This document shows positions 1 to 64,000 of a stretch of DNA of 64,000 nt, piece by piece. The notes beneath the pieces are model-generated. The model worked only from the letters and a program-made list of their open reading frames with translations. It was not told the DNA's origin and searched no databases. The DNA comes from Sphingomonas sp. AR_OL41 (GTDB taxonomy: Bacteria > Pseudomonadota > Alphaproteobacteria > Sphingomonadales > Sphingomonadaceae), in contig NZ_JARYTI010000021.1 in NCBI RefSeq assembly GCF_029911635.1, positions 1 to 64,000 of the forward strand, given 5' to 3'. A program made the position numbers and the translations under genes. Within the stretch, counting starts at the first letter, position 1, and each line of letters begins with the position of its first letter.

Positions 1-1
1 A

Positions 2-100
2 GCAGCGCTGGCACATGTCGAGGCGGCGCTGCTCGCGTTCCGCGACGCACTCGCCGCGACGCCGACCGCCGCGCTGCTCGACGGCGCGGTGCCGGCATGA
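2..100 (+). CDS. C-terminal end of a probable ubiquinol-cytochrome c chaperone (partial)
   Basis: Only the last 32 codons are inside the window; the frame is open from base 2 and stops with TGA at 98-100, overlapping the ATG of the next gene by four bases. The visible residues are an alanine-rich helical tail with no diagnostic motif. The assignment rests on context: in sphingomonads a CBP3-type ubiquinol-cytochrome c chaperone gene commonly precedes DUF177. That the stretch is coding is likely from the ATGA overlap; the product name is inference. Confidence 0.45.
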   Translation, partial: AALAHVEAALLAFRDALAATPTAALLDGAVPA

Positions 101-621
101 GCGCGCCCGAATTTTCGCGCATCGAGCGTGCCGACACGATCGGCGAGGGCGAGCGCACGATCCGCATCGCCGCCGACGCGACCGAACGCGCAGCGCTGGC
201 GAAGCGCTTCGAGCTCGCAAGTGTCGAGTCGCTCGAGGCCGAGTTCCGCCTCAGCCGCGACGCAGCCGGCGTGATCGCGCATGGCCATGTCCGCGCGCAG
301 GTGGTGCAGGCCTGCGTCATCACCGACGAACCCATGCCCGGCACGATCGACGAGCCGGTCGCGCTGCGCTTCGTTATCGATGATGTCGCCGGCGAGGGCG
401 AGATCGAGCTCGACGAGGATGCGCTCGACACGATGCTTTATGACGGCGCCGCGATCGACCTGGGCGAAGCGGCCGCCGAGACGATGGCGCTGGCGCTCAA
501 CCCCTATCCGCGCGGCCCCGGCGCGGCCGCCGCGCTGCGCGCCGCCGGCGTGGTGAGCGAAGACGAGGTCACGCCGCTCAACGCCTTTTCCGGGCTGAAG
601 GCGAGGATGGAAGAGCGCTAA
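97..621 (+). CDS. DUF177 (YceD-family) protein
   Basis: This 174-residue protein belongs to the YceD/DUF177 family, linked in other bacteria and plastids to 23S rRNA accumulation and often encoded near rpmF and plsX. The family signature is the acidic stretch EGEIELDEDALD followed by an aspartate/leucine segment (IDLGEAAAETMALALNPYPR) around residues 115-150. The length fits the alphaproteobacterial form. The start overlaps the stop of the upstream gene as ATGA, so the two are translationally coupled. The stop overlaps the stop of the convergent phosphatase gene by four bases. A role in ribosome or rRNA metabolism is known only for family members, not shown here. Confidence 0.85.
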   Translation: MSAPEFSRIERADTIGEGERTIRIAADATERAALAKRFELASVESLEAEFRLSRDAAGVIAHGHVRAQVVQACVITDEPMPGTIDEPVALRFVIDDVAGEGEIELDEDALDTMLYDGAAIDLGEAAAETMALALNPYPRGPGAAAALRAAGVVSEDEVTPLNAFSGLKARMEER

Positions 622-1160
622 TCCAGATCCGGCCCGAGCGTCGCGTCGAGGTCGCGCGGGCGGACGAACAAGTCGAGCACCGCGCCGTTCGCGGCGGCAT
701 CGGCCCAGCGATCGATCGCGAAGCTCAGCCGCACCGTGCTGGCGGTAGGCAGCTTCTCCTCGACCGCGTCGCGCTGCGGCGCCTGGTCGGTGTCGGGCAC
801 CAGCATCAGCACGAGATCCTCGAGGCCCGGATTGTGCCCGACGAGCAGCGCGCTCGCCACGCTGTCGGGCAGTTCGCGCACCACGTCGAGCAGCGTCACC
901 GCCGAGGCGAGATAGATCCGGCGGTCGAGCGTGGCGGGAAGATCCGAGCCATAGCCGCCCGCGACCTGCTCCAGCGTCTCCGCGACGCGCACCGCGGGCG
1001 AGGCGATGACATGATCGAACTCGAGCCCCAGGCTGCGCCAGTGCCGACCGACCGCGGCGGCGGCGCGCTTGCCCTTGGCGTTGAGCGGGCGATCGAAATC
1101 GCGCAGCGCGGGGTCGTCCCAGCCCGACTTGGCGTGGCGGAGCAGCGTGAGCGTCTTCAT
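618..1160 (-). CDS. SixA-like histidine phosphatase
   Basis: A 180-residue cytosolic protein of the histidine phosphatase superfamily, SixA branch. The catalytic RHG-type motif is near the N-terminus (LLRHAKSGWDD, residues 6-16), with His 8 the predicted phospho-acceptor; the second histidine lies in LLVGHNPGLEDL near residue 107. SixA enzymes remove phosphate from phosphohistidine in phosphorelay or phosphotransfer proteins, but the substrate cannot be read from sequence. Its ATG overlaps the TGA of the upstream helicase gene by four bases, so both are probably one transcript. Confidence 0.85.
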   Translation of the reverse strand: MKTLTLLRHAKSGWDDPALRDFDRPLNAKGKRAAAAVGRHWRSLGLEFDHVIASPAVRVAETLEQVAGGYGSDLPATLDRRIYLASAVTLLDVVRELPDSVASALLVGHNPGLEDLVLMLVPDTDQAPQRDAVEEKLPTASTVRLSFAIDRWADAAANGAVLDLFVRPRDLDATLGPDLD

Positions 1161-3895
1161 GGCGTCGGCGTCTCCGTCAGGCGTCCGGGCGCCTCATGCC
1201 CGAGCCTTGGCGCCGAGGGAAGACGTGCTACGCGCGAAACCGCCTCGTCGAGCGTCACGCGCGCGATTCCCACGCCGGGCGGAAAGGCGGTGAGCAGGCG
1301 CGAGGGCATCGCGGCGGAGAGCAGCACGAAGGTGCCATGGTCGTCGGCGCGGCGAATCAGCCGGCCGAACGCCTGGGCGAGCCGCGCGCGGACGATGCGG
1401 TCGTCATAGCCCGATCCGCCGCCGGCGAGGCGCCGCGCGGCGTGGAGCACGGTCGGCTTGGGCCAGGGCACGCCCTCCAGCACGACCAGCCGTAGCGAAC
1501 CGCCCGGCACGTCGACGCCGTCGCGCAGCGCATCGGTGCCGAGCAGCGAGGCATGGGCATCGTCGCGGAAGATGTCGACCAGCGTACCGGTGTCGATCGG
1601 GTCGACATGCTGGGCGAGCAGCGCCAGCCCCTCGCGCGCCAGCCGGTCGGCGATGCGGGCATGGACGCCGCGCAGCCGCCGGATCGCGGTGAACAGCCCG
1701 AGCATCCCGCCGCCCGAGGCGACCGCGAGCCGGGCATAGGCATTGGCGAGGCTCGCCATGTCGCCGCGCTTGACGTCGGTGACGATCAGCACCTCGGCCT
1801 GCGCGGCATAGTCGAACGGGCTGATCGCGGCGAAGCGCGAGGCCGGGCGTTCGAGATGGTTGGCGCCGGTGCGCGCCTCGGCCACCGCCCAGTCCTCGCC
1901 GCCACGCAACGTCGCCGAGGTGACGAGCGCGCCATGCGCCGAGCGCAGCACGGTGTCGGCGAACGGCTTGCCGGGATCGAGCCAGTGGCGGTGCAGGCCG
2001 ATATCGTACTCGCGGCCCTCGACGCGGTCGACCGCGAGCCAGTCGATGAAGTCGTGCGCGACCGGCCCGCCGATCCGCGCGAGCAGCGACAGCCACGCCG
2101 CGACGGTTTCGGCGCGCCAGCCGACCGAAGCGATCGCGCCCTCGATCCGCGCACGCGCCGGGCCGTCCATCCAGTCGGGCGCCTCGGCCAGCACCGCCTC
2201 GAGCCGGCGGCCGAGCGTGACGAGCGGGCGAACCAGCGCATCGAGCGCATGTGCCGCAGGGCCGGCGGCCTCGATCAGCGTCGGGTCGGGCTCGGCCAGC
2301 TCGGTCTCCAGCCCGTAACCCGCATCGCCCTCGGCCTCGGCGCGGGCATAGACGAGCCCGCGCACCGCGCCGAGCAGCGCCTCGACCGGACCGAAGGGCT
2401 GCCCCTCGCCGACGCGCTGCAGCCAGCCGTCGCCCGGCAGCGCCTGGGCGGCATGGATCGCATCGGCGATGGCGAGCCCGCCAGCCTCGTCATAACTCGC
2501 CACGTCGGACAGCCGCGCGGCGAGCCCGCGCCGCCGCCCGCGCCCGCCGCTTTCGGGGCCGAGGATCCAGCGCCGCAGTTCGATCGTCTCCTGACCCGTC
2601 AGCGCGGTCGAGAACATCGCGTCGGCGGCGTCGAAGATGTGGTGGCCTTCGTCGAAGACATAACGCGTCGGGCGCGTCGCCAGCTCGCGGCCGCGCGCGG
2701 CGTTGACCATCACCAGCGCATGGTTGGCGATGACGATGTCGGCCTCGGCCGAGGCGCGCGCGGCGCGCTCGATGAAGCATTTGCGGTAATGCGGGCAGCC
2801 GGCATAGACGCACTCGCCGCGCCGGTCGGTCAGCGCGGTCGAGCCGTTGCGGCGGAACAAGGTCGGCAGCCAGCCGGGCAGGTCGCCGCCGATCATGTCG
2901 CCATCGGCGCTATACGCCGCCCAGCGCGCGACGAGCTGCGCCAGGATCGCGGCGCGACCCGCGAACCCGCCCTGCAACGCATCCTCGAGGTTCAACAGGC
3001 AGAGATAATTTTCGCGGCCCTTGCGCGTGACGACCTTGGTCCGGCGCACCTCGGCGTCGGGGAACAGCCGGGTGGTTTCCTGCGCCAGCTGGCGTTGCAG
3101 CGCCTTGGTGAAGGTCGACACCCACACCGCGCCGCCGGCCTGTTCGGCCCAGAGCGAGGCGGGCGCGAGATAGCCCAAAGTCTTGCCGATCCCCGTCCCG
3201 GCTTCCGCCAGCACGAGATTGGGCGCGTCGCGCATCATGCGCGGCGCGAACGCCTCGATCGCGGCCTCGGCATAGGCGCGCTGGCCGGGGCGCTGCTCGG
3301 CGCCGCTGCCGACCAGCTTTGCGAGCCGCTCGGCGGTCTGCGCCGGATCGACGACGATGGTGCGCGGCGCGGGGCGCGGCGCGGCCTCCGACCATTCGGG
3401 CAGCTTCGTGAACAGCCAGCGCTCGGCGGTGACCGGCTTGCGAATGCGGTCGATCAGCGCCGGCGTCCACGGCCAGCGCAGCCGCAGCAGCGACTGCAGC
3501 GAGGTCCAGGCGCCCTCGCGCTCGGGCCAGTCGCCGCCCGCGGTATCGAGCAGCGCGGCGGTGGCGCGCAGCAGGAACGGCGCGACCTCCTCGTCGCGGC
3601 CCGGCACGTCGAGCCCGGTGGCGCGCGCAAGCCCGCGCGGCGTCGGCACCATGAAGCGCGCCGGGAAAAGAAAGGCGTAGAGTTCGAGCAGGTCGAGCCC
3701 CGACAGCTCGGCATGGCCAAGCCGCTGCCCGATCAGCGGCGCGCCGAGCATGATCATCGGCGTGTCGGCGGCGAGACGGATCGCCTCGCCACGCCCGACC
3801 GTGCGGCATGTGCCGTCGGGCTGGGCGATCCAGATCCCGCCATGGCTGGCGTGCAGCGCGGGCCAGGGCAGCACGAGAGGGGGAAGCGGCGGCAT
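1157..3895 (-). CDS. DinG/XPD-family ATP-dependent DNA helicase
   Basis: A 912-residue superfamily 2 helicase of the DinG/XPD type. Walker A is AEAGTGIGKT near residue 235; the Walker B/DEAH box reads DEGHH near residue 415. Between them (about 360-375) the cysteines of ECVYAGCPHYRKC match an iron-sulfur cluster site. The C-terminal half ends with a typical motif VI, QAFGRLIRR. Such enzymes unwind DNA 5'-3' and resolve R-loops or G-quadruplexes during repair. An upstream in-frame extension to 4021 exists, but it is arginine/cysteine-rich and unlike the family, so the start at 3895 (MPPLPPLVLPW) was chosen. The stop overlaps the start of the SixA-like gene. Confidence 0.88.
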   Translation of the reverse strand: MPPLPPLVLPWPALHASHGGIWIAQPDGTCRTVGRGEAIRLAADTPMIMLGAPLIGQRLGHAELSGLDLLELYAFLFPARFMVPTPRGLARATGLDVPGRDEEVAPFLLRATAALLDTAGGDWPEREGAWTSLQSLLRLRWPWTPALIDRIRKPVTAERWLFTKLPEWSEAAPRPAPRTIVVDPAQTAERLAKLVGSGAEQRPGQRAYAEAAIEAFAPRMMRDAPNLVLAEAGTGIGKTLGYLAPASLWAEQAGGAVWVSTFTKALQRQLAQETTRLFPDAEVRRTKVVTRKGRENYLCLLNLEDALQGGFAGRAAILAQLVARWAAYSADGDMIGGDLPGWLPTLFRRNGSTALTDRRGECVYAGCPHYRKCFIERAARASAEADIVIANHALVMVNAARGRELATRPTRYVFDEGHHIFDAADAMFSTALTGQETIELRRWILGPESGGRGRRRGLAARLSDVASYDEAGGLAIADAIHAAQALPGDGWLQRVGEGQPFGPVEALLGAVRGLVYARAEAEGDAGYGLETELAEPDPTLIEAAGPAAHALDALVRPLVTLGRRLEAVLAEAPDWMDGPARARIEGAIASVGWRAETVAAWLSLLARIGGPVAHDFIDWLAVDRVEGREYDIGLHRHWLDPGKPFADTVLRSAHGALVTSATLRGGEDWAVAEARTGANHLERPASRFAAISPFDYAAQAEVLIVTDVKRGDMASLANAYARLAVASGGGMLGLFTAIRRLRGVHARIADRLAREGLALLAQHVDPIDTGTLVDIFRDDAHASLLGTDALRDGVDVPGGSLRLVVLEGVPWPKPTVLHAARRLAGGGSGYDDRIVRARLAQAFGRLIRRADDHGTFVLLSAAMPSRLLTAFPPGVGIARVTLDEAVSRVARLPSAPRLGHEAPGRLTETPTP

Positions 3896-4390
3896 TGCGG
3901 CGATCCTAGCGCAGTCGGAACATCGGGGGAACGGGTTGCGCGACGATGCGAGGCGATTTCCTGTCGGTTGCGACGCGACCAGGCGCTGGCCGCTGCATCT
4001 CCACGCGCGCCCTTCTTCCACTCACCGCGCTAGATACCCGGCGTGCATACATTGTGGCTGTCGTGAATCTCCCTCTCCCCTTGTGGGAGAGGGAAGGGGC
4101 CCATCGCGCAGCGATGGGAAGGGTGAGGGGGACTGACGCGGACGACGCGTTCGCGACTCCCCCTCATCCGGCGCTTCGCGCCACCCGTTTTGTCGTGTGC
4201 CGGGTCAATCATGCCCCCGGCATGATTGAGAAATGCTCCGGGGGAGCATTTCGACCCGTCACGCGCCAAAACGCCCACAAGGGGAGAAGGATCTTGCGCC
4301 GCTCTCGGATGATCTGTGAATTCCGTAGGGCGTGCGGCCCACCGCTAACGCCCCTTCCCTTTGGTCTCATGAGCGCCTAGCGTCTGCCCA
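3896..4390. other. Intergenic region with nested palindromic repeats
   Basis: This gap between the divergent helicase and thiC genes holds no convincing gene. From about 4068 it contains REP-like sequence: a hairpin around CTCTCCCCTTGTGGGAGAG, a second stem around CCCATCGCGCAGCGATGGG, then a CCGGCGCTTCGCGCC stem. The structured element at 4187-4272, listed separately, interrupts this REP material, which resumes as ACAAGGGGAGAAGG. The thiC promoter must lie within or after the array; no strong -35/-10 pair could be named. Confidence 0.7.
4187..4272. repeat. Two-hairpin repeat element, copy A (three-way-junction fold)
   Basis: An imperfect outer stem (GTTTTG...CGGGT with ACCCG...CAAAAC; two mismatches and one wobble in about 19 pairs) encloses two perfect hairpins. 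Hairpin 1 (4206-4228) has a 10-bp stem with loop CCC; hairpin 2 (4231-4251) has a 9-bp stem with loop GGG. The loops are complementary. The element lies inside a REP array. A second copy at 49798-49861 keeps the fold with different stem sequences. No coding capacity was seen. Confidence 0.7.
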
Positions 4391-6444
<2,054 letters not shown>

Positions 6445-6963
6445 GTGCCTCGCGGCACATGTCGCCGATTCACAGCGGCGCCTGAAACGCGGAGAACTCT
6501 CCTAACATCGCCCATGCTGAAGCCCTTCGTTGCCATCGTTGATGGGAACTGCCGACTTTGTGTTGTGGTTGTGTCGCAAAGGGCGGAGAGTAGACGGCTC
6601 CTGATTTTCCGAGGCGCTCGTCTCCAACCGATGCGCATCCGCATATTGCCCAAGTGATTGTATCGTAGGATTTTTACTGACCGCACGCGACTTGAATCCG
6701 CATCACATTTTGGAGGTGCCGGATTTTTCGGAAGGGATAATCAAAAATAGTTCTTGCAGGAAGAAGTGACGTTCTCTATATGTTCTACTACAATATCAGC
6801 AGCTGTGATCAAAATGCCACAGGTTGCGGGATTCAACTGCTGACAACGACATGCTACGTTTAGCGACCGAATGATTCGCTTTTGAGGGGAAGCGAGTAAC
6901 CAGTCGTTGAACAGATCGTTATGTAGCTACGATATGGTTGCTCTCTAGCGGAAGGAAATTTTA
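6445..6963. other. AT-richer intergenic stretch after thiC
   Basis: No supported gene was found in these 519 bases. Base composition drops from the high GC of thiC to a clearly AT-richer sequence from about 6640 onward, continuing through the Fic gene. A possible promoter for the following small gene is TTGAAC (6907-6912) with TACGAT (6928-6933), but the 15-base spacer makes it weak. The change in composition suggests the start of a transferred segment. Confidence 0.5.
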
Positions 6964-7143
6964 ATGTCCCAGTCAGCTCACACCGCAGAGTTAATTGAGC
7001 GCGCGCGTCATTTGAAAATGACCCCTGCGCAAAAACACGCACAAAGAGTGAGCTTGGTCGTTGGGTTGAGCAAACACAAATCAGATATATCGCGCGAAAA
7101 TGTCGAGTCCATAGTGACGGAATACGAAGGTATTGCGGGGTAG
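6964..7143 (+). CDS. Small 59-residue protein, candidate partner of the downstream Fic enzyme
   Basis: An ATG at 6964 follows a GGAAGGAAA ribosome-binding site and opens a 59-codon frame ending TAG at 7141. The protein is charged and helical, with no signal peptide or membrane segment: an N-terminal helix (ELIERARHLKM), a basic QKHAQR centre and a C-terminal segment SRENVESIVTEYEG. I do not recognise the family. Its position directly before an isolated fic gene suggests an antitoxin, as VbhA is for VbhT. However, no exact (S/T)xxxE(G/N) inhibitory motif is present; VTEYEG and SRENV are only near misses. An intrinsic terminator separates it from fic. Codon use is AT-rich like the Fic gene and unlike neighbours. 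Confidence 0.6.
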   Translation: MSQSAHTAELIERARHLKMTPAQKHAQRVSLVVGLSKHKSDISRENVESIVTEYEGIAG

Positions 7144-7171
7144 TTTAATTCTGTATACCCGTTAACGAAAG

Positions 7172-7196
7172 ACCCGGCTTAATGCCGGGTTTTTTG
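7172..7196 (+). terminator. Intrinsic terminator between the small gene and fic
   Basis: A perfect 7-bp stem (ACCCGGC/GCCGGGT) with loop TTAAT is followed by a run of six T bases, a textbook Rho-independent terminator on the plus strand. It begins 29 bases after the small gene stops and ends just before the Shine-Dalgarno of fic, so fic would be made only by read-through or from its own promoter. Confidence 0.85.
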
Positions 7197-7210
7197 TTGG
7201 GGAGCGGACG

Positions 7211-7867
7211 ATGAAAGACGATAACTGGGAGATGATCACTGGGCAAACCGCTCATAGGATTGAAATCCTGAATTATCTCAGCCAAATCAATCAAATTGAA
7301 GCGATGGTGATATTCTCCCTACATCACTATCCATCGACAGATCACGGAACTTCTCGCCACCTCAATGAAGTGTCGTTAAAAGAATTACACCGGACCGGTA
7401 CATTCCTGCTTCTAGCCAAACCAGGCCACTTTAGAGAAACCGGCGTAGAACTTCAACTCGTTGATGGTACGGTGATTTATAATCCCCCTCCACCTAATGA
7501 GGTCGAAAAATATCTAAAAGAGTTTTTTGGAATTTTAAGTGCTAAATGGACTGAGTTCAGCCCTGTAACAGCTGGCGCTTTTACTTTATGGTTTATAAAC
7601 TGGGTGCACCCTTTTAAAAACGGGAACGGGCGCTCAGCGCGAGCATTTTGTTATGCTACGATGGCAATGCGAATGGGCTACGTACCGCCCGGTGAGCAAA
7701 CGGTCCCGGAGCTTATCAAGAATAATGATGATGAATATCAAACTGCGCTTCGAAAAGCCGATGCAAAATATAAGGCCAGTGGCAAGCCAGACCTATCCGC
7801 ATTAGAGTCGCTACTGGACCGACTTCTAGCCCAGCAGCTGGAAGCTGCCCTAGCGTCAAATCCATAA
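7211..7867 (+). CDS. Fic-domain protein, predicted AMP (nucleotidyl) transferase
   Basis: Fic enzymes usually transfer AMP from ATP to a hydroxyl side chain of a target protein; bacterial stand-alone forms are often toxins. The 218-residue protein has the full active-site motif HPFKNGNGRSAR near residues 136-147, including catalytic His and the anion-binding GNGR. Upstream is the family LHR...PGHFRETGVEL segment (about 60-80), the expected target-docking flap. No class II or class III self-inhibitory helix with (S/T)xxxE(G/N) was found at either end, so regulation in trans is plausible. GGGGAG precedes the ATG at 7211. The gene is markedly AT-richer than its surroundings, a sign of transfer. 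The terminator and 59-residue gene lie just upstream. Confidence 0.9.
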   Translation: MKDDNWEMITGQTAHRIEILNYLSQINQIEAMVIFSLHHYPSTDHGTSRHLNEVSLKELHRTGTFLLLAKPGHFRETGVELQLVDGTVIYNPPPPNEVEKYLKEFFGILSAKWTEFSPVTAGAFTLWFINWVHPFKNGNGRSARAFCYATMAMRMGYVPPGEQTVPELIKNNDDEYQTALRKADAKYKASGKPDLSALESLLDRLLAQQLEAALASNP

Positions 7868-8000
7868 ACGCTGCCCGAAACGCCGGTAACACTGAGCTTA
7901 GCTACCGACTGCGGAGATGCCGGTGACGCTTCACCTGGTTCCGGTGACACTCCACTTATCTCAAGCCAAGTGCCCCACGTTCCAAGCCGCCTCCCCGAAT

Positions 8001-8039
8001 TATCCCACATTTTACAAAATTCATAATTTGTGGGATAAA
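8001..8039. promoter_or_regulatory. Perfect 10-bp palindrome abutting a start codon (site 1)
   Basis: TTATCCCACA at 8001-8010 is exactly mirrored by TGTGGGATAA at 8030-8039, with a 19-base AT-rich centre. The ATG of the nucleotidyltransferase gene is at 8045, so the right arm overlaps where its ribosome-binding site must be. The site could be an operator or an RNA hairpin controlling translation. A related palindrome is at 11384-11423. Confidence 0.6.
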
Positions 8040-8044
8040 CCGCC

Positions 8045-9049
8045 ATGCCGGTGGTGAAACCCTTCTCCGACGAACAGGCGCGCACGCTGGTCAATCTGCG
8101 CCAGCGCTATGAAGCATGGATCGAGGCGGAACGAGCGCTTGCCGCCTTGCCCTATGACCTGCGGCGCAAGGAGATTGCCGGTCGCGCCTATCTCTACGAA
8201 ATCCACGATCGCGGCGGAAACGGTACGAGCCTGGGGCCATGGTCCGACGAGAAGGCCACGCGATGGGCGGAGTATCGCGCCGCGAAAGCCGCCGCCAAAC
8301 ATCGCCGCGAAACGACCAAGGCCGTGCTCGACGAAAGCGCCCGGCTGGCGCGCGCGCTGCGTGTGCCGATGGTCGCCAGCGAAGCGGGTCCGTTGTTGCG
8401 CGAGGCCGATCGGCGTGGCCTGCTCGACGGCGCCTTGCTGGTCGTCGGCACCAACACGATGGCGGCCTATATGCTCGAGGCCGCCGGCTTCATCCGCGAA
8501 CTGCCCGAGGAGACGGCGGACTTCGATCTCGCCTGGGCGGAGACCGAGCCGCATCAGGGCGAGCAGATCTTATGGCAATTGCTGAAAGCGGTCGATCCGA
8601 CCTTCACCGTCAACACCGAGCGCACCTTTCAGGCGCGCAATGCCAGAGCCTATGAGGTCGAGATACTGGTCGCGCCGTCGCGCCTTGCGAGCATGGCGCC
8701 CACCGATCGCCCGCGCCCGGTTGCGCTGCCCGAGCAGGAATGGCTGCTGATGGGAAGGCCGATCGATCAGGTGCTGATCTGTCGCGACGGCAGCCCGGTG
8801 CGCATCGTCGCGCCCGATCCGCGCTGGTTCGCGCTGCAGAAACTGTGGATGGCAGAGCAGGCGAAGCGCAATCCGCTGAAGCGCGCCAAGGATCGCAAGC
8901 AGGGCATGCTGCTGCTCGACGCCGTCGATGAGGCGATGCCGCATTATCCGCTCGATGCGGGGTTCGCCGCGACGCTTCCGGACGAACTAGCCGCGCATTA
9001 TCTGCGCTGGTCCGAACAGCGCGGCGCGCCGGCGCCGGTCGCGTGGTAA
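8045..9049 (+). CDS. Nucleotidyltransferase-fold protein of the GSU2403 type
   Basis: The 334-residue protein resembles the GSU2403-type nucleotidyltransferase-fold family. The N-terminal third is a charged helical region. The core begins near residue 134 with VVGTNTMAAYMLEAAGF, equivalent to the glycine/serine strand-turn of nucleotidyltransferases. A DFD pair near residues 160-162 is a plausible metal-binding site. No substrate can be named; some related folds act as toxins. The ATG at 8045 was chosen because the next in-frame starts would cut into the helical region; GGGATAA of the palindrome arm is the only Shine-Dalgarno-like sequence. The next gene follows after 12 bases with its own GGAGG, so they are probably cotranscribed. 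GC content is normal again, unlike fic. Confidence 0.7.
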   Translation: MPVVKPFSDEQARTLVNLRQRYEAWIEAERALAALPYDLRRKEIAGRAYLYEIHDRGGNGTSLGPWSDEKATRWAEYRAAKAAAKHRRETTKAVLDESARLARALRVPMVASEAGPLLREADRRGLLDGALLVVGTNTMAAYMLEAAGFIRELPEETADFDLAWAETEPHQGEQILWQLLKAVDPTFTVNTERTFQARNARAYEVEILVAPSRLASMAPTDRPRPVALPEQEWLLMGRPIDQVLICRDGSPVRIVAPDPRWFALQKLWMAEQAKRNPLKRAKDRKQGMLLLDAVDEAMPHYPLDAGFAATLPDELAAHYLRWSEQRGAPAPVAW

Positions 9050-9061
9050 GGAGGCGGCACC

Positions 9062-9319
9062 ATGGAGAAGTGCAGCGCTGACATCGTGCACCATGAGGTC
9101 GATCCGGCCGATATGCCGGCGCTCAGCGGCGCGCTGAAAGCCGAACTTGCCGCGCTGGCTGCGCGGCCCAACACCGACATCGACTATTGCGACATCCCAC
9201 CTCTGGCCGAGACCTTCTGGCACCAGGCGGAGCGCGGCCGTTTCCACAGGCCGGTCAAGCAGCAAATCGCCACTCGCGTCGATGCCGATGCAATGAACCC
9301 ACCCGCCTCGCGCAAGTGA
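9062..9319 (+). CDS. Truncated BrnA-like antitoxin
   Basis: This 85-residue protein resembles the N-terminal part of BrnA-type antitoxins: an acidic segment with TDIDYCDIPPLAETFW (about residues 39-55), then RPVKQQIATRVDADA, the start of the ribbon-helix-helix. In the family the strand is followed by a helix-turn-helix that completes DNA binding; here the sequence diverges after DADA and stops. I found no continuation in another frame. No BrnT toxin gene is adjacent; upstream is the nucleotidyltransferase. It is either a decayed antitoxin or a reduced partner of the upstream protein. A GGAGG precedes the ATG, so translation is expected. Confidence 0.55.
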   Translation: MEKCSADIVHHEVDPADMPALSGALKAELAALAARPNTDIDYCDIPPLAETFWHQAERGRFHRPVKQQIATRVDADAMNPPASRK

Positions 9320-9530
9320 CGGCGCGACCGTCACACCACTTCCCCCCTGCCGGGCCCTCGCGATGGCACCCTCGACAGATCAATGAAGCATTCATGACTA
9401 GATGCAATAAACTAAATCCGAAATGGATATAACGCAGTCGTGCGTCATTTATTACAAATGCCCGCACCACATTGACTCAATTACTTAACTATGGCCACTT
9501 GCCGGCATCAGGAAAGCGCCGGAGAAGACG

Positions 9531-11318
9531 ATGCCCGACCCCGCCAGCGACGATGCACCGATCGCCAACCCGACCTGGTATGGCAACATCAGCGGCTTTT
9601 TCGACGATGGCGAAATCCAGTGCATGGCGGCGCAGGGCATCGACCTCGCCAGCTATGACGGGGTGCGCAAGCACGCCACCGACATTTACGAACAGACCCG
9701 CGTCGGCAACATGCCGATGGGGGGCACGCCGTGGACGGCGGGCCGGGTGCGGACCTTTCTCAACTGGATTGCCACCGGCTTTCCGATCGGCGTCGCACCG
9801 CCCCCGCCACCGACGCCGGTCCCTACGCCGACACCCGTGCCCGATCCGATCGTCGCCCACCCGACCTACAGTGCCGACATCAGCCATTTCTTCCGCCCGC
9901 AGGACGTGGCCTGCATGAGCGGCTTCGGCGTCGATCTCGCTGCCTATGCCGGGGTCAAGGCGATGGCCGCGCAGATCTACGCCCGCACCAAGAGCGGCAA
10001 CATGCCGCAGGGCGGGCCGCCGTGGAGCGCCAACCGCGTACAGACCTTCGCCAACTGGATCGCCGACGATTACCCGCTCGGCGCGGCGGCGCCGCAGGCG
10101 ATGACGGAGGAGATGCTCACCGCCGCCGCCGCACCCGGCGTCCGCCTGCGCAAGAACGTCAACGCGCTCAGCCCGGCCGAGATCGAGCTGCTCAAGACGG
10201 CGTTTCGCGGCATCATGGCGCTCGACCCGACCACCCCGCAAAGCCCGCTCGACCCCAACAGCTATTTCGTGCTGGCGGCGCTGCACGGCGTGCCCAACGC
10301 CTACTGCATGCACCATGTCGACGGCTATAATCCGTGGCACCGCGTCTATATGAAGGCGTTCGAGGACGCGCTGCGCTCGGTCCCGGGCTGCGCCGAGGTG
10401 ACGCTGCCTTATTGGGACATCACCGAGCCCGTCCCCGCCTTGCTCTACGAGCCGCCGTTCGACAGCTACACGCTGCCGATCGAGATCGCCGCCGCGAGCA
10501 ACAGCTATCCGCAAGGCTATCAGACGCAGCGTTTCGACGCGGCGACGATCCGCACCAATTTGCTGAAGCTGCCGAGCGTCCCGTCGGACATCGCCGATGC
10601 ACTGCCCGCCGAGAAATGGGGCGCTTACAAGAATGGCGGGGGTTTCCAGCAATATATCATCGAGGGCCATGACGACGGCCACAATTCCTGCGGCCCGACC
10701 ATGGCCAATCAGGATGTCGCCGCCTACGATCCGATCTTCTGGTTCTTCCACTGCAACTGGGACCGGCTGTGGCAAAGCTGGCAGGTGCTGGCCGGCGCGA
10801 CCACTGTTCCCGGCTTCGTCGCCACGCTCGACGGCAATACCGACTGGCTGCCACTCGCGCTCGATCCCTATCCGACGCCCGGTAGCGATACGATCGTGTG
10901 GCCCGACATTGCCTATGACGCGCTCGCCGGCGGCGATGTCGTCGCGATGGAAAGCAAGGCCGGCAGCACCGACGCCGCCATGGCGTTCACCGTCGAGCCG
11001 TCGCGCGTGTCGCTGCGCGTCAAGGATATCGACCGGATGAACATTCCCGGCACCTTCGTGGTGAACCTGCTCGCCGATGGCGAACCGATCGCGCGCCGCG
11101 CCTTCTTCCAGCCGACCGTGCCGCGCGGGTGCGCCACCTGCCGCAAACAGGCGCTGATCAGCCTCGACTTCCGGCTCGATCAATCGCTGATCCTCGGCCG
11201 CAAGCTGTCGATCGCGATCGAGGTGCCGTCGCTGGGCGAGGGCGCGGCGGGTAATTTCCCGCTCGCCGAAGCGGGCAACCCGACGATCAATGTGCGGATG
11301 CTGCTGTCGCCCGAATAG
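9531..11318 (+). CDS. Tyrosinase-family copper oxidase with two N-terminal repeat domains
   Basis: A 595-residue type-3 copper protein. The six copper histidines are visible: CuA in LHGVPNAYCMHHVDGYNPWH (about 248-267), and CuB as GHDDGH (about 377-382) plus FFHCNWDRLW (about 405). Such enzymes hydroxylate phenols or oxidise catechols to quinones. The C-terminal part (about 480-595) resembles the beta-domain of plant-type polyphenol oxidases and has a CATC pair. The N-terminus has two similar units of about 75 residues (13-88 and 106-183), each ending in NMPxGGxPW...RVxTFxNWI, joined by a proline-rich linker. No signal peptide is seen. GGAGAAG precedes the ATG. The gene is monocistronic. Confidence 0.88.
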   Translation: MPDPASDDAPIANPTWYGNISGFFDDGEIQCMAAQGIDLASYDGVRKHATDIYEQTRVGNMPMGGTPWTAGRVRTFLNWIATGFPIGVAPPPPPTPVPTPTPVPDPIVAHPTYSADISHFFRPQDVACMSGFGVDLAAYAGVKAMAAQIYARTKSGNMPQGGPPWSANRVQTFANWIADDYPLGAAAPQAMTEEMLTAAAAPGVRLRKNVNALSPAEIELLKTAFRGIMALDPTTPQSPLDPNSYFVLAALHGVPNAYCMHHVDGYNPWHRVYMKAFEDALRSVPGCAEVTLPYWDITEPVPALLYEPPFDSYTLPIEIAAASNSYPQGYQTQRFDAATIRTNLLKLPSVPSDIADALPAEKWGAYKNGGGFQQYIIEGHDDGHNSCGPTMANQDVAAYDPIFWFFHCNWDRLWQSWQVLAGATTVPGFVATLDGNTDWLPLALDPYPTPGSDTIVWPDIAYDALAGGDVVAMESKAGSTDAAMAFTVEPSRVSLRVKDIDRMNIPGTFVVNLLADGEPIARRAFFQPTVPRGCATCRKQALISLDFRLDQSLILGRKLSIAIEVPSLGEGAAGNFPLAEAGNPTINVRMLLSPE

Positions 11319-11348
11319 GGGATCGGGGCACGGGAGCGCAGCGTGTCA

Positions 11349-11359
11349 CCCCCCCCCCC
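11349..11359. repeat. Run of 11 cytosines
   Basis: Eleven consecutive C bases lie about 30 bases after the tyrosinase stop codon, in the gap before the convergent VOC gene. Tracts of this length are prone to slippage, but no promoter or frame depends on it visibly. Confidence 0.8.
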
Positions 11360-11383
11360 ACGGCGATCGCGTGCCTCGCAAAC

Positions 11384-11423
11384 TTATCCCGCATTTTCGA
11401 ATAATGCGTCTGTCGCGGGATAA
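11384..11423. promoter_or_regulatory. Palindrome related to the 8001-8039 site (site 2)
   Basis: TTATCCCGC at 11384-11392 is exactly mirrored by GCGGGATAA at 11415-11423. The left 14 bases (TTATCCCgCATTTT) match site 1 except for one base, and total length is 40 against 39. It lies between the convergent tyrosinase and VOC genes. There is no T-run, so a terminator role is not obvious; it may be a repeat or a binding site. Confidence 0.55.
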
Positions 11424-11444
11424 GGGCGGGGCGGCCCCACCGCG

Positions 11445-11861
11445 TCAAATCCACCCGGGCGCGTAAACCAGTTCCAGCTTCATCCCGTCCGGGTCCTCGA
11501 AGAACACCGCATAATAATCGCCCGAATATTGCGGATAATGCGCCGGGGCGTCGAGCACCGTGATGCCCTGGGCGACCAGCAGCGCATGCAGCGCGTCGAC
11601 ATCCGCCCGGCTTTCCGCGCGCCACGCCAGATGATGCAGGCCGGGCGCATAACGTTCGTGCCGCTGGCCGGCATGCGCCGCGTCGCATTGCCGCAGGCCG
11701 AGCGAGGCACCATGCCCGTCCGGCCCGAGATCCCATTCGCAACCCTGCGCATCGTCGCGCACCTGGCGATAGCCGAGGAACGTCAGCACCGGGCCATAGA
11801 CCGCCCTGGCCGCCGCCAGATCACTGACATTCAGGTCGATATGATGAAATCCGCCCCGCAT
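11445..11861 (-). CDS. VOC (glyoxalase/bleomycin-resistance) family protein
   Basis: A 138-residue single VOC domain with paired beta-alpha-beta-beta-beta modules. The opening FHHIDLNVSDLAAARAVYGPVL and the central GLHHLAWRAESRADVDALHALL are typical, as is the closing FFEDPDGMKLELVY carrying the last metal-ligand glutamate. His in HHIDLNV and HHLAW are likely metal ligands. Substrate is unknown; the family includes dioxygenases, lyases and resistance proteins. The frame is open far upstream, but the start at 11861 (MRGGFHHID) matches the family and follows GGCGAGG. The gene is isolated and convergent with the tyrosinase gene. Confidence 0.8.
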   Translation of the reverse strand: MRGGFHHIDLNVSDLAAARAVYGPVLTFLGYRQVRDDAQGCEWDLGPDGHGASLGLRQCDAAHAGQRHERYAPGLHHLAWRAESRADVDALHALLVAQGITVLDAPAHYPQYSGDYYAVFFEDPDGMKLELVYAPGWI

Positions 11862-12051
11862 CGCGACCTCGCCTGTTGCCGCCACGAAAGTGGCGAGCGC
11901 GACGCGCTGATTCAATTGCCCGCGCATTGGCGCCATTACGACGCGCGGCGCACCGCCCGCCTGTTTCGCATCGTCGATCGCTTCGCCCCGGTTGCGAGGC
12001 TCCCATGACACCGCCCGCAGCGCGCGGCGGCAAGCGCGGCTCGCCGCCCGC

Positions 12052-12426
12052 TCAGCGACAGAGCAGACGCCGCAACTTGTCCGCCGACTTGCCCGGCAGG
12101 ATCGGCGCATCGCGCCACAGCGCCGCGGGCGGCAATTCGGTGCGGCGCCCTTGCGCGTCGGTCGAGACCGTCCTGGTTTCGGTAAAGGTCACCGTCCGGC
12201 AATTGAGCTCGATCGACGACAGCGTCACGCTCTTCGCCGGCTTGCCAAGAATACGGATCGTCACCGCCACCTTCTCGTCCGACGAGACCACGCCCGGCTT
12301 GTCGTAATAATAATCATAGGTCTGCCCGCCCGAACTGACGGTCTGGAACAACTGCCAGCGCGCGGCGGCGGCGGGTGGCTGGGGTGGTGCCGCCACGAGC
12401 AGCAGGGCGATGAGAGCGGGGATCAT
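12052..12426 (-). CDS. Secreted protein resembling the surface-adhesin E family
   Basis: A 124-residue protein with a clear signal peptide (MIPALIALLLVAAPPQPPAAA). The mature part is a small beta-rich domain: W-x-L-F at its start, a central IELNCRTVTFTETRTV, then AALWRDAPILPGKSADKLRRLLC. The two cysteines (NC and LC) could form a disulfide. This spacing resembles the surface-adhesin protein E family (DUF of the Haemophilus protein E type), known mostly as exported proteins of unclear function. Start 12426 is fixed by the signal peptide; the longer open frame upstream lacks features. It is divergent from the next secreted protein gene. Confidence 0.6.
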   Translation of the reverse strand: MIPALIALLLVAAPPQPPAAAARWQLFQTVSSGGQTYDYYYDKPGVVSSDEKVAVTIRILGKPAKSVTLSSIELNCRTVTFTETRTVSTDAQGRRTELPPAALWRDAPILPGKSADKLRRLLCR

Positions 12427-12637
12427 CGGCCTATGCTTGCAGAAAAGCGGCGGGGCGGCAACGCGGTCGCCGCGCCGTTCGGGCTTATCGGCGCCGCGCT
12501 CGCGATTTCCTCCCCATCGCCCCGGCTGCGGGAAGGCAATCCGCCGCAATCCACGCCGTGCAATTCTTCGCGAATTACTTGCACCGGCATCGAAACGGCG
12601 TGATACCGGCAAGAGAATGAGCAGGCTGGGGGCGGTC

Positions 12638-13546
12638 ATGACCTTGCGCATATTCTTGCTGACATCATCGACGGCGCTGTTTGTCGGATTCCCGACCATG
12701 GCGCGCGCCGCGTGCCTCACCGATCAGGAGATCGAGGCGCGGATCGGCGATCAGGTGCGATCGGGCACCTTCGCGCTCAACACCGCGTCGCTCACCGGTC
12801 GCCCGTTATGCTCGGGCCTCACCCTCGCGCAACGCATCCAGCAGATGCACGATGCCGCCTTTCCGCAGGAACAGGCGCAACGCGACCAACTCGCCGCGCA
12901 GGCGCGCGACCGCGACGTTCTGGCGCAGCAAGCGGCGGCGCGGGAGCGCGCGGCCGCCGCTGCCCAGTCGGTCGTCCCCGCTATGGCCCGGCCTGCAGGC
13001 GGGCGTGGATCCGATACCGCGCCGCGCGCCCAGCCGGCGATGCGGCCGCTCGTCGTGACGACCGCCGCGCTCGGCATCTCGCTCGACACGCTGCTCGATC
13101 GCGTGGTCCACGCCGATTCGTCGTCGTGGATGAGCAACCGCTACATCGCCGGTTCGATGCACAATGCGCGCTACATCAGCACCAACAAGGCGCACACATC
13201 CTACCTCGCTTATGGCGAATATTCGTTCCAGGGGTTCGGCGGCGGCAGCGGCTGGGTCAAGGTGCGGGTCACCGGCGGCAATCTCGATTGCCTGGAATTC
13301 TGGGATCAGGCCGGGACGTGCCGGCCGCTCTATCGCTCGCTGTCGCAACAGATGCTGGTCGCCGGTGCCGTCGGGATGATGAGCGACGGCGGCGGCGCGT
13401 CTTCATCGTCACGCAACCGCATCGATGATCCACTGGACGACCAGCGGCGCAACCAGAATTCGCCGCCACCACCACCGCCTCCACCGCCCGTCACGCCGAT
13501 CGGCGGCGACCGCGGGCTCTACGGCAGCGATCATAGCTGCTGCTGA
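12638..13546 (+). CDS. Exported protein of unknown function with polyproline tail
   Basis: About 302 residues; I do not recognise a family. It begins with a signal peptide (MTLRIFLLTSSTALFVGFPTMARA). Then come a short helical segment with a C-x(n)-C pair (ACLTDQEIEARIGD...PLCSGLT), a Gln/Ala-rich coiled region (about 70-110), and a globular part with a CLEFWD...CRPLYRSLS segment near 220-240. Near the end are nine consecutive prolines and a C-terminal SDHSCC. An in-frame ATG at 12617 would add seven residues before the signal peptide; 12638 was chosen because of the GGGGGCGG just before it. The paired cysteines suggest a disulfide-bonded envelope protein. Confidence 0.65.
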   Translation: MTLRIFLLTSSTALFVGFPTMARAACLTDQEIEARIGDQVRSGTFALNTASLTGRPLCSGLTLAQRIQQMHDAAFPQEQAQRDQLAAQARDRDVLAQQAAARERAAAAAQSVVPAMARPAGGRGSDTAPRAQPAMRPLVVTTAALGISLDTLLDRVVHADSSSWMSNRYIAGSMHNARYISTNKAHTSYLAYGEYSFQGFGGGSGWVKVRVTGGNLDCLEFWDQAGTCRPLYRSLSQQMLVAGAVGMMSDGGGASSSSRNRIDDPLDDQRRNQNSPPPPPPPPPVTPIGGDRGLYGSDHSCC

Positions 13547-14287
13547 GGGGCGTTGCGGCTGGGGGCGATCACGGCTCGTTCGGCGCGTGCCCTTCGTCCC
13601 GCAGAATTCGCAGCGGATTGAGCGCTTCCTCGATCGACGCCCCCGCGCGCGACGCCAGGGCAGGCCGCGTGAAATCTGAGCCGCGAAGCGCATAGCGGCA
13701 AAGTATTCCCGGCTTCCCCGGCGGAGGCCGGGGTCCAGTTGGAGAACGCTGCGACGGGCGTTGCCGCTCATCGTACCCGCTATACCGACTGGACCCCGGC
13801 CTTCGCCGGGGAAGTGGGAAGAAATGCGACGACATGGCTCAGATTTTCTGGGGGTTGCCCGAGCAACACCACACCCCGGGCACGCTGGCGCACGCCCCAC
13901 GTCCGCCTTGATTCACCCCGCGGGCGACATCGCGCACGATGCTCCGGCCACCGCGCCGCGCCGCCACGATGTTGGATCCGGGCGCACGGTGGCGAACGAA
14001 GACTGTAGATGTCGCACAGTAATTCGTCAGGCTATTCGCATAATGCCCACCGAACAGCACCTGTCATCGTGCCGGCTCGCTTCCCGGGCACGACCGAACA
14101 GTTGCCGCAGCAGGATAGAAATAAAGTTGGAGTCGCGCCCCTGTTCGTTCCGCCATCTTCGCGCCGGCGGTTCCAATGCCCCACGCAAACCGACCCCCGT
14201 ATACTCGCAAAATACCTCTTTTACTTGTGGGCCTCCGACACCACGACTTGCGCGATACTTGCCACGTCCGCCCTTCCCGTCCTGACT
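13547..14287. other. Long intergenic region with a REP pair, no supported gene
   Basis: None of the open frames in these 741 bases looks like a protein. The only clear feature is the inverted REP pair at 13711-13816, listed separately. The rest has mixed composition, AT-richer toward 14000-14290. This marks the downstream edge of the glucan locus, whose last gene ends at 14288. No intrinsic terminator with a T-run was recognised. Confidence 0.6.
13711..13816. repeat. Inverted REP pair (BIME-like)
   Basis: Two copies of a sphingomonad-type REP face each other. The left one (13713-13742) reads CTTCCCCGGCGGAGGCCGG then GGTCCAGTTGG; the right (13785-13814) is its near-exact reverse complement. 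Each unit is itself a GC hairpin (CCCCGGC/GCCGGGG). Confidence 0.75.
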
Positions 14288-15652
14288 TTACTGCGACAGC
14301 AAACGGAAGCTCCACGGCGCCAGCGTCATCGTCGCGCCCTCGGCCAGCGTCACGGCGCCGCCATCGCGCTCGTCATGCCAGGCGCCGGCAATCGGGCCGT
14401 CGGTGAAGCTCACCTTCTGCGGCTCGCCCGAGAAGTTGAACACTGCGAACACCCGGTCGCTCCCCTTCGCGCGCACGAACGACAGCACCTTTTCCGGATG
14501 ATCGTTGACGACGCGGATCATCGGCGCGCCCCAGGGCGCATTGTCGAGCGCGGGGTGGCTTTTGCGGAACGCGATCAGCCGGCGGTACAAGGCGGCATTG
14601 GGGTGGTCGCGCCAGACGATCGGGTCGCGCTCGAAAAATTCCAGCCGCTTGGGGTTGCCCGCTTCCTGGCCGTTATAGATCAGCGGCAGGCCGTCGCTGA
14701 CGAAGCTCAGCGCGGTCGCCGCGGCGAAGCTCTTGCCGAACAGCTCCTCGTCGCTGCCGTCCCAGCTGTTCTTGTCATGGTTGGTGGTGAACAGCATGCG
14801 CATCGCGCCGCGCGGCCAGGCGCCGTCGTTCCAGCTGTAATAGCCGAACAGCCCGGAGGCATCGCCCTTGCCCGTGCCGATCGCGTGCATCGCGTCCCAC
14901 CAGTCCCAGGCATAGGTCGCATCGAAGGCGCGCGCATGATAATCGGGCCAGTTCCACTCGGCGAGCATGAACACGGGTTTGATCGCCGACAGCTCGGCCC
15001 GCGCATTGTTCCAGAAATCCATCGGCACCATGCCGGCTACGTCGCAGCGAAAGCCGTCGAACCCGACGTCGCGCACCCAATATTTCATCGCCGCGGTCAT
15101 ATATTGGCGCAGGCCGGGCTCGTCGTAATTGAGGTCGATGATGTCCGACCAGTCGAACCACGGCGTCGGGCGGAAACGCCCCTTCCAGTCATGCTCGTAC
15201 CAGTCGGGATGCGCGCTCACGAGCTTGTTGTCCCACGCCGTATGGTTGGCGACCCAGTCGAGAATGACGTGCAGGCCGAGCTTGTGCGCGGTGGCGATGA
15301 ACGCCTTGAGATCGGCCACATTGCCGAACTCCGGGTTCACGCCATAATGGTCGCGCACCGCATAGGGGCTGCCCAGCGTCCCCTTGCGGTTCTTCACCCC
15401 GATCGGGTTGACCGGCATCAGCCAGATGACGTCGACGCCGAGTGCCTTCAATCGCGGCAGCTGCTTCTCGGCGGCACGGAAGGTACCCTCCGGCGTGAAC
15501 TGGCGGGTGTTGAGCTGGTAGAGCACCGCCTGCCGGCTCCAGGCCGGGTGCTGGATCTTCACATAGGGCTGCGGCGTGTAGCGCGCCGGAATCGGCGCGG
15601 CGCTTGCCGGCAGTGCGAAAGCGGCGATCAGCAGGGCAATGATCCAGCGCAT
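14288..15652 (-). CDS. Exported GH13 alpha-amylase family enzyme
   Basis: A 454-residue glycoside hydrolase of family 13 acting on alpha-glucan linkages. A signal peptide (MRWIIALLIAAFALPASA) sends it to the periplasm or beyond. The catalytic residues are visible: nucleophile Asp in GFRCDVAG (about 200-207), acid/base Glu in MLAEWNWP (about 229), and transition-state Asp in TTNHDKNSW (about 290). The DWVANHT block near residue 135 is conserved region I. It is the last gene of the run of minus-strand glucan genes, 11 bases after the upstream halogenase stop, so almost certainly in the same operon. Exact specificity (amylase, oligo-1,6-glucosidase or transferase) is open. Confidence 0.88.
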   Translation of the reverse strand: MRWIIALLIAAFALPASAAPIPARYTPQPYVKIQHPAWSRQAVLYQLNTRQFTPEGTFRAAEKQLPRLKALGVDVIWLMPVNPIGVKNRKGTLGSPYAVRDHYGVNPEFGNVADLKAFIATAHKLGLHVILDWVANHTAWDNKLVSAHPDWYEHDWKGRFRPTPWFDWSDIIDLNYDEPGLRQYMTAAMKYWVRDVGFDGFRCDVAGMVPMDFWNNARAELSAIKPVFMLAEWNWPDYHARAFDATYAWDWWDAMHAIGTGKGDASGLFGYYSWNDGAWPRGAMRMLFTTNHDKNSWDGSDEELFGKSFAAATALSFVSDGLPLIYNGQEAGNPKRLEFFERDPIVWRDHPNAALYRRLIAFRKSHPALDNAPWGAPMIRVVNDHPEKVLSFVRAKGSDRVFAVFNFSGEPQKVSFTDGPIAGAWHDERDGGAVTLAEGATMTLAPWSFRLLSQ

Positions 15653-15663
15653 CGGCGGGTCCT

Positions 15664-17160
15664 TCAGTTCAGCTCAGCCAGCACGGCCTTGTGGTCGCGG
15701 AAATTGAGCGCGGCGCGGCGCAGCAGTTCGTCGATCGCCGCCATGTCGTGGCGGAGCGCAGCGGGTTCGGGCGCATGAAGCCGCGCGTCGTCGGGGAATT
15801 GGCCATAGCCGGCCAGCAGGCACTGCCACGAGGTCGCGGGATAATAGCCGGCGATGCCCTGGTCGGCGATCTCGCGCTCCAAATCCTGCCCGGTGAACCA
15901 GCAGGTGATGATCGCCTTGAGCGAATCCGAAAGCCGGTCGTTCGCCGCATTGTCGCGCCAATAGGCCGTGTCGCTGCGCCGGTTCATGCGGTAATGGCAG
16001 ACGATATAGTCGCGGATGCCGTCATAACGCGCGGCGATGCGCTGGTTGAAGGCGTCACGATTGGCCGGGGTGAAGCCGCCGGCCTCCCACGCCGCGATGA
16101 AGCCCTCGACCGTCGCCTGGACGATATGCAGCGCTGTCGCCTCGAGCGGCTCGATGAAACCCTGTGCCAGCCCGATCGCCAGGCTGTTGCCCGACCATGT
16201 CGCCTCGACCCGCCCGACCTTCATGCTGAGATGCCGCGCCGCCACCTCCTCGCCGAGCCCGAGATGCGCCCGCAGCTCCGCCTCGGCCTCCTCGGGCGTG
16301 GTGTAGCGCGAGCCATAGACATAACCGTTGCCGGTGCGGCTGGTCAGCGGGATATCCCAGGCCCAGCCATGCTTCAGCGCGGTGGACCGGGTCGCGCTGG
16401 CGGTGCCGCTCGGATCGGCCGGCGTCGGCATCACCACCGCGCGGTCGTTGAACAGATTGTCGGCGAAGGAACGGAACGGCACGCCGAGCGCGGCCTGGTG
16501 GATCACCGACCGAAAGCCGCTCGAATCGACGAAAAGGTCGGCGCCAATCGCCTCGCCATCCTCGGCGACGAGCTGCGTGACCTGCCCATTGTCGACCGCC
16601 ACCTCGACGATACGCCGTTGGAGATGCGTGACGCCGCGCGCCATGGCATGGTCGCGCAGGAACGCGCCGACGAGATGCGCGTCGAAATGATAGCCATAGC
16701 TCGGTTCGAGCGGGAAGCTCTCCGCCGCGATCGGCGCGAGGCGCTGCGCGGCGAGCCGTGGCGGGAGGAAGAACCGATCGGGGTGCGCCCACACATCATT
16801 GCCGAAGCGCCGCGCCTGGCCGTTGAAGAAAAAGGCCGGCGCGCTGTGCAGGTCGAGCGGGCTCGGAAAGGGGTGAAAATAACTTTCATGGCCGGGCCGA
16901 TCCGACCAGCCATGGAAGGAGATGCCGTTCTTGTAGGTCGCGTTGCACGCCGGCATCCATTCGGCCTCGGTAATGCCGAGCGTGTCGAAGAACGCCTTCA
17001 ATTGCGGGGTCGAGCCCTCGCCGACGCCGATGATGCCGATCTCGGGGCTCTCGATCACCGTCACCTGCGCGGTGCCGGGCCAGCGCTGCGCGAAGAGATT
17101 GGCCGCCATCCAGCCGGCGGTGCCGCCGCCGAGGATGACGATGCGGCCGGGCGCGCTCAC
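15664..17160 (-). CDS. Flavin-dependent halogenase (tryptophan halogenase family), copy 1
   Basis: A 498-residue protein of the flavin-dependent halogenase family, which uses FADH2, oxygen and halide to halogenate aromatic substrates. The FAD site GGGTAGWMAA is at residues 11-20, followed by GVGEGSTP. The catalytic lysine is in CNATYKNGISF (about residue 79); the signature WxWxIP reads GWAWDIPL, and EPLEATALH supplies the conserved Glu. It therefore looks active. Its start overlaps the esterase stop by four bases. Family members next to TonB receptors in related bacteria have mostly unknown substrates, and many act on indoles in vitro. Why it belongs to a glucan locus is unknown. Confidence 0.87.
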   Translation of the reverse strand: MSAPGRIVILGGGTAGWMAANLFAQRWPGTAQVTVIESPEIGIIGVGEGSTPQLKAFFDTLGITEAEWMPACNATYKNGISFHGWSDRPGHESYFHPFPSPLDLHSAPAFFFNGQARRFGNDVWAHPDRFFLPPRLAAQRLAPIAAESFPLEPSYGYHFDAHLVGAFLRDHAMARGVTHLQRRIVEVAVDNGQVTQLVAEDGEAIGADLFVDSSGFRSVIHQAALGVPFRSFADNLFNDRAVVMPTPADPSGTASATRSTALKHGWAWDIPLTSRTGNGYVYGSRYTTPEEAEAELRAHLGLGEEVAARHLSMKVGRVEATWSGNSLAIGLAQGFIEPLEATALHIVQATVEGFIAAWEAGGFTPANRDAFNQRIAARYDGIRDYIVCHYRMNRRSDTAYWRDNAANDRLSDSLKAIITCWFTGQDLEREIADQGIAGYYPATSWQCLLAGYGQFPDDARLHAPEPAALRHDMAAIDELLRRAALNFRDHKAVLAELN

Positions 17161-18074
17161 CGCAGCAGCCAGCCGAAAATGTCGTCGAGCCGCGCCGCCC
17201 AGGCATTTTCTTCATGCGCCGCGCCGGCATAGCTGTGGCTGGCGAAGTCGCGTCCCTCGCGCCAGCCGAGCGCGGTCAGGTCGGCGTCGATCGCGCGCTG
17301 ATAGGGTTCATAGGCGGCATCGAGCGTTGCGGTGCCATGGTCCATCCACAGCCGGCGCCCGTCCGGCTTGCCGAGCTTGTGCGCCAGATAATCGTGCCAC
17401 AGCGCGGTAACCTCGGCGTTGAACGGCCCGACATCCGACGGATCGGCGAGCGGCCAATGCGTCGAGACGCACGCCGCGCGGCCGAAGACGCGCGGATATT
17501 GCACAAAGGCATAGCAGGAAATCAGCCCGCCCATGCTCGACCCGATGATCGTCGTGTGCGCCGGGTCGGGCCGCGTGCGATAGTCGCGGTCGATCATCGG
17601 CTTGAGATCGGTCACGATGAAACGGAGATAGGCGTCGCCGGTGATCGGCCCTTTGGCGAGCCGGTCGAACCCGGCGCGCAATGTCGGCGAGGCCGGTCCG
17701 TAGAGGAATTGCGGGAAATATTGCCGGTAGCGCGCGGTGCCGGGCTGATCGATGCCGACGATGATGAACGGCGCGACCTTGCCGGCGCGGATCAGCCGCA
17801 ACGCCGCCTTGTCCGCCGCCCATACCTTGTTGAAGTTGGAGCGCGCCGGGAAGAACAGATTCTGCCCGTCATGCATATAGACCACGCCGTAGCGCCGCCG
17901 CGACGCGTCGTAGCCGGGCGGCAGCCATACCACGACATGCGGCGCGGCGATCTCAGGCTGGGTCGAGGGCGCGGCCGCGATCTCGACGAAGCGGCCGCCG
18001 TCCTGCATCGGCTGCGTCGCGGCCGGCGCTGCAACGAGCAGCGCGAGCAGCAGCGCGGCGATGCGGCGGATCAC
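17157..18074 (-). CDS. Exported esterase D-type alpha/beta hydrolase
   Basis: A 305-residue putative esterase. A signal peptide (MIRRIAALLLALLVAAPAATQ) predicts export. The nucleophile elbow is GSSMGG (near 164), and a late histidine in FASHSYAGAAHEENAW completes the triad with an aspartate between. The YMHDGQNLF block near residue 65 is typical of the esterase D/trehalose-mycolyltransferase-like family, which includes siderophore and sugar-ester esterases. Its ATG overlaps the GH97 stop and its stop overlaps the halogenase start, so it is tightly coupled. In this operon a role removing acyl groups from oligosaccharides is possible but inferred. Confidence 0.82.
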   Translation of the reverse strand: MIRRIAALLLALLVAAPAATQPMQDGGRFVEIAAAPSTQPEIAAPHVVVWLPPGYDASRRRYGVVYMHDGQNLFFPARSNFNKVWAADKAALRLIRAGKVAPFIIVGIDQPGTARYRQYFPQFLYGPASPTLRAGFDRLAKGPITGDAYLRFIVTDLKPMIDRDYRTRPDPAHTTIIGSSMGGLISCYAFVQYPRVFGRAACVSTHWPLADPSDVGPFNAEVTALWHDYLAHKLGKPDGRRLWMDHGTATLDAAYEPYQRAIDADLTALGWREGRDFASHSYAGAAHEENAWAARLDDIFGWLLR

Positions 18075-20107
18075 CGCCCCGCCACGAAGCGGATCGCCTC
18101 GCCGCCGCCCGGCGCGAGCGGCAGGTTGAGCTTGTCGCCCTTGCGCACCCTGAGCTTCTCGATGGTGATCGCGTGACGCGCAGCGGTGCGGTAATCGGCG
18201 CCCGGGCCGTCGCGGTAGATTTCGGCGCTATAGCTCTTGCCGGGATCGAGGAAGTCGAGCGTCACGTCGAGCGTGCGGGCATTCTCGTCGGTCACCGCGC
18301 CGAGATACCAGTCGTTCGAACGCCGGTCCTTGCGCACGATCGTGACATAGTCGCCGACCGCGCCGTTCAACACGCGCGTGTCGGACCAGTCGGTCGGCAC
18401 GTCCTTGATGAACTGGAAGGCGCCCGGATATTTCGCGTAATTCTCGGGAAGGTCGGCGGCCATCTGGATCGGCGAATAGATCACGACGTAGAGCGCAAGC
18501 TGCTTGGCAATGGTCGAGAGAATATCGGTGTCGCCGCGCCCCTTCAGGCTCAGCACGCCGGGAGTGAAGTCCATCGGCCCGCCGAGCATGCGCGTGAAGA
18601 CGAGGTTGGCCTCATGCTCGGGCGGGTTCTTGGGCACGCCCCAGGCATTATATTCCATGCCGCGCTGGCCCTCGCGCGACACCCAGTTGGGATAGGTGCG
18701 GCGCAGACCGGTGTCCTTGATCGGCTCGTGCGTGTCGATCGCGACATGGCGCTTCGCCGCCTCGGTGACGACCAGCAGATGGTGGACCGAGGCGGCCTGC
18801 CCTTCATGCCATTCGTAACGGATCGCGCCATCGGGGCCGGTCTTCGCCTTGAAGCCGCCGGCGTCGGACACATAGCCGGTCTTGACCGCATCAATGCCGA
18901 GCCGCTGGTCGAGGTCGAACGCGGCGCGCATCTGGTCCTCATAATGCGCGGCATTGGCCGAGGTCTCGTGATGGCCGATCAACACCACGCCCTTGCTCTT
19001 GCCATAGGCGGCCAGGCCGGGAAGATCGAAATCGGCATAGGGCTGGGTGAAGCTGAAATCCTCGCCATTGGCGAACCAGTCGCCGTCCCAGCCCTTGTTC
19101 CAGCCCTCGACCAGCACACCGCCGAAGCCGTTCTTCGCCGCGAAGTCGATCATCGCGCGCGTGTTCGCCGTCGTCGCGCCATGCTTCGGCCCCGACGCCC
19201 AGCTCTGCGTGTCGAGGTGCATGCCCCACCAGATGCCGACATATTTGCGCGGGTGCACCCACGACACGTCGCCGAGCTTGTTGGGCTCGTTGAGGTCGAG
19301 GATCAGCGGGTTGGCCATATAGAGGCCGGCCGCGTCGGGCGCGATCAGCATCACGCGCCACGGCGTCGGGAAGGGCGCCGCGCGGCTGACCTTGGCGGCG
19401 GTCGCCGCCGGGGTGAGCACCGCCTTCAGATTCCCGCCGACGACCTTGGCGATGTTCATGCCGGCATAGTCGATCAAAGCAGCCTCGTGGAAGGCGATGT
19501 GCGTGCCGTCGGCCAGCTTCACCGTCAGCGGCGTCTGCGCGGTGCCGATCTCGGCGACTGGCGTGTGATGATAGAGATATTCCTCGCGGTTGGATTCGAA
19601 TGCCTCGCACCACCATGCCTCGGCCGGTTGCGCGAGGTTGAACTGGGTCAGCTCCTCGGCGATGTTCGCCTGGTGAAGGTTCGGCTGGTCGGGAAATTCG
19701 TAGCGGAAGCCGACGCCGTTATCGAACACGCGGAACACGACATCGAGCGCGCGGTGCAGCGCGCTCGTCTCGCGCAGGCGGATGCGCAGCTCGCGATAAT
19801 GGTCGCGCACTTTGGTCCATTCGCCCCAGGGCTGGGTCCAGCTCTCGTCATGCTCGCTGCTCGTCCGGCTTTCGAGCGCGAAGTTGCGCAGCAGCTGCGG
19901 CGCGTCGGTGAACAGGAAGCCAAGATGCGATTCGGCGATGATCGGCTTGCCGAGCCGGCTGACCTGATAACCCGCGCGCCCCTCGCCGTTGAGCGTGACC
20001 TCGACCTTGAGGCTGTTGTCGGGCGAAGCAACGCTGGCGACGACTTGCGCGGTGGCGGGCGTCGCGCCGAGCGCCAGCAGGGCGAGCAGGGCCGGGAGGA
20101 TACGCAT
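18071..20107 (-). CDS. GH97 alpha-glucosidase (SusB-like), exported
   Basis: A 678-residue family 97 glycoside hydrolase, like SusB of Bacteroides, which releases glucose from malto-oligosaccharides in the periplasm. A signal peptide (MRILPALLALLALGATPATA) precedes the beta-sandwich domain; the catalytic barrel follows from about residue 300. Where retaining members carry a nucleophile Asp, this protein has VKTGYV (near 409), as in inverting alpha-glucosidases. Candidate catalytic glutamates are in HEPIKDTGLRR (about 459) and GMEYNAWG (about 485). ATG 20107 was preferred over the TTG three bases earlier because AAGGAG is well placed. It follows the GH13 glucosidase by 12 bases and overlaps the esterase gene. 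Confidence 0.92.
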   Translation of the reverse strand: MRILPALLALLALGATPATAQVVASVASPDNSLKVEVTLNGEGRAGYQVSRLGKPIIAESHLGFLFTDAPQLLRNFALESRTSSEHDESWTQPWGEWTKVRDHYRELRIRLRETSALHRALDVVFRVFDNGVGFRYEFPDQPNLHQANIAEELTQFNLAQPAEAWWCEAFESNREEYLYHHTPVAEIGTAQTPLTVKLADGTHIAFHEAALIDYAGMNIAKVVGGNLKAVLTPAATAAKVSRAAPFPTPWRVMLIAPDAAGLYMANPLILDLNEPNKLGDVSWVHPRKYVGIWWGMHLDTQSWASGPKHGATTANTRAMIDFAAKNGFGGVLVEGWNKGWDGDWFANGEDFSFTQPYADFDLPGLAAYGKSKGVVLIGHHETSANAAHYEDQMRAAFDLDQRLGIDAVKTGYVSDAGGFKAKTGPDGAIRYEWHEGQAASVHHLLVVTEAAKRHVAIDTHEPIKDTGLRRTYPNWVSREGQRGMEYNAWGVPKNPPEHEANLVFTRMLGGPMDFTPGVLSLKGRGDTDILSTIAKQLALYVVIYSPIQMAADLPENYAKYPGAFQFIKDVPTDWSDTRVLNGAVGDYVTIVRKDRRSNDWYLGAVTDENARTLDVTLDFLDPGKSYSAEIYRDGPGADYRTAARHAITIEKLRVRKGDKLNLPLAPGGGEAIRFVAGR

Positions 20108-20119
20108 CAACAGACTCCT

Positions 20120-21760
20120 TTAGTCGCGACGTTCGGCAACCAGCGCGGCGAACGACCCGAACTGCCAGTCGGCGACGGTGCCGACCTGTTCGACCACCTG
20201 CCACTGATCGGGCTGCTCGGGCCGCCAGTCGCGCGCGGCGTCGCCGATGTTGAACACGCACAGCAGCCGCTGCCCCGGCGCGCTCCGCTCGAACGCGAGC
20301 AAGGTATCGGACGCCTCGACAATCGTGATGTCGCCGGTCAGCAGCGCGGCGCTGGCGTTGCGCCGGGCCAGCAGCCGCCGCGTCAGCGCGAGCAGCGAGA
20401 GCGGGTCGGCCTCCTGTCGATCGACCGCCAGCGCGTCATGGTCGGCGCCGGTCGGCAGCCACGGCTCGACGACCGAGAAACCGAGATGCGGCGCGTCGGC
20501 GTGCCACGGCATCGGCGTGCGCGCGCCGTCGCGGCTCAAAGTCAGCGGCCAGTTGGCGATCGCCTCGGGGTCCTGCAGCCGGTCGAACGGGATATCGACC
20601 TGGGTCAGGCCGAGTTCCTCGCCCTGGTACAGGAAGATATTGCCGCGCAGGCACACCAGCAGCAGAATCTTGAGTGCGGCAAATGCATCGCGCTGTTCGG
20701 CTGTCGTCCAGCGCGACAGCGCGCGCGGCGCATCATGATTCTCGAACGCCCAGCTCGGCCAGCCCATGCCTGGCGCATCGGGCCATTGCTCGACCGCCTC
20801 GCGCACCAGCGCCGGGGTAAGGCGATCGGCATAGAGGAAGTTGAAGCCATAGGCCGAATTGAGCCGTCGCCCGTCGGCGGTGAAGGCGTGCATCTCGCGC
20901 TCGGGCGACGGGCCGCCAACCTCCGCGACCGTGAAGCGCGCACCATAAGCGTCGGTCAGAGTGCGCAGCCGTTCGAGGAAACCGGGAATGTCGGGATGGC
21001 TCTGATTGTGGATATGCTGCTGGAAGTCGAACGGCCGGGTGCGCACGCCGTTGGTCTCGGGCGCGGGCGGATTGTCGCGCAGTTCCGGGTCGTGCATCGC
21101 GAAGTTGATCGCGTCGACGCGGAAGCCGTCGACGCCGCGGTCGAGCCAGAAACGCGCCACGTCGAGCAATGCCTGCTGCACCTCGGGCAGATGCACGTGC
21201 AGCTGCGGCTGGGCGCTGAGGAAATTGTGCATATAATATTGCCGGCGCCGCGCATCCCAGGTCCAGGCCGGGCCACCGAACACCGACTGCCAGTTGTTGG
21301 GCGGGCTGCCATCGGGCTTGGCGTCGGCCCAGACATACCAGTCGGCCCGGGCGTTGCCGCGATCGGCGCGGCTCTCGCGAAACCAGTCATGCTGGTCCGA
21401 GGTATGCGAATAGACCTGGTCGATGATCACCCGCAGCCCGAGCGCATGGGCGCGAGCGACCAGCGCATCGAAATCGGCCAGCGTGCCGAAGATCGGGTCG
21501 ACGCCGCAATAATCCGCCACGTCATAACCGAAATCGGCCATCGGCGAGGTGAAGAAGGGCGACAGCCAGATGCCGTCGACGCCAAGCGAGGCGACATGGT
21601 CGAGATGCGCGGTGATGCCGGCCAGATCGCCGATGCCGTCGCCATTCGAGTCGGCGAAGCTGCGCGGATAGATCTGGTAGATCGCCGCACCGCGCCACCA
21701 GGGGCGTTCGCATGATGCGCTCGCCGCGATGGCGGTCGGGCGCAGGGCCGGGTCGTTCAT
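20120..21760 (-). CDS. GH13 alpha-glucosidase, cytoplasmic
   Basis: A 546-residue GH13 enzyme of the alpha-glucosidase/oligo-1,6-glucosidase branch, hydrolysing short alpha-glucosides. There is no signal peptide, unlike the other hydrolases of the locus, so it should act on sugar imported by the MFS carrier. Region I is DQVYSHTSDQH; the nucleophile Asp is in GFRVDAINF (about 215), the acid/base Glu in FTVAEVGG (about 277), and the third Asp in ENHDAPR (about 342). WWRGAAIYQIYPRSF at the start is typical of the branch. Its ATG overlaps the stop of the upstream amylase gene by four bases. Confidence 0.9.
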   Translation of the reverse strand: MNDPALRPTAIAASASCERPWWRGAAIYQIYPRSFADSNGDGIGDLAGITAHLDHVASLGVDGIWLSPFFTSPMADFGYDVADYCGVDPIFGTLADFDALVARAHALGLRVIIDQVYSHTSDQHDWFRESRADRGNARADWYVWADAKPDGSPPNNWQSVFGGPAWTWDARRRQYYMHNFLSAQPQLHVHLPEVQQALLDVARFWLDRGVDGFRVDAINFAMHDPELRDNPPAPETNGVRTRPFDFQQHIHNQSHPDIPGFLERLRTLTDAYGARFTVAEVGGPSPEREMHAFTADGRRLNSAYGFNFLYADRLTPALVREAVEQWPDAPGMGWPSWAFENHDAPRALSRWTTAEQRDAFAALKILLLVCLRGNIFLYQGEELGLTQVDIPFDRLQDPEAIANWPLTLSRDGARTPMPWHADAPHLGFSVVEPWLPTGADHDALAVDRQEADPLSLLALTRRLLARRNASAALLTGDITIVEASDTLLAFERSAPGQRLLCVFNIGDAARDWRPEQPDQWQVVEQVGTVADWQFGSFAALVAERRD

Positions 21761-23589
21761 TTGTGCGCCTCGCAGATCGCATAACCAAAGGCCGGCAGCG
21801 AGATCGTGACGCTGCCCGGCGCGCTCGCCATCGCCGCGCAGCTGCCGGCAAGGGCCGTGAAGGCCGTCGAGGCGACCTCGACCTGCACCTGCCGGGTCAC
21901 CGTCTCGCCCGATGTGTTGAAGACAAGCAGCGTTTCCGCGTCGGTGGTCGGGTCGAAGCGCGACACAGCCACGAGTCCTGGCGTGTCGCCACGCGCACGC
22001 AGCACGAGCCGCCCACGCGTTAGCGCCGGGTGCGACAGACGCAGCCGGGCGAGCGAGGCGATCTGCTTGAACAGCGGATGGTCCTCGCCGAAATGCGCGG
22101 TCGCGGTGGTGGTGTCGCTGCCGATCAGCTTGTTGTCGTTGTAGACCGCGACGCGACTGGCGAACATGTCCTCGCGCGCATCCTGATCGCCGCCGTCGCC
22201 GGCGAAACCCTGCTCGTCACCGGCATAGATGGTCGGCACGCCGCGCCACGTCAGCAGCATCGCATTGGCGAGCATCTCGCGCTTGAGCTGCTCCTCGTCC
22301 GAGGCACCCGGCAGCGCCTTGCGGATATAGAAACCGAGCCGGCCGGCATCATGGTTGGAAACGAAGGTCGGCAAGATGCTCGCGGTGTCGAAGCCATGCG
22401 CATAGAGCGCGTCGCCGAGCATGAGCTTGTCCCATGCGCCGGGCTCCTGCTTGCCCGTTACCGCCCCGAGCACCGCCTGGCGGAAGGCGAAATCGAGCAC
22501 CGCGGGCAGCTTGTCGATAACGGTGTGGCGCGCGAGCATGCCGACATCGAGCGTCTCATAGGCAACCTCGCCGAAGATGTGGAAGTTCGGGATGCCCTTC
22601 GCCCTAGCCCGGGCGAGCATCGCGGGGACGAACTGCGCCCAGAATTCCGGATTGACGTGGCGCGCGGTGTCGATGCGAAAACCGTCCACGCCATAGCGGT
22701 CGATCCAGTCGCCGAAAATGTCGATCATGCCCTGCGCGACGCGCGGATTCTCGGTATCGAGATCGTCGAGGCCGGAGAAATCGCCCAGCGTCGCGCTCTC
22801 GTTATAATAGGTCGTGTTGCCGCGATTATGGTACCAGCGCACGTCGTTGAGCCACGCCGGCACCTTCACCGTCGCCTCCGCCGCCGGGACATAAGGCGTA
22901 TAGGCAAAGGTCGGGTCGGTCAGCTTCGCGAAATTGTCCGCCGTCTGCACGCCCTCACCGAGAAACCCCGGATTGATCGCCGCGCCGGCCGGGCCGCCGC
23001 GCCGTTGGAAGGGATAGTCGGCGATCGAGCGATAGGAACATTCGCTACCAACGCCGCATTCGCGATACTGGATCACGTCGGCGGTGTGGTTGGCGATGAT
23101 GTCCATATAGACCTTCATGCCGCGCGCATGCGCCGCATCGACCAGCGCCTTGAAATCGGCGTTGCTGCCGAGATGCGGATCGACCTGGGTGAAGTCGGTG
23201 ATCCAATAGCCGTGATAGCCGGCCGACTCCTGACCCGGCGGTCCCTGCACCGGCTTGTTCCTGAAGATCGGCCCGACCCAGATCGCGGTCGCGCCGAGAT
23301 CCTGGATATAGCCGAGCCGCCGGATCAGCCCCTTGAGGTCGCCGCCATGATAGAATCCCTTGGCGGTCGGGTCGTAGCCGGTCTTGAGCCGGTCGCCGCT
23401 GAGCCCGCCGCGATCGTTCGCCGGATCGCCATTCTCGAAACGGTCGGGGAGGAGGAAATAGATCACCTCGTCCTGCGGCAGGCGGTCGCGGAAGCTCGCT
23501 TGAGCCGGCATCGTCTGCGCGACGATCGGGGTCGGCAGCGCGACCGCCGCCAGCGCAGCGAGAACGCCAAGGCGCAACCTTCTGCTCAT
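21757..23589 (-). CDS. Exported GH13 alpha-amylase
   Basis: A 610-residue exported amylase, first gene of the lower part of the locus. Start 23589 gives a signal peptide (MSRRLRLGVLAALAAVALPTPIVAQ) and follows GGGAG; longer in-frame starts add an unlikely leader. Region I is DIIANHT, the nucleophile Asp is in GFRIDTARH (about 304), acid/base Glu in FGEVAYE (about 341), and the third Asp in FVSNHDAG (about 410). A C-terminal beta domain follows. It probably cuts starch or maltodextrin outside the cytoplasm before receptor uptake or GH97 action. A 12-base near-palindrome shared with the receptor promoter lies 91 bases upstream. Confidence 0.9.
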   Translation of the reverse strand: MSRRLRLGVLAALAAVALPTPIVAQTMPAQASFRDRLPQDEVIYFLLPDRFENGDPANDRGGLSGDRLKTGYDPTAKGFYHGGDLKGLIRRLGYIQDLGATAIWVGPIFRNKPVQGPPGQESAGYHGYWITDFTQVDPHLGSNADFKALVDAAHARGMKVYMDIIANHTADVIQYRECGVGSECSYRSIADYPFQRRGGPAGAAINPGFLGEGVQTADNFAKLTDPTFAYTPYVPAAEATVKVPAWLNDVRWYHNRGNTTYYNESATLGDFSGLDDLDTENPRVAQGMIDIFGDWIDRYGVDGFRIDTARHVNPEFWAQFVPAMLARARAKGIPNFHIFGEVAYETLDVGMLARHTVIDKLPAVLDFAFRQAVLGAVTGKQEPGAWDKLMLGDALYAHGFDTASILPTFVSNHDAGRLGFYIRKALPGASDEEQLKREMLANAMLLTWRGVPTIYAGDEQGFAGDGGDQDAREDMFASRVAVYNDNKLIGSDTTTATAHFGEDHPLFKQIASLARLRLSHPALTRGRLVLRARGDTPGLVAVSRFDPTTDAETLLVFNTSGETVTRQVQVEVASTAFTALAGSCAAMASAPGSVTISLPAFGYAICEAHK

Positions 23590-23679
23590 CCCACCCACTC
23601 CCGGCGCGCGTGACATGGCGCAGACATCCCGTGCTTTTTCGTCTCTTGCGGGCGGGGCGGTACGAAGCCAAGCCCCCGG

Positions 23680-23691
23680 CATACGTATTCA
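23680..23691. promoter_or_regulatory. Candidate LacI-type operator, site near the amylase gene
   Basis: CATACGTATTCA lies in the 112-base gap between the halogenase stop and the amylase start. Its core ATACGTAT is palindromic, as LacI-family operators are. The same 12 bases occur at 28259-28270 before the TonB receptor and were noticed nowhere else in the window. Binding by the LacI protein encoded at 29188 is inferred. Confidence 0.6.
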
Positions 23692-23701
23692 GCCACAGCC
23701 G

Positions 23702-25207
23702 TCATCGCGGCGCCGCGCAATGTCGGGCGATGAACTCGGCATGGCTGGGCATGCGCCCCGCCTCGCGGGCGTAGAGCAGTTCGATCGTCTCCATATATTC
23801 GCCGAGCTCGGCCGGCGCGATCTGGTCGGCGAGCGGGTGATAGCCGTGCGGGATGATACCCTGTCCTACCAGCACCTGCAGCCAGCCGACTTCGGTAAAC
23901 AGTTCCTCATGCTCGCGCACGATATTGCCGTTGGCCGCGAACAGCGCGATCTTGCGCTCCAGCGTTTCCGGCAGCGTCATCGCGCGCCGCGCGCGCCAGA
24001 ACGGCTCGTCGCGTTGGTTGGCGGCATAATGCAGGATCAGGAAATCGCGGATCCGCTCGATCTCGAAATCGGTCTGGCGGTTATATTCGTCGCGATCGGC
24101 GGCGGCGACATGGCGTCCCGGGAGCAGCTTGAGCAGCCGCGAGATCGCCGACTGGATCATGTGGATGCTGGTCGATTCGAGCGGTTCGAGAAAGCCGCTC
24201 GACAGGCCGATCGCGATGACGTTGCGCTTCCAGGCACGCTTGCGCCGGCCGGCGGTGAAGCGCAGCGGGCGCGGATCGGCGAGCGGTGCGCCCTCGAGAT
24301 TGGCGAGCAGCAGCGCGGTCGCCTCGTCGTCGCTCAGATACTCGCTGCAATAGACATGGCCGTTGCCGACACGGTGCTGCAGCGGGATGCGCCATTGCCA
24401 CCCGGCGGCGAGCGCGCGCGCGCGGGTGTAAGGAGTGAGCGCGCCGTCGCTCGCGCTGGGCACGGCGAGCGCGCGGTCGCATGGCAGCCAGTGCGACCAG
24501 TCCTCGAACCCGCTCGCCAGCGTCTGTTCGATCAGCAGCCCGCGAAAGCCGGTGCAGTCGATGAAGATGTCGCCGGCGACCTGTTCGCCGGATTGGAGCA
24601 GCAGCGCGGCGACGTCGCCGCTTTCGCCGTCGCGGATCACCTCGACGACCTTGCCCTCGGTGCGCTGCACGCCGCGCAATTCGGCGAAGCGGCGCAGCCA
24701 CGCCGCATACAGCCCGGCATCGAACTGGAAGGCATAGGGCATGTCGGGGATTGCTGCGCCGCCGAGCGGCTGGCCGCGATGCATCTTGTGGCCCCGCGCC
24801 GCGAGCTCGTTGAGGGCATAGGCGTCGAGGCCCTTGGCGAGGCCAAGCTGACGGGCACGGAGCCAATAATGCTGGAAGGCGATCAGCCCGACGTCGCGGC
24901 CGACGGCGCCAAAGGCATGCATGTAGCGCTCGCCGGGCCGCGACCAGCCGTCGAATTCGATGCCAAGCTTGAAGGTCGCCTGCGTCGCGCGGACAAAGGC
25001 GTCCTCGTCGAGGCCGAGCGCTTCGTTGAACAGGCGGATTTGCGGGATGGTCGATTCACCGACCCCGACCGTGCCGATCTCCTCGGATTCGATCAGGCGG
25101 ATGCGGTAGCCGGTTTCGAGAAACCGGCCGAGCGCGGCGGCGGTCATCCAGCCGGCACTGCCGCCGCCGGCGATCACGATGGTGACCGGATCAGGCTGTT
25201 CGGTCAC
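23702..25207 (-). CDS. Flavin-dependent halogenase (tryptophan halogenase family), copy 2
   Basis: A 501-residue second halogenase of the locus, clearly different from copy 1. The FAD motif GGGSAGWMTAA is at residues 14-24 with GVGESTIP after it; the catalytic lysine is in ATQATFKLGIEF (near 81), the WxWxIP signature reads GWQWRIPL, and EPLESTSIHMIQ carries the conserved Glu. All features needed for activity are present. It lies 113 bases after the TonB receptor stop and 112 bases before the amylase start. A cognate flavin reductase gene was not seen in the window. The natural substrate is unknown; association with TonB receptors suggests an imported or exported compound. Confidence 0.87.
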   Translation of the reverse strand: MTEQPDPVTIVIAGGGSAGWMTAAALGRFLETGYRIRLIESEEIGTVGVGESTIPQIRLFNEALGLDEDAFVRATQATFKLGIEFDGWSRPGERYMHAFGAVGRDVGLIAFQHYWLRARQLGLAKGLDAYALNELAARGHKMHRGQPLGGAAIPDMPYAFQFDAGLYAAWLRRFAELRGVQRTEGKVVEVIRDGESGDVAALLLQSGEQVAGDIFIDCTGFRGLLIEQTLASGFEDWSHWLPCDRALAVPSASDGALTPYTRARALAAGWQWRIPLQHRVGNGHVYCSEYLSDDEATALLLANLEGAPLADPRPLRFTAGRRKRAWKRNVIAIGLSSGFLEPLESTSIHMIQSAISRLLKLLPGRHVAAADRDEYNRQTDFEIERIRDFLILHYAANQRDEPFWRARRAMTLPETLERKIALFAANGNIVREHEELFTEVGWLQVLVGQGIIPHGYHPLADQIAPAELGEYMETIELLYAREAGRMPSHAEFIARHCAAPR

Positions 25208-25320
25208 GAAACGCTCCCTGTAGCATGCCGGATGCTATCGCTTCCGCTGTGTCGGGAAAAGAACGGGGCCGCCGGGCTCTTTCGTGCACCGGCGGCCCCA
25301 AGTCCAACGGGGAGGGGCCG

Positions 25321-28158
25321 TCAGAATTTGTAGGTCAGGCCGAGATAATAATCGCGGCCATAGCGCTGATAATCGATGACCTGGCGGCGATCGTTATTCT
25401 GATAGGTGATGAACGGGCGATCGGTGAGGTTCTTGGCCTGGGCCAGGATCGCCAGCCCCTTGAGCGGACCGGCCTGGAACTCATAGCCGATCTGCGCATC
25501 GAGAATGCCTTCCGACACGACCTGGCGATAGGTCGGGGCGGCCGACAGGCCGGCGACTTCGCCGAGGAAGGACGAGCGGTAACGGTAGCTGGCCCGCACC
25601 TGGATGCCGTGCTTCTCGTAATAGAGTTCACCGCTGGCGACATATTTCGACAGGCCCGGCAGCGTGATCGCCTGCGCCGGATTGCTCTTCAGCTTGATCG
25701 AGCTCTCGCTGTAGCTGCCGCTACCGAAGAAGCCGAAACCGTCGAGCGCCGAGGAGATGGTCTTGAACGGCAGCGACAGCGTCGCTTCCATGCCGACCAG
25801 ATAACCGCGGCCGGTATTGTCCGGCGAGGTCGAGATGCCCGTGGTCCAGCCATTGGCGACGACGATCGCGCGCTGCGCCGGGCTGAGCTGACCGAGCGCC
25901 GCCGTGAAGTCGAACGGCAGGCCGTTGCTGGGATCGACGAATTTGGTCAGATGCTTGAAATAGCCGGCGAGCGCGATGTAGCCGCCACCCGTGAAATATT
26001 TCTCGAACGACGCGTCGATATTGGTCGACTGATAGGGTCGCAGATTGATGTTACCACCGCTCGAACTGAACGGGCTGTTGAGGTTGGCGGGGTTGCCGAT
26101 ATTGCCCGGCGACACGCTGAATTCCTGGTTGATCCGTTCCTGGTCGAGGCGCGGGCGAACAATGGTCTGCGATGCGCCGAGCTTGACGTAACCGGCCGGG
26201 ATCAGCTCGACCGACATCGACGCGCTGGGCAGGAAGTTGGTGTAGGTTGACGAACCGCGCGCCGGCAGGACCGTGACGGTGAAGGTCGCGGGGTCGAAGT
26301 TGGAAATCGTACCGGTCGATGCCTGGCGCGTGCGAATGACCTGCAGGCCGAGCGAGCCCTTGAGCTTCTTGCCACCCAGCTCGCCGTCGATGATCAGCTT
26401 GGCATAGCCGGTATAGACGTCTTCGGTGACGTTGTTGTCGCGAACCAGCGAGCCGGGGCGATTGTCGTACACCGCGTTGTACGCGTTGTTGTAGAGGTAC
26501 ATCGGATCGAGCGCGAGCACCGCCGGCACGCCGAGATAGCCGAGCGGGATGTTGCGACCGAGGATCGCGGCAGCCGGAATCGCCGCCGAGGTCGGTGTGC
26601 CGCTCGCCACGGTGCAGTTGGTGCCGGCGCCCTTGGGGCACAGGAAATAGGAGGTATAGGCGCTGTCCTTGGAGCGGCGGCTGTAATTGGCGCCGATTTC
26701 CCAACCCTTGAGCACGCCCGCATCGAGCTCGCCGTTGAGCGTCGCGCGTAGCGACTTGAGATCGTCCTTGAAGCTCGGGCGGTTGAGGAAGCCGGCCTGC
26801 ACCACCGGGGTGGTGCCGTTATAGCCCCAGCCCTGCGGATCGGTCAGCTTGAAGATCGAGGTGTCGGTGTAATTGAGCGTCGGCACGATCTTGTAGATGC
26901 CGTTGGGCTGCTGCGTCACCGTCACGGTGTCGCCCGGGCCGCTGCCGCCATAACCGACGCCGGTATAGGTCTCGAGCAGGAAGTCGGTGCGCGTCGCGCG
27001 CGACCAGCTGGCATCGACGTTGAGCTTGAGCTTGTCGCCGAGACGGATGTCATTGTTCCAGCCGAACGAGAAATTCTCGGCCTTGCGATCGTTGAGATCG
27101 TTGCGCTGGATCGCGTGGACGTTGCTGAACGTCGTCGTGGTGGCGAAGCCGTTCGAGACGCTGATGCCGGTCTGCGCCGGGCCGGAGAAGCCGAGCGGGA
27201 ACTCGATGCCGCGCAGATGCTGCGTTTCACGGAAATGCGAATAGAGCGCGTCGAAGGTCGAGTGGAAATTGTCGCTCGGCTGCCATTCGATCGTTGCCAC
27301 CGCGCCATAACGCTTGAGCAGGTTCGACTGGACATAGGGCTTGGCGCCGCCGAGCACGAACGGGCTCGCCGCGGTGCCGCCTCCGGCATAACCCCAGGCG
27401 TTGTAGCGCTCGTCCTGCGACGGATTTTGCGACGCCGACACGCCGATCGCGATGCCCAGCGTATCATTGGCGAACTTGTCGACATAGGTCGCCGAGGCGC
27501 GATAGCCGTAACGCGACGAATCCGGGTTCAACGCCTTGATGCCGTTCATCTCGGCGCGCGCCGCAACGGACAGCACGCGGTGCGCCTGATCGAGCGGGCG
27601 CAGCATGCGCAGGTCGACCGTGCCCGAGATGCCCGAGGCGATCAGCGAGGCGTCGGCGGTCTTGTAGACGTTGACGTTTTTGAAGAATTCCGACGGATAT
27701 TGATCATATTCGACGCCGCGATTGTCACCGACGGTGACCTGTTCGCGGCCGTTGAGCAGCGTGGTGCCGAAATCGGGGCCGAGGCCGCGGATCGACAGGC
27801 GCTGGTCGCGACCTTCGAGGCGCTGCGCGGTCACACCGGGCAGGCGCGCAAGCGAGTCGGCGATCGAGACGTCGGGCAGCTTGCCGATATCCTCGGCCGA
27901 GACCGAGTCGACGATCAGCGTCGATTCACGCTTGATCCGTGCCGACGAGGCGAGCGACGCGCGGATGCCGCTGACAACGATATCCTGCTGTTCGGGCACA
28001 TCGGCGGTCGGCGCGGCGGGCGGCGGCGACGCGGCGTCCTGGGCCAAAGCGGCGTCGGCACCGATCAGCGATACCATGCCGCCGAGCGCGATCACGCTGG
28101 CGCGCAGTGCCAGCCGGGTGCGCGTCGAAAACCGACGATTACTCTGAGAAACGTTCAT
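25321..28158 (-). CDS. TonB-dependent receptor of the alpha-glucan locus
   Basis: A 945-residue outer-membrane receptor with an N-terminal signal peptide ending near AALAQ. A TonB-box-like DIVVSG (about 59-64) precedes the plug domain (SVSAEDIGKLPDVSIADSLARLPGV, then RLSIRGLG). The barrel ends in aromatic DYYLGLTYKF with terminal Phe, required for Bam insertion. The sequence belongs to the large TonB receptors common in Caulobacter and sphingomonads that import oligosaccharides; the neighbouring amylases and LacI/MFS genes point to maltodextrin, as for MalA of Caulobacter. Its own promoter region (28159-28320) carries one of the two shared near-palindromes about 100 bases before the ATG. Confidence 0.92.
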   Translation of the reverse strand: MNVSQSNRRFSTRTRLALRASVIALGGMVSLIGADAALAQDAASPPPAAPTADVPEQQDIVVSGIRASLASSARIKRESTLIVDSVSAEDIGKLPDVSIADSLARLPGVTAQRLEGRDQRLSIRGLGPDFGTTLLNGREQVTVGDNRGVEYDQYPSEFFKNVNVYKTADASLIASGISGTVDLRMLRPLDQAHRVLSVAARAEMNGIKALNPDSSRYGYRASATYVDKFANDTLGIAIGVSASQNPSQDERYNAWGYAGGGTAASPFVLGGAKPYVQSNLLKRYGAVATIEWQPSDNFHSTFDALYSHFRETQHLRGIEFPLGFSGPAQTGISVSNGFATTTTFSNVHAIQRNDLNDRKAENFSFGWNNDIRLGDKLKLNVDASWSRATRTDFLLETYTGVGYGGSGPGDTVTVTQQPNGIYKIVPTLNYTDTSIFKLTDPQGWGYNGTTPVVQAGFLNRPSFKDDLKSLRATLNGELDAGVLKGWEIGANYSRRSKDSAYTSYFLCPKGAGTNCTVASGTPTSAAIPAAAILGRNIPLGYLGVPAVLALDPMYLYNNAYNAVYDNRPGSLVRDNNVTEDVYTGYAKLIIDGELGGKKLKGSLGLQVIRTRQASTGTISNFDPATFTVTVLPARGSSTYTNFLPSASMSVELIPAGYVKLGASQTIVRPRLDQERINQEFSVSPGNIGNPANLNSPFSSSGGNINLRPYQSTNIDASFEKYFTGGGYIALAGYFKHLTKFVDPSNGLPFDFTAALGQLSPAQRAIVVANGWTTGISTSPDNTGRGYLVGMEATLSLPFKTISSALDGFGFFGSGSYSESSIKLKSNPAQAITLPGLSKYVASGELYYEKHGIQVRASYRYRSSFLGEVAGLSAAPTYRQVVSEGILDAQIGYEFQAGPLKGLAILAQAKNLTDRPFITYQNNDRRQVIDYQRYGRDYYLGLTYKF

Positions 28159-28258
28159 TCAGGACCTCCCCTTGCGCCCTTGCGCAGCCGCCGCTCGCTT
28201 GTCGCGATCGATCTGTCGCTCGATTAGGCGCCGGGGCGGCAAGGTGGGAAGCAACGCA

Positions 28259-28270
28259 CATACGTATTCA
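28259..28270. promoter_or_regulatory. Candidate LacI-type operator before the TonB receptor gene
   Basis: CATACGTATTCA is identical over 12 bases to the site at 23680-23691 and in the same orientation relative to the downstream gene. It stands 101 bases upstream of the receptor ATG, a usual position for a LacI-family repressor site. Confidence 0.62.
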
Positions 28271-28320
28271 CATGGCGTTCAGGCGACGTGCCCGGCGGCG
28301 TGACAATTATGCGACAGTCG

Positions 28321-28995
28321 TCAGCAGGCGCCGAGAAAGGTGTTCACCGTCAGGCGTCCGACCGCCGGATCACTGCTCAACGTCATGTCCTCGGGAATCT
28401 CGGCGCAGTGCAGCGTATTGCTGCGGTAAAGCACGGCACGATTGAAGTGACCATCGAAGCGCGCGACTTGTTCGAACAGCGCCGTGTCGCCGGCGATATA
28501 ACCGGGATCGGGGAGCCCGGTGCGGCGCAGATCGGCGTCGAGCGCAGCGCGATACGCGCCGAGCCGCGCCGCATCGACGCTTTCGAACCCGGTCGAACGG
28601 TGACGGTAGAAGGCGGTGCCGCTGCGCGGATCGGCCGCGAGATAGTGGAGCAGCGCGAGTCTGCCCTGCTCGACGCCGTCGAAATGCGGCAGGCGCTGGA
28701 TCGGCGCCAGCGCCGCCGATGGCGTGGTCACCAGCGAGTAGAAGGCGTCGATCACCGCGACGGCGGGAATGTCGAAAACCTCGGCGACGACCGGCGCGAG
28801 CGCGGCGAGCAGATCGCGCAGCATGACCGGCGCGACGGTGGCGCGAATGCCGGGATAATGTTCGCCGATCGGGCGGAACGACAGGAACGCCGCATCGTCG
28901 GTAAAGCGGCGCGGATCGGGCGCGAAATGGTCGATGACGACAACCGGCTGCCGCTCGACGCCGATATGCTCGACGCGCAACTGCCAGTTCGTCAT
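28321..28995 (-). CDS. DUF6445-family protein, possible Fe(II)/2-oxoglutarate-type fold
   Basis: A 224-residue cytosolic protein of the DUF6445 type, often found beside TonB receptors and tryptophan halogenases in alphaproteobacteria. It has an HxD motif in RLPHFDGVEQGRLALLHYL (about residue 102) and a distal histidine in SNTLHCAEIPED (about 197). The spacing fits the facial triad of Fe(II)/2-oxoglutarate oxygenases, so an oxygenase role is possible; biochemical function is not established. The open frame extends upstream to 29154, but start 28995 (MTNWQLRVEHIG) matches the conserved beginning. Its stop is 162 bases before the receptor start, and it is divergent from the LacI gene. Confidence 0.75.
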   Translation of the reverse strand: MTNWQLRVEHIGVERQPVVVIDHFAPDPRRFTDDAAFLSFRPIGEHYPGIRATVAPVMLRDLLAALAPVVAEVFDIPAVAVIDAFYSLVTTPSAALAPIQRLPHFDGVEQGRLALLHYLAADPRSGTAFYRHRSTGFESVDAARLGAYRAALDADLRRTGLPDPGYIAGDTALFEQVARFDGHFNRAVLYRSNTLHCAEIPEDMTLSSDPAVGRLTVNTFLGAC

Positions 28996-29187
28996 TGCCA
29001 GCCCGTCATCGTAGCGGCTTCCCTTCGTCCGATCGCTGCGGTCTAGCGCGGCGCACACATCGCGCAATGCCGCTGCCCAAAAAGGGGCGGCAATTACGCC
29101 ACGCTTCCCCCGGCGTCGCAACAAGTCTAGGCATGCAGGATATGGGGCCGCCAAGGCCCGACCGTCTCAGGAGGGTGATCGCCCGGC

Positions 29188-30210
29188 ATGTCGGTGCAGG
29201 ACAAACCGACCAGTTTCGACATCGCGGCGCTGGCGGGCGTGTCGCAGCCGACGGTCAGCCGTGCCTTGCGCGGCGACCGGACGGTGAGCGAGGCAACACG
29301 CAAGCGGATCGAGGCGATCGCGCGGCAGCTCAACTACACCGTCGACAAAAACGCCTCCTCGCTGCGGCGCGGGCAATCGAAAACGCTGGCGCTGCTGTTC
29401 TTCGAGGACCCGACGCCCGACGATTCGCTGATCAACCCCTTCTTCCTGTCGATGCTCGGCTCGATCACGCGCACCTGCGCGCTGCGCGGCTACGACCTGC
29501 TGACCTCGTTCCAGCAGCTCTCCAACGACTGGCATGTCGATTACGAGGACAGCCGCAAGGCCGATGGCATCATCCTGCTCGGTTATGGCGATTACGAGAA
29601 TTACCGCGCGCGGCTCGACCATCTGGCCAAGCAGGGGACGCATTTCGTGCGCTGGGGATCGGTTCGTGCCGGCCAGTCCGATTCGACGATCGGCTGCGAC
29701 AATCTGCGCGGCGGCCAGGATGCCGGGGAACATCTGCTCGGCCTTGGCCGGCGCAGCATCGCCTTTCTCGGCGAGGCATCGAGCCATTATCCCGAATTCG
29801 AGGATCGTTATCGTGGCCTCGCCGCGGCGTTGAAGGCGGCGGGGCTCCGCCCCGATCCGGGGCTGCAGGTCGATGCGATCACCACCGAAGCGGCGGGGTA
29901 CGATGCGGCAATCCGGCTGATCGGGCGCGGCATCGCGTTCGACGCGATCTTTGCGGCGAGCGACCTGATCGCGATCGGCGCGATGCGTGCGCTGGAGGAG
30001 CACGGGTTGAACGTACCGCGCGACGTGGCGGTGGTCGGCTTCGACGACCTGCCGGCGGCGTCTCTCGCGCATCCGCCGCTGACCACGGTGGCGCAGGATT
30101 ACCGCCGGGCCGGCGAGCTGCTGGTCGATACATTGCTCGCCCGGATCCGCGGCGAGGATACCGCAACGGCGTTGCTGCCGCCCCGGCTGGTGGTGCGCGG
30201 AACGACCTGA
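29188..30210 (+). CDS. LacI-family transcriptional regulator of the glucan locus
   Basis: A 340-residue regulator. The N-terminal helix-turn-helix is [19 protein letters not shown] (residues 11-29) with the hinge helix at [10 protein letters not shown] (about 55-64). The periplasmic-binding-protein-like sugar domain follows, with typical ends such as [17 protein letters not shown] and [12 protein letters not shown]. It probably senses a maltose-type sugar and controls the receptor and amylase transcripts through the two CATACGTATTCA sites. It is divergent from the DUF6445 gene and 69 bases upstream of the sugar transporter, with which it may be cotranscribed. Confidence 0.92.
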
Positions 30211-30279
30211 TCAGGCGGGTTGCGGGACCCGAAATGCGCTGCCACCCTCGCGCGTGAGAGAAAAACCCAGAGGGGATCG

Positions 30280-31773
30280 ATGAACGAACGGCCGCGCCAG
30301 TCCTTTGCCGGATTGTGGAATATCTCGTTCGGATTCTTCGGAATCCAGGTCGGCTTCGCGTTGCAGAACGCCAATATGAGCCGCATCTTCCAGACGCTCG
30401 GCAGCAGTCTCGACGACCTGCCCGCCTTGTGGGTGGCGGCACCGTTGACCGGGTTGCTGGTGCAGCCGATCATCGGCCATCTGTCGGATCGCACATGGTT
30501 GGGCAGACTCGGGCGGCGGCGACCCTATTTCCTGACCGGTGCGATCCTCGCCACGCTTGCGCTGCTCGTCATGCCGCTGGCGCCGCAATTGCTGTTCGCG
30601 GCGGTGATGCTGTGGCTGCTCGATGCCTCGCTCAACATCTCGATGGAGCCGTTCCGCGCGTTCGTCGGCGACATGCTGCGCAAGGACCAGCACAGCGTCG
30701 GCTATGCCGTGCAGACCGCCTTTATCGGCGCCGGCGCGGTGGTCGGGTCGATCTTTCCCAAGCTGCTCGATCACTGGGGCGTGGCCAACACCGCGCCGCC
30801 CGGCGTGGTGCCCGACACGGTGCGTTACGCCTTCTGGTTCGGCGGGGCGGCGTTGTTGCTGTCGGTGCTGTGGACGGTGTTGACGACGCGCGAATATTCG
30901 CCCGCGCAGATGGCCGACTTCGACGGCGTCGACAATGACGGCGACCATGACGAGCCGCTGCGCCTGCTCGCCGAACGCGACCTGACGAGCAGCCTCGCCT
31001 GGATCATCGTCGGCGGACTCGTGCTGCTTGCGGTCGAGGCGCTGGGCCTAAAGCAGGAGGTCTATCTGCTCGGCGCGCTGATGATCGGCTATGGCGGCGC
31101 GAGCATCGTCGCGATCAGGGCGGCGCGGCGCGGCGGCACGTCATCGATCCTCGGGCATATCGTCGGCGATTTCTCCGGGATGCCGACGCTGATGAAGCGG
31201 CTTGCGCTGGTGCAGTTCTTCAGCTGGTCGGCGCTGTTCATCATGTGGATCAACACCACCCCGGTGGTCGCGCAATATGCCTATGGCACGACCGACGCAG
31301 CGAGCGCGACCTATCAGGCGGCGGCGAACCATGTCGACGAGCTGTTCGCGATCTACAATGGCGTCGCCGCGATCGCCGCGCTGACGCTGTTGCCGTGGCT
31401 GTCGGCGCGGATCGGCAAGAGCCGGACGCATATCGTCGGGCTGCTGTGCGGCGCCGCTGGCTTTGCCAGTTTCTTCATGATCCGCGACCCCGCGCTGCTG
31501 CGCTTCAGCGAGATCGGCATCGGCATCGCCTGGGCATCGATCCTCGCCATGCCCTATGCCATCCTCGCTTCCAGCCTGCCGCAGCGCAAGCTTGGTATCT
31601 ATATGGGACTGTTCAACGTTTTCGTCGTCGTGCCGCAGTTGCTGGTGGCGACGGTGATGGGGTCGATCATGAAGGCATGGTTCCCCAATGAGCCGATCTG
31701 GACAATGGCGTTCGCCGCAGCGGTGATGGCGCTGGCGGCACTGGCGATGACGCGGGTGAAGGCGGTCGACTGA
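30280..31773 (+). CDS. MFS sugar transporter (SLC45/MalY-like)
   Basis: A 497-residue inner-membrane major facilitator with about 12 hydrophobic segments. The opening (LWNISFGFFGIQVGFALQN) and the GHLSDRTWLGRLGRRRPY loop after the second helix, containing RxGRRRPY, are hallmarks of the sugar-specific SLC45-type branch. In sphingomonads and Caulobacter such carriers move maltose or maltodextrin into the cytosol. ATG 30280 follows AGGGG; a longer start lacks support. It completes the pathway of outer-membrane receptor, periplasmic amylase/GH97, inner-membrane carrier and cytosolic alpha-glucosidase. Confidence 0.88.
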   Translation: MNERPRQSFAGLWNISFGFFGIQVGFALQNANMSRIFQTLGSSLDDLPALWVAAPLTGLLVQPIIGHLSDRTWLGRLGRRRPYFLTGAILATLALLVMPLAPQLLFAAVMLWLLDASLNISMEPFRAFVGDMLRKDQHSVGYAVQTAFIGAGAVVGSIFPKLLDHWGVANTAPPGVVPDTVRYAFWFGGAALLLSVLWTVLTTREYSPAQMADFDGVDNDGDHDEPLRLLAERDLTSSLAWIIVGGLVLLAVEALGLKQEVYLLGALMIGYGGASIVAIRAARRGGTSSILGHIVGDFSGMPTLMKRLALVQFFSWSALFIMWINTTPVVAQYAYGTTDAASATYQAAANHVDELFAIYNGVAAIAALTLLPWLSARIGKSRTHIVGLLCGAAGFASFFMIRDPALLRFSEIGIGIAWASILAMPYAILASSLPQRKLGIYMGLFNVFVVVPQLLVATVMGSIMKAWFPNEPIWTMAFAAAVMALAALAMTRVKAVD

Positions 31774-31916
31774 ACGGCGCGCGGGGCGATTCGCGCTGGC
31801 GTCACGCCTCGATCGTCTCCCCATCTTTCCTCCGCGGAACCGCTGGACGCGCAGGGACTCGACTGACGATCTGTGCCGTGTATCTGCGCAGCGATTGGGT
31901 TGGGGGGAGCAAGCAA

Positions 31917-33464
31917 ATGACCACGGTGCGCGAGGCCGCCTTCGCCGTTTTCCGCCATTTCGGCGTCGACGCGCTGTTCGGCAATCCGGGGTCGACCGAA
32001 TTGCCGATGTTGCGCGGCCTGCCCGACGACATGCCCTATCTGCTCGGGCTGAACGAGGCGATCGTGCTCGGCATGGCGGATGGCTATGCCCAGGCGACGC
32101 GCCGCCCCGCGCTCGTCAACCTGCATTCCTCGGCCGGCACAGGCCATGCGCTGGGCAATCTGTTCACCGCCTATCGCAACGGCACGCCGCTGGTGGTCAC
32201 CGCCGGGCAACAGGCGCGCTCGATCCTGCCGTTCGACCCTTTTCTCGGTGCCGAGCGCGCGACCGAATTTCCGCGCCCGTTCGTCAAATGGGCGATCGAG
32301 CCGGCGCGCGCCGAAGACGTGCCCGCGGCGCTGGCGCGCGCCTTCCACATCGCGCTGACCCCGCCGATGGGGCCGTGCTTCGTGTCGATCCCGGTCGATG
32401 ACTGGGACCGCGAATGCGCCATGCCGGTGTTGCCCGAACTGGCGCTGACGACGCTGCCCGACCCCGCCGCCATCGCCCGGCTCGCCGCGCTGCTCGACCG
32501 GGCTGAGCGGCCCGCGCTGATCCTCGGCACCGGCGTTGCGCGGTGCGGCGGCTGGGACGCGGTGACGTCGCTGGTCGAGGCGTGCGGTGCCGATGTCTGG
32601 GCCGCGCCCTTCGCTGCGCGCGAGACGATCGCCGAGGACCATCCGCGCTTCACCGGCTTTCTTCCCGCCTTTCGCGAGGAGATCGTGCGGCTGCTCGCGC
32701 CCTATGACGTGATCCTCGTCGCGGGCGCGCCGGCCTTTACCTACCATGCCGAAGGCGTGGGGCCGCACTGGCCCGACCATGCCGCACTGGCCGTGCTGAG
32801 CGAGGACCCGCAACATCTCGCCGCGCTACCCGGAGGCGTTGGCGTGCTGGGCGACGTCGCGGCCGGGCTCGCCGCGCTGGCGACGCAGGTGCGTGGCCGC
32901 GCTCCCTCGGCACCGGCCTCGCGCGCCGCCACCCCGCTGCCGACGATGGACGCACGCCATGTCCTGTCGCGCGTCGCCGCGCTGCGCCCCGCCCAGGCCG
33001 TCGTGGTCGAGGAGGCACCGACCGCTCGCGGACCGATGCACGATCACCTGCCGATCACCAGCGAGCGCGGCTTCTTCACCTGCGCCAGCGGCGGCCTCGG
33101 TTACGGCCTTCCGGCGGCGATCGGCGTGGCGCGCGGGTCGCCCGGCCGCAAGGTCATCGCGCTGCTCGGCGATGGCGCCGCCATGTATGCGATCCAGGGC
33201 CTGTGGAGCGCGGCGGAGCAGCAGGCCAATGTGAGCTTCGTCATCCTCAACAACCAGCGCTACGCCGCGCTCGAACATTTCGCGAAGATCTTCGGCATGA
33301 ACGGGGTGCCGGGCACCACGCTGACGGGCATCGACTTTGTCGGCATGGCCACGGCGATGGGCATTGCCGCGCGGCGCGTCGAGGATCACGCGCTGCTCGA
33401 CGACGCGCTGCGCTGGTCCTTTGCCGCATCGGGGCCGACCTTGCTCGATCTCGCCATCGCGTGA
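31917..33464 (+). CDS. Benzoylformate decarboxylase-like TPP enzyme
   Basis: A 515-residue thiamine-diphosphate enzyme close to benzoylformate decarboxylase, which turns benzoylformate into benzaldehyde and CO2. Active-site features of that enzyme are kept: Ser in FGNPGSTELP (about 21-30), His in LHSSAGTGHALGN (near 67), and the second His in GAPAFTYHAEGVG (near 280). The cofactor motif GDGAAM...NN is near 417-445. ATG 31917 with GGGGGGAG upstream was chosen over a GTG at 31878. The two genes that follow encode a molybdenum hydroxylase that could oxidise the aldehyde product; no mandelate dehydrogenase gene is adjacent. A related 2-oxoacid substrate cannot be excluded. Confidence 0.8.
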   Translation: MTTVREAAFAVFRHFGVDALFGNPGSTELPMLRGLPDDMPYLLGLNEAIVLGMADGYAQATRRPALVNLHSSAGTGHALGNLFTAYRNGTPLVVTAGQQARSILPFDPFLGAERATEFPRPFVKWAIEPARAEDVPAALARAFHIALTPPMGPCFVSIPVDDWDRECAMPVLPELALTTLPDPAAIARLAALLDRAERPALILGTGVARCGGWDAVTSLVEACGADVWAAPFAARETIAEDHPRFTGFLPAFREEIVRLLAPYDVILVAGAPAFTYHAEGVGPHWPDHAALAVLSEDPQHLAALPGGVGVLGDVAAGLAALATQVRGRAPSAPASRAATPLPTMDARHVLSRVAALRPAQAVVVEEAPTARGPMHDHLPITSERGFFTCASGGLGYGLPAAIGVARGSPGRKVIALLGDGAAMYAIQGLWSAAEQQANVSFVILNNQRYAALEHFAKIFGMNGVPGTTLTGIDFVGMATAMGIAARRVEDHALLDDALRWSFAASGPTLLDLAIA

Positions 33465-33546
33465 CGGCGAGATACTGCCGACCCCATCGCCAAGCGCATC
33501 ATAGGTTGCTATACGCAACCTAACACAGCTCATCAGGGGGAGCAGG

Positions 33547-34002
33547 ATGCCGATCGAAGCGACCATCAACGGCAAGCCGGTGTCGATCACCGCCGAGCCG
33601 GACACGCCGCTCTTGTGGGTGATCCGCGAAGAGCTGGGCATGACCGGGACCAAGTTCGGCTGCGGCATCGCGGCGTGCGGGGCATGCAGCGTGCACATCG
33701 ATGGCGCCGTGACACGCTCGTGCAGCGTGCCGGTCAGCGACATCGCCGGCAAGGCGATCACCACGATTGAAGGTCTCGCGCCGCACGGCACGCTCCACGC
33801 GCTGCAGGCGGCATGGATCGCGCACCAGGTGCCACAATGCGGCTATTGCCAGTCGGGCCAGTTGATGGCCGCCGCCGCCCTGCTCGCCGCCTCGCCCAAG
33901 CCGACCGATGAGCAGATCGACGCTGCGATGACCAATATCTGTCGTTGCGGGACCTATCCGCGGATCCGCGCGGCGATCCACGCCGCCGCCGGCCAGGCTT
34001 GA
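33547..34002 (+). CDS. iorA: Small [2Fe-2S] subunit of an isoquinoline 1-oxidoreductase-type enzyme
   Basis: A 151-residue electron-transfer subunit of the molybdenum hydroxylase family. Two iron-sulfur clusters are predicted: the plant-ferredoxin type from [12 protein letters not shown] plus a further Cys (about 39-60), and the alpha-helical type from CGYCQSGQ (about 98-105) and CRCG (about 132-135). It lacks a FAD subunit partner, as in IorAB enzymes that pass electrons to a cytochrome or other membrane acceptor. It ends 11 bases before the large subunit gene. The start at 33547 follows GGGGGAGCAGG. Confidence 0.88.
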
Positions 34003-34013
34003 GGAGCAGGACG

Positions 34014-36212
34014 ATGGGCATCAAGCGCAGGGCGTTCCTGATCGGCGGCGCGGCAATCGTCGGCGGCGGGGTTTTCGCGATCGGCTGGGCCGACCATGCC
34101 GCCAACCGCAGCGCGGCGGCGCTGACCGAGGGCAAAGGCGGGCATAATTTCGCGACCTGGCTGCGTATCGGCGAGGACGACCGCATCACCTTATTCTCCC
34201 CGCATGCCGATATCGGCCAGGGCTCGAACACCGGCCTTGCGCAGATGCTCGCCGACGAACTCGATGCCGACTGGTCGCATATCGAGGTCGTGTCAGCCCC
34301 GGCCGAATCCGCCTTTGCCAATGTCCCGCTCGGGCGCGGCTTCCTCGCCGACATGACCGGCTATCCAGGCCTCGTCTCCGCACTGCCGCAGTCGCTGCTG
34401 TCGCTCGTCGCGCGCTCGATGAACCTGCAGATCACCGGCGGCTCGTCGGCGCTGCGCTTCACCGGGCAAAAGGGCATGCGCGTCGTCGGTGCTGCCACGC
34501 GGCTCGCGCTGGTCGAGACCGCGGCGAAGCGGCTCGGCGTCCCCGCGACCGAGCTGACCACCGCCGACAGCAAGGTGATCCACGCCGCGACCCGCCGCAC
34601 GCTGCGCTATGGCGAGCTCGCCGCCGAGGCCGCCGGGCGTTCGCTCGACAGCGCGCCGAAACTGAAGGACGCCAAATCCTTCCGCTATATCGGCCAGTCG
34701 GTGCCGCGGCTCGACATTCCCGCCAAGGTCGACGGATCGGCGCATTACGGCATGGACGTCGCCATCCCCGGCATGCGCGTCGCCACGGTGATGGCGGCGC
34801 CGGTGCGGGGCGGCACCTTGCTGTCGGTCGATCCTGCCCCGGCCATGGGGGTGACGGGCGTCGAAAAAGTCATCAAGCTCGACAATGCCGTTGTCGTCGT
34901 CGCCAAAGGCTATTGGCAGGCGCTCAAGGGGCTGCGCGCGCTGTCGCCCAAATTCAGCGATGGTGGCCATGGCGGCCTGTCGACCGCCAGCATCTTCGCC
35001 GATCAGGACAAGCTCCGCCAGGCCAACAAGCCCGACGGCACCGCCGGCAGCGGCGATGTGGATGCCGCCTTCAAGGCGACGGGCGCGAAGATCGTCACGG
35101 CCGATTATCGCCTGCCCTTCCTCCACCATGCGATGATGGAACCCTTCGCGCTCACCGCGCAGCACAAGGACGGGAAGCTCGAATTGTGGGGCGGTATGCA
35201 GGACCCACTCGCCACCAAGATGGCGGCGGCCAAGGCGGCGGGCCTTTCGCCCGACAATGTGACCTTCCACCCGATGCTGATCGGCGGCAGCTTCGGCCGG
35301 CGCCTGCCGATGTACATTGAGATCGTCGACCAGGTGGCGAAGGTCGCGATGCAGCTGCCCTATCCGGTCAAGCTGATCTGGGCGCGCGAGGAAGAAGTGA
35401 CGCAGGGCGCCTATCGCCCGCAAAGCTCGGCGCTGCTCAAGGCGGCGCTCGGCAGCGACGGCAAGATCGCGGCGTGGCAAAACGACTATGCCCAGCCCGA
35501 GGATGCTTCGAAAGAAGTGCCCTTCTTCTACGATCTGCCGGCGGTGGCGCGCCGCCATTTCAAGCAGGTGTCGAACCAGACGGTCGGCGCATGGCGGTCG
35601 GTCAATGCGACGCAGCACGGCTTTTACACCGAGAGCTTCATCGACGAGCTGGCCCATGCCGCCGGCGTCGATCCGTTCGAATTCCGCCGCCGCCATCTGA
35701 AAGCCGGATCGCGGCACCGCGCGGTGCTCGAACAAGCGGCGAAGCTCGGCGGCTGGGGCACGCCGCTCCCCGCCGGCACCGGACGCGGGATCGCCATCGT
35801 CGAATCGTTCAACACCATCGCGGCGCACGTCACCGAAGCGACCCTCAAGGCGGACGGCACGCCCAAGGTGCTCAAGGTCACCGCGGTGGTCGATTGCGGC
35901 AGCGTGGTGAACCCGCGCAACGCCGAGGCGCAGGTGATGGGCGGCATCGTGATGGGGCTGTCGACCGCGATCGGCGAGGCGATCACGCTCGACAAGGGCG
36001 CGGTGATGCAGAGCAATTTCAGCGATTACGAGGTGCTCAAACTCGCGGATGCCCCGGTGATCGCGGTGCATTTCCTCGCCAGCGGTGCCGAGATGGGCGG
36101 GCTGGGCGAACCGGGTCTGCCGCCCGCCGCGCCGGCGCTCGCCAATGCGCTGTTCGCGGCAACCGGCAAGCGCGTCCGCCAGCTGCCGATCCGCGACCAG
36201 GCCAAGGCCTGA
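34014..36212 (+). CDS. iorB: Molybdopterin-binding subunit of an isoquinoline 1-oxidoreductase-type enzyme
   Basis: A 732-residue catalytic subunit of a xanthine dehydrogenase-family enzyme of the IorB/aldehyde oxidoreductase branch. It starts with a twin-arginine signal (KRRAFLIGGAAIVGGG), so the folded cofactor-loaded dimer is probably exported to the periplasm. Molybdopterin loops such as PHADIGQGSNTGLAQML (about 60) and GGSFGRRL (about 424) are visible; the catalytic glutamate is in GLGEPGLPPAAPAL near the C-terminus. GAGGAG precedes ATG 34014. With the small subunit it hydroxylates N-heterocycles or oxidises aldehydes; its position after the decarboxylase gene favours an aldehyde, as inference. 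Confidence 0.88.
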   Translation: MGIKRRAFLIGGAAIVGGGVFAIGWADHAANRSAAALTEGKGGHNFATWLRIGEDDRITLFSPHADIGQGSNTGLAQMLADELDADWSHIEVVSAPAESAFANVPLGRGFLADMTGYPGLVSALPQSLLSLVARSMNLQITGGSSALRFTGQKGMRVVGAATRLALVETAAKRLGVPATELTTADSKVIHAATRRTLRYGELAAEAAGRSLDSAPKLKDAKSFRYIGQSVPRLDIPAKVDGSAHYGMDVAIPGMRVATVMAAPVRGGTLLSVDPAPAMGVTGVEKVIKLDNAVVVVAKGYWQALKGLRALSPKFSDGGHGGLSTASIFADQDKLRQANKPDGTAGSGDVDAAFKATGAKIVTADYRLPFLHHAMMEPFALTAQHKDGKLELWGGMQDPLATKMAAAKAAGLSPDNVTFHPMLIGGSFGRRLPMYIEIVDQVAKVAMQLPYPVKLIWAREEEVTQGAYRPQSSALLKAALGSDGKIAAWQNDYAQPEDASKEVPFFYDLPAVARRHFKQVSNQTVGAWRSVNATQHGFYTESFIDELAHAAGVDPFEFRRRHLKAGSRHRAVLEQAAKLGGWGTPLPAGTGRGIAIVESFNTIAAHVTEATLKADGTPKVLKVTAVVDCGSVVNPRNAEAQVMGGIVMGLSTAIGEAITLDKGAVMQSNFSDYEVLKLADAPVIAVHFLASGAEMGGLGEPGLPPAAPALANALFAATGKRVRQLPIRDQAKA

Positions 36213-36228
36213 CGCGCCGACGCGGCGA

Positions 36229-37764
36229 TCAGCGGCGGCTGACCACGCGATAGATGGCATCGTCGCCATCGGACCAGACGATGACGAGGTCCGGCGCCCG
36301 GGCGCGGCCGGGCGGGAAGCCGATCGTCCAGACATAGCCGAACGCGCCGCGATCGAAGCGGGCGATCGCGGTATCGAAATCGGTGCCGTCCTTGACGCTC
36401 GCCGGATAGACCAGCTGCGACGGGTCACGGTCATAGGGCGCCGCAGCGGGATGCAGCGGCACGACCAGTTGTTGCCCGGCCAGCGCCCATTGCTCGTTGG
36501 TGAACACCCGGCGACGCGCCGTGGCGAGGCCGGCGATATGGCCGAGCCGCGGATTGTGCCAATTGTCGGCAGCGGGTTCGTTGACCAGCACCAGCACGGC
36601 AGCCCCCTGCGGCAGCGTGTCGATGCCGGCCAGCGCCGCAGCTTGCCCCTGCGCGAACAGCAGGAACGCGATGGTCGAGGTGGCGAGGCGAAGGATGAAG
36701 AACGACGCCCCGATCGCCGCGAGATGGCCTGCGAACCGCTCCTGCCCCGGCGCGACGCGGATCGCGAGCAGGCAGAGCATTAGCGTCGCCGGCAGGACGC
36801 GCATGTCGACATAAGACGCACCGGCATAAAAGGCTGGCAGCAACAGGAAGGCAGCGGCCCCAAACAGGGCCGGCAGCCCAAGCAACGGCGCGAATGACAA
36901 GCGCGGCGAGCGCCATGCGACGATGACGAGCAGGAACAAGCCGAGCGCCGACAGCACGTCGTAAAGCTGCCACCGCTCGCGCAGCAGCGAGGTCGCCCAG
37001 TAGAGCTTGAGCGAGAAGTCGAACCAGCGCCCGGTCGCGCCGACCGCCGCGCCGCCGCCACTGGCCATGATGACCAGCACCGGCAGGACCATCGGCACGC
37101 ACATCGCGGCCGCACCGACGGCAGCGCGCCACCAGCCTTGTCCGCGCTCGCGCCGCAGCGCCAGCTCGGCACCCGCCACGAACAAGCCGAGCAACGCCCA
37201 GCCGAAAGCATGGCACAGCCAGATCGCCCCGGCGATCGGCACGAACGCCACGAGCCGCACCCAAGCCGGCGATCGCCGCGCCAGCCGCAACCACAAGGCA
37301 AGCGCCGCGATGACCAGCGCGACCGCGAGCGAGAAGTTGACGAAGCCGAACTGAAACGGCGCGGCATAAGCGAGCGGCAAGGCGAAGAGGGTGGTAGGCG
37401 GGATCCTGCCATGCACCGCGCGCGACAACCACAGCATCGCGGCAACGCTGAGCATCGGGATCGCCAGCACGATCAGCTTGGTCGCGGGCTCAAGCCCGAC
37501 CAGCGGCGCGAGCAGCAACACCAGCCCATCGACCCCGAGATTGCCGATCAGTTTCCAGATGACGTGATAATGCTGCGCCAGCGGCCCCTGCCCGGCTTCG
37601 GCCATGATCGTGAAACGCCCGATATGACCTGGCAGATCGGTCAGCGGCGGGATTGCCGGCCACAGCAGGGGCACCGCGGCGAGCGCCACCAACAGCAGCG
37701 CTACCGAGCGGCGCTGCCACCATCTCGGCCGAAGGCTGCCACCGGCGCGCGATTCCTCAAGCAT
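36229..37764 (-). CDS. Polytopic membrane protein of unknown function
   Basis: A 511-residue integral membrane protein with about 10-11 hydrophobic helices and a C-terminal soluble part of about 120 residues. The first loop (PPLTDLPGHIGRFTIMAEAG) carries an early Asp, and YVDMRVLPATLMLCLL is a late helix; this layout recalls GT-C type glycosyltransferases or O-antigen-type enzymes, but no signature confirms it. I do not recognise a named family. It is convergent with iorB (16-base gap) and 177 bases downstream of the GST gene, so it may be the last gene of that operon or stand alone. Confidence 0.7.
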   Translation of the reverse strand: MLEESRAGGSLRPRWWQRRSVALLLVALAAVPLLWPAIPPLTDLPGHIGRFTIMAEAGQGPLAQHYHVIWKLIGNLGVDGLVLLLAPLVGLEPATKLIVLAIPMLSVAAMLWLSRAVHGRIPPTTLFALPLAYAAPFQFGFVNFSLAVALVIAALALWLRLARRSPAWVRLVAFVPIAGAIWLCHAFGWALLGLFVAGAELALRRERGQGWWRAAVGAAAMCVPMVLPVLVIMASGGGAAVGATGRWFDFSLKLYWATSLLRERWQLYDVLSALGLFLLVIVAWRSPRLSFAPLLGLPALFGAAAFLLLPAFYAGASYVDMRVLPATLMLCLLAIRVAPGQERFAGHLAAIGASFFILRLATSTIAFLLFAQGQAAALAGIDTLPQGAAVLVLVNEPAADNWHNPRLGHIAGLATARRRVFTNEQWALAGQQLVVPLHPAAAPYDRDPSQLVYPASVKDGTDFDTAIARFDRGAFGYVWTIGFPPGRARAPDLVIVWSDGDDAIYRVVSRR

Positions 37765-37941
37765 CTGTCGTGGCTTGCACCGGCATCATTCCCCCGGGCC
37801 CGGCATCATCGCGCGATCGCAACCGGGGCACGATGCGCGACATGCCCGGCGACAACGACACTGGCAACCGTCGTGCGGCCCCGCGCGACGGTCGTCGCCC
37901 GCGGTTATCCGGCGACGATGACGTCCGGCAACGGCGGCGCC

Positions 37942-38601
37942 TCAATCCCGGTCGGGCGCGCCGAGCGGGAAGTAGGCGCGATAGGGGCGCGCCTCGTCCA
38001 CCGCGCGCGCGACCGATGGGCGGGCGAGCAGCCGCGCGCGATACGCCCGGAGCGTGGCGAATTGCGGGTCGATCGGATGGACCCAGTCCGCGTAGAAGAG
38101 CGACGGCGCCGCCGCACAATCGGCCATGGTGAAGTCGCTGCCGATCGCCCATTCGCGACCGTCCAGTTCCTTGTCGAGCCAGGCATAGATCCGGTCGAGG
38201 CCGGCGCGCGCCTGGGCCATGCCATAAGGATCGCTGTTGCCGGGCGGGCGAAGCGCGTCGGCCACCGCGACGGTCATCGCGTTCATCACGTAGTTGTCGA
38301 ACACCCGGTCGAGCATCCGCACCTCGACCGCCGCGATGGGATCGGCGGGGATCAGCGCGACCGGCCCGGGATGAAAGGCAGCGAGATATTCGATGATACT
38401 GGTCGCCTCGAACACGCGCGTTTCACCATCGATCAGCAAGGGGAACTTGCCCATCGGCGAGGATGCGGCCAGCTCGGCGCCGTTTTCCGGGTGATCGCCA
38501 TCGATCATCCGGAAGGTGAACGGCGTGGCATTCTCGTACAACGGGATCAGCGCCTTCCACGTATAGGACGAGAAGGGATGACCGAACAGCTGCAGGCTCA
38601 C
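37942..38601 (-). CDS. Glutathione S-transferase-like protein
   Basis: A 219-residue soluble protein. The N-terminal thioredoxin-like domain has LFGHPFSSYTWKALIPLYE, then SPMGKFPLLIDG with the cis-proline and VFEATSIIEYL, the glutathione-gamma-Glu loop. The helical C-domain carries the IGSDFTMADCAAAP capping motif. It conjugates or isomerises electrophiles with glutathione; the substrate is unknown. The start is a GTG at 38601 that overlaps the TGA of the VOC gene (GTGA), so translation is coupled. It is the last of six closely spaced minus-strand genes downstream of an HxlR-controlled promoter region. Confidence 0.82.
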   Translation of the reverse strand: MSLQLFGHPFSSYTWKALIPLYENATPFTFRMIDGDHPENGAELAASSPMGKFPLLIDGETRVFEATSIIEYLAAFHPGPVALIPADPIAAVEVRMLDRVFDNYVMNAMTVAVADALRPPGNSDPYGMAQARAGLDRIYAWLDKELDGREWAIGSDFTMADCAAAPSLFYADWVHPIDPQFATLRAYRARLLARPSVARAVDEARPYRAYFPLGAPDRD

Positions 38602-39092
38602 GCGACGGGCTCCCCGGCAAAGGCGGCTTCGAGCGCCGCGATGTCGATCTTCTTCATCTGCATCATCGCCCCCATCGCGCGCTGGCTCGCCGCGGCGTCG
38701 CTGCTGGTCATCATCTCCATCAGCCGGCGCGGCGTGATCTGCCACGAAAGGCCGAACTTGTCCTTGCACCAGCCGCACATCGATTCCGCGCCGCCCTCCG
38801 TGGTGATCGCATGCCACAGCCGGTCGGTCTCGGCCTGATCGTCGGTAAAAACCTGGAACGAGACCGCTTCGCTGAACTGGTACATCGGGCCGCCGTTGAG
38901 GCCGAGAAAATCCTGGCCGAGCACGGTGAACGTCACCGTGATGACGTCGCCGGCCTTGCCGCTGGGATAATCGAGCGGCGAGCGGTTGATCGTCCCGACC
39001 TGCGAATCGGGGAAGGTCGCGGCATAGAAGCGCGCGGCTTCCTCGGCCCTGCCGTCGAACCACAGGCAGGTGGCGATGCGCTTGCTGGACAT
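38598..39092 (-). CDS. PhnB-like VOC protein
   Basis: A 164-residue protein of the PhnB/3-demethylubiquinone methyltransferase-like VOC group. It begins IATCLWFDGRAEEAARFYAATFPDS, has FLGLNGGPMYQF in the middle and the conserved CGWCKDKFGLSWQITP, then PRRLMEMM. The C-terminal MMQMKKIDIAALEAAF is the usual tail of this group. Function is unproven; members often sit in stress or resistance operons. It is 22 bases downstream of the two-domain VOC gene and overlaps the GST gene by four bases. Confidence 0.83.
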   Translation of the reverse strand: MSSKRIATCLWFDGRAEEAARFYAATFPDSQVGTINRSPLDYPSGKAGDVITVTFTVLGQDFLGLNGGPMYQFSEAVSFQVFTDDQAETDRLWHAITTEGGAESMCGWCKDKFGLSWQITPRRLMEMMTSSDAAASQRAMGAMMQMKKIDIAALEAAFAGEPVA

Positions 39093-39114
39093 GGTCTCTC
39101 TCCTGTTCTCGTTC

Positions 39115-39891
39115 TTATTGTCCCGGGCCGACGACGCCGAACATCACGCCGTGCGGGTCGCTGGCGATAATGATGCGGTCGCCCCCGGGCACTTCCTGCG
39201 GGCCATGATGTACCATGCCACCCGCCTCGCCGACCTTCGCGGCGGCGACTTCGATATCGGGCGCGCGGAAATAGAATTGCCATGATGGCGGCGGACCGCC
39301 CGCTGGACGCGTCATCGTCGCGCCGATCGTCGTGTCGCCGACCGCGACGAAGACATAATCGCCCATCTCGCCCATCGACATCTTGTCGGGATAGGACCAG
39401 CCGAACACGCTGGCGTAGAAGGCGTTGGCCGCAGCCTGGTCGGTCGTCGCCAGTTCGTTCCAGTTGCACTTGCCCATGCCGGTCCGGTCAAAGGCAGTGC
39501 GGCTCTCCTCGCTGGCGCCGCGCATCACATAAAAGGGTGCGCCTTGCGGATCGGCGACGAACGCAAGTCGCCCGACGCCGGGGATGTCGAACGGCGCCAT
39601 CAGCACCGATCCGCCCGCTGCGGTGATCTTTGCCACGCTCGCGTCGACATCATCGACACCGATGTAGAACAGCCAGGTTGGCTTCGCGCCGCCAACCTGC
39701 ATTTCGGGGGTCAGCCGCATCACGCCGCCGACGCGATCATTGCCGGCCGTGCCGATCATCCGATAGTCCATCGGACCCGATGGCTGGGCCTCGATCATCC
39801 AGCCGATGACATGGTCGTAGAACGCTTTCGACGCATCGGGATCGGCGGTCAACAACTCGTACCAGATCGGCGTGCCTGCGGGATTGCTCAT
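39115..39891 (-). CDS. Two-domain VOC protein
   Basis: A 258-residue protein made of two VOC domains in tandem (about 1-122 and 135-258). Each opens with W-x-E-L-x-T and FY...GW (TPIWYELLTADPDASKAFYD; KCNWNELATTDQAAANAFYA) and ends with ADPQGAPFYV or SDPHGVMFGV. This form is common in actinobacteria and sphingomonads as a glyoxalase-like or hydroxylase-associated protein. Chemistry is unknown. It lies 28 bases after the DUF1428 gene and 22 before the PhnB-like gene. Confidence 0.83.
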   Translation of the reverse strand: MSNPAGTPIWYELLTADPDASKAFYDHVIGWMIEAQPSGPMDYRMIGTAGNDRVGGVMRLTPEMQVGGAKPTWLFYIGVDDVDASVAKITAAGGSVLMAPFDIPGVGRLAFVADPQGAPFYVMRGASEESRTAFDRTGMGKCNWNELATTDQAAANAFYASVFGWSYPDKMSMGEMGDYVFVAVGDTTIGATMTRPAGGPPPSWQFYFRAPDIEVAAAKVGEAGGMVHHGPQEVPGGDRIIIASDPHGVMFGVVGPGQ

Positions 39892-39919
39892 CGCATCTTC
39901 TCCTGTTTTCCGGTCTTTT

Positions 39920-40276
39920 TCACGCGTCGACGATGGCGGTGAACCCGCCGAAGATCAGACGCTTGCCGTCGAACGGCATCGCCTCGGCGCCCGGCTGCAT
40001 GCGCGGGTCTTCCATGACCTTCTTCATGCCTGCCTCGCGCGTCACCTTGTCAGGCCATTCGATCCACGAGAATACCACCGTCTCGCCCTCGGTCGCCAGC
40101 ACCGCGCGGCGAAAATCGGTCACCTTGCCGTCCGGGATGTCATCACCCCAGCCCTCGACGACGCGCGTCGCGCCATGCTCCCGGAAGATCGGCGCGGCCT
40201 TTTCGGCAAAGTCAGCATAGGCTTCGCGCGTCGTGCCGGCCCGCACTGGCGCGAGGAAACCATCGATGTAGGTCAT
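39920..40276 (-). CDS. DUF1428 (YbaA-like) protein
   Basis: A 118-residue dimeric alpha-beta barrel protein of the DUF1428/YbaA family. It starts YIDGFLAPV, has HGATRVVEGWGDDIPDGKVTDFRRAV and the family core VFSWIEWPDKVTREAGMKKVMEDPRM, and ends with KRLIFGGFTAIVDA. The family has a ferredoxin-like fold and no established reaction. Short gaps on both sides (25 and 28 bases) place it in the GST/VOC operon. Confidence 0.88.
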   Translation of the reverse strand: MTYIDGFLAPVRAGTTREAYADFAEKAAPIFREHGATRVVEGWGDDIPDGKVTDFRRAVLATEGETVVFSWIEWPDKVTREAGMKKVMEDPRMQPGAEAMPFDGKRLIFGGFTAIVDA

Positions 40277-40301
40277 CGGTCTACTCCCGTGATTGTCTCA
40301 C

Positions 40302-40958
40302 TCAGGCCATCGCCGCCACGCGATAGACCGCCAGATGATCGGCCATCGCCTTGACATGCGCCGGCCGCGCCTCGCCGCGCGCCACGTACGAGGCGAGATT
40401 GGGATAGCCCGCCAGCAGATCGGTGTTGCGCAGCCCGCCCAGCACCGACACCATCATCAGGTCGCCGACGGTGAAGTCGTCGCCATCGAGCCAGGTCTTG
40501 TCGCCAAGCGCCGATGCAAGGTCGCCGAGACGGCCGTGGAGATCCTCGATCACCTTCGGTCGCCGTGCCGCCGACCATGGCCGGTCGGCCTCGAAGACGT
40601 CGACCACCGCAACCTGCATCACCCAGGGCTCGACCGAGTTGAGTGCCGCGATGAGCCACTGGACCGCGCGGATGCGCGCCGCGGGATCGTCCGGCAGCAA
40701 ACCCTTGCCCTGCTCGGCGATCCGCAGCGCGATCGCGCCGGATTCGAAAATCTCCACTTCGCCGTCGCTATAGGTCGGCACCTGGCCGAACGGCTGGAAG
40801 TGGCGGTGGGCCGGACTCTTGGCATAGGGGCCATCGATAAGGTCGACGGCATAGGCCTGTCCGGTTTCCTCGAACGCCCAGCGCGCGCGGATATCGCGGA
40901 CGAACCCCTGGGCGAATTCGGGCACCCAGCTGAACGTGGTGATCCTCGCCATCGTCAT
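40302..40958 (-). CDS. Glutathione S-transferase family protein
   Basis: A 218-residue GST-fold protein distinct from the one at the end of the operon. The thioredoxin-like domain includes FQPFGQVPTYSDGEVEIFESGAIA, with cis-Pro in QVP and the ES pair that contacts glutathione. The C-domain has WLDGDDFTVGDLMMVSVL. The first of two close ATG codons (40958) was taken since AGGAGG is nine bases before it. It follows the first VOC gene by 25 bases. Confidence 0.85.
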   Translation of the reverse strand: MTMARITTFSWVPEFAQGFVRDIRARWAFEETGQAYAVDLIDGPYAKSPAHRHFQPFGQVPTYSDGEVEIFESGAIALRIAEQGKGLLPDDPAARIRAVQWLIAALNSVEPWVMQVAVVDVFEADRPWSAARRPKVIEDLHGRLGDLASALGDKTWLDGDDFTVGDLMMVSVLGGLRNTDLLAGYPNLASYVARGEARPAHVKAMADHLAVYRVAAMA

Positions 40959-40983
40959 GTCGTTTCTCCTCCTTGCTTGTCGG

Positions 40984-41424
40984 TTACGCTGCGACCGGCT
41001 CGCCCTGCGCGCTCATCGCGGCGACGGCGGCGTCGACGTCCATCCACATCGGCTCGAAGGTGTGGCCGTCGAGATCCTCGAAGGCGCGGCCATACATGAA
41101 GCCCATGTCCTGCGCCCCGCGCGGCTCGGTGCCGCCGGCGGCAAGCGCGGCCGCCATGATCGCATCAACGTCCGCGCGGCTGTCGCGCGACAGGGCCAGC
41201 AGCACGCCGCTGGTCGTCCGGGCATCGACGATCTGTTTGGTCGTGAAGGTCTGATAGAAAGCCCGATCGAGGATCATGAAGCTGATCGTGTCCGACCATA
41301 CCATCATCGCCGCCTCGGGGCCCTTGCAGATGGTGGTGTCCTGCACGCAGCCGATCGCCGCGTAAAAGGCGGTCGAGGCCGCGACGTCGGCGACGGGCAG
41401 GTTGACGAAGATCATCTTGGACAT
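40984..41424 (-). CDS. VOC-family protein, first gene of the detoxification operon
   Basis: A 146-residue single-domain VOC protein (MIFVNLPVADVAASTAFYAAIG at the start, MYGRAFEDLDGHTFEPMWMD at the end). SFMILDRAFYQTF is characteristic of a glyoxalase-like subgroup annotated only as lactoylglutathione lyase-like. The ATG at 41424 follows AAAGGAT; the open frame upstream is not conserved in style. It is divergent from the HxlR regulator gene with only 65 bases between the starts, so shared control is likely. Confidence 0.83.
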   Translation of the reverse strand: MSKMIFVNLPVADVAASTAFYAAIGCVQDTTICKGPEAAMMVWSDTISFMILDRAFYQTFTTKQIVDARTTSGVLLALSRDSRADVDAIMAAALAAGGTEPRGAQDMGFMYGRAFEDLDGHTFEPMWMDVDAAVAAMSAQGEPVAA

Positions 41425-41489
41425 GGCGCAGCGATCCTTTGCGACTCGGTGTTTGCTTTCGATGCCCTCCCGAGTTACAAAACACAACT

Positions 41490-42182
41490 ATGAAGTTAGT
41501 AAAACTAACCAACGGTCCCGAAAGCGCGACGAAGCGCTGGTATGACGACGCCTGCGGCACGGCGCTCGGCATGGAGCTGGTGGGCGAGCGATGGTCGCTG
41601 CTGATCGTGCGCGAGCTCCTGCTCGGGCCGCGACGGTTCGGCGCGCTGCGTGCCGGCTTGCCGGGGATCAGCGCCAATGTCCTGACCCAGCGGCTCGAGG
41701 GGCTGGAAGCGAGCGGCATCATCGAGCGCCGAACGCTACCGCCGCCCGCCAATGTGCAGGTCTATGCGCTCACGCCCTGGGGCGAAGAATGCGAGCCTGT
41801 GGTGCTCGGCCTGGCGCGCTGGGCGCTGCGCTCGCCGATGCACGACCCGCGCCTGTCCTTCTCGCCGACCGCGCTGATGCTGTCGCTGAAGATGCTGGTG
41901 GTGACCGAGCGGCTCGGCGATATGCAAAGTGTGATCGGCCTGCGCCTCGATGGTGAGGATTATGTCGCGCGGGTCGGCGACGGTGCCATCACCGTGGCGC
42001 GCGGCGCGGCGATCGACGCCGACGCCATGCTTGCCGGCGCGCCCGGAGCGATGCTGCCGCTGTTTTTCGGCGGCAAATCGCTGGCCGAAGCGGAGGCCGC
42101 AGGCTTGGTGTCGGTATCCGGCGATCGCGCCCGCGCGGCACTGTTCGCAACCTTGTTTTCCCTGCCCCAAAAGGCGCGTTGA
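41490..42182 (+). CDS. HxlR-family transcriptional regulator
   Basis: A 230-residue regulator with an N-terminal HxlR winged helix: CGTALGMELVGERWSLLIVRELLLGPRRF (about 22-50), then GISANVLTQRLEGLEASGIIERR. The C-terminal 100 residues (SFSPTALMLSLKML...) resemble a sterol-carrier-type ligand pocket found in longer HxlR proteins. ATG 41490 has no clear Shine-Dalgarno, hinting at a leaderless or weakly translated message. A 6-bp inverted repeat starts two bases after the start codon. It faces the GST/VOC operon and probably controls it in response to reactive electrophiles, as HypR/YodB-type proteins do; this is inference. Confidence 0.85.
   Translation: MKLVKLTNGPESATKRWYDDACGTALGMELVGERWSLLIVRELLLGPRRFGALRAGLPGISANVLTQRLEGLEASGIIERRTLPPPANVQVYALTPWGEECEPVVLGLARWALRSPMHDPRLSFSPTALMLSLKMLVVTERLGDMQSVIGLRLDGEDYVARVGDGAITVARGAAIDADAMLAGAPGAMLPLFFGGKSLAEAEAAGLVSVSGDRARAALFATLFSLPQKAR
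41495..41509. promoter_or_regulatory. Inverted repeat at the start of the HxlR gene
   Basis: GTTAGT and ACTAAC are perfect mirror arms separated by AAA, just inside the HxlR reading frame. Bases shortly upstream (AGTTACAAAACACAACT) are related. Position and form suit an autoregulatory operator shared with the divergent operon, but the codons KLVKLT also explain it. Confidence 0.4.
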
Positions 42183-42222
42183 CCACCACAGGGCGAGGTT
42201 GCGCTTGACGAAGCGCCATTCC

Positions 42223-42247
42223 GTTCGCACTGAGCTTGTCGAAGTGC
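42223..42247. repeat. Short sphingomonad REP-type palindrome
   Basis: GTTCGCACTGAGCTTGTCGA followed by AGTGC forms a hairpin with arms GCACT/AGTGC. Very similar units are scattered between genes of many sphingomonads. It lies between the HxlR gene and cobS. Confidence 0.5.
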
Positions 42248-42325
42248 CGCTCTTCCTATGCAGCCGATGGGAACAGGATCAGGGCTTCGAAACACGCAGC
42301 CCGACCGGCCTTTTTGGATGGCATG

Positions 42326-43330
42326 ATGACCGACATCCCCAATACCCAGCCCGACAGTCGTGAGACGACGATCCTCGACGCGCCCGACCAGATGAAGAAG
42401 GTGCGCGACCTGTTCGGCATCGATTCGGACATGCAGGTACCCGCGTTCAGCGAGGCAGACGAACGCGTCCCCGATCTCGACCCCGCCTATGTGTTCGATC
42501 CCGACACCACGCTCGCGATCTGCGCCGGCTTTGCCTTTAATCGCCGCGTTATGGTCCAGGGCTATCACGGCACCGGCAAGTCGACGCATATCGAGCAGGT
42601 CGCGGCGCGGCTCAACTGGCCGTGCATCCGCATCAATCTCGACGCGCATATCAGCCGCATCGACCTGGTCGGCCGCGACGCGATCGTGCTGCGCGACGGC
42701 CAGCAGGTCACCGAATTCCGCGAGGGGCTGCTGCCTTGGGCGCTGCAGACGCCGACCGCCCTGGTATTCGACGAATATGACGCCGGCCGCCCCGATGTGA
42801 TGTTCGTCATCCAGCGTGTGCTCGAGACCGAGGGCAAGTTGACGCTGCTCGATCAGAACCGCGTGATCCGCCCCAACAAGTTCTTCCGGCTGTTCGCCAC
42901 CGCCAACACCGTCGGCCTGGGCGACACCAGCGGGCTCTATCACGGCACGCAGCAGATCAACCAGGGCCAGATGGACCGCTGGAACATCGTCATCACGCTC
43001 AACTATCTGCCCGCTGCGGTCGAGGCGCAGATCGTGCTCGCCAAGTCGGGCGAATATGACAAGCCCGAGGGCAAGAAGACCGTCGACAACATGGTCCGCG
43101 TCGCCGACCTGACACGGCGCGGCTTCATCAACGGCGACATCTCGACCGTGATGAGCCCGCGCACCGTGATCACCTGGGCACAGAATGCGCTGATCTTCGG
43201 CGATATCGGCTTCGCCTTCCGCCTGTCGTTCCTCAACAAGTGCGACGAGGCCGAGCGCCCGCTGGTCGCGGAATATTATCAGCGCGTATTCGGTCAGGAT
43301 CTGCCGGAGAGCGTCGTCGGCAAGTCTTGA
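42326..43330 (+). CDS. cobS: CobS-like AAA+ ATPase
   Basis: A 334-residue AAA+ ATPase of the CobS/MoxR group, the ATPase of aerobic cobaltochelatase, which works with CobT and CobN to insert cobalt into hydrogenobyrinic acid diamide. Walker A is GYHGTGKST (about 79-87), Walker [10 protein letters not shown] (about 149-157), and [11 protein letters not shown] is the sensor 1 block. The N-terminal [18 protein letters not shown] is typical of CobS. The second of two adjacent ATG codons is used here; 42323 is equally possible. No cobN or other corrin gene is in the window. cobT lies 1.5 kb downstream, separated by a toxin-antitoxin pair and a secreted protein gene. Confidence 0.9.
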
Positions 43331-43345
43331 GGCACACGCCAAAGT

Positions 43346-43365
43346 GGACTAAGTGGACTTAGTCC
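43346..43365. promoter_or_regulatory. Palindromic operator candidate of the toxin-antitoxin pair
   Basis: GGACTAAG and CTTAGTCC are perfect 8-bp mirror arms separated by TGGA, located 15 bases before the antitoxin ATG and next to its AGGAG. Phd-type antitoxins commonly repress their own promoter at such sites. The direct repeat GTGGACTa/GTGGACTt overlaps it. Confidence 0.65.
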
Positions 43366-43379
43366 ATAGGAGACTGCCG

Positions 43380-43658
43380 ATGGCCGAGGCCGATCCCGGG
43401 AAGATGGTCAACGTCCATGAGGCGAAGACGCATTTCTCCAAGCTGCTCGAACGCGCCCATGCCGGCGAGGAGATCATCCTTGCCAAGGCCGGTAAGCCTT
43501 ATGCCAAACTGGTGCCGATCGACGCACCGGCCTTGCCACCACGCAAGCCGGGCCGCTTCAAGCACCTGCTCAAGGATGTGCCGACCGACATCTGGTTCGA
43601 ACCGATGTCGGATGACGATCTCGACGCCTGGGAAGGCAAATATTCGAACATTCTGTGA
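43380..43658 (+). CDS. Phd/YefM-type antitoxin
   Basis: A 92-residue antitoxin of the Phd/YefM type. The N-terminal DNA-binding part has VNVHEAKTHFSKLLERAHAGEEIILAKAGKPYAKLVPI (about 9-46), the family hallmark. The C-terminal tail (LLKDVPTDIWFEPMSDDDLDAWEG) is acidic and should wrap the toxin. AGGAG precedes ATG 43380. The TGA overlaps the GTG start of the PIN toxin by four bases, the usual coupling. A perfect palindrome sits just upstream. Confidence 0.92.
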   Translation: MAEADPGKMVNVHEAKTHFSKLLERAHAGEEIILAKAGKPYAKLVPIDAPALPPRKPGRFKHLLKDVPTDIWFEPMSDDDLDAWEGKYSNIL

Positions 43659-44053
43659 GCGGTGTGACTGGCTATCTACTCGATACGCATGCGCTGATCT
43701 GGTGGTGGCTGGTCGATCCTGCGCTGCCCGCCGACATCATGGCGCTCATGGCCAGGAGCGATGCCAACGTTCACGTCAGTGCCATCAGCGGCATTGAGAT
43801 CGCGATCAAGGTCCGGATCGGCAAGCTGCCGGAGATGATCGAACCGCTCGACCACTTTGACGAGGCCGTGCTCGGCGATTCGTTTCGCCATTTGCCAGTA
43901 GACCGTCGCCATGCCATCCGTGCCGGCCTCATGAAGGGCGCACACCGCGACCCCTTCGACCGGCTGCTCGCCGCCCAGGCGTTGATCGAGGATTTGACCG
44001 TGATCACACGTGACCGAGCCTTTGCCGACTTTGGTTGCAAGGTGGTCTGGTAG
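43655..44053 (+). CDS. PIN-domain toxin (VapC-like)
   Basis: A 132-residue PIN-domain ribonuclease, predicted toxin. Conserved acidic residues are visible: Asp in YLLDTHALIWWW (residue 10), Glu in SAISGIEIAIK (about 47), and Asp in HRDPFDRLLAAQA (about 97-101) and ITRDRAF (about 119). This PhoH-like/VapC subtype pairs with Phd antitoxins. It starts with GTG at 43655 overlapping the antitoxin stop. The stop is one base before the ATG of the secreted protein gene, so the TA pair may be read together with the flanking cobT transcript. Confidence 0.92.
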   Translation: MSGVTGYLLDTHALIWWWLVDPALPADIMALMARSDANVHVSAISGIEIAIKVRIGKLPEMIEPLDHFDEAVLGDSFRHLPVDRRHAIRAGLMKGAHRDPFDRLLAAQALIEDLTVITRDRAFADFGCKVVW

Positions 44054-44054
44054 C

Positions 44055-44864
44055 ATGCGCCGTCTGCCCCTCCTGCTTGTCTCCGCCACTGCCGTGCTGT
44101 TGATCGCCGCCAAGGACGGCGGCCAGGTCGGCGCGCCGCCGCTGCGGCTGATCGAGACGATTTCGCCGCAGGGGCCGCAAAAGGTCATGCCCGGCGCGAT
44201 CATCTCGCGCGCGCTGATCGGCCGGCCCGATTCGGCAATTCTCGGCGACGACATCAAGCTCGACTGGAAGGGCGAGAAGCGCAGCTTCATGCATGGCGAT
44301 ATCCTTCACGCCGAAAGCGTCAGCGGCGTGACCGGCATTCCCGATGCGGTGTTTTGCGAGGAAGAACAGAAGGCCTCGGTCGGCAAGGTCATGACCGGGC
44401 AGATGCTGTTCGGCCTGGTCGGCGCGCTGCGCGGCACGCATCTCAACACGCGCTACTGCGTGTTCGACGCAGATGGCGACAAGAGCTTCGACCACGCCTT
44501 TCTGATTGGCGCCAAGGGTGATGAGGGTCGCGCCCCGTTCGTCATTCCGCCCGCGCGCTACGGGCTGATCGAGGGCATCGAACTGGGCGGCGAAAGCGTC
44601 GCCCGGCTGCGCTATGTCGGCCCCGCCGGCAACAGCAACAGCATCTCGATCGACCTCGAAGTGTCGGGGTTCGGCATGATGCGCGACCTCGCCGAACCAC
44701 GCACCGTCATCCCGATCACCCGGCTGCCCGCCTATAAGGTGATCAACGGCGCGGTCGTCACCGTGCTTGCATACGACGCCAAAACCATGGAAGCGACGAT
44801 CCGCATGGATCATGATCTGGCACCGGGCCATATCGTGCTGCCGGAATTGAGCCATGGCTACTGA
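44055..44864 (+). CDS. Exported protein of unknown function before cobT
   Basis: A 269-residue protein with a signal peptide ([19 protein letters not shown]). No family is recognised. The mature part is beta-rich, with two well separated cysteines ([18 protein letters not shown]); the DADGD stretch could bind a cation but is too short to claim. It follows the PIN toxin stop by one base, and its 3' end overlaps the cobT start by 11 bases, so it is translated with cobT. The link between an exported protein and a chelatase subunit is unexplained. Confidence 0.65.
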
Positions 44865-46680
44865 CACACCCCTCGATCGTTTCAAAAACGTCCTCGGCGG
44901 CGCATCGCGGGCGATCGCCGGCGAGCCCGAGATCGAACTCGCTTTCACTGCAGACGCGCCCGCGCAATCGGGCAAGCATATCAAGGTGCCGATGCCGGCG
45001 CGCACCCTGCCCGCCGACCAGGTCGCCGAGGCGCGTGGCTTTGCCGATGGCTTCGCGCTGCGGCTGAAATTTCACGACACCGGCCTGCACAATCGCGGCG
45101 CGCCGGCCGAGGCAGTCGCGCGATCGGTGTTCGACGCGGTCGAGACCGCACGCGTCGAGGCGCTGGGTGCGCGCGGCTATGCCGGGATCACCGCCAATCT
45201 TGCTACCGCGCTCGACGTCAGGCTGCGCGCCGACCCGATCACACGCGCACGCAACCGGGACGAGGTGCCGCTGTCGACCGCGCTCGGGCTGATGGTGCGC
45301 GAGCGGCTGACCGGGCAGGAATCGCCCGCGCTCGCCGCGCCCGGCCTCGCGCTGGTCCGCGACTGGATCGAGGACAAGGCCGGCGGCGATCTCGACGCGC
45401 TCGGCCTCGCCATCGACGACCAGCGCACCTTTGCCGGCCTCGTCAACCGCTTGCTCGAGGATCTCGAGCTGATCGAGGGCGACATGCTCCCCGACGAAAC
45501 CGACGAGGGCGGCGCCGAGGACGAGGGCACCGACGAGCAGCAGGACGATAGCGAGGCAGGCGACGAGCCTGGCGAGCAGGGCCAGGGCGAGATGGAGGCG
45601 CGCGGCGAACCGCGCGATGCCGAGGGAGAGGAAGGCGAGAATAGCGAGCAGGGCGAGGACGATCTCGACAATCAGGACGGCGAACCCGGCGACGAGGGCG
45701 ACGAAGGCATGTTGCCGGTCCGCCCCAACCGACCCTTTTCCGATCTGTCGCCGCATTTCGACTATAAGCCGTGGACGACGCAGTTCGACGAGGTCATCGC
45801 CGCGACCGAATTGTGCGACGCCGAGGAGCTGACCCGGCTGCGCTCCTATCTCGACCAGCAACTCGTCCATCTGCAGGGCGCGGTGACCAAGCTCGCCAAT
45901 CGCTTGCAGCGGCGGCTGATGGCACAGCAGAATCGCAGCTGGGATTTCGACCAGGAGGAAGGGCTGCTCGACGCCGCGCGGCTGGCGCGCGTCGTGGTCA
46001 ACCCGACCCAGTCGCTGAGCTACAAGATCGAGCGCGAGACCGAGTTCCGCGACACCGTCGTCACCCTGCTGATCGACAATTCGGGCTCGATGCGCGGCCG
46101 GCCGATCTCGATCGCCGCGATCAGCGCCGACATCCTCGCGCGCACGCTCGAACGCTGCGGCGTCAAGACCGAGATCCTTGGCTTCACCACACGCGCCTGG
46201 AAGGGCGGCCAGTCACGCGAAACCTGGCTCGCCGCCGGGCGCCCCCCGCAACCGGGCCGGCTCAACGACGTGCGCCACATCGTCTACAAAAAGGCCGACG
46301 AGCCGTGGCGCCGCGCCAAAACCTCGCTCGGGCTGATGATGCGCGAAGGGTTGCTCAAGGAGAATATCGACGGCGAGGCGCTGCTCTGGGCGCACAGCCG
46401 GCTGATCGCGCGGCCCGAGGAGCGCAAGATCATGATGGTCATCTCCGACGGCGCGCCGGTCGACGATTCGACGCTCAGCGTCAATTCGGGCAGCTATCTC
46501 GAACGCCATCTGCGCCAGGTGATCGGCTGGATCGAGGGCCGCTCACCGGTCGAACTCGTCGCGATCGGCATCGGCCATGACGTGACGCGCTATTATGCCC
46601 GCGCGGTGACGATCATGGACGCCGAGCAACTTGGCGGCACGATCATCGAGCAACTCGCCGCGCTGTTCGATACCCCGTGA
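44854..46680 (+). CDS. cobT: CobT-like cobaltochelatase subunit with VWA domain
   Basis: A 608-residue CobT, the von Willebrand-type partner of CobS in aerobic cobaltochelatase. It has an N-terminal helical domain, a highly acidic Asp/Glu/Gly-rich linker (about 208-290), and a C-terminal VWA domain with MIDAS motif DNSGSMRG (about 408-415). [21 protein letters not shown] and [14 protein letters not shown] are strongly conserved in CobT. Length is normal. CobS/CobT pairs are sometimes kept by bacteria lacking cobN, perhaps as a general remodelling pair; that cannot be judged from this window. Confidence 0.92.
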
Positions 46681-46690
46681 TGTTCCGGCC

Positions 46691-46951
46691 GTGATCGCCG
46701 CCCCGCCGGGCGGGTTTCGCGGGCCGGTCAAGCGATCGGTCACCATCGCCGGGCACCAGACCTCGATCAGCCTCGAGCCATTATTCTGGCAGGCGCTCGA
46801 AGCTGCGGCAGCAGCACGCGCGCTCCCGCTCAACGCGCTGATCGCGGAGATCGACGCGATCCGCATCACCGAACCCGCGCCCCCCAACCTCGCCAGCGCG
46901 CTGCGCAGCTGGCTTCTGGCGGACACTCTCGGCCACAGCGTCGCCTCCTGA
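46691..46951 (+). CDS. Ribbon-helix-helix domain protein
   Basis: An 86-residue protein with the RHH_4-type domain known from alphaproteobacteria: KRSVTIAGHQTSISLEPLFWQALEAAA forms the strand and first helix, LPLNALIAEIDAIR the second, then NLASALRSWLL. It may bind DNA, but targets are unknown. The start is uncertain; a GTG at 46691 is the nearest in-frame start before the conserved part. The gene begins 10 bases after cobT ends and is probably cotranscribed. Confidence 0.75.
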   Translation: MIAAPPGGFRGPVKRSVTIAGHQTSISLEPLFWQALEAAAAARALPLNALIAEIDAIRITEPAPPNLASALRSWLLADTLGHSVAS

Positions 46952-46966
46952 CGGAAAAGAAGACAA

Positions 46967-47126
46967 TTGTTCACGCGGAGGCGGGAAGGCGCGGAGGAGT
47001 AGTGCCTATGGCTCCTGCCCCGCGTGAGCAAGATTTCTGCGGCATTGGCCTCACGGGAAGTGCGGGGTACGCGCGCGGCAGCCCGGCGCGAAGCCCCTCC
47101 GCGCCTTCGCGCCTCCGCGTGAACAA
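46967..47126. repeat. Inverted repeat pair flanking about 100 bases
   Basis: A 31-base unit starting TTGTTCACGCGGAGGCGGGA (46967-46997) is repeated in reverse complement at 47096-47126 with few mismatches. The enclosed 98 bases contain no gene. TTCACGCGGAGGCG units of this kind recur in sphingomonad intergenic DNA, so this is probably a REP doublet or a small non-autonomous element. It fills much of the 354-base gap before the iron receptor gene; the rest of the gap holds the Fur-like sites. Confidence 0.65.
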
Positions 47127-47232
47127 ATCTTCCTACTGAATCGGAAGCGTTTGTGGAGCGCAGGCGCGCCATCTGGATCGCGACTTCTCGTGCCCGTCCG
47201 CTTCTTCAGTATCAGTCAACGCCTCTAATGAT

Positions 47233-47275
47233 GCGAATTATTCGCAATAGCGTTGACACTGCGACTGACTCGCAA
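47233..47275 (+). promoter_or_regulatory. Fur-box-like palindromes and promoter of the iron operon
   Basis: TGCGAATTATTCGCA (47233-47247) is a perfect palindrome with a one-base centre and matches the GCGAAT-ATTCGC form of Fur sites in proteobacteria. A weaker mirror TGCGACTGACTCGCA follows at 47261-47275. Between them TTGACA (47254-47259) is an ideal -35 box; the -10 box is not clear. The TonB receptor starts 31 bases later. Iron repression by Fur is inferred. Confidence 0.7.
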
Positions 47276-47305
47276 TAGCCGGAATCCATCAAAGGGAGAC
47301 CGACC

Positions 47306-49765
47306 TTGCGTCACGCCGCTCAGCGCCATCCGATTGCCCGACCTGCCTTTCTCGCACTGTCATGCGTCGGCGCCTTCGCCACCGCGCCGGCCTTTGCCGA
47401 GGGCTGGAACGACATGGTGCCGGGGAACGACGAGGATTCCGACCAGCGCAACGACGTGATCGTCACCGGCGCGCGCGAGCAGAAGCCGGCCGACCCCAAG
47501 CAGGTCGCGCCGCTGGTCGATACGCCCAAGTCGATCGTCGTGCTGTCGCGCGACGTGATCGACCAGACCGGCTCGGCCAGCCTGCAGGATGCGCTGCGCA
47601 CCGTGCCCGGCATCACCTTCGGCGCGGCGGAGGGCGGCAACCCGATCGGCGACCGCCCGTTCATCCGCGGCTTCGACAGCCAGGGCAGCATCTATGTCGA
47701 CGGCGTGCGCGACCTCGCATCGCAGACCCGCGAGGTGTTCGCGATCGATTCGGTGCAGATCGTGCGCGGTTCGGATTCGACGCTGGGCGGACGCGGCAGC
47801 GCCGGCGGCACGATCAACATCCTGTCGCGCGTGCCGCAACTTTCGACCTTCGCCGCGGCCAGCGCCAGCTACGGCAATGGCGACTACAAGCGCGTCACCG
47901 GCGACCTCAACCTCAAGATCAGCGACACCGTCGCCTTCCGCGTCGCCGGGCTATGGCACGACCAGAATGTCGTCGATCGCGACGCCATCTATGCCCGCCG
48001 CTGGGGCTTCGCGCCGAGCGTCACGATCGGCCTCGGCACCGCCACGCGGCTGACCGCGAGCTATTATTATCTCGAAAGCCACGAACTACCCGACAGCGGC
48101 ATCCCCTATCTCAATGCCTGCAGCGCGACGATCTGCAACACACCCGCCGGCAATGTCTTCACCACCCCGGCGGTCGGCACGATCACCACCAAGACCGGCC
48201 AGACCGGCTATGTCGCGCGCTCGACCTTTTACGGGCTGACCCATCGCGACTTCCGCGATTCGACGACGAACCAAGCGACGTTGCGCATCGAGCATGACTT
48301 CGGACGCGGCATCACGCTGCGCAACACCGCGCGCTACAATCACAGCGACCAGGCCTATATCTATCTGCTGCCCGACGACAGCACCGGCAATGTCTACAAC
48401 AGCGGCAATGTCTGGCGCCGCGCCAACACGCGCTACGGCTATACCGAAAGCATCGTCGACCAGCTCGACCTCAGCGGCAAATTCCATACCGGCGGGATCG
48501 AGCACAGTTTCGCGATCGGCGCGGAGGTGTCGTGGGAAAAGACCCGCCGCGGCGCCTTCGTGCTGGCCACGGGATCGACGATCAGCCCGCGCTGCAACAG
48601 CGCGACGATCGCACGCTATTATTGCACCAGCCTGTTCACCCCCAATGCCAATGATCCCTGGGTCAACTATACCAGCGACACATCGACCGTGACCACGCCG
48701 ATCGTCCGTGGCGCATCGAACACCGAAACGCAGAACGACGCCCAGACCCAGGCGATCTACGGCTTCGATTCGATCACGATCGTGCCATCGCTGATCCTCA
48801 ACCTCGGCGCGCGCTACGATCGTTTCGCCTCGACCGTTACCCTGCCCTTCGCCGTCGGCAGCACCGCAGTGCAGTTGTCGCGCACCGACAATCTGTTCAA
48901 CTGGCAGGCCGGCCTCGTCTTCAAGCCGACGCCCGAGACGAGCGTCTACGCCAGCTACGCCACCGCCGCAACGCCGCCCAACAGCTTGCTCGGCGAGGGC
49001 CGCGAGGACAATGCGCTGCCCACCACCAACACGGCGGTCGCCCTGTCGATCCTCGACCAGCTCAAGGTGCAGAAGACCAAATCCTATGAAGTCGGCGCCA
49101 AGGCCAGCCTGTTCCATGAAAAGCTCGCGCTCGGCCTCGCGCTGTTCCAGACCGACATCAGCAATGCCCGCGTCCAGATCGACGCCAACACCGTCGGCTT
49201 TCTCGGCCGGACACGGATCCGCGGCGTCGAGCTGACCGCCAACGGCACGATCCTCAAGGGCTGGACGGTGTTCGGCGGCTACACCCATCTCGATCCGAAG
49301 ATCCTCGATGCCGGCTACACCGCGCTGACCGCCGCCGCCGTCGGCAGCCAGGCCGCGCAAATCGTCTATGTGCCGTCGGTCAACACCGGCAGACAGATCC
49401 CGCAGACCGCCACCGACAGCTTCACGCTGTCCACCAATATCGAAGCGACCAAGCGCTTCTCGTTCGGCGGCGGCGCCTATTATTCGAGCCGCCAGATCGG
49501 TGGCTATGGCGACAACCGCGCCGCCACGCAGACCAGTGCCGGCGTCGTCACCATCACCCCGGCGACAACGGTCCTGACGCGCGGCACTCCCGCTTATTGG
49601 CGCTTCGACGCGCAGGCGCGCTACAAGCTCACCGACCATGTCGAGCTCAGCGTCAACGCGCAGAACCTGACCAACAAGGTCTATTTCACCAACACCTATA
49701 CCAGCCATTACGCGACGATCGCCGCCGGCCGCACCGTGTTCGGCACCGTCGGGGTCAAGTTCTGA
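47306..49765 (+). CDS. TonB-dependent catecholate siderophore receptor (Fiu-like)
   Basis: An 819-residue outer-membrane receptor for ferric siderophores, closest in style to Fiu-type receptors. The signal peptide ends near APAFAEG; DVIVTGAR (about 49-56) is a TonB-box-like motif. The plug has TPKSIVVLSRDVIDQTGSAS, then RPFIRGFDSQGSIYVDGVRD and EIVRGSDSTLGGRGSAGGTI-like repeats. The barrel ends in TVFGTVGVKF with terminal Phe. There is no ATG at the beginning; a TTG at 47306 with AAGGGAG seven bases before is the start that keeps the signal peptide. It heads the operon with the SEL1, PiuC and PepSY genes. Confidence 0.92.
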   Translation: MRHAAQRHPIARPAFLALSCVGAFATAPAFAEGWNDMVPGNDEDSDQRNDVIVTGAREQKPADPKQVAPLVDTPKSIVVLSRDVIDQTGSASLQDALRTVPGITFGAAEGGNPIGDRPFIRGFDSQGSIYVDGVRDLASQTREVFAIDSVQIVRGSDSTLGGRGSAGGTINILSRVPQLSTFAAASASYGNGDYKRVTGDLNLKISDTVAFRVAGLWHDQNVVDRDAIYARRWGFAPSVTIGLGTATRLTASYYYLESHELPDSGIPYLNACSATICNTPAGNVFTTPAVGTITTKTGQTGYVARSTFYGLTHRDFRDSTTNQATLRIEHDFGRGITLRNTARYNHSDQAYIYLLPDDSTGNVYNSGNVWRRANTRYGYTESIVDQLDLSGKFHTGGIEHSFAIGAEVSWEKTRRGAFVLATGSTISPRCNSATIARYYCTSLFTPNANDPWVNYTSDTSTVTTPIVRGASNTETQNDAQTQAIYGFDSITIVPSLILNLGARYDRFASTVTLPFAVGSTAVQLSRTDNLFNWQAGLVFKPTPETSVYASYATAATPPNSLLGEGREDNALPTTNTAVALSILDQLKVQKTKSYEVGAKASLFHEKLALGLALFQTDISNARVQIDANTVGFLGRTRIRGVELTANGTILKGWTVFGGYTHLDPKILDAGYTALTAAAVGSQAAQIVYVPSVNTGRQIPQTATDSFTLSTNIEATKRFSFGGGAYYSSRQIGGYGDNRAATQTSAGVVTITPATTVLTRGTPAYWRFDAQARYKLTDHVELSVNAQNLTNKVYFTNTYTSHYATIAAGRTVFGTVGVKF

Positions 49766-50709
49766 TGCACGACGCGACAAACACCTCCCCGGTACGGAGC
49801 ATCGGGTTGGATTGCCCCCGGCAATCCAAGATCGTGCCGGGGGCACGATCGACCCGCTGCTGGGGACCGCTCGCCGAAGGCGAGGGGTGGAAGGGGGGCG
49901 CCACAAACGCCTCGCCTGCGGCAACCCCCCTCCACCCCTCGCCTTCGGCGAGCGGTCCCCCTCCCCGTTCCGGGGAGGTATTGGGGTCACTTTACCCCGA
50001 CGACATCGCAGCCCGCCTCGCCGGCACGCCGGAGCAGCGCGCCACCACCCTCCGCGCGCTCGCCGAAGCCGGGGTGGCCGACGCCCAGGCGCTGCTCGGC
50101 CAGCTGCTGCTCGACGGCAACGGCATCGCCAAGGACGAACCCGCCGCACTGGGCTGGTTCACCCGCGCCGCCGCGCAGCATCATCTGATGGCGATCAACA
50201 TGGTCGGCCGCTGCTACGATCTCGGCTGGGGCACCGCGCCCGACAAGGCGCGCGCCGCCGCCTGCTACCGCATCGCCGCCGAGCGCGGGCTCGATTGGGG
50301 CATGTATAATTACGCCACCCTGCTCGCACTCGGCGCCGGCGTGGCGGAGGACAAGCCCGCCGCGCTCGTCTGGTTCCGCAAGGCGGCCGCGCGCGGCAAT
50401 GCCAAGGCGATCAACTTCGTCGGCAGCTTCCACGAGGATGGCTGGGTCGTCGCCCGCGATGTTAAGGCGGCGGCCTATTGCTATGCCCGCGCCGCGCAGG
50501 GCGGCGATTTTCGCGGCGCCTTCAACCATGCCCGCATGCTCGGCGCGGCGGGGAAGATCGAGGAGGCGATCCACTGGCTGCGCCGCGCCGGTGAAACCGC
50601 GACCCCCGCCTTCGTCGCCAAGGCCAGCGCCTGGCTCGCCGCCGCCGATCTCCCCGCCTTCCGCCGACGCGGCGTACAGGCATTGCAGCAGGGCGCCGGC
50701 CTATGCTGA
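49765..50709 (+). CDS. SEL1-repeat protein with repeat-derived N-terminus
   Basis: A 314-residue protein of SEL1/TPR-like repeats (from about residue 75): [46 protein letters not shown] and similar 36-residue units. SEL1 proteins scaffold protein complexes; homologues lie between fiu-type receptors and PiuC genes. The ATG at 49765 overlaps the receptor stop (TGATG). Residues about 12-70 are encoded by palindromic DNA: the two-hairpin element at 49798-49861 and a 29-bp perfect inverted repeat at 49862-49960. The recognisable protein begins only at [12 protein letters not shown]. Either the repeats inserted in frame, or the true start is a downstream TTG near 49981. No export signal is seen. 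Confidence 0.75.
49798..49861. repeat. Two-hairpin repeat element, copy B
   Basis: An outer stem (AGCA-t-CGGGT with ACCCG-c-TGCT) encloses two perfect hairpins: 49807-49829 (10-bp stem, loop CCC) and 49830-49850 (9-bp stem, loop GGG). Stem sequences differ from copy A at 4187-4272, yet pairing is complete in both. It lies within the 5' end of the SEL1 gene and directly abuts a REP palindrome. Confidence 0.7.
49862..49960. repeat. Perfect 29-bp inverted REP pair inside the SEL1 gene
   Basis: The unit beginning GGGGACCGCTCGCCGAAGGC (49862-49890) is exactly reverse-complemented at 49932-49960, with 41 bases between. Each arm is itself a small hairpin (CTCGCC/GGCGAG). The whole block is in frame with the SEL1 protein. 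Confidence 0.8.
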
Positions 50710-51386
50710 TCGCCATCCCCGATCTCATCACCCCGGCACAATGCGCCGAGATCCGCGCACTGATCGATCCCGCCGATTGGATCGACGGCAACGCCACCTC
50801 GGGCGCGCAATCCGCGCTCGCCAAGCGCAACGAACAATTGCCCGAGGATAGCGACGCCGCGCGCCGCGCCGGCGCGATCGTGCTCGATGCGCTCGCCGCC
50901 TCGCCGCTGTTCGTCGCCGCCGCGCTGCCGCTCAAGGTCTTCCCGCCGCTGTTCAATCGCTATGGCGACGGCCAGGGCTTTGGCACGCATGTCGACAATG
51001 CGGTCCGCATCCGTCGCGGCAGCGATTTCCGTATCCGCAGCGATCTGTCGGCGACGCTCTTCCTCGCCGATCCCGAAAGCTATGACGGCGGCGAACTGGT
51101 GATTGAGGACACTTTCGGCGAGCAGCGCGTCAAGCTGCCCGCCGGCCATCTCATTCTCTACCCCGCCTCGAGCCTGCACCATGTCACGCCGGTGACGCGC
51201 GGCACCCGTATCGCGAGCTTCTTCTGGATCCAGTCGATGGTCCGCGACACCGAGGCCCGCCATATCCTGTTCGACCTCGACTCCGCGGTGCAGTCGGTCG
51301 CCGCCGCGAACGGGCAAGGCGACCCTGCCGCGATCAAACTTACCGGCATCTACCACAATCTGCTCCGCCGCTGGGCGGATGCCTGA
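50703..51386 (+). CDS. Fe(II)-dependent PKHD-type dioxygenase (PiuC-like)
   Basis: A 227-residue Fe(II)/2-oxoglutarate oxygenase of the PiuC/PKHD family, commonly encoded beside catecholate siderophore receptors and thought to act on the siderophore or in iron release. Iron ligands are His and Asp in GTHVDNAVR (about 97-99) and His in [17 protein letters not shown] (about 158); Arg near 168 binds 2-oxoglutarate. The start overlaps the SEL1 stop by seven bases. Length matches the family. Confidence 0.92.
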
Positions 51387-51397
51387 AGGACGGTATC

Positions 51398-52480
51398 GTG
51401 ACGAAGATCGGTATGCGGCGCGTCTGGTTCCAGCTGCACAAATGGATCGGCCTGATCCTCGCCATCCTGATCATCCCGCTGTCGCTGACCGGCACGGCGC
51501 TGGTGTGGGACGAGGCGCTCGACCATGGCCTCAACCCGCAGCGTTACGCGGTGACCGGCGGCAACGCGATCGACGTCCAGACCTATGTCGCTGCCGCACG
51601 CGCCGTGCTCGCGCCGGGCGAACGGATTGCAACGATAAGCCGTGACGATACCGGGCCCGTCGTGGTCACCGCGAGCAAGGCCGGCAAGACAGCGACCGCC
51701 GGCCCGCCGGCCCGCACGACGTTGTGGCTCGACCCGCCGAGCGCGCGCCTGCTCGATGGCAGCAGTGGCAATAAGGGCCTCATCCACACCATGCACATGA
51801 TCCATGGCAGCCTGATGATCCCCGGCATCGGGCGTCAGATCGTCGGCTGGATCGGCGTCGCGATGGCGCTGTCGTGCCTGTCCGGCCTGTGGCTGTGGTG
51901 GCCGACGGTCGGCAAATGGGTGCGCGGCCTGCGCTGGCGCCGGCATCGCAACCTCGACACCAACCTGCATCACCTGACCGGCTTCTGGATCGCGCTGCCG
52001 CTGTTCGCGCTCTCGCTCACCGGCATCTGGATATCCTTCCCCGGCATTTTCGGCGGCGGCGCACCGCGCGGCGAGCGCGGCGCCGCCCGCCCGCAACCGC
52101 TTGCCGCGCCGCGGCTGGGCGTCGACACCGTCATCGCCGGCGCGCAGGTTCTCGTGCCCGGCGACTGGCGGCAGATTACGTGGCCGACCGATCGCAAGCC
52201 TGCCTGGTCGGTGAGCTTTGCCGATACGCCGAACACGGTCACGATCGACGATACCACCGGCGCGGCCGGCATTGCCGCCACCCCGCCCGAGACCACCGCG
52301 CGGCTGATGCGCCGCATCCATGACGGCACGCGGATGGGCGGGGTCTGGCAGACGATCATCTTCCTCGCCGGTCTGATCCCCGCCATGCTCGCCGTGACGG
52401 GGATCATCATGTGGTGGCGCGCGCGGCGCTGGAAGGCGCAGCTCAGCGCACGAACCGCGCGGATCGTCGGCGCTGACTGA
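51398..52480 (+). CDS. PepSY-domain membrane protein (probable ferric-siderophore reductase type)
   Basis: A 360-residue inner-membrane protein with four hydrophobic helices: near residues 12-36, 145-170, 190-212 and 325-345. Histidines adjoining them (LHKW, HTMHMIHGS, HHLTGFW, MRRIHDG) suit haem or metal coordination, as in the PiuB/PepSY-associated helix family linked to reductive release of iron from siderophores. It is last in the iron operon, 11 bases after PiuC, with a GTG start at 51398. The stop is six bases from the stop of the convergent sulfatase gene. Confidence 0.85.
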   Translation: MTKIGMRRVWFQLHKWIGLILAILIIPLSLTGTALVWDEALDHGLNPQRYAVTGGNAIDVQTYVAAARAVLAPGERIATISRDDTGPVVVTASKAGKTATAGPPARTTLWLDPPSARLLDGSSGNKGLIHTMHMIHGSLMIPGIGRQIVGWIGVAMALSCLSGLWLWWPTVGKWVRGLRWRRHRNLDTNLHHLTGFWIALPLFALSLTGIWISFPGIFGGGAPRGERGAARPQPLAAPRLGVDTVIAGAQVLVPGDWRQITWPTDRKPAWSVSFADTPNTVTIDDTTGAAGIAATPPETTARLMRRIHDGTRMGGVWQTIIFLAGLIPAMLAVTGIIMWWRARRWKAQLSARTARIVGAD

Positions 52481-52486
52481 CGCGGC

Positions 52487-54433
52487 TCAGCGCGGCGTGA
52501 CGATCGGGAAGTTCCCTGCGGCAGGCGCCATCAACGATACGAAGCGCTGGAACGCGCTGGCATCGCCGGTGATCTTCGCCTCGCCGCTCGCCAGCTTGGG
52601 CAGCAAAGACGGACCGCCCATGATGCTGGAGAGAAAATCGCTGCGCTTGACCGTCAGCGTGGCATCGACCGGCCCCGGCGCGGCGATCGGGCGATGCACC
52701 AGCACGCCATTAGCGACCGTGACATAGGTCTTCTCGTCGCGATCGGGAAAGACGAACGCCAGTCTCAGCCTGGTGTCGCCGACCGCGTCGCCACGCAACC
52801 GCACCGCCAGCAGGTCGAAGATCTCCGTCGTCGACAGGGCGGAGACGAGCGCGCGCGCCGGAGTCGGGCCGCCCTTGGGCGGGCCATCGACCAGCTCGCG
52901 CGCGCCGGTCAGGTACATGTTGCGCCACAGGGCGTTTTCGGACTGGTAACCGAGCTGCTCGTAGCAGCGCGCGAGCAAGGCCCGCGCCTCGCCGTCGGCG
53001 CCATCGGCGAACACCGCGCGGTTGAGCAGTTCCGCCGCCCAGCCATAATCGCCGCCATCATAGGCCGCCTGCGCCAGCGCGCGCACCTTGGCCGCGCCGC
53101 CCATCGCCGCGACATAGCGCCGCCCCGCCTCGGCCGGCGGCAACACCGCGAGATGCGCCGGATTGGCATCGTACCAGCCCATATAGAATTGATAGACGGC
53201 ACGAGAATTGAAGCTCAACGAACCATAATAAGGCCGGTCGAACCACTCTTTGGCCAGCGCCGACGGCAGTTTGAGCGTCGCGGCGATCTCGTCGCCGGTA
53301 AGGCCCTGGTTCATCAGCCGCACCGTCTGGTCATGGACGAAGGCATAATAGTCGCGCTGCTTGCCGAGATAATCGACGATCACATCGCGACCGAAACGCG
53401 GCCAGCCATGGCTGGTGATCAAAATGTCGCTGTCGCCGAAGCGATCCAGCGCATCGGTCAGCCCATCGGCCCAGGCCTTGGCGTCGCGCACCACCGCGCC
53501 ACGCGGCGTCAGGATATTGTGCTGCGTCGCATTGGCATTCTCCGCCATGTCGACGATGCGCCAGTCGGGAAAGGCGATGTTGAGCTCGACCGGCGCCTCG
53601 GTGCCGTGCGTCAGCTGGAAGCGAAGCTTCACCCCGTCGAGTGTCAGCGTTTCGCCATCCGCGCCGATCTCGCGATTGGGCAGGATCAGCGAATTGGTGC
53701 CCGTGGCGATCCCGGCGCCGATCCCCGAATTGACCGTGCCGGTCGCCGATTTGGGCAGGCCGATACCGAACTGGAAGATCGCGCGACGCTGCATCGCCAG
53801 CCCGGCAATGACATTCTCGCCGACGGCAGCGGCGGCAAAGCCCTTGGGCGCGATCACGGCGACCTTGCCCGATCGTGTGTCCTCATCCGACACCAGCCCG
53901 GCCGCGCCGCCGAAATGGTCGACATGCGGGTGCGTGTAGATCACCGCGACGACCGGCAGCTTCGCGACTGAGTCGTTGACCAGCCGCAACGCCGCCTGCG
54001 CCGACTCGACCGAGCCGAGCGCGTCGATCACGATCCAGCCCTTGGCGCCCCTGACGAAGGTGATGTTGGCGAGGTCGAAACCGCGCACCTGCCAGATCCG
54101 CGCGCTGACCTTGAACAACCCCGACAGCGCCATCAGCCGGGCATGGCGCCACAGGCTGGGATTGACCGTGTCGGGCACCTGACCTTTGAGAAAATCGAAC
54201 GCACTCGGGTCCCAGATCGTTCGCCCGTCGGCGGCGCGGATCACGGGATCGGCCAGCGTGCCGACATAACCGCGCCGTGCGAAATCCTCGTCGCGCACGT
54301 CGGAGAAGGGTGCCTCGCCCAGCGCGACCGCCTGCGCCGCCTTGGTCGCCGGGGTCACCGGGTCGGATGCCGTAGCGCCAACCGACCACGTTATCGCGGC
54401 CATCGCCGTCGCCAACCACTGCCAACGCCTCAT
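52487..54433 (-). CDS. Exported alkylsulfatase-like metallo-beta-lactamase-fold hydrolase
   Basis: A 648-residue protein of the SdsA1/BDS1 alkylsulfatase family. A signal peptide (MRRWQWLATAMAAITWSVGATA) predicts the periplasm. The zinc motif THPHVDHFGG is near residue 169; further ligands lie in the NATQHNILTPRG region (about 304). A central dimerisation domain (YHGSLSFN-like, ARGREY-like segments about 400-510) and a C-terminal SCP2-like domain (LTVKRSDFLSSIMGG) complete the three-domain plan. These enzymes cleave primary alkyl sulfates such as detergents. It stands alone, convergent with the PepSY gene and divergent from katG. Confidence 0.88.
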   Translation of the reverse strand: MRRWQWLATAMAAITWSVGATASDPVTPATKAAQAVALGEAPFSDVRDEDFARRGYVGTLADPVIRAADGRTIWDPSAFDFLKGQVPDTVNPSLWRHARLMALSGLFKVSARIWQVRGFDLANITFVRGAKGWIVIDALGSVESAQAALRLVNDSVAKLPVVAVIYTHPHVDHFGGAAGLVSDEDTRSGKVAVIAPKGFAAAAVGENVIAGLAMQRRAIFQFGIGLPKSATGTVNSGIGAGIATGTNSLILPNREIGADGETLTLDGVKLRFQLTHGTEAPVELNIAFPDWRIVDMAENANATQHNILTPRGAVVRDAKAWADGLTDALDRFGDSDILITSHGWPRFGRDVIVDYLGKQRDYYAFVHDQTVRLMNQGLTGDEIAATLKLPSALAKEWFDRPYYGSLSFNSRAVYQFYMGWYDANPAHLAVLPPAEAGRRYVAAMGGAAKVRALAQAAYDGGDYGWAAELLNRAVFADGADGEARALLARCYEQLGYQSENALWRNMYLTGARELVDGPPKGGPTPARALVSALSTTEIFDLLAVRLRGDAVGDTRLRLAFVFPDRDEKTYVTVANGVLVHRPIAAPGPVDATLTVKRSDFLSSIMGGPSLLPKLASGEAKITGDASAFQRFVSLMAPAAGNFPIVTPR

Positions 54434-54435
54434 AG

Positions 54436-56799
<2,364 letters not shown>

Positions 56800-56808
56800 A
56801 CTGAACGG

Positions 56809-56841
56809 ACGGTTCTCCGGCGCCGTGCGCCGGGGAACCGT
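56809..56841. terminator. Strong hairpin between katG and the LysR gene
   Basis: ACGGTTCTCCGGCGC pairs with GCGCCGGGGAACCGT through 15 positions (one G-T wobble) around a 3-base loop. It begins nine bases after the katG stop and ends at the LysR stop codon, so it may serve both convergent genes. No T-run follows on either strand. Confidence 0.6.
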
Positions 56842-57762
56842 TCACCGTTGCGGCGACGGCAGCGTTGCCGCCTGGCCGGCGACGATGGCGGCCAACCCCG
56901 AGGCCAGCGCATCGAACACTGCGCGGTAACGCGGGCTGGTACGCAAATCCTCATGCATCGTGACCCACACCCCCAGATCGAGATCGAAGGCGTCGGTAAG
57001 CACCCGGACGAGATCAGGGTCGCGTGCGGCGAGGATCGTCTGGCAGATGCCGATCCCGAATCCGGCACGGATCGCGGCAAGCTGCGCGACGTCGCTGTCG
57101 GTGCGCAGCGCGAAGGCAGAGCGGCCGAGCGCGGGAAAACGCGCGGCGATGGCGCGGATCGCGGCCGTCTCGACATCATAGCCGATCAGGTCGTGCGCGC
57201 TCAGCGACGCCATGGTCTGCGGCACGTCACGCCGATCGAGATAATCGCGGTGCGCGTGCAGGCCGATCTTAAGGCTGCCGACCTTGCGCGTCACCAGCGC
57301 CTGCTGGGTCGGCTGCACCATGCGGATCGCAATATCGGCCTCGCGCAGCAACAGGTCGTCAAGGGTATTCGACAATACCAGTTCGACCGACAGCTTCGGA
57401 TAGTGTCGGCGTAGTTGCGCGAGGATCGGCGGCAGATGTTCGATGCCGACCACCTCGCTCGCGCTGACCCGCACCGTCCCGGCAATCTCCCCTGCCGCGC
57501 CACTCGCCGTGCGCAGCAGCGCGGCGGTGGTCGTGGCAAGTGAATCGGCGAACGGCTTCAGCGCGAGCGCTGCTTCGGTCGGCGAAAGGCCGCGCTGCGA
57601 GCGGACGAACAGATCGGCCCCGATTGACTGCTCCAGTGCTTCGATATGCCGCGCGACGCTGGGTTGCGTCAGGCCCAGCACGCGTGCCGCACCCGACAAC
57701 GACCCCTCGCGCAACACCGCGCCAAAGGTGCGGTAAAGATCCCAACCTGGCTCGCTGTTCAT
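56842..57762 (-). CDS. LysR-family transcriptional regulator
   Basis: A 306-residue LysR regulator. The winged helix covers about residues 7-66 (AVLREGSLSGAARVLGLTQPSVARHIEALEQ), followed by the substrate-binding domain, which resembles the CrgA-type subgroup. It is divergent from the short-chain epimerase gene at 57853 with a 90-base AT-rich gap between starts, the classic arrangement for control of that neighbour. Inducer unknown. The stop abuts the hairpin shared with katG. Confidence 0.92.
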   Translation of the reverse strand: MNSEPGWDLYRTFGAVLREGSLSGAARVLGLTQPSVARHIEALEQSIGADLFVRSQRGLSPTEAALALKPFADSLATTTAALLRTASGAAGEIAGTVRVSASEVVGIEHLPPILAQLRRHYPKLSVELVLSNTLDDLLLREADIAIRMVQPTQQALVTRKVGSLKIGLHAHRDYLDRRDVPQTMASLSAHDLIGYDVETAAIRAIAARFPALGRSAFALRTDSDVAQLAAIRAGFGIGICQTILAARDPDLVRVLTDAFDLDLGVWVTMHEDLRTSPRYRAVFDALASGLAAIVAGQAATLPSPQR

Positions 57763-57852
57763 CTATTTTTGTATAGAGACCACACGATATTCCGCAATTC
57801 CGTATATTAGCAAGATCCGCGATCCTGCCCTCACTCAACAAGGAAAGCGGAC

Positions 57853-58803
57853 ATGGAAAGCAGAACGGCATTGGTATTGGGAGCGACCGGCGGCATCGGC
57901 GGCGAGGTCGCGCGGCGCCTGGTTGCGGCGGGCTGGCGCGTTCGCGCGCTGCACCGTCAGGCTGAGCCGGGTTCGCGCAAGGATGGGCTCAGCTGGATCC
58001 GCGGCGATGCGATGAAGGCCGACGATGTCGCGGCAGCAACGGCGGATGCGTCGCTGGTCGTCCACGCCGTCAATCCGCCGGGCTATCGTGACTGGGGCCG
58101 GCTGGTGCTGCCGATGCTCGACAACAGCATCGCCGCGGCACGCGCCAACGGCGCGCGCATTCTTCTGCCGGGCACGGTGTACAATTACGGCCCCGATGCC
58201 TTCCCCGACCTGACCGAGGACCAGCCGCAACGTGCCGCCACGGCCAAGGGGCGGATCCGGGTCGAGATGGAGCACCGTCTCGCCGCGGTCGCGGCGAGCG
58301 GCGGGGCCCGCGTCCTGATCGTCCGCGCCGGTGACTTTTTCGGTCCGCGCGGCGGCAACAACTGGTTCAGCCATGGCCTGGTCGCGCCGGGGAAGCGTCC
58401 GCGTGCCATAACCTATCCGGGCAAGCGCGGGGTCGGGCATCAATGGGCCTATCTGCCCGACGTGGCCGAAACGATGGTTCGGCTGGTCGAGCAGGTCGGG
58501 CTCGACGATTTCGCGACCTTTCACATGGCGGGGCATTGGGATGCCGATGGCACGGCGATGATCGACGCGATCCGGCGTGCGCTCGGCGATCCGGCGATGC
58601 GCGTTGCGCGGATGCCCTGGGGCCTGATGCGGCTCGCCGCACCTTTCGTCCCGCTGCTGCGCGAACTGCGCGAAATGAAATATCTCTGGGATCAGCCGGT
58701 CAGGCTGCGCAACGATCGGCTGGTGGCGTTACTCGGAAGCGAGCCGCACACGCCACTCGATCACGCCGTGCAGCAGGCGCTGGCGGGCTTGGGGTGCCTG
58801 TGA
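57853..58803 (+). CDS. NAD(P)-dependent epimerase/dehydratase-type protein
   Basis: A 316-residue Rossmann protein of the extended short-chain dehydrogenase type. The nucleotide motif GATGGIGG is at residues 10-17, and a YxxxK-like site is degenerate: LPGTVYNYGPD supplies a Tyr, but the usual +4 Lys is missing, so atypical chemistry or a binding role is possible. The substrate region (DFFGPRGGNNWFSHGL) matches uncharacterised NAD-dependent epimerases regulated by divergent LysR genes. AGGAAAGCGG precedes the ATG. Confidence 0.82.
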   Translation: MESRTALVLGATGGIGGEVARRLVAAGWRVRALHRQAEPGSRKDGLSWIRGDAMKADDVAAATADASLVVHAVNPPGYRDWGRLVLPMLDNSIAAARANGARILLPGTVYNYGPDAFPDLTEDQPQRAATAKGRIRVEMEHRLAAVAASGGARVLIVRAGDFFGPRGGNNWFSHGLVAPGKRPRAITYPGKRGVGHQWAYLPDVAETMVRLVEQVGLDDFATFHMAGHWDADGTAMIDAIRRALGDPAMRVARMPWGLMRLAAPFVPLLRELREMKYLWDQPVRLRNDRLVALLGSEPHTPLDHAVQQALAGLGCL

Positions 58804-59127
58804 GCATCGCGACAAATGCGGCCGGACAGCGCGATCGGCACCGCGAACACACGTCTCCATCGGCGCCAGAAAAGGCGGCTCGATAGCCCCGCCGCCATGA
58901 CAGCGTCGCGTCACACCAGCCCGGGCGCCCGGCGGCGCGTCGGCGATGCCGAAAAATCGCTGGGGTAACAGCCGCCTACCGCAATCGCGGTATGTTGCGG
59001 CTAGCCCCGCTCGACTAACCGGCGGTAATACGGGCGATCTCGTCGCAGGTCTGGATCGATCAGTCGCCGAACGGCGCTGCCGCCGCCCTCGAGATATCGT
59101 TCCGGCCACCGGATGGGAGAAGATGCC
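58804..59127. other. Intergenic region with a large imperfect hairpin
   Basis: No gene was recognised. At 58962-59008 a nested stem is seen: GGGG and AGCCGC pair with GCGGCT and CCCC around a perfect inner hairpin TACCGC-AATC-GCGGTA (58977-58992). It lies about 120 bases before the beta-helix gene and could be part of its promoter or leader. No T-run follows it. Confidence 0.45.
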
Positions 59128-61155
59128 ATGAAACTGCGTAAGATGCGCACTCGAATGTTGGTTGCCGCCGCCTTGCTGGGCGATGCCGGGGCTGCCACGG
59201 CCGCCGCGGCGCAAGACACGGTCGTGACCGCCAAGCCACATGTCGAAATGGCGACGGCGGCAGGCAATCTTCCGGGCGCCAACGCCCGCGGTGCCGGCTC
59301 GGTCGAACAGATCTTCATTCGCTTCATCGGTGCCGACGGTCTCGCCGCGCTCGACGTGCCGCTGTCGGTGAAGACGAGCAGCACCGCCCTGCTTACCGTC
59401 ACGCCGACGGCCCAGCCGGGGGTCTATACGCTCGCCGTCCCGACCAACACAACCGGCGGCAACGCGACGCTGATCGCGACGGCGGTCGTCGGCGGCGTCA
59501 CCTATATGGGCGGCCGCAACTTCAGCATCTCCGGCGCGGCAGCGGGCACGACACCCAGCTCGACGCCCACGCCGACGGTGCCCGTCGCCACCGGCACTTC
59601 CACGATGATACGATCGGCGACGCCGACGCTCGCCGCCGACCAGTCGGGTTGTCCGACCGTCTCCACCTATGATGTCGGGCCGGGCAAGACCTACACCGCA
59701 CTCGCGCAATTGCCGTGGAGCAGGCTCAAGGGCTGCGACACCGTGCGCATCTACCCCAAGGTCAACAACGTCCCCTATTACGAGATGATGCTGATCTCGG
59801 CGGGGACCGATCTGGCACCTGCCGCGCCGAACCGCTTCCTGCGCATCCTCGGCATGCCCGATCCGGTGACCGGCATCCTGCCGATCATCGACGGCACCGG
59901 CGCGACGCAACTCGAGACGCTCCCCGGCCAGGCGCCGCGCATGCTGCAATATCACGACAATGCCAGCCTCAGCCCGATCCTGCACCGGCTCGGCCTGGTG
60001 ATGGTCGGGCCGCAACAGGGCTATAGCTATCACGGCGGCCCGGCGGGCTATATCAGCATCGAGAATCTCGAACTGCGCAATGCGCGTTACGATCAACCCT
60101 ATAATGACGCGCTGACCGGTTTGCCGGGCAAGTTTCACAGCTTCGCCACCTGCCTCTTCGTCGAGGCGGCCGCGCATCTCGTGATCAGGGGCAATATCCT
60201 CCACGACTGCAGCAACGGGCTGTTCATCAATTCGAAGAACGCCGCGCCCGAGGAACTCTCCCAGGATGTGCTGGTCGACGGCAATTTCTTCTACAACAAT
60301 GGCAATGCGCCAACCCCCGGGGTAACCAACGGGTTCAGCGAGCATCACAGCTACACCGAAGCGCGCGACATCATTTTTCAATATAATTATTTCGGCCCCG
60401 TCGCGCCGGGCTCCTATGGCGATTGCATCAAGGATCGCTCATCCGGGCTGGTGGTGCGCTACAACACCTTCGCATCAAATTGCGGCATCAAGTTCAATCT
60501 CGAGGACTCGACCGGCGGCCAGGCGCTGATCAGCGGCGACAGCGGCTATGCCACCACCTATATCTACGGCAATCTGATCGATATTCCCGCTAGCTACAGC
60601 GGCACGCAACTCGTCACCTATGGCGGCGACAGCGGGCAGACGAGCACCTATCGCCAGGGCACGCTGTATTTCTACAACAACAGCATGATCGTCGCCGGCG
60701 ACAGCAACAGCGCCTATCCCGATGCCTTGCTGTTCTTCCTGGTGCAGCCCAGCGCCCGCGCCGAGGTGTGGAACAACATCTTCTATGCCGCGCCCGCCAC
60801 GCCCGGTCATCAGCCCAAGGCGATGGCGATGGTCTCGGCCGGGGCGGGAACGGTCAATCTGTCGAACAACTGGATGTCCGCCCGGGTCGCGCCGACATGG
60901 CTCGGACATCCTTCAGCGGCAAAGGTCACGGGCTGGGCAGCCAACATCGTCGCGAGCGGGTCGCCCGGCTTTCAAAACCAGGCACCATTCCCCTACACGC
61001 CCGCGGCCGGATCGGCGCTGGTCAATGGCGGCGTGTCGCTTGCATCGCTGAAGCCCGGCAGCGCGCCCTTGTCGCTGCCCCAGACGCAAGCGCTCGGGCC
61101 GCACGTCGCGCGCAAGCAGGATGGTCAGATCGACATCGGCGCGTTTGAATATTGA
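59128..61155 (+). CDS. Secreted right-handed beta-helix protein
   Basis: A 675-residue exported protein. The signal peptide runs to about residue 30 (RMLVAAALLGDAGAATAAAAQ). An N-terminal beta-sandwich domain (about 35-135) is joined by a Thr/Pro/Ser linker (TTPSSTPTPTVPVATG) to a large domain. That domain has repeated N-x-F/I and NN turns (IENLELRNARY, LVIRGNILHDCSNGLF, VLVDGNFFYNNG, LYFYNNSMIV), as in pectate-lyase-like parallel beta-helices, and ends with the frequent DIGAFEY. Such proteins bind or cleave acidic polysaccharide; catalytic residues could not be assigned. GGGAGAAG before ATG 59128 fixes the start. The gene is monocistronic. Confidence 0.78.
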   Translation: MKLRKMRTRMLVAAALLGDAGAATAAAAQDTVVTAKPHVEMATAAGNLPGANARGAGSVEQIFIRFIGADGLAALDVPLSVKTSSTALLTVTPTAQPGVYTLAVPTNTTGGNATLIATAVVGGVTYMGGRNFSISGAAAGTTPSSTPTPTVPVATGTSTMIRSATPTLAADQSGCPTVSTYDVGPGKTYTALAQLPWSRLKGCDTVRIYPKVNNVPYYEMMLISAGTDLAPAAPNRFLRILGMPDPVTGILPIIDGTGATQLETLPGQAPRMLQYHDNASLSPILHRLGLVMVGPQQGYSYHGGPAGYISIENLELRNARYDQPYNDALTGLPGKFHSFATCLFVEAAAHLVIRGNILHDCSNGLFINSKNAAPEELSQDVLVDGNFFYNNGNAPTPGVTNGFSEHHSYTEARDIIFQYNYFGPVAPGSYGDCIKDRSSGLVVRYNTFASNCGIKFNLEDSTGGQALISGDSGYATTYIYGNLIDIPASYSGTQLVTYGGDSGQTSTYRQGTLYFYNNSMIVAGDSNSAYPDALLFFLVQPSARAEVWNNIFYAAPATPGHQPKAMAMVSAGAGTVNLSNNWMSARVAPTWLGHPSAAKVTGWAANIVASGSPGFQNQAPFPYTPAAGSALVNGGVSLASLKPGSAPLSLPQTQALGPHVARKQDGQIDIGAFEY

Positions 61156-61163
61156 ACCCGGGA

Positions 61164-61195
61164 GCGGGGTGCGCTTCCGCTGAAGCGCATCCCGC
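61164..61195. terminator. GC-rich hairpin after the beta-helix gene
   Basis: GCGGGGTGCGCTTC pairs with GAAGCGCATCCCGC (14 bp, one wobble) around the loop CGCT, starting nine bases after the stop codon. No T-run follows, so it is a probable stem for RNA end protection or Rho-assisted termination. Confidence 0.55.
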
Positions 61196-61387
61196 GCCGC
61201 CCCTTGCGCATCACGACCCCGCTCAACCACCAGCCTGATTCACATTTGCTGCGGCCCGTGTTTGGTCCCCGGGATGTTCGCTACCACCTTTCCTACGCTC
61301 TTCGCGCCCGGGTCGTCGCCCGGTCCCGCGCCACGAACGGCGCTGCGCGTCGCCGTGCCGGCGGTTGGGAATTCCCTGCCGGCCGCG

Positions 61388-61435
61388 ACAAAAAACACAA
61401 AAATTCCCTGCCAATCGCCGCGTGGCAGGGAATTT
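61388..61435 (-). terminator. Intrinsic terminator of the glutamate dehydrogenase gene
   Basis: On the minus strand AAATTCCCTGCCA pairs perfectly with TGGCAGGGAATTT (13 bp, 9-base loop) and is followed by TTTTGTGTTTTTTG. This is a strong Rho-independent terminator 28 bases after the gene stop. A further half-copy of AATTCCCTGCC lies at 61370-61380. The remaining bases of the 61196-61370 gap hold nothing recognisable. Confidence 0.88.
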
Positions 61436-61462
61436 CGGGCGTCCGCCGCGATTGGCGAAGGC

Positions 61463-64000
61463 TCAGCGGCCGAGCAGCACCCGCGCCTGCCCGGCGATCT
61501 GCGCCAGCATCGCGGCGTTGGGCGAGGGCGCCGTCCGCGCGCGATCGACCAGCGACTTGAACTGCGCGACGCGCCCGGCATTCTCGCCCAGCCAGGCATC
61601 GACCTGCGCCTGCGGGTCGCCCTCGCCGCGCGCGAGGAATTCGAGCCGCAGCTGCTGGAAATCGCGCGCCAGCCCGGCGATCAGCAGCCGCTCCCACGGG
61701 TCGCTCGAATCGATCCGTGCGGCATTGGCCTGGGCCCAGTCGAGCCCCAGCGCCTGGCCCAGCCGCGTGAAGGCGCGGGTCAGCACCACCTCGTCGAGGC
61801 CGCGCTGCGCGCCGAGATCGGCGAGGCCGATCGCGCCATCGAGTTCGAACAGCCGCACCACGCGCTGCACCAGCTTGGGTGGCGCGCCGGTCGCCTCGAG
61901 CGTCGCGGCGATGCGCGCCGATTGTGCGCTCGCTGCCTCGAGCAGCAACGCCTTGGTCTGGCGGTCGAGCTGGCGCACACCCTTGACGAGCCGGGCATAG
62001 GTCGGCCCCGGGCTGCTGCCGGCGCGCGTCACGCGCAGCAGATCGGCGATCTGCGAGCGTGTCGCCACCGCGACCTCGTCGAACAGCGCGAGTCGCGCCG
62101 CCTCGGGCATGGCCGCGCTTTCGATCTCGGCCCACAAGGCCGGCAGGTCGAACAGCCGTTCGACCACGACGAACATCGCGGCGATGTCGGCCATCGCCAC
62201 GCCTTCCTCCTCGGCGAGCTCGAACGGGTGGAGCACGCCGAGCCGGTTGATCACGCGGTTGGCGAGCTTGGTCGCGACGATCTCGCCGCGCAGCCGGTGT
62301 TCGTCGATCGCGGTGGCGAACTTCTTGCGCATCGCCTTGGGGAAGGCAGCGTGCAGGTCGGGCGCGAGATCGGGGTCGAGCCCGAGCTGGCCATGCTCGA
62401 TCGCCGCCTGCAGCGCGAGCTTGGCGGTCGCCAGCAGCACGGCGAGCTCGGGCCGGGTCAGCCCCCTGCCCTCCTGCGCACGGCGCAGCAGATCGTCATT
62501 GCCCGCCAGCCCCTCGACCGCGCGGTCGAGCTGACCGCTGCTCTCGAAAATCTCGATCGCGCGGACATAGCTCGGCACGGCGCGCGCGCCGTCCTTCTCC
62601 ATGATCGACAGCGCCAGCGTCTGGAGACGGTTGTCCTCCAGCACGATGTGCGCGACGTCCTCGGTCATTTCGACCAGCAGCTTGTTGCGCTTGTCGTACG
62701 CCAGCCGACCCTCGATCATCTCGCGGTTGAGCGCGATCTTGATGTTGACCTCGTTATCCGAGCAATCGACGCCGGCCGAATTGTCGATGAAGTCGGTGTT
62801 GATGCGCCCGCCATGCGCCGCAAAGGCGATACGCCCGGCCTGCGTCACGCCGAGATTGGCGCCCTCGCCGATCGCCGTTGCGCGCAGATCCTCGGCATCG
62901 ACGCGCAGCCGGTCGTTCGCCGGATCGCCCACCGCGACGTTGTTCTCGGCGCGCGCCTTCACATAGGTGCCGATGCCGCCAAACCAGATCAAATCGACCG
63001 GGCTCTTCAGGATCGCGGAAATCAGCGCGGTCGGCTCCATCTCGGCCACCTCAAGGCCGAGCACGGCGCGGATCTGCTTCGACAGCTTGATCACCTTGTC
63101 GGTGCGCGGGAACACCCCACCGCCCTTCGAGATCAGCGCCGGATTGTAATCCGCCCAGGACGAGCGCGGCAGCGCGAACATCCGTGCGCGCTCCTCCCAG
63201 CTCGCCGCCGGATCGGGATCGGGGTCGAGGAAGATGTGGCGATGGTCGAACACCGCGACGATCTTCAGCGTCTTCGACAGCAGCATGCCGTTGCCGAACA
63301 CGTCGCCCGACATGTCGCCGCAGCCGACGACGCGGATCGACTGGGTCTGCACGTCGACGCCGCGTTCGGCGAAGTGACGCTGGACGCTGACCCATGCGCC
63401 GCGCGCGGTGATCGCCATCGCCTTGTGGTCGTAGCCGACCGAGCCGCCGCTGGCGAAGGCATCGCCGAGCCAGTAATTGCGTTCGAGCGCGATCGCGTTG
63501 GCGACGTCGGAGAAGGTCGCGGTGCCCTTGTCGGCGGCGACGACGAAATAGGGGTCCTCGCCATCATGCACGACGACGCCTTGCGGGTGCTCGACCTTGC
63601 CCGCGACGATATTGTCGGTGATCGACAGCAGAGTACGGATGAAGATGCGATAGCTCTCGGTGCCCTCGGCGAGCCACGCATCGCGGTTCGACGCCGGCGG
63701 CAGCTGCTTGGGATAGAAACCGCCCTTGGCGCCGGTCGGCACGATGACGGCGTTCTTGACGCGCTGCGCCTTCATCAGCCCGAGAATCTCGGTGCGGAAG
63801 TCGTCGCGCCGGTCGGACCAGCGCAACCCGCCGCGCGCGACCGGGCCGGCGCGCAGATGGATGCCCTCGACGCGCGGGCTGTAGACCCAGATCTCGCGCC
63901 ACGGCACCGGCGCGGGCAGGCCGGGAATCAGGCTCGAATCGAGCTTGAAGGCGAGCGCAGTCTCGCCGGCAGGGGCGAAGGCGTTGGTGCGCAGCGTGGC
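61463..64000 (-). CDS. Large NAD-dependent glutamate dehydrogenase, C-terminal part (partial)
   Basis: The frame runs off the window edge at 64000; 845 residues of the C-terminal part are visible, against roughly 1550-1600 for the full family. The enzyme deaminates glutamate to 2-oxoglutarate with NAD. GLRWSDRRDDFRTEILGLMKAQ and PTGAKGGFYPK, with the substrate-binding and catalytic lysines, lie near the visible start; VGCGDMSGDVFGNGMLLS is the nucleotide-binding segment, and NSAGVDCSDNEVNIKI follows. The last 300 residues are the helical regulatory domain of this family. A strong terminator follows the gene. Confidence 0.95.
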   Translation of the reverse strand, partial: ATLRTNAFAPAGETALAFKLDSSLIPGLPAPVPWREIWVYSPRVEGIHLRAGPVARGGLRWSDRRDDFRTEILGLMKAQRVKNAVIVPTGAKGGFYPKQLPPASNRDAWLAEGTESYRIFIRTLLSITDNIVAGKVEHPQGVVVHDGEDPYFVVAADKGTATFSDVANAIALERNYWLGDAFASGGSVGYDHKAMAITARGAWVSVQRHFAERGVDVQTQSIRVVGCGDMSGDVFGNGMLLSKTLKIVAVFDHRHIFLDPDPDPAASWEERARMFALPRSSWADYNPALISKGGGVFPRTDKVIKLSKQIRAVLGLEVAEMEPTALISAILKSPVDLIWFGGIGTYVKARAENNVAVGDPANDRLRVDAEDLRATAIGEGANLGVTQAGRIAFAAHGGRINTDFIDNSAGVDCSDNEVNIKIALNREMIEGRLAYDKRNKLLVEMTEDVAHIVLEDNRLQTLALSIMEKDGARAVPSYVRAIEIFESSGQLDRAVEGLAGNDDLLRRAQEGRGLTRPELAVLLATAKLALQAAIEHGQLGLDPDLAPDLHAAFPKAMRKKFATAIDEHRLRGEIVATKLANRVINRLGVLHPFELAEEEGVAMADIAAMFVVVERLFDLPALWAEIESAAMPEAARLALFDEVAVATRSQIADLLRVTRAGSSPGPTYARLVKGVRQLDRQTKALLLEAASAQSARIAATLEATGAPPKLVQRVVRLFELDGAIGLADLGAQRGLDEVVLTRAFTRLGQALGLDWAQANAARIDSSDPWERLLIAGLARDFQQLRLEFLARGEGDPQAQVDAWLGENAGRVAQFKSLVDRARTAPSPNAAMLAQIAGQARVLLGR

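Follow-up and report, generated by a model that had tools for sequence, protein, structure and literature searches.

REPINs are tiny, dispersed and non-autonomous inverted pairs of hairpins. The substrate of a Stenotrophomonas RAYT is a perfect 8-bp palindrome closed by a loop of 3 nt; the enzyme cuts at CT, and cleavage is impaired when the loop is changed (PMC8266576). In the yeast element GC42 the target letters are AG, sequence changes concentrate in the loops and two sets of AG are left as footprint (PMC4478555), and double-hairpin elements of fungal mitochondria have been cited as mobile (PMC5910586; for Allomyces, Paquin et al. 2000). CGTC-tagged palindromes and the Rickettsia palindromic elements apparently have no dedicated transposase, and REPs inside genes are known (PMC3733652). 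Bacterial MITEs are short and dispersed, have inverted ends and carry no genes. Integron attC sites, finally, are recognized as a folded strand in which the stem sequence is largely free and unpaired bases set the polarity.

Here, we analyzed a 64,000-nucleotide stretch of DNA from Sphingomonas sp. AR_OL41 (the window) and verified two double hairpins in it, copy A at 4186-4273 (88 nt) and copy B at 49798-49861 (64 nt). The earlier note, made from the sequence alone, had reported both, and its description was right except for the ends and hairpin lengths of copy A. It had placed A at 4187-4272, which is one base short at each end, and had given hairpins of 10 bp and 9 bp for both copies; this holds for B (hairpin a 10 bp, hairpin b 9 bp), whereas in A they measure 11 bp and 10 bp. 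Each copy is built, in this order, from an outer stem ending in CGGG, hairpin a with the loop CCC, hairpin b with the loop GGG directly abutting it, an unpaired GA, and CCCG with the other arm of the outer stem. The GA makes the element polar, so that its two strands are not equivalent; the copies inspected for this can all be read with hairpin a first and hairpin b second. The outer stem has 19 positions with two mismatches and one G-T in copy A, and nine positions with one mismatch in copy B. When folded as single-stranded DNA, the three-way junction is the minimum-energy fold of both, with -34.0 kcal/mol (z = -8.7) for A and -26.2 kcal/mol (z = -7.0) for B, and in neither case did any of 200 shuffles equal these values. 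A fixed-letter pattern matches four times in the window, i.e. on both strands of copies A and B, with 0.01 matches expected, and a structural scan in which any loop was allowed returned A and B as the sole matches in the 64 kb. The parts of both copies and their surroundings are the following.

4186-4273, + strand: copy A, whole element, long form of 88 nt; the + strand has the a-b-GA orientation (R1 model match 57 bits on +, 49 on -)
4186-4204, + strand: copy A, outer stem, 5' arm, ends in CGGG
4205-4229, + strand: copy A, hairpin a, 11 bp, loop CCC at 4216-4218
4230-4252, + strand: copy A, hairpin b, 10 bp, loop GGG at 4240-4242
4253-4254, + strand: copy A, junction GA, unpaired; the fold draws the two letters between the hairpins, an equivalent register
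4255-4273, + strand: copy A, outer stem, 3' arm, begins with CCCG
4159-4185, + strand: host REP of copy A, left part, CCCCTCATCCGGCGC..CCACC; the same context at L098, L102 and L103
4274-4290, + strand: host REP of copy A, right part, CCCACAAGGGGAGAAGG
49798-49861, + strand: copy B, whole element, short form of 64 nt (model match 84.5 bits)
49798-49806, + strand: copy B, outer stem, 5' arm, AGCATCGGG
49807-49829, + strand: copy B, hairpin a, 10 bp, loop CCC at 49817-49819
49830-49850, + strand: copy B, hairpin b, 9 bp, loop GGG at 49839-49841
49851-49852, + strand: copy B, unpaired GA; the fold draws an equivalent register
49853-49861, + strand: copy B, outer stem, 3' arm, CCCGCTGCT
49784-49797, + strand: host REP of copy B, left part, CCTCCCCGGTACGG; one letter different from the empty REP
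49862-49890, + strand: host REP of copy B, right part, GGGGACCGCTCGCCG..
49952-49978, - strand: intact empty REP of the same type as that of copy B, CCTCCCCGGAACGG-GGAG-GGGGACCGC; the GGAG is missing at copy B

The intact REP with its GGAG lies about 90 bases beyond copy B, whose own REP is without these letters. Between the two halves of the REP around copy A, the TTCT expected from the REP palindrome is absent; this loss is inferred, no exact empty copy having been found in the sequence examined. At this site, the orthologous region of the nearest genome is about 85-87% identical. Just downstream of copy A, a TPP riboswitch (Rfam RF00059, 73 bits) occupies positions 4385-4494, ahead of the ORF 4522-6444, which by its position we take to be thiC.

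The element belongs to a large family. The exact fixed-letter pattern matches 51 times in 21 of 101 genomes of the genus (own genome included), compared to six matches for the reversed pattern, and three of the 51 (L032-L034) are unlike elements. The earlier note had proposed a covariance-model search for further copies, and such a search recovered many more, both in the own genome and in other sphingomonads: a model built from 11 copies, with 25 candidates scored per genome and a cutoff of E <= 0.001, matches in 149 of 201 genus genomes (own genome included). In the own genome it marks 33 distinct places, 27 of which parse as complete and six do not. The corresponding family search yielded matches in 28 of 199 genomes; these represent 15 of 96 genera, own genus included (three of the 28 genomes). 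Of its 26 loci (L206-L231), 22 parse with the identical plan, while L222, L223, L230 and L231 did not parse as complete. Both pattern and model contain the loops and the stems, and retrieval thus favors well-paired copies. A short form of 64 nt with a 9-bp outer stem can be told from a long form of 86-88 nt, the latter represented by copy A and L094 (88 nt) and by L021, L159, L221 and L224 (86 nt). At L025 and L088 two elements lie 50-100 bp apart. Three draft contigs (L145-L147; G051:C43, C44 and C67) start or end at an element, so that these repeats may break assemblies and be under-counted.

To describe what is conserved, 82 of 85 short copies were aligned; three rows (L022, L024 and L042), with hairpins in another register, were left out here and kept in the count of one-pair variants given below. 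In this alignment 2278 of 2296 cells are paired (99.2%) and 18 are not. Two-sided changes number 497 and affect 22 of the 28 pairs; a further 11 changes are one-sided with pairing retained. The covariation score of 0.625 compares to 0.162 in shuffles, none of 500 being as high, and to 0.05-0.13 when slid. The view put forward earlier that the element is kept for structure over sequence is supported by these compensated stems. No variation among the 82 copies is seen in the GGG that precedes the junction, in the first T-A pair of hairpin a or in either loop; GGGT is likewise found in 82 of 82 (alignment columns 7-10), and the GA in 78. The loops read CCC and GGG in 107 of 107 parsed cores, some of these in a wrong register; exceptions are L207 with CCA, L222 with apparently four C's, and L110 of the own genome, which looks decayed at the loop. 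A fold scan open to any 3-nt loops gave two matches in 1.6 Mb from four genomes, both of them CCC/GGG, and none in a Markov control; it is a strict scan that recovered two of three model matches in the scanned stretches. Since only CCC/GGG was returned, the search by itself does not account for the constant loops. In 1.6 Mb, perfect hairpins of at least 9 bp with the loop CCC or GGG occur six times, four of them within two elements and two without the collar. The suggestion that the two loops may kiss remains possible by sequence, and no data here bear on it.

Strong covariation of this kind could also be expected of a structured RNA, cis-regulatory or small, that is selected on the transcript. 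The architecture, a three-way junction whose loops may pair with each other, is reminiscent of riboswitches, and G-T is slightly more frequent than A-C, which also speaks for RNA. An RNA under selection, however, should tolerate G-U on the transcribed strand, and among the 2296 cells we find only 14 G-T versus 8 A-C and 2264 Watson-Crick pairs (6 versus 4 in the hairpins and 8 versus 4 in the outer stem, the latter numbers being too few to decide). Against RNA stand also the copies that lie in REPs in both orientations and within coding sequences, as well as the result at Rfam gathering scores, where the TPP riboswitch was the only match in the window and no family was found at the element sites. 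Hence, we consider a structured RNA very unlikely. From the fact that G-T is not clearly above A-C, the element likely behaves as DNA and not as RNA, although a mild G-T excess is not excluded; the formula "RNA or DNA" of the earlier note is refined in this direction.

The way in which the arms change was evaluated with variants that differ at one pair. Among these are 108 compensated doubles, 23 one-sided changes and five others, and 54 of the 108 doubles are transversions, for which no G-U intermediate exists. Cores with hairpin lengths other than 10/9 were excluded from this count, as they were from the counts of ends, flanks and REP-motif sites. Our inference is that, on fold-back of the strand, one arm serves as template for rewriting the other; selection alone with rare intermediates is not excluded. 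The earlier idea of selected stems is refined accordingly, in that perfect stems may result from hairpin-templated copying as well as from selection.

A REP-type motif lies within 25 nt at 67 of 75 short-form sites, compared to 58 of 2000 positions chosen at random. The motifs had been compiled from sites of this kind, and among the eight sites without one, several resemble REPs that have diverged. The ends of the element read AG..CT at 54 of 74 sites, and the commonest flanks are CC..CC (22 of 74) and GG..GG (16 of 74). For 26 of 75 distinct filled flank pairs an exact empty counterpart was found in 2.37 Mb, in a comparison limited to sites with the ends AG..CT, CG..CG, AT..AT or GT..AC; swapping the flanks as a control gave one match. 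The empty counterpart has a gap of 4 nt in 19 of the 26 pairs. The other gaps are 3 nt in three cases, 5 nt in six, and 18 and 22 nt in one each, whereby a pair may count twice and several of the 3- and 5-nt gaps look like differences in the length of a G- or C-run. The lost letters are mostly GGAG or its complement and thus come from the REP stem, namely from its 3' arm. Insertion of the element is therefore associated with replacement of 4 bp in 19 of the 26 pairs and with no target duplication. At L071, L194, L035 and L082 the outer stem continues into inverted REP halves, as if snap-back synthesis had copied one flank onto the other.

Insertions were also seen inside genes. At L174 the element lies within a malate synthase G gene, outside REPs, and is absent from 11 aligned orthologues, which belong to other species and are about 70-86% identical. 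Compared to L174, the orthologues are shorter by exactly 60 nt in seven cases and by 66, 66, 75 and 78 nt in the others; in the pair L174 and L239, which are alike at both edges, CAGC is swapped for 64 bp. The reading frame stays intact with 20 additional codons, corresponding to 20 extra residues relative to a solved structure. Further in-frame cases are a TrmFO gene (L024) and, here with a whole REP, an annotated cysteine desulfurase gene of Sphingomonas parapaucimobilis. The element is thus mobile in the sense that it occupies sites that also exist empty, while no transposition has been seen within one species. In this respect, the conjecture of the earlier note that the element is perhaps mobile into REPs is supported by REP sites with and without it and by a non-REP insertion with empty orthologues. 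Of the signs of insertion it had named, empty REP sites were found, though not as a same-species polymorphism, and target duplications were not, 4 bp of the target usually being replaced instead.

Two explanations bear on these sites. The first is an ordinary MITE: an unknown DDE transposase would bind its short terminal inverted repeats, mostly AG..CT, as a duplex, and the inner hairpins would be incidental. In line with it, the copies are dispersed, have no coding capacity of their own and end in terminal repeats of 9-20 bp. However, the inner hairpins and loops are structurally kept as well as the ends or better, the sequence of the terminal repeats varies, and target duplication is replaced by the usual 4-bp exchange, which makes this explanation unlikely. 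According to the second, there is no element at all but a by-product of REP palindromes rewritten by template switching during replication. Copies flanked by inverted REP halves, such as L071 and L194, are as expected of snap-back copying. Yet loops, GGG collar, GA bulge and ends are constant while the flanking REP sequence varies, and one and the same unit is found in several REP types and in a non-REP gene; we regard this second explanation as very unlikely.

A third rival is a REPIN-like element moved by a RAYT, i.e. an inverted pair of units cut at CT, each of them made up of the tag GGGT and a perfect palindrome whose loop has 3 nt. In favor of it, each strand reads GGGT(C) followed by an 8-10 bp palindrome with the loop CCC, most ends carry CT, and the Stenotrophomonas substrate (PMC8266576) resembles the element. 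We searched for Y1 genes with Pfam Y1_Tnp (E <= 0.001) and with a profile of three RAYT-like proteins of the own genome (below 1e-5). The copy-rich set comprised all genomes with at least 17 model matches except G000 and G084 (n = 18), the copy-free set was taken from 20 genomes without match after four fragmented ones had been dropped (n = 16). Six of the 18 copy-rich genomes contain a Y1 gene or remnant, while the 16 copy-free ones showed none (Fisher p = 0.020), and the own genome, which is copy-rich, has three RAYT-like Y1 genes (L142, L143 and L144; G000:C144, C123 and C17). Against a RAYT, no Y1 gene or remnant was detected at these thresholds in 12 of the 18 copy-rich genomes, and weaker profile matches occur in both groups. 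Around eight Y1 loci (the three of the own genome and five others), about 1.2-1.5 kb on each side showed no element and a single 8-bp hairpin, at L144; nor was a Y1 gene noted near those element loci that were examined for this. A second Y1-like fragment adjoins L144. In addition, the element has no GTAG tag, its stems are free in sequence and its insertion usually costs the target 4 bp. This rival is unlikely, and RAYT/Y1 was rejected as the general mover in view of the weak association and the 12 of 18 copy-rich genomes with nothing at the thresholds used, while a role as past mover is not excluded. Because no Y1 gene was detected there and no element near the eight Y1 loci, no enzyme can at present be named as the mover.

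Other carriers and sources were considered as well. A plasmid BLAST with copy A gave no match; with a composed query it returned seven records, all from one Sphingomonas parapaucimobilis strain or its species. A 3,975-bp circular record of this species (NZ_CP155767.1; L374:73-120) holds guaA, a tyrosine recombinase and AlpA, and apparently only the b half of an element, which possibly marks the attachment junction of an integrative element. The half-element pattern gave one unrelated match over the contig collection, a weak result, other carrier genera of the family evidently lying outside what was scanned. No element was found in a phage search. Among contigs filed as viral (IMG/VR), 8 of 29 stretches contain elements (L344, L345, L346, L348, L359, L360, L369 and L372, the first two on one contig), and these might lie at provirus edges. 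In six stretches inspected by eye, no transposase was noticed as cargo between elements or at short contigs, and no autonomous relative sharing the inverted ends was recognized. With respect to the replication strand, no bias was detected: the elements of four single-contig genomes divide 26 versus 20 (n = 46, p = 0.46), the underlying GC skew, with 20 samples each, being weak and noisy.

In conclusion, one strand of the element folds, by computation, to a polar three-way junction, the loops are near-constant, copies are dispersed in many genomes, empty sites exist, and 4 bp are usually replaced. Our preferred reading, which we hold with some reserve but above its rivals, is a non-autonomous mobile DNA element of sphingomonads that is recognized as a folded strand and whose arms are kept complementary by hairpin-templated copying. 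Recognition of the folded strand is inferred because the loops are constant. An unidentified enzyme would read this strand by its loops, GGG/CCC collar and GA bulge, and would join the ends, mostly AG..CT, into targets with G- or C-runs, mostly the 3' arm of REP hairpins. A 4-nt segment of the target would be lost, for example by trimming of a 4-nt stagger. The stems may drift freely, since snap-back of the strand during replication would carry a change from one arm over to the other, whereas the loops could not be rewritten by such copying and would be held by recognition. A bolder reading, to which we would give rather less credence, sees a transposable unit defined by DNA fold over sequence: a T-shaped strand with self-rewritten stems, in which nearly the only fixed letters are two complementary 3-nt loops, the GGG/CCC collar and the GA bulge, and which an undescribed enzyme swaps for 4 bp.

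If this interpretation is true, at least 170 of the searched genomes carry the element (149 in the genus, plus 25 from other genera). Repeat finders that work on sequence would be prone to break the family up into unrelated pieces, because conservation lies in the fold and the two loops. The stems would represent a natural experiment on palindrome perfection, in which selection stands against self-copying, and an unidentified enzyme with an unusual 4-bp replacement reaction would remain to be named. REP palindromes would be preferred landing sites, and the element would be able to add 20 codons in frame to a gene.

The earlier note knew of no named family with this design, and in the literature searched, which left out most subscription papers, we found no earlier description of the element; two REP surveys contain no word beginning with "sphingo" in their main text. 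REPINs and BIMEs with their RAYT (TnpA-REP) are alike in being small dispersed inverted hairpin pairs, and palindrome, 3-nt loop and CT are as in the Stenotrophomonas type. The element differs from them in having no GTAG tag, free stems, hairpins that abut in a three-way junction, a 4-bp replacement and no Y1 gene detected in 12 of 18 copy-rich genomes. RAYT REPs moreover have a palindrome sequence that is conserved within a family, while here 22 of 28 pairs change on both sides, and their gene is flanked by the repeat, which is not so at the eight Y1 loci examined. The CGTC-tagged palindromes carry their tag at one end, and paired CCC/GGG loops are not mentioned in the relevant sections of PMC3733652. 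Bacterial MITEs are similar in short size, inverted ends and the lack of genes, but our element shows no target duplication and keeps structure more than sequence. Unlike integron attC sites, it forms a three-way junction in which the 3-nt loops are constant. Like it, the double-hairpin elements of mitochondria and the GC clusters of yeast are small, mobile and hairpin-forming DNA. In GC42, however, the loops vary while they are constant here, an AG footprint stands against the loss of 4 bp, and the organisms are others. As commonly understood, a double-hairpin element has two adjacent hairpins, is dispersed and has filled as well as empty sites; all of this is met here, so that the element works alike, without evidence on common descent. 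It may thus represent a new form of small non-autonomous palindromic mobile DNA, nearest in kind to REPINs, mitochondrial double-hairpin elements and GC clusters, and possibly one whose mechanism is new as well.
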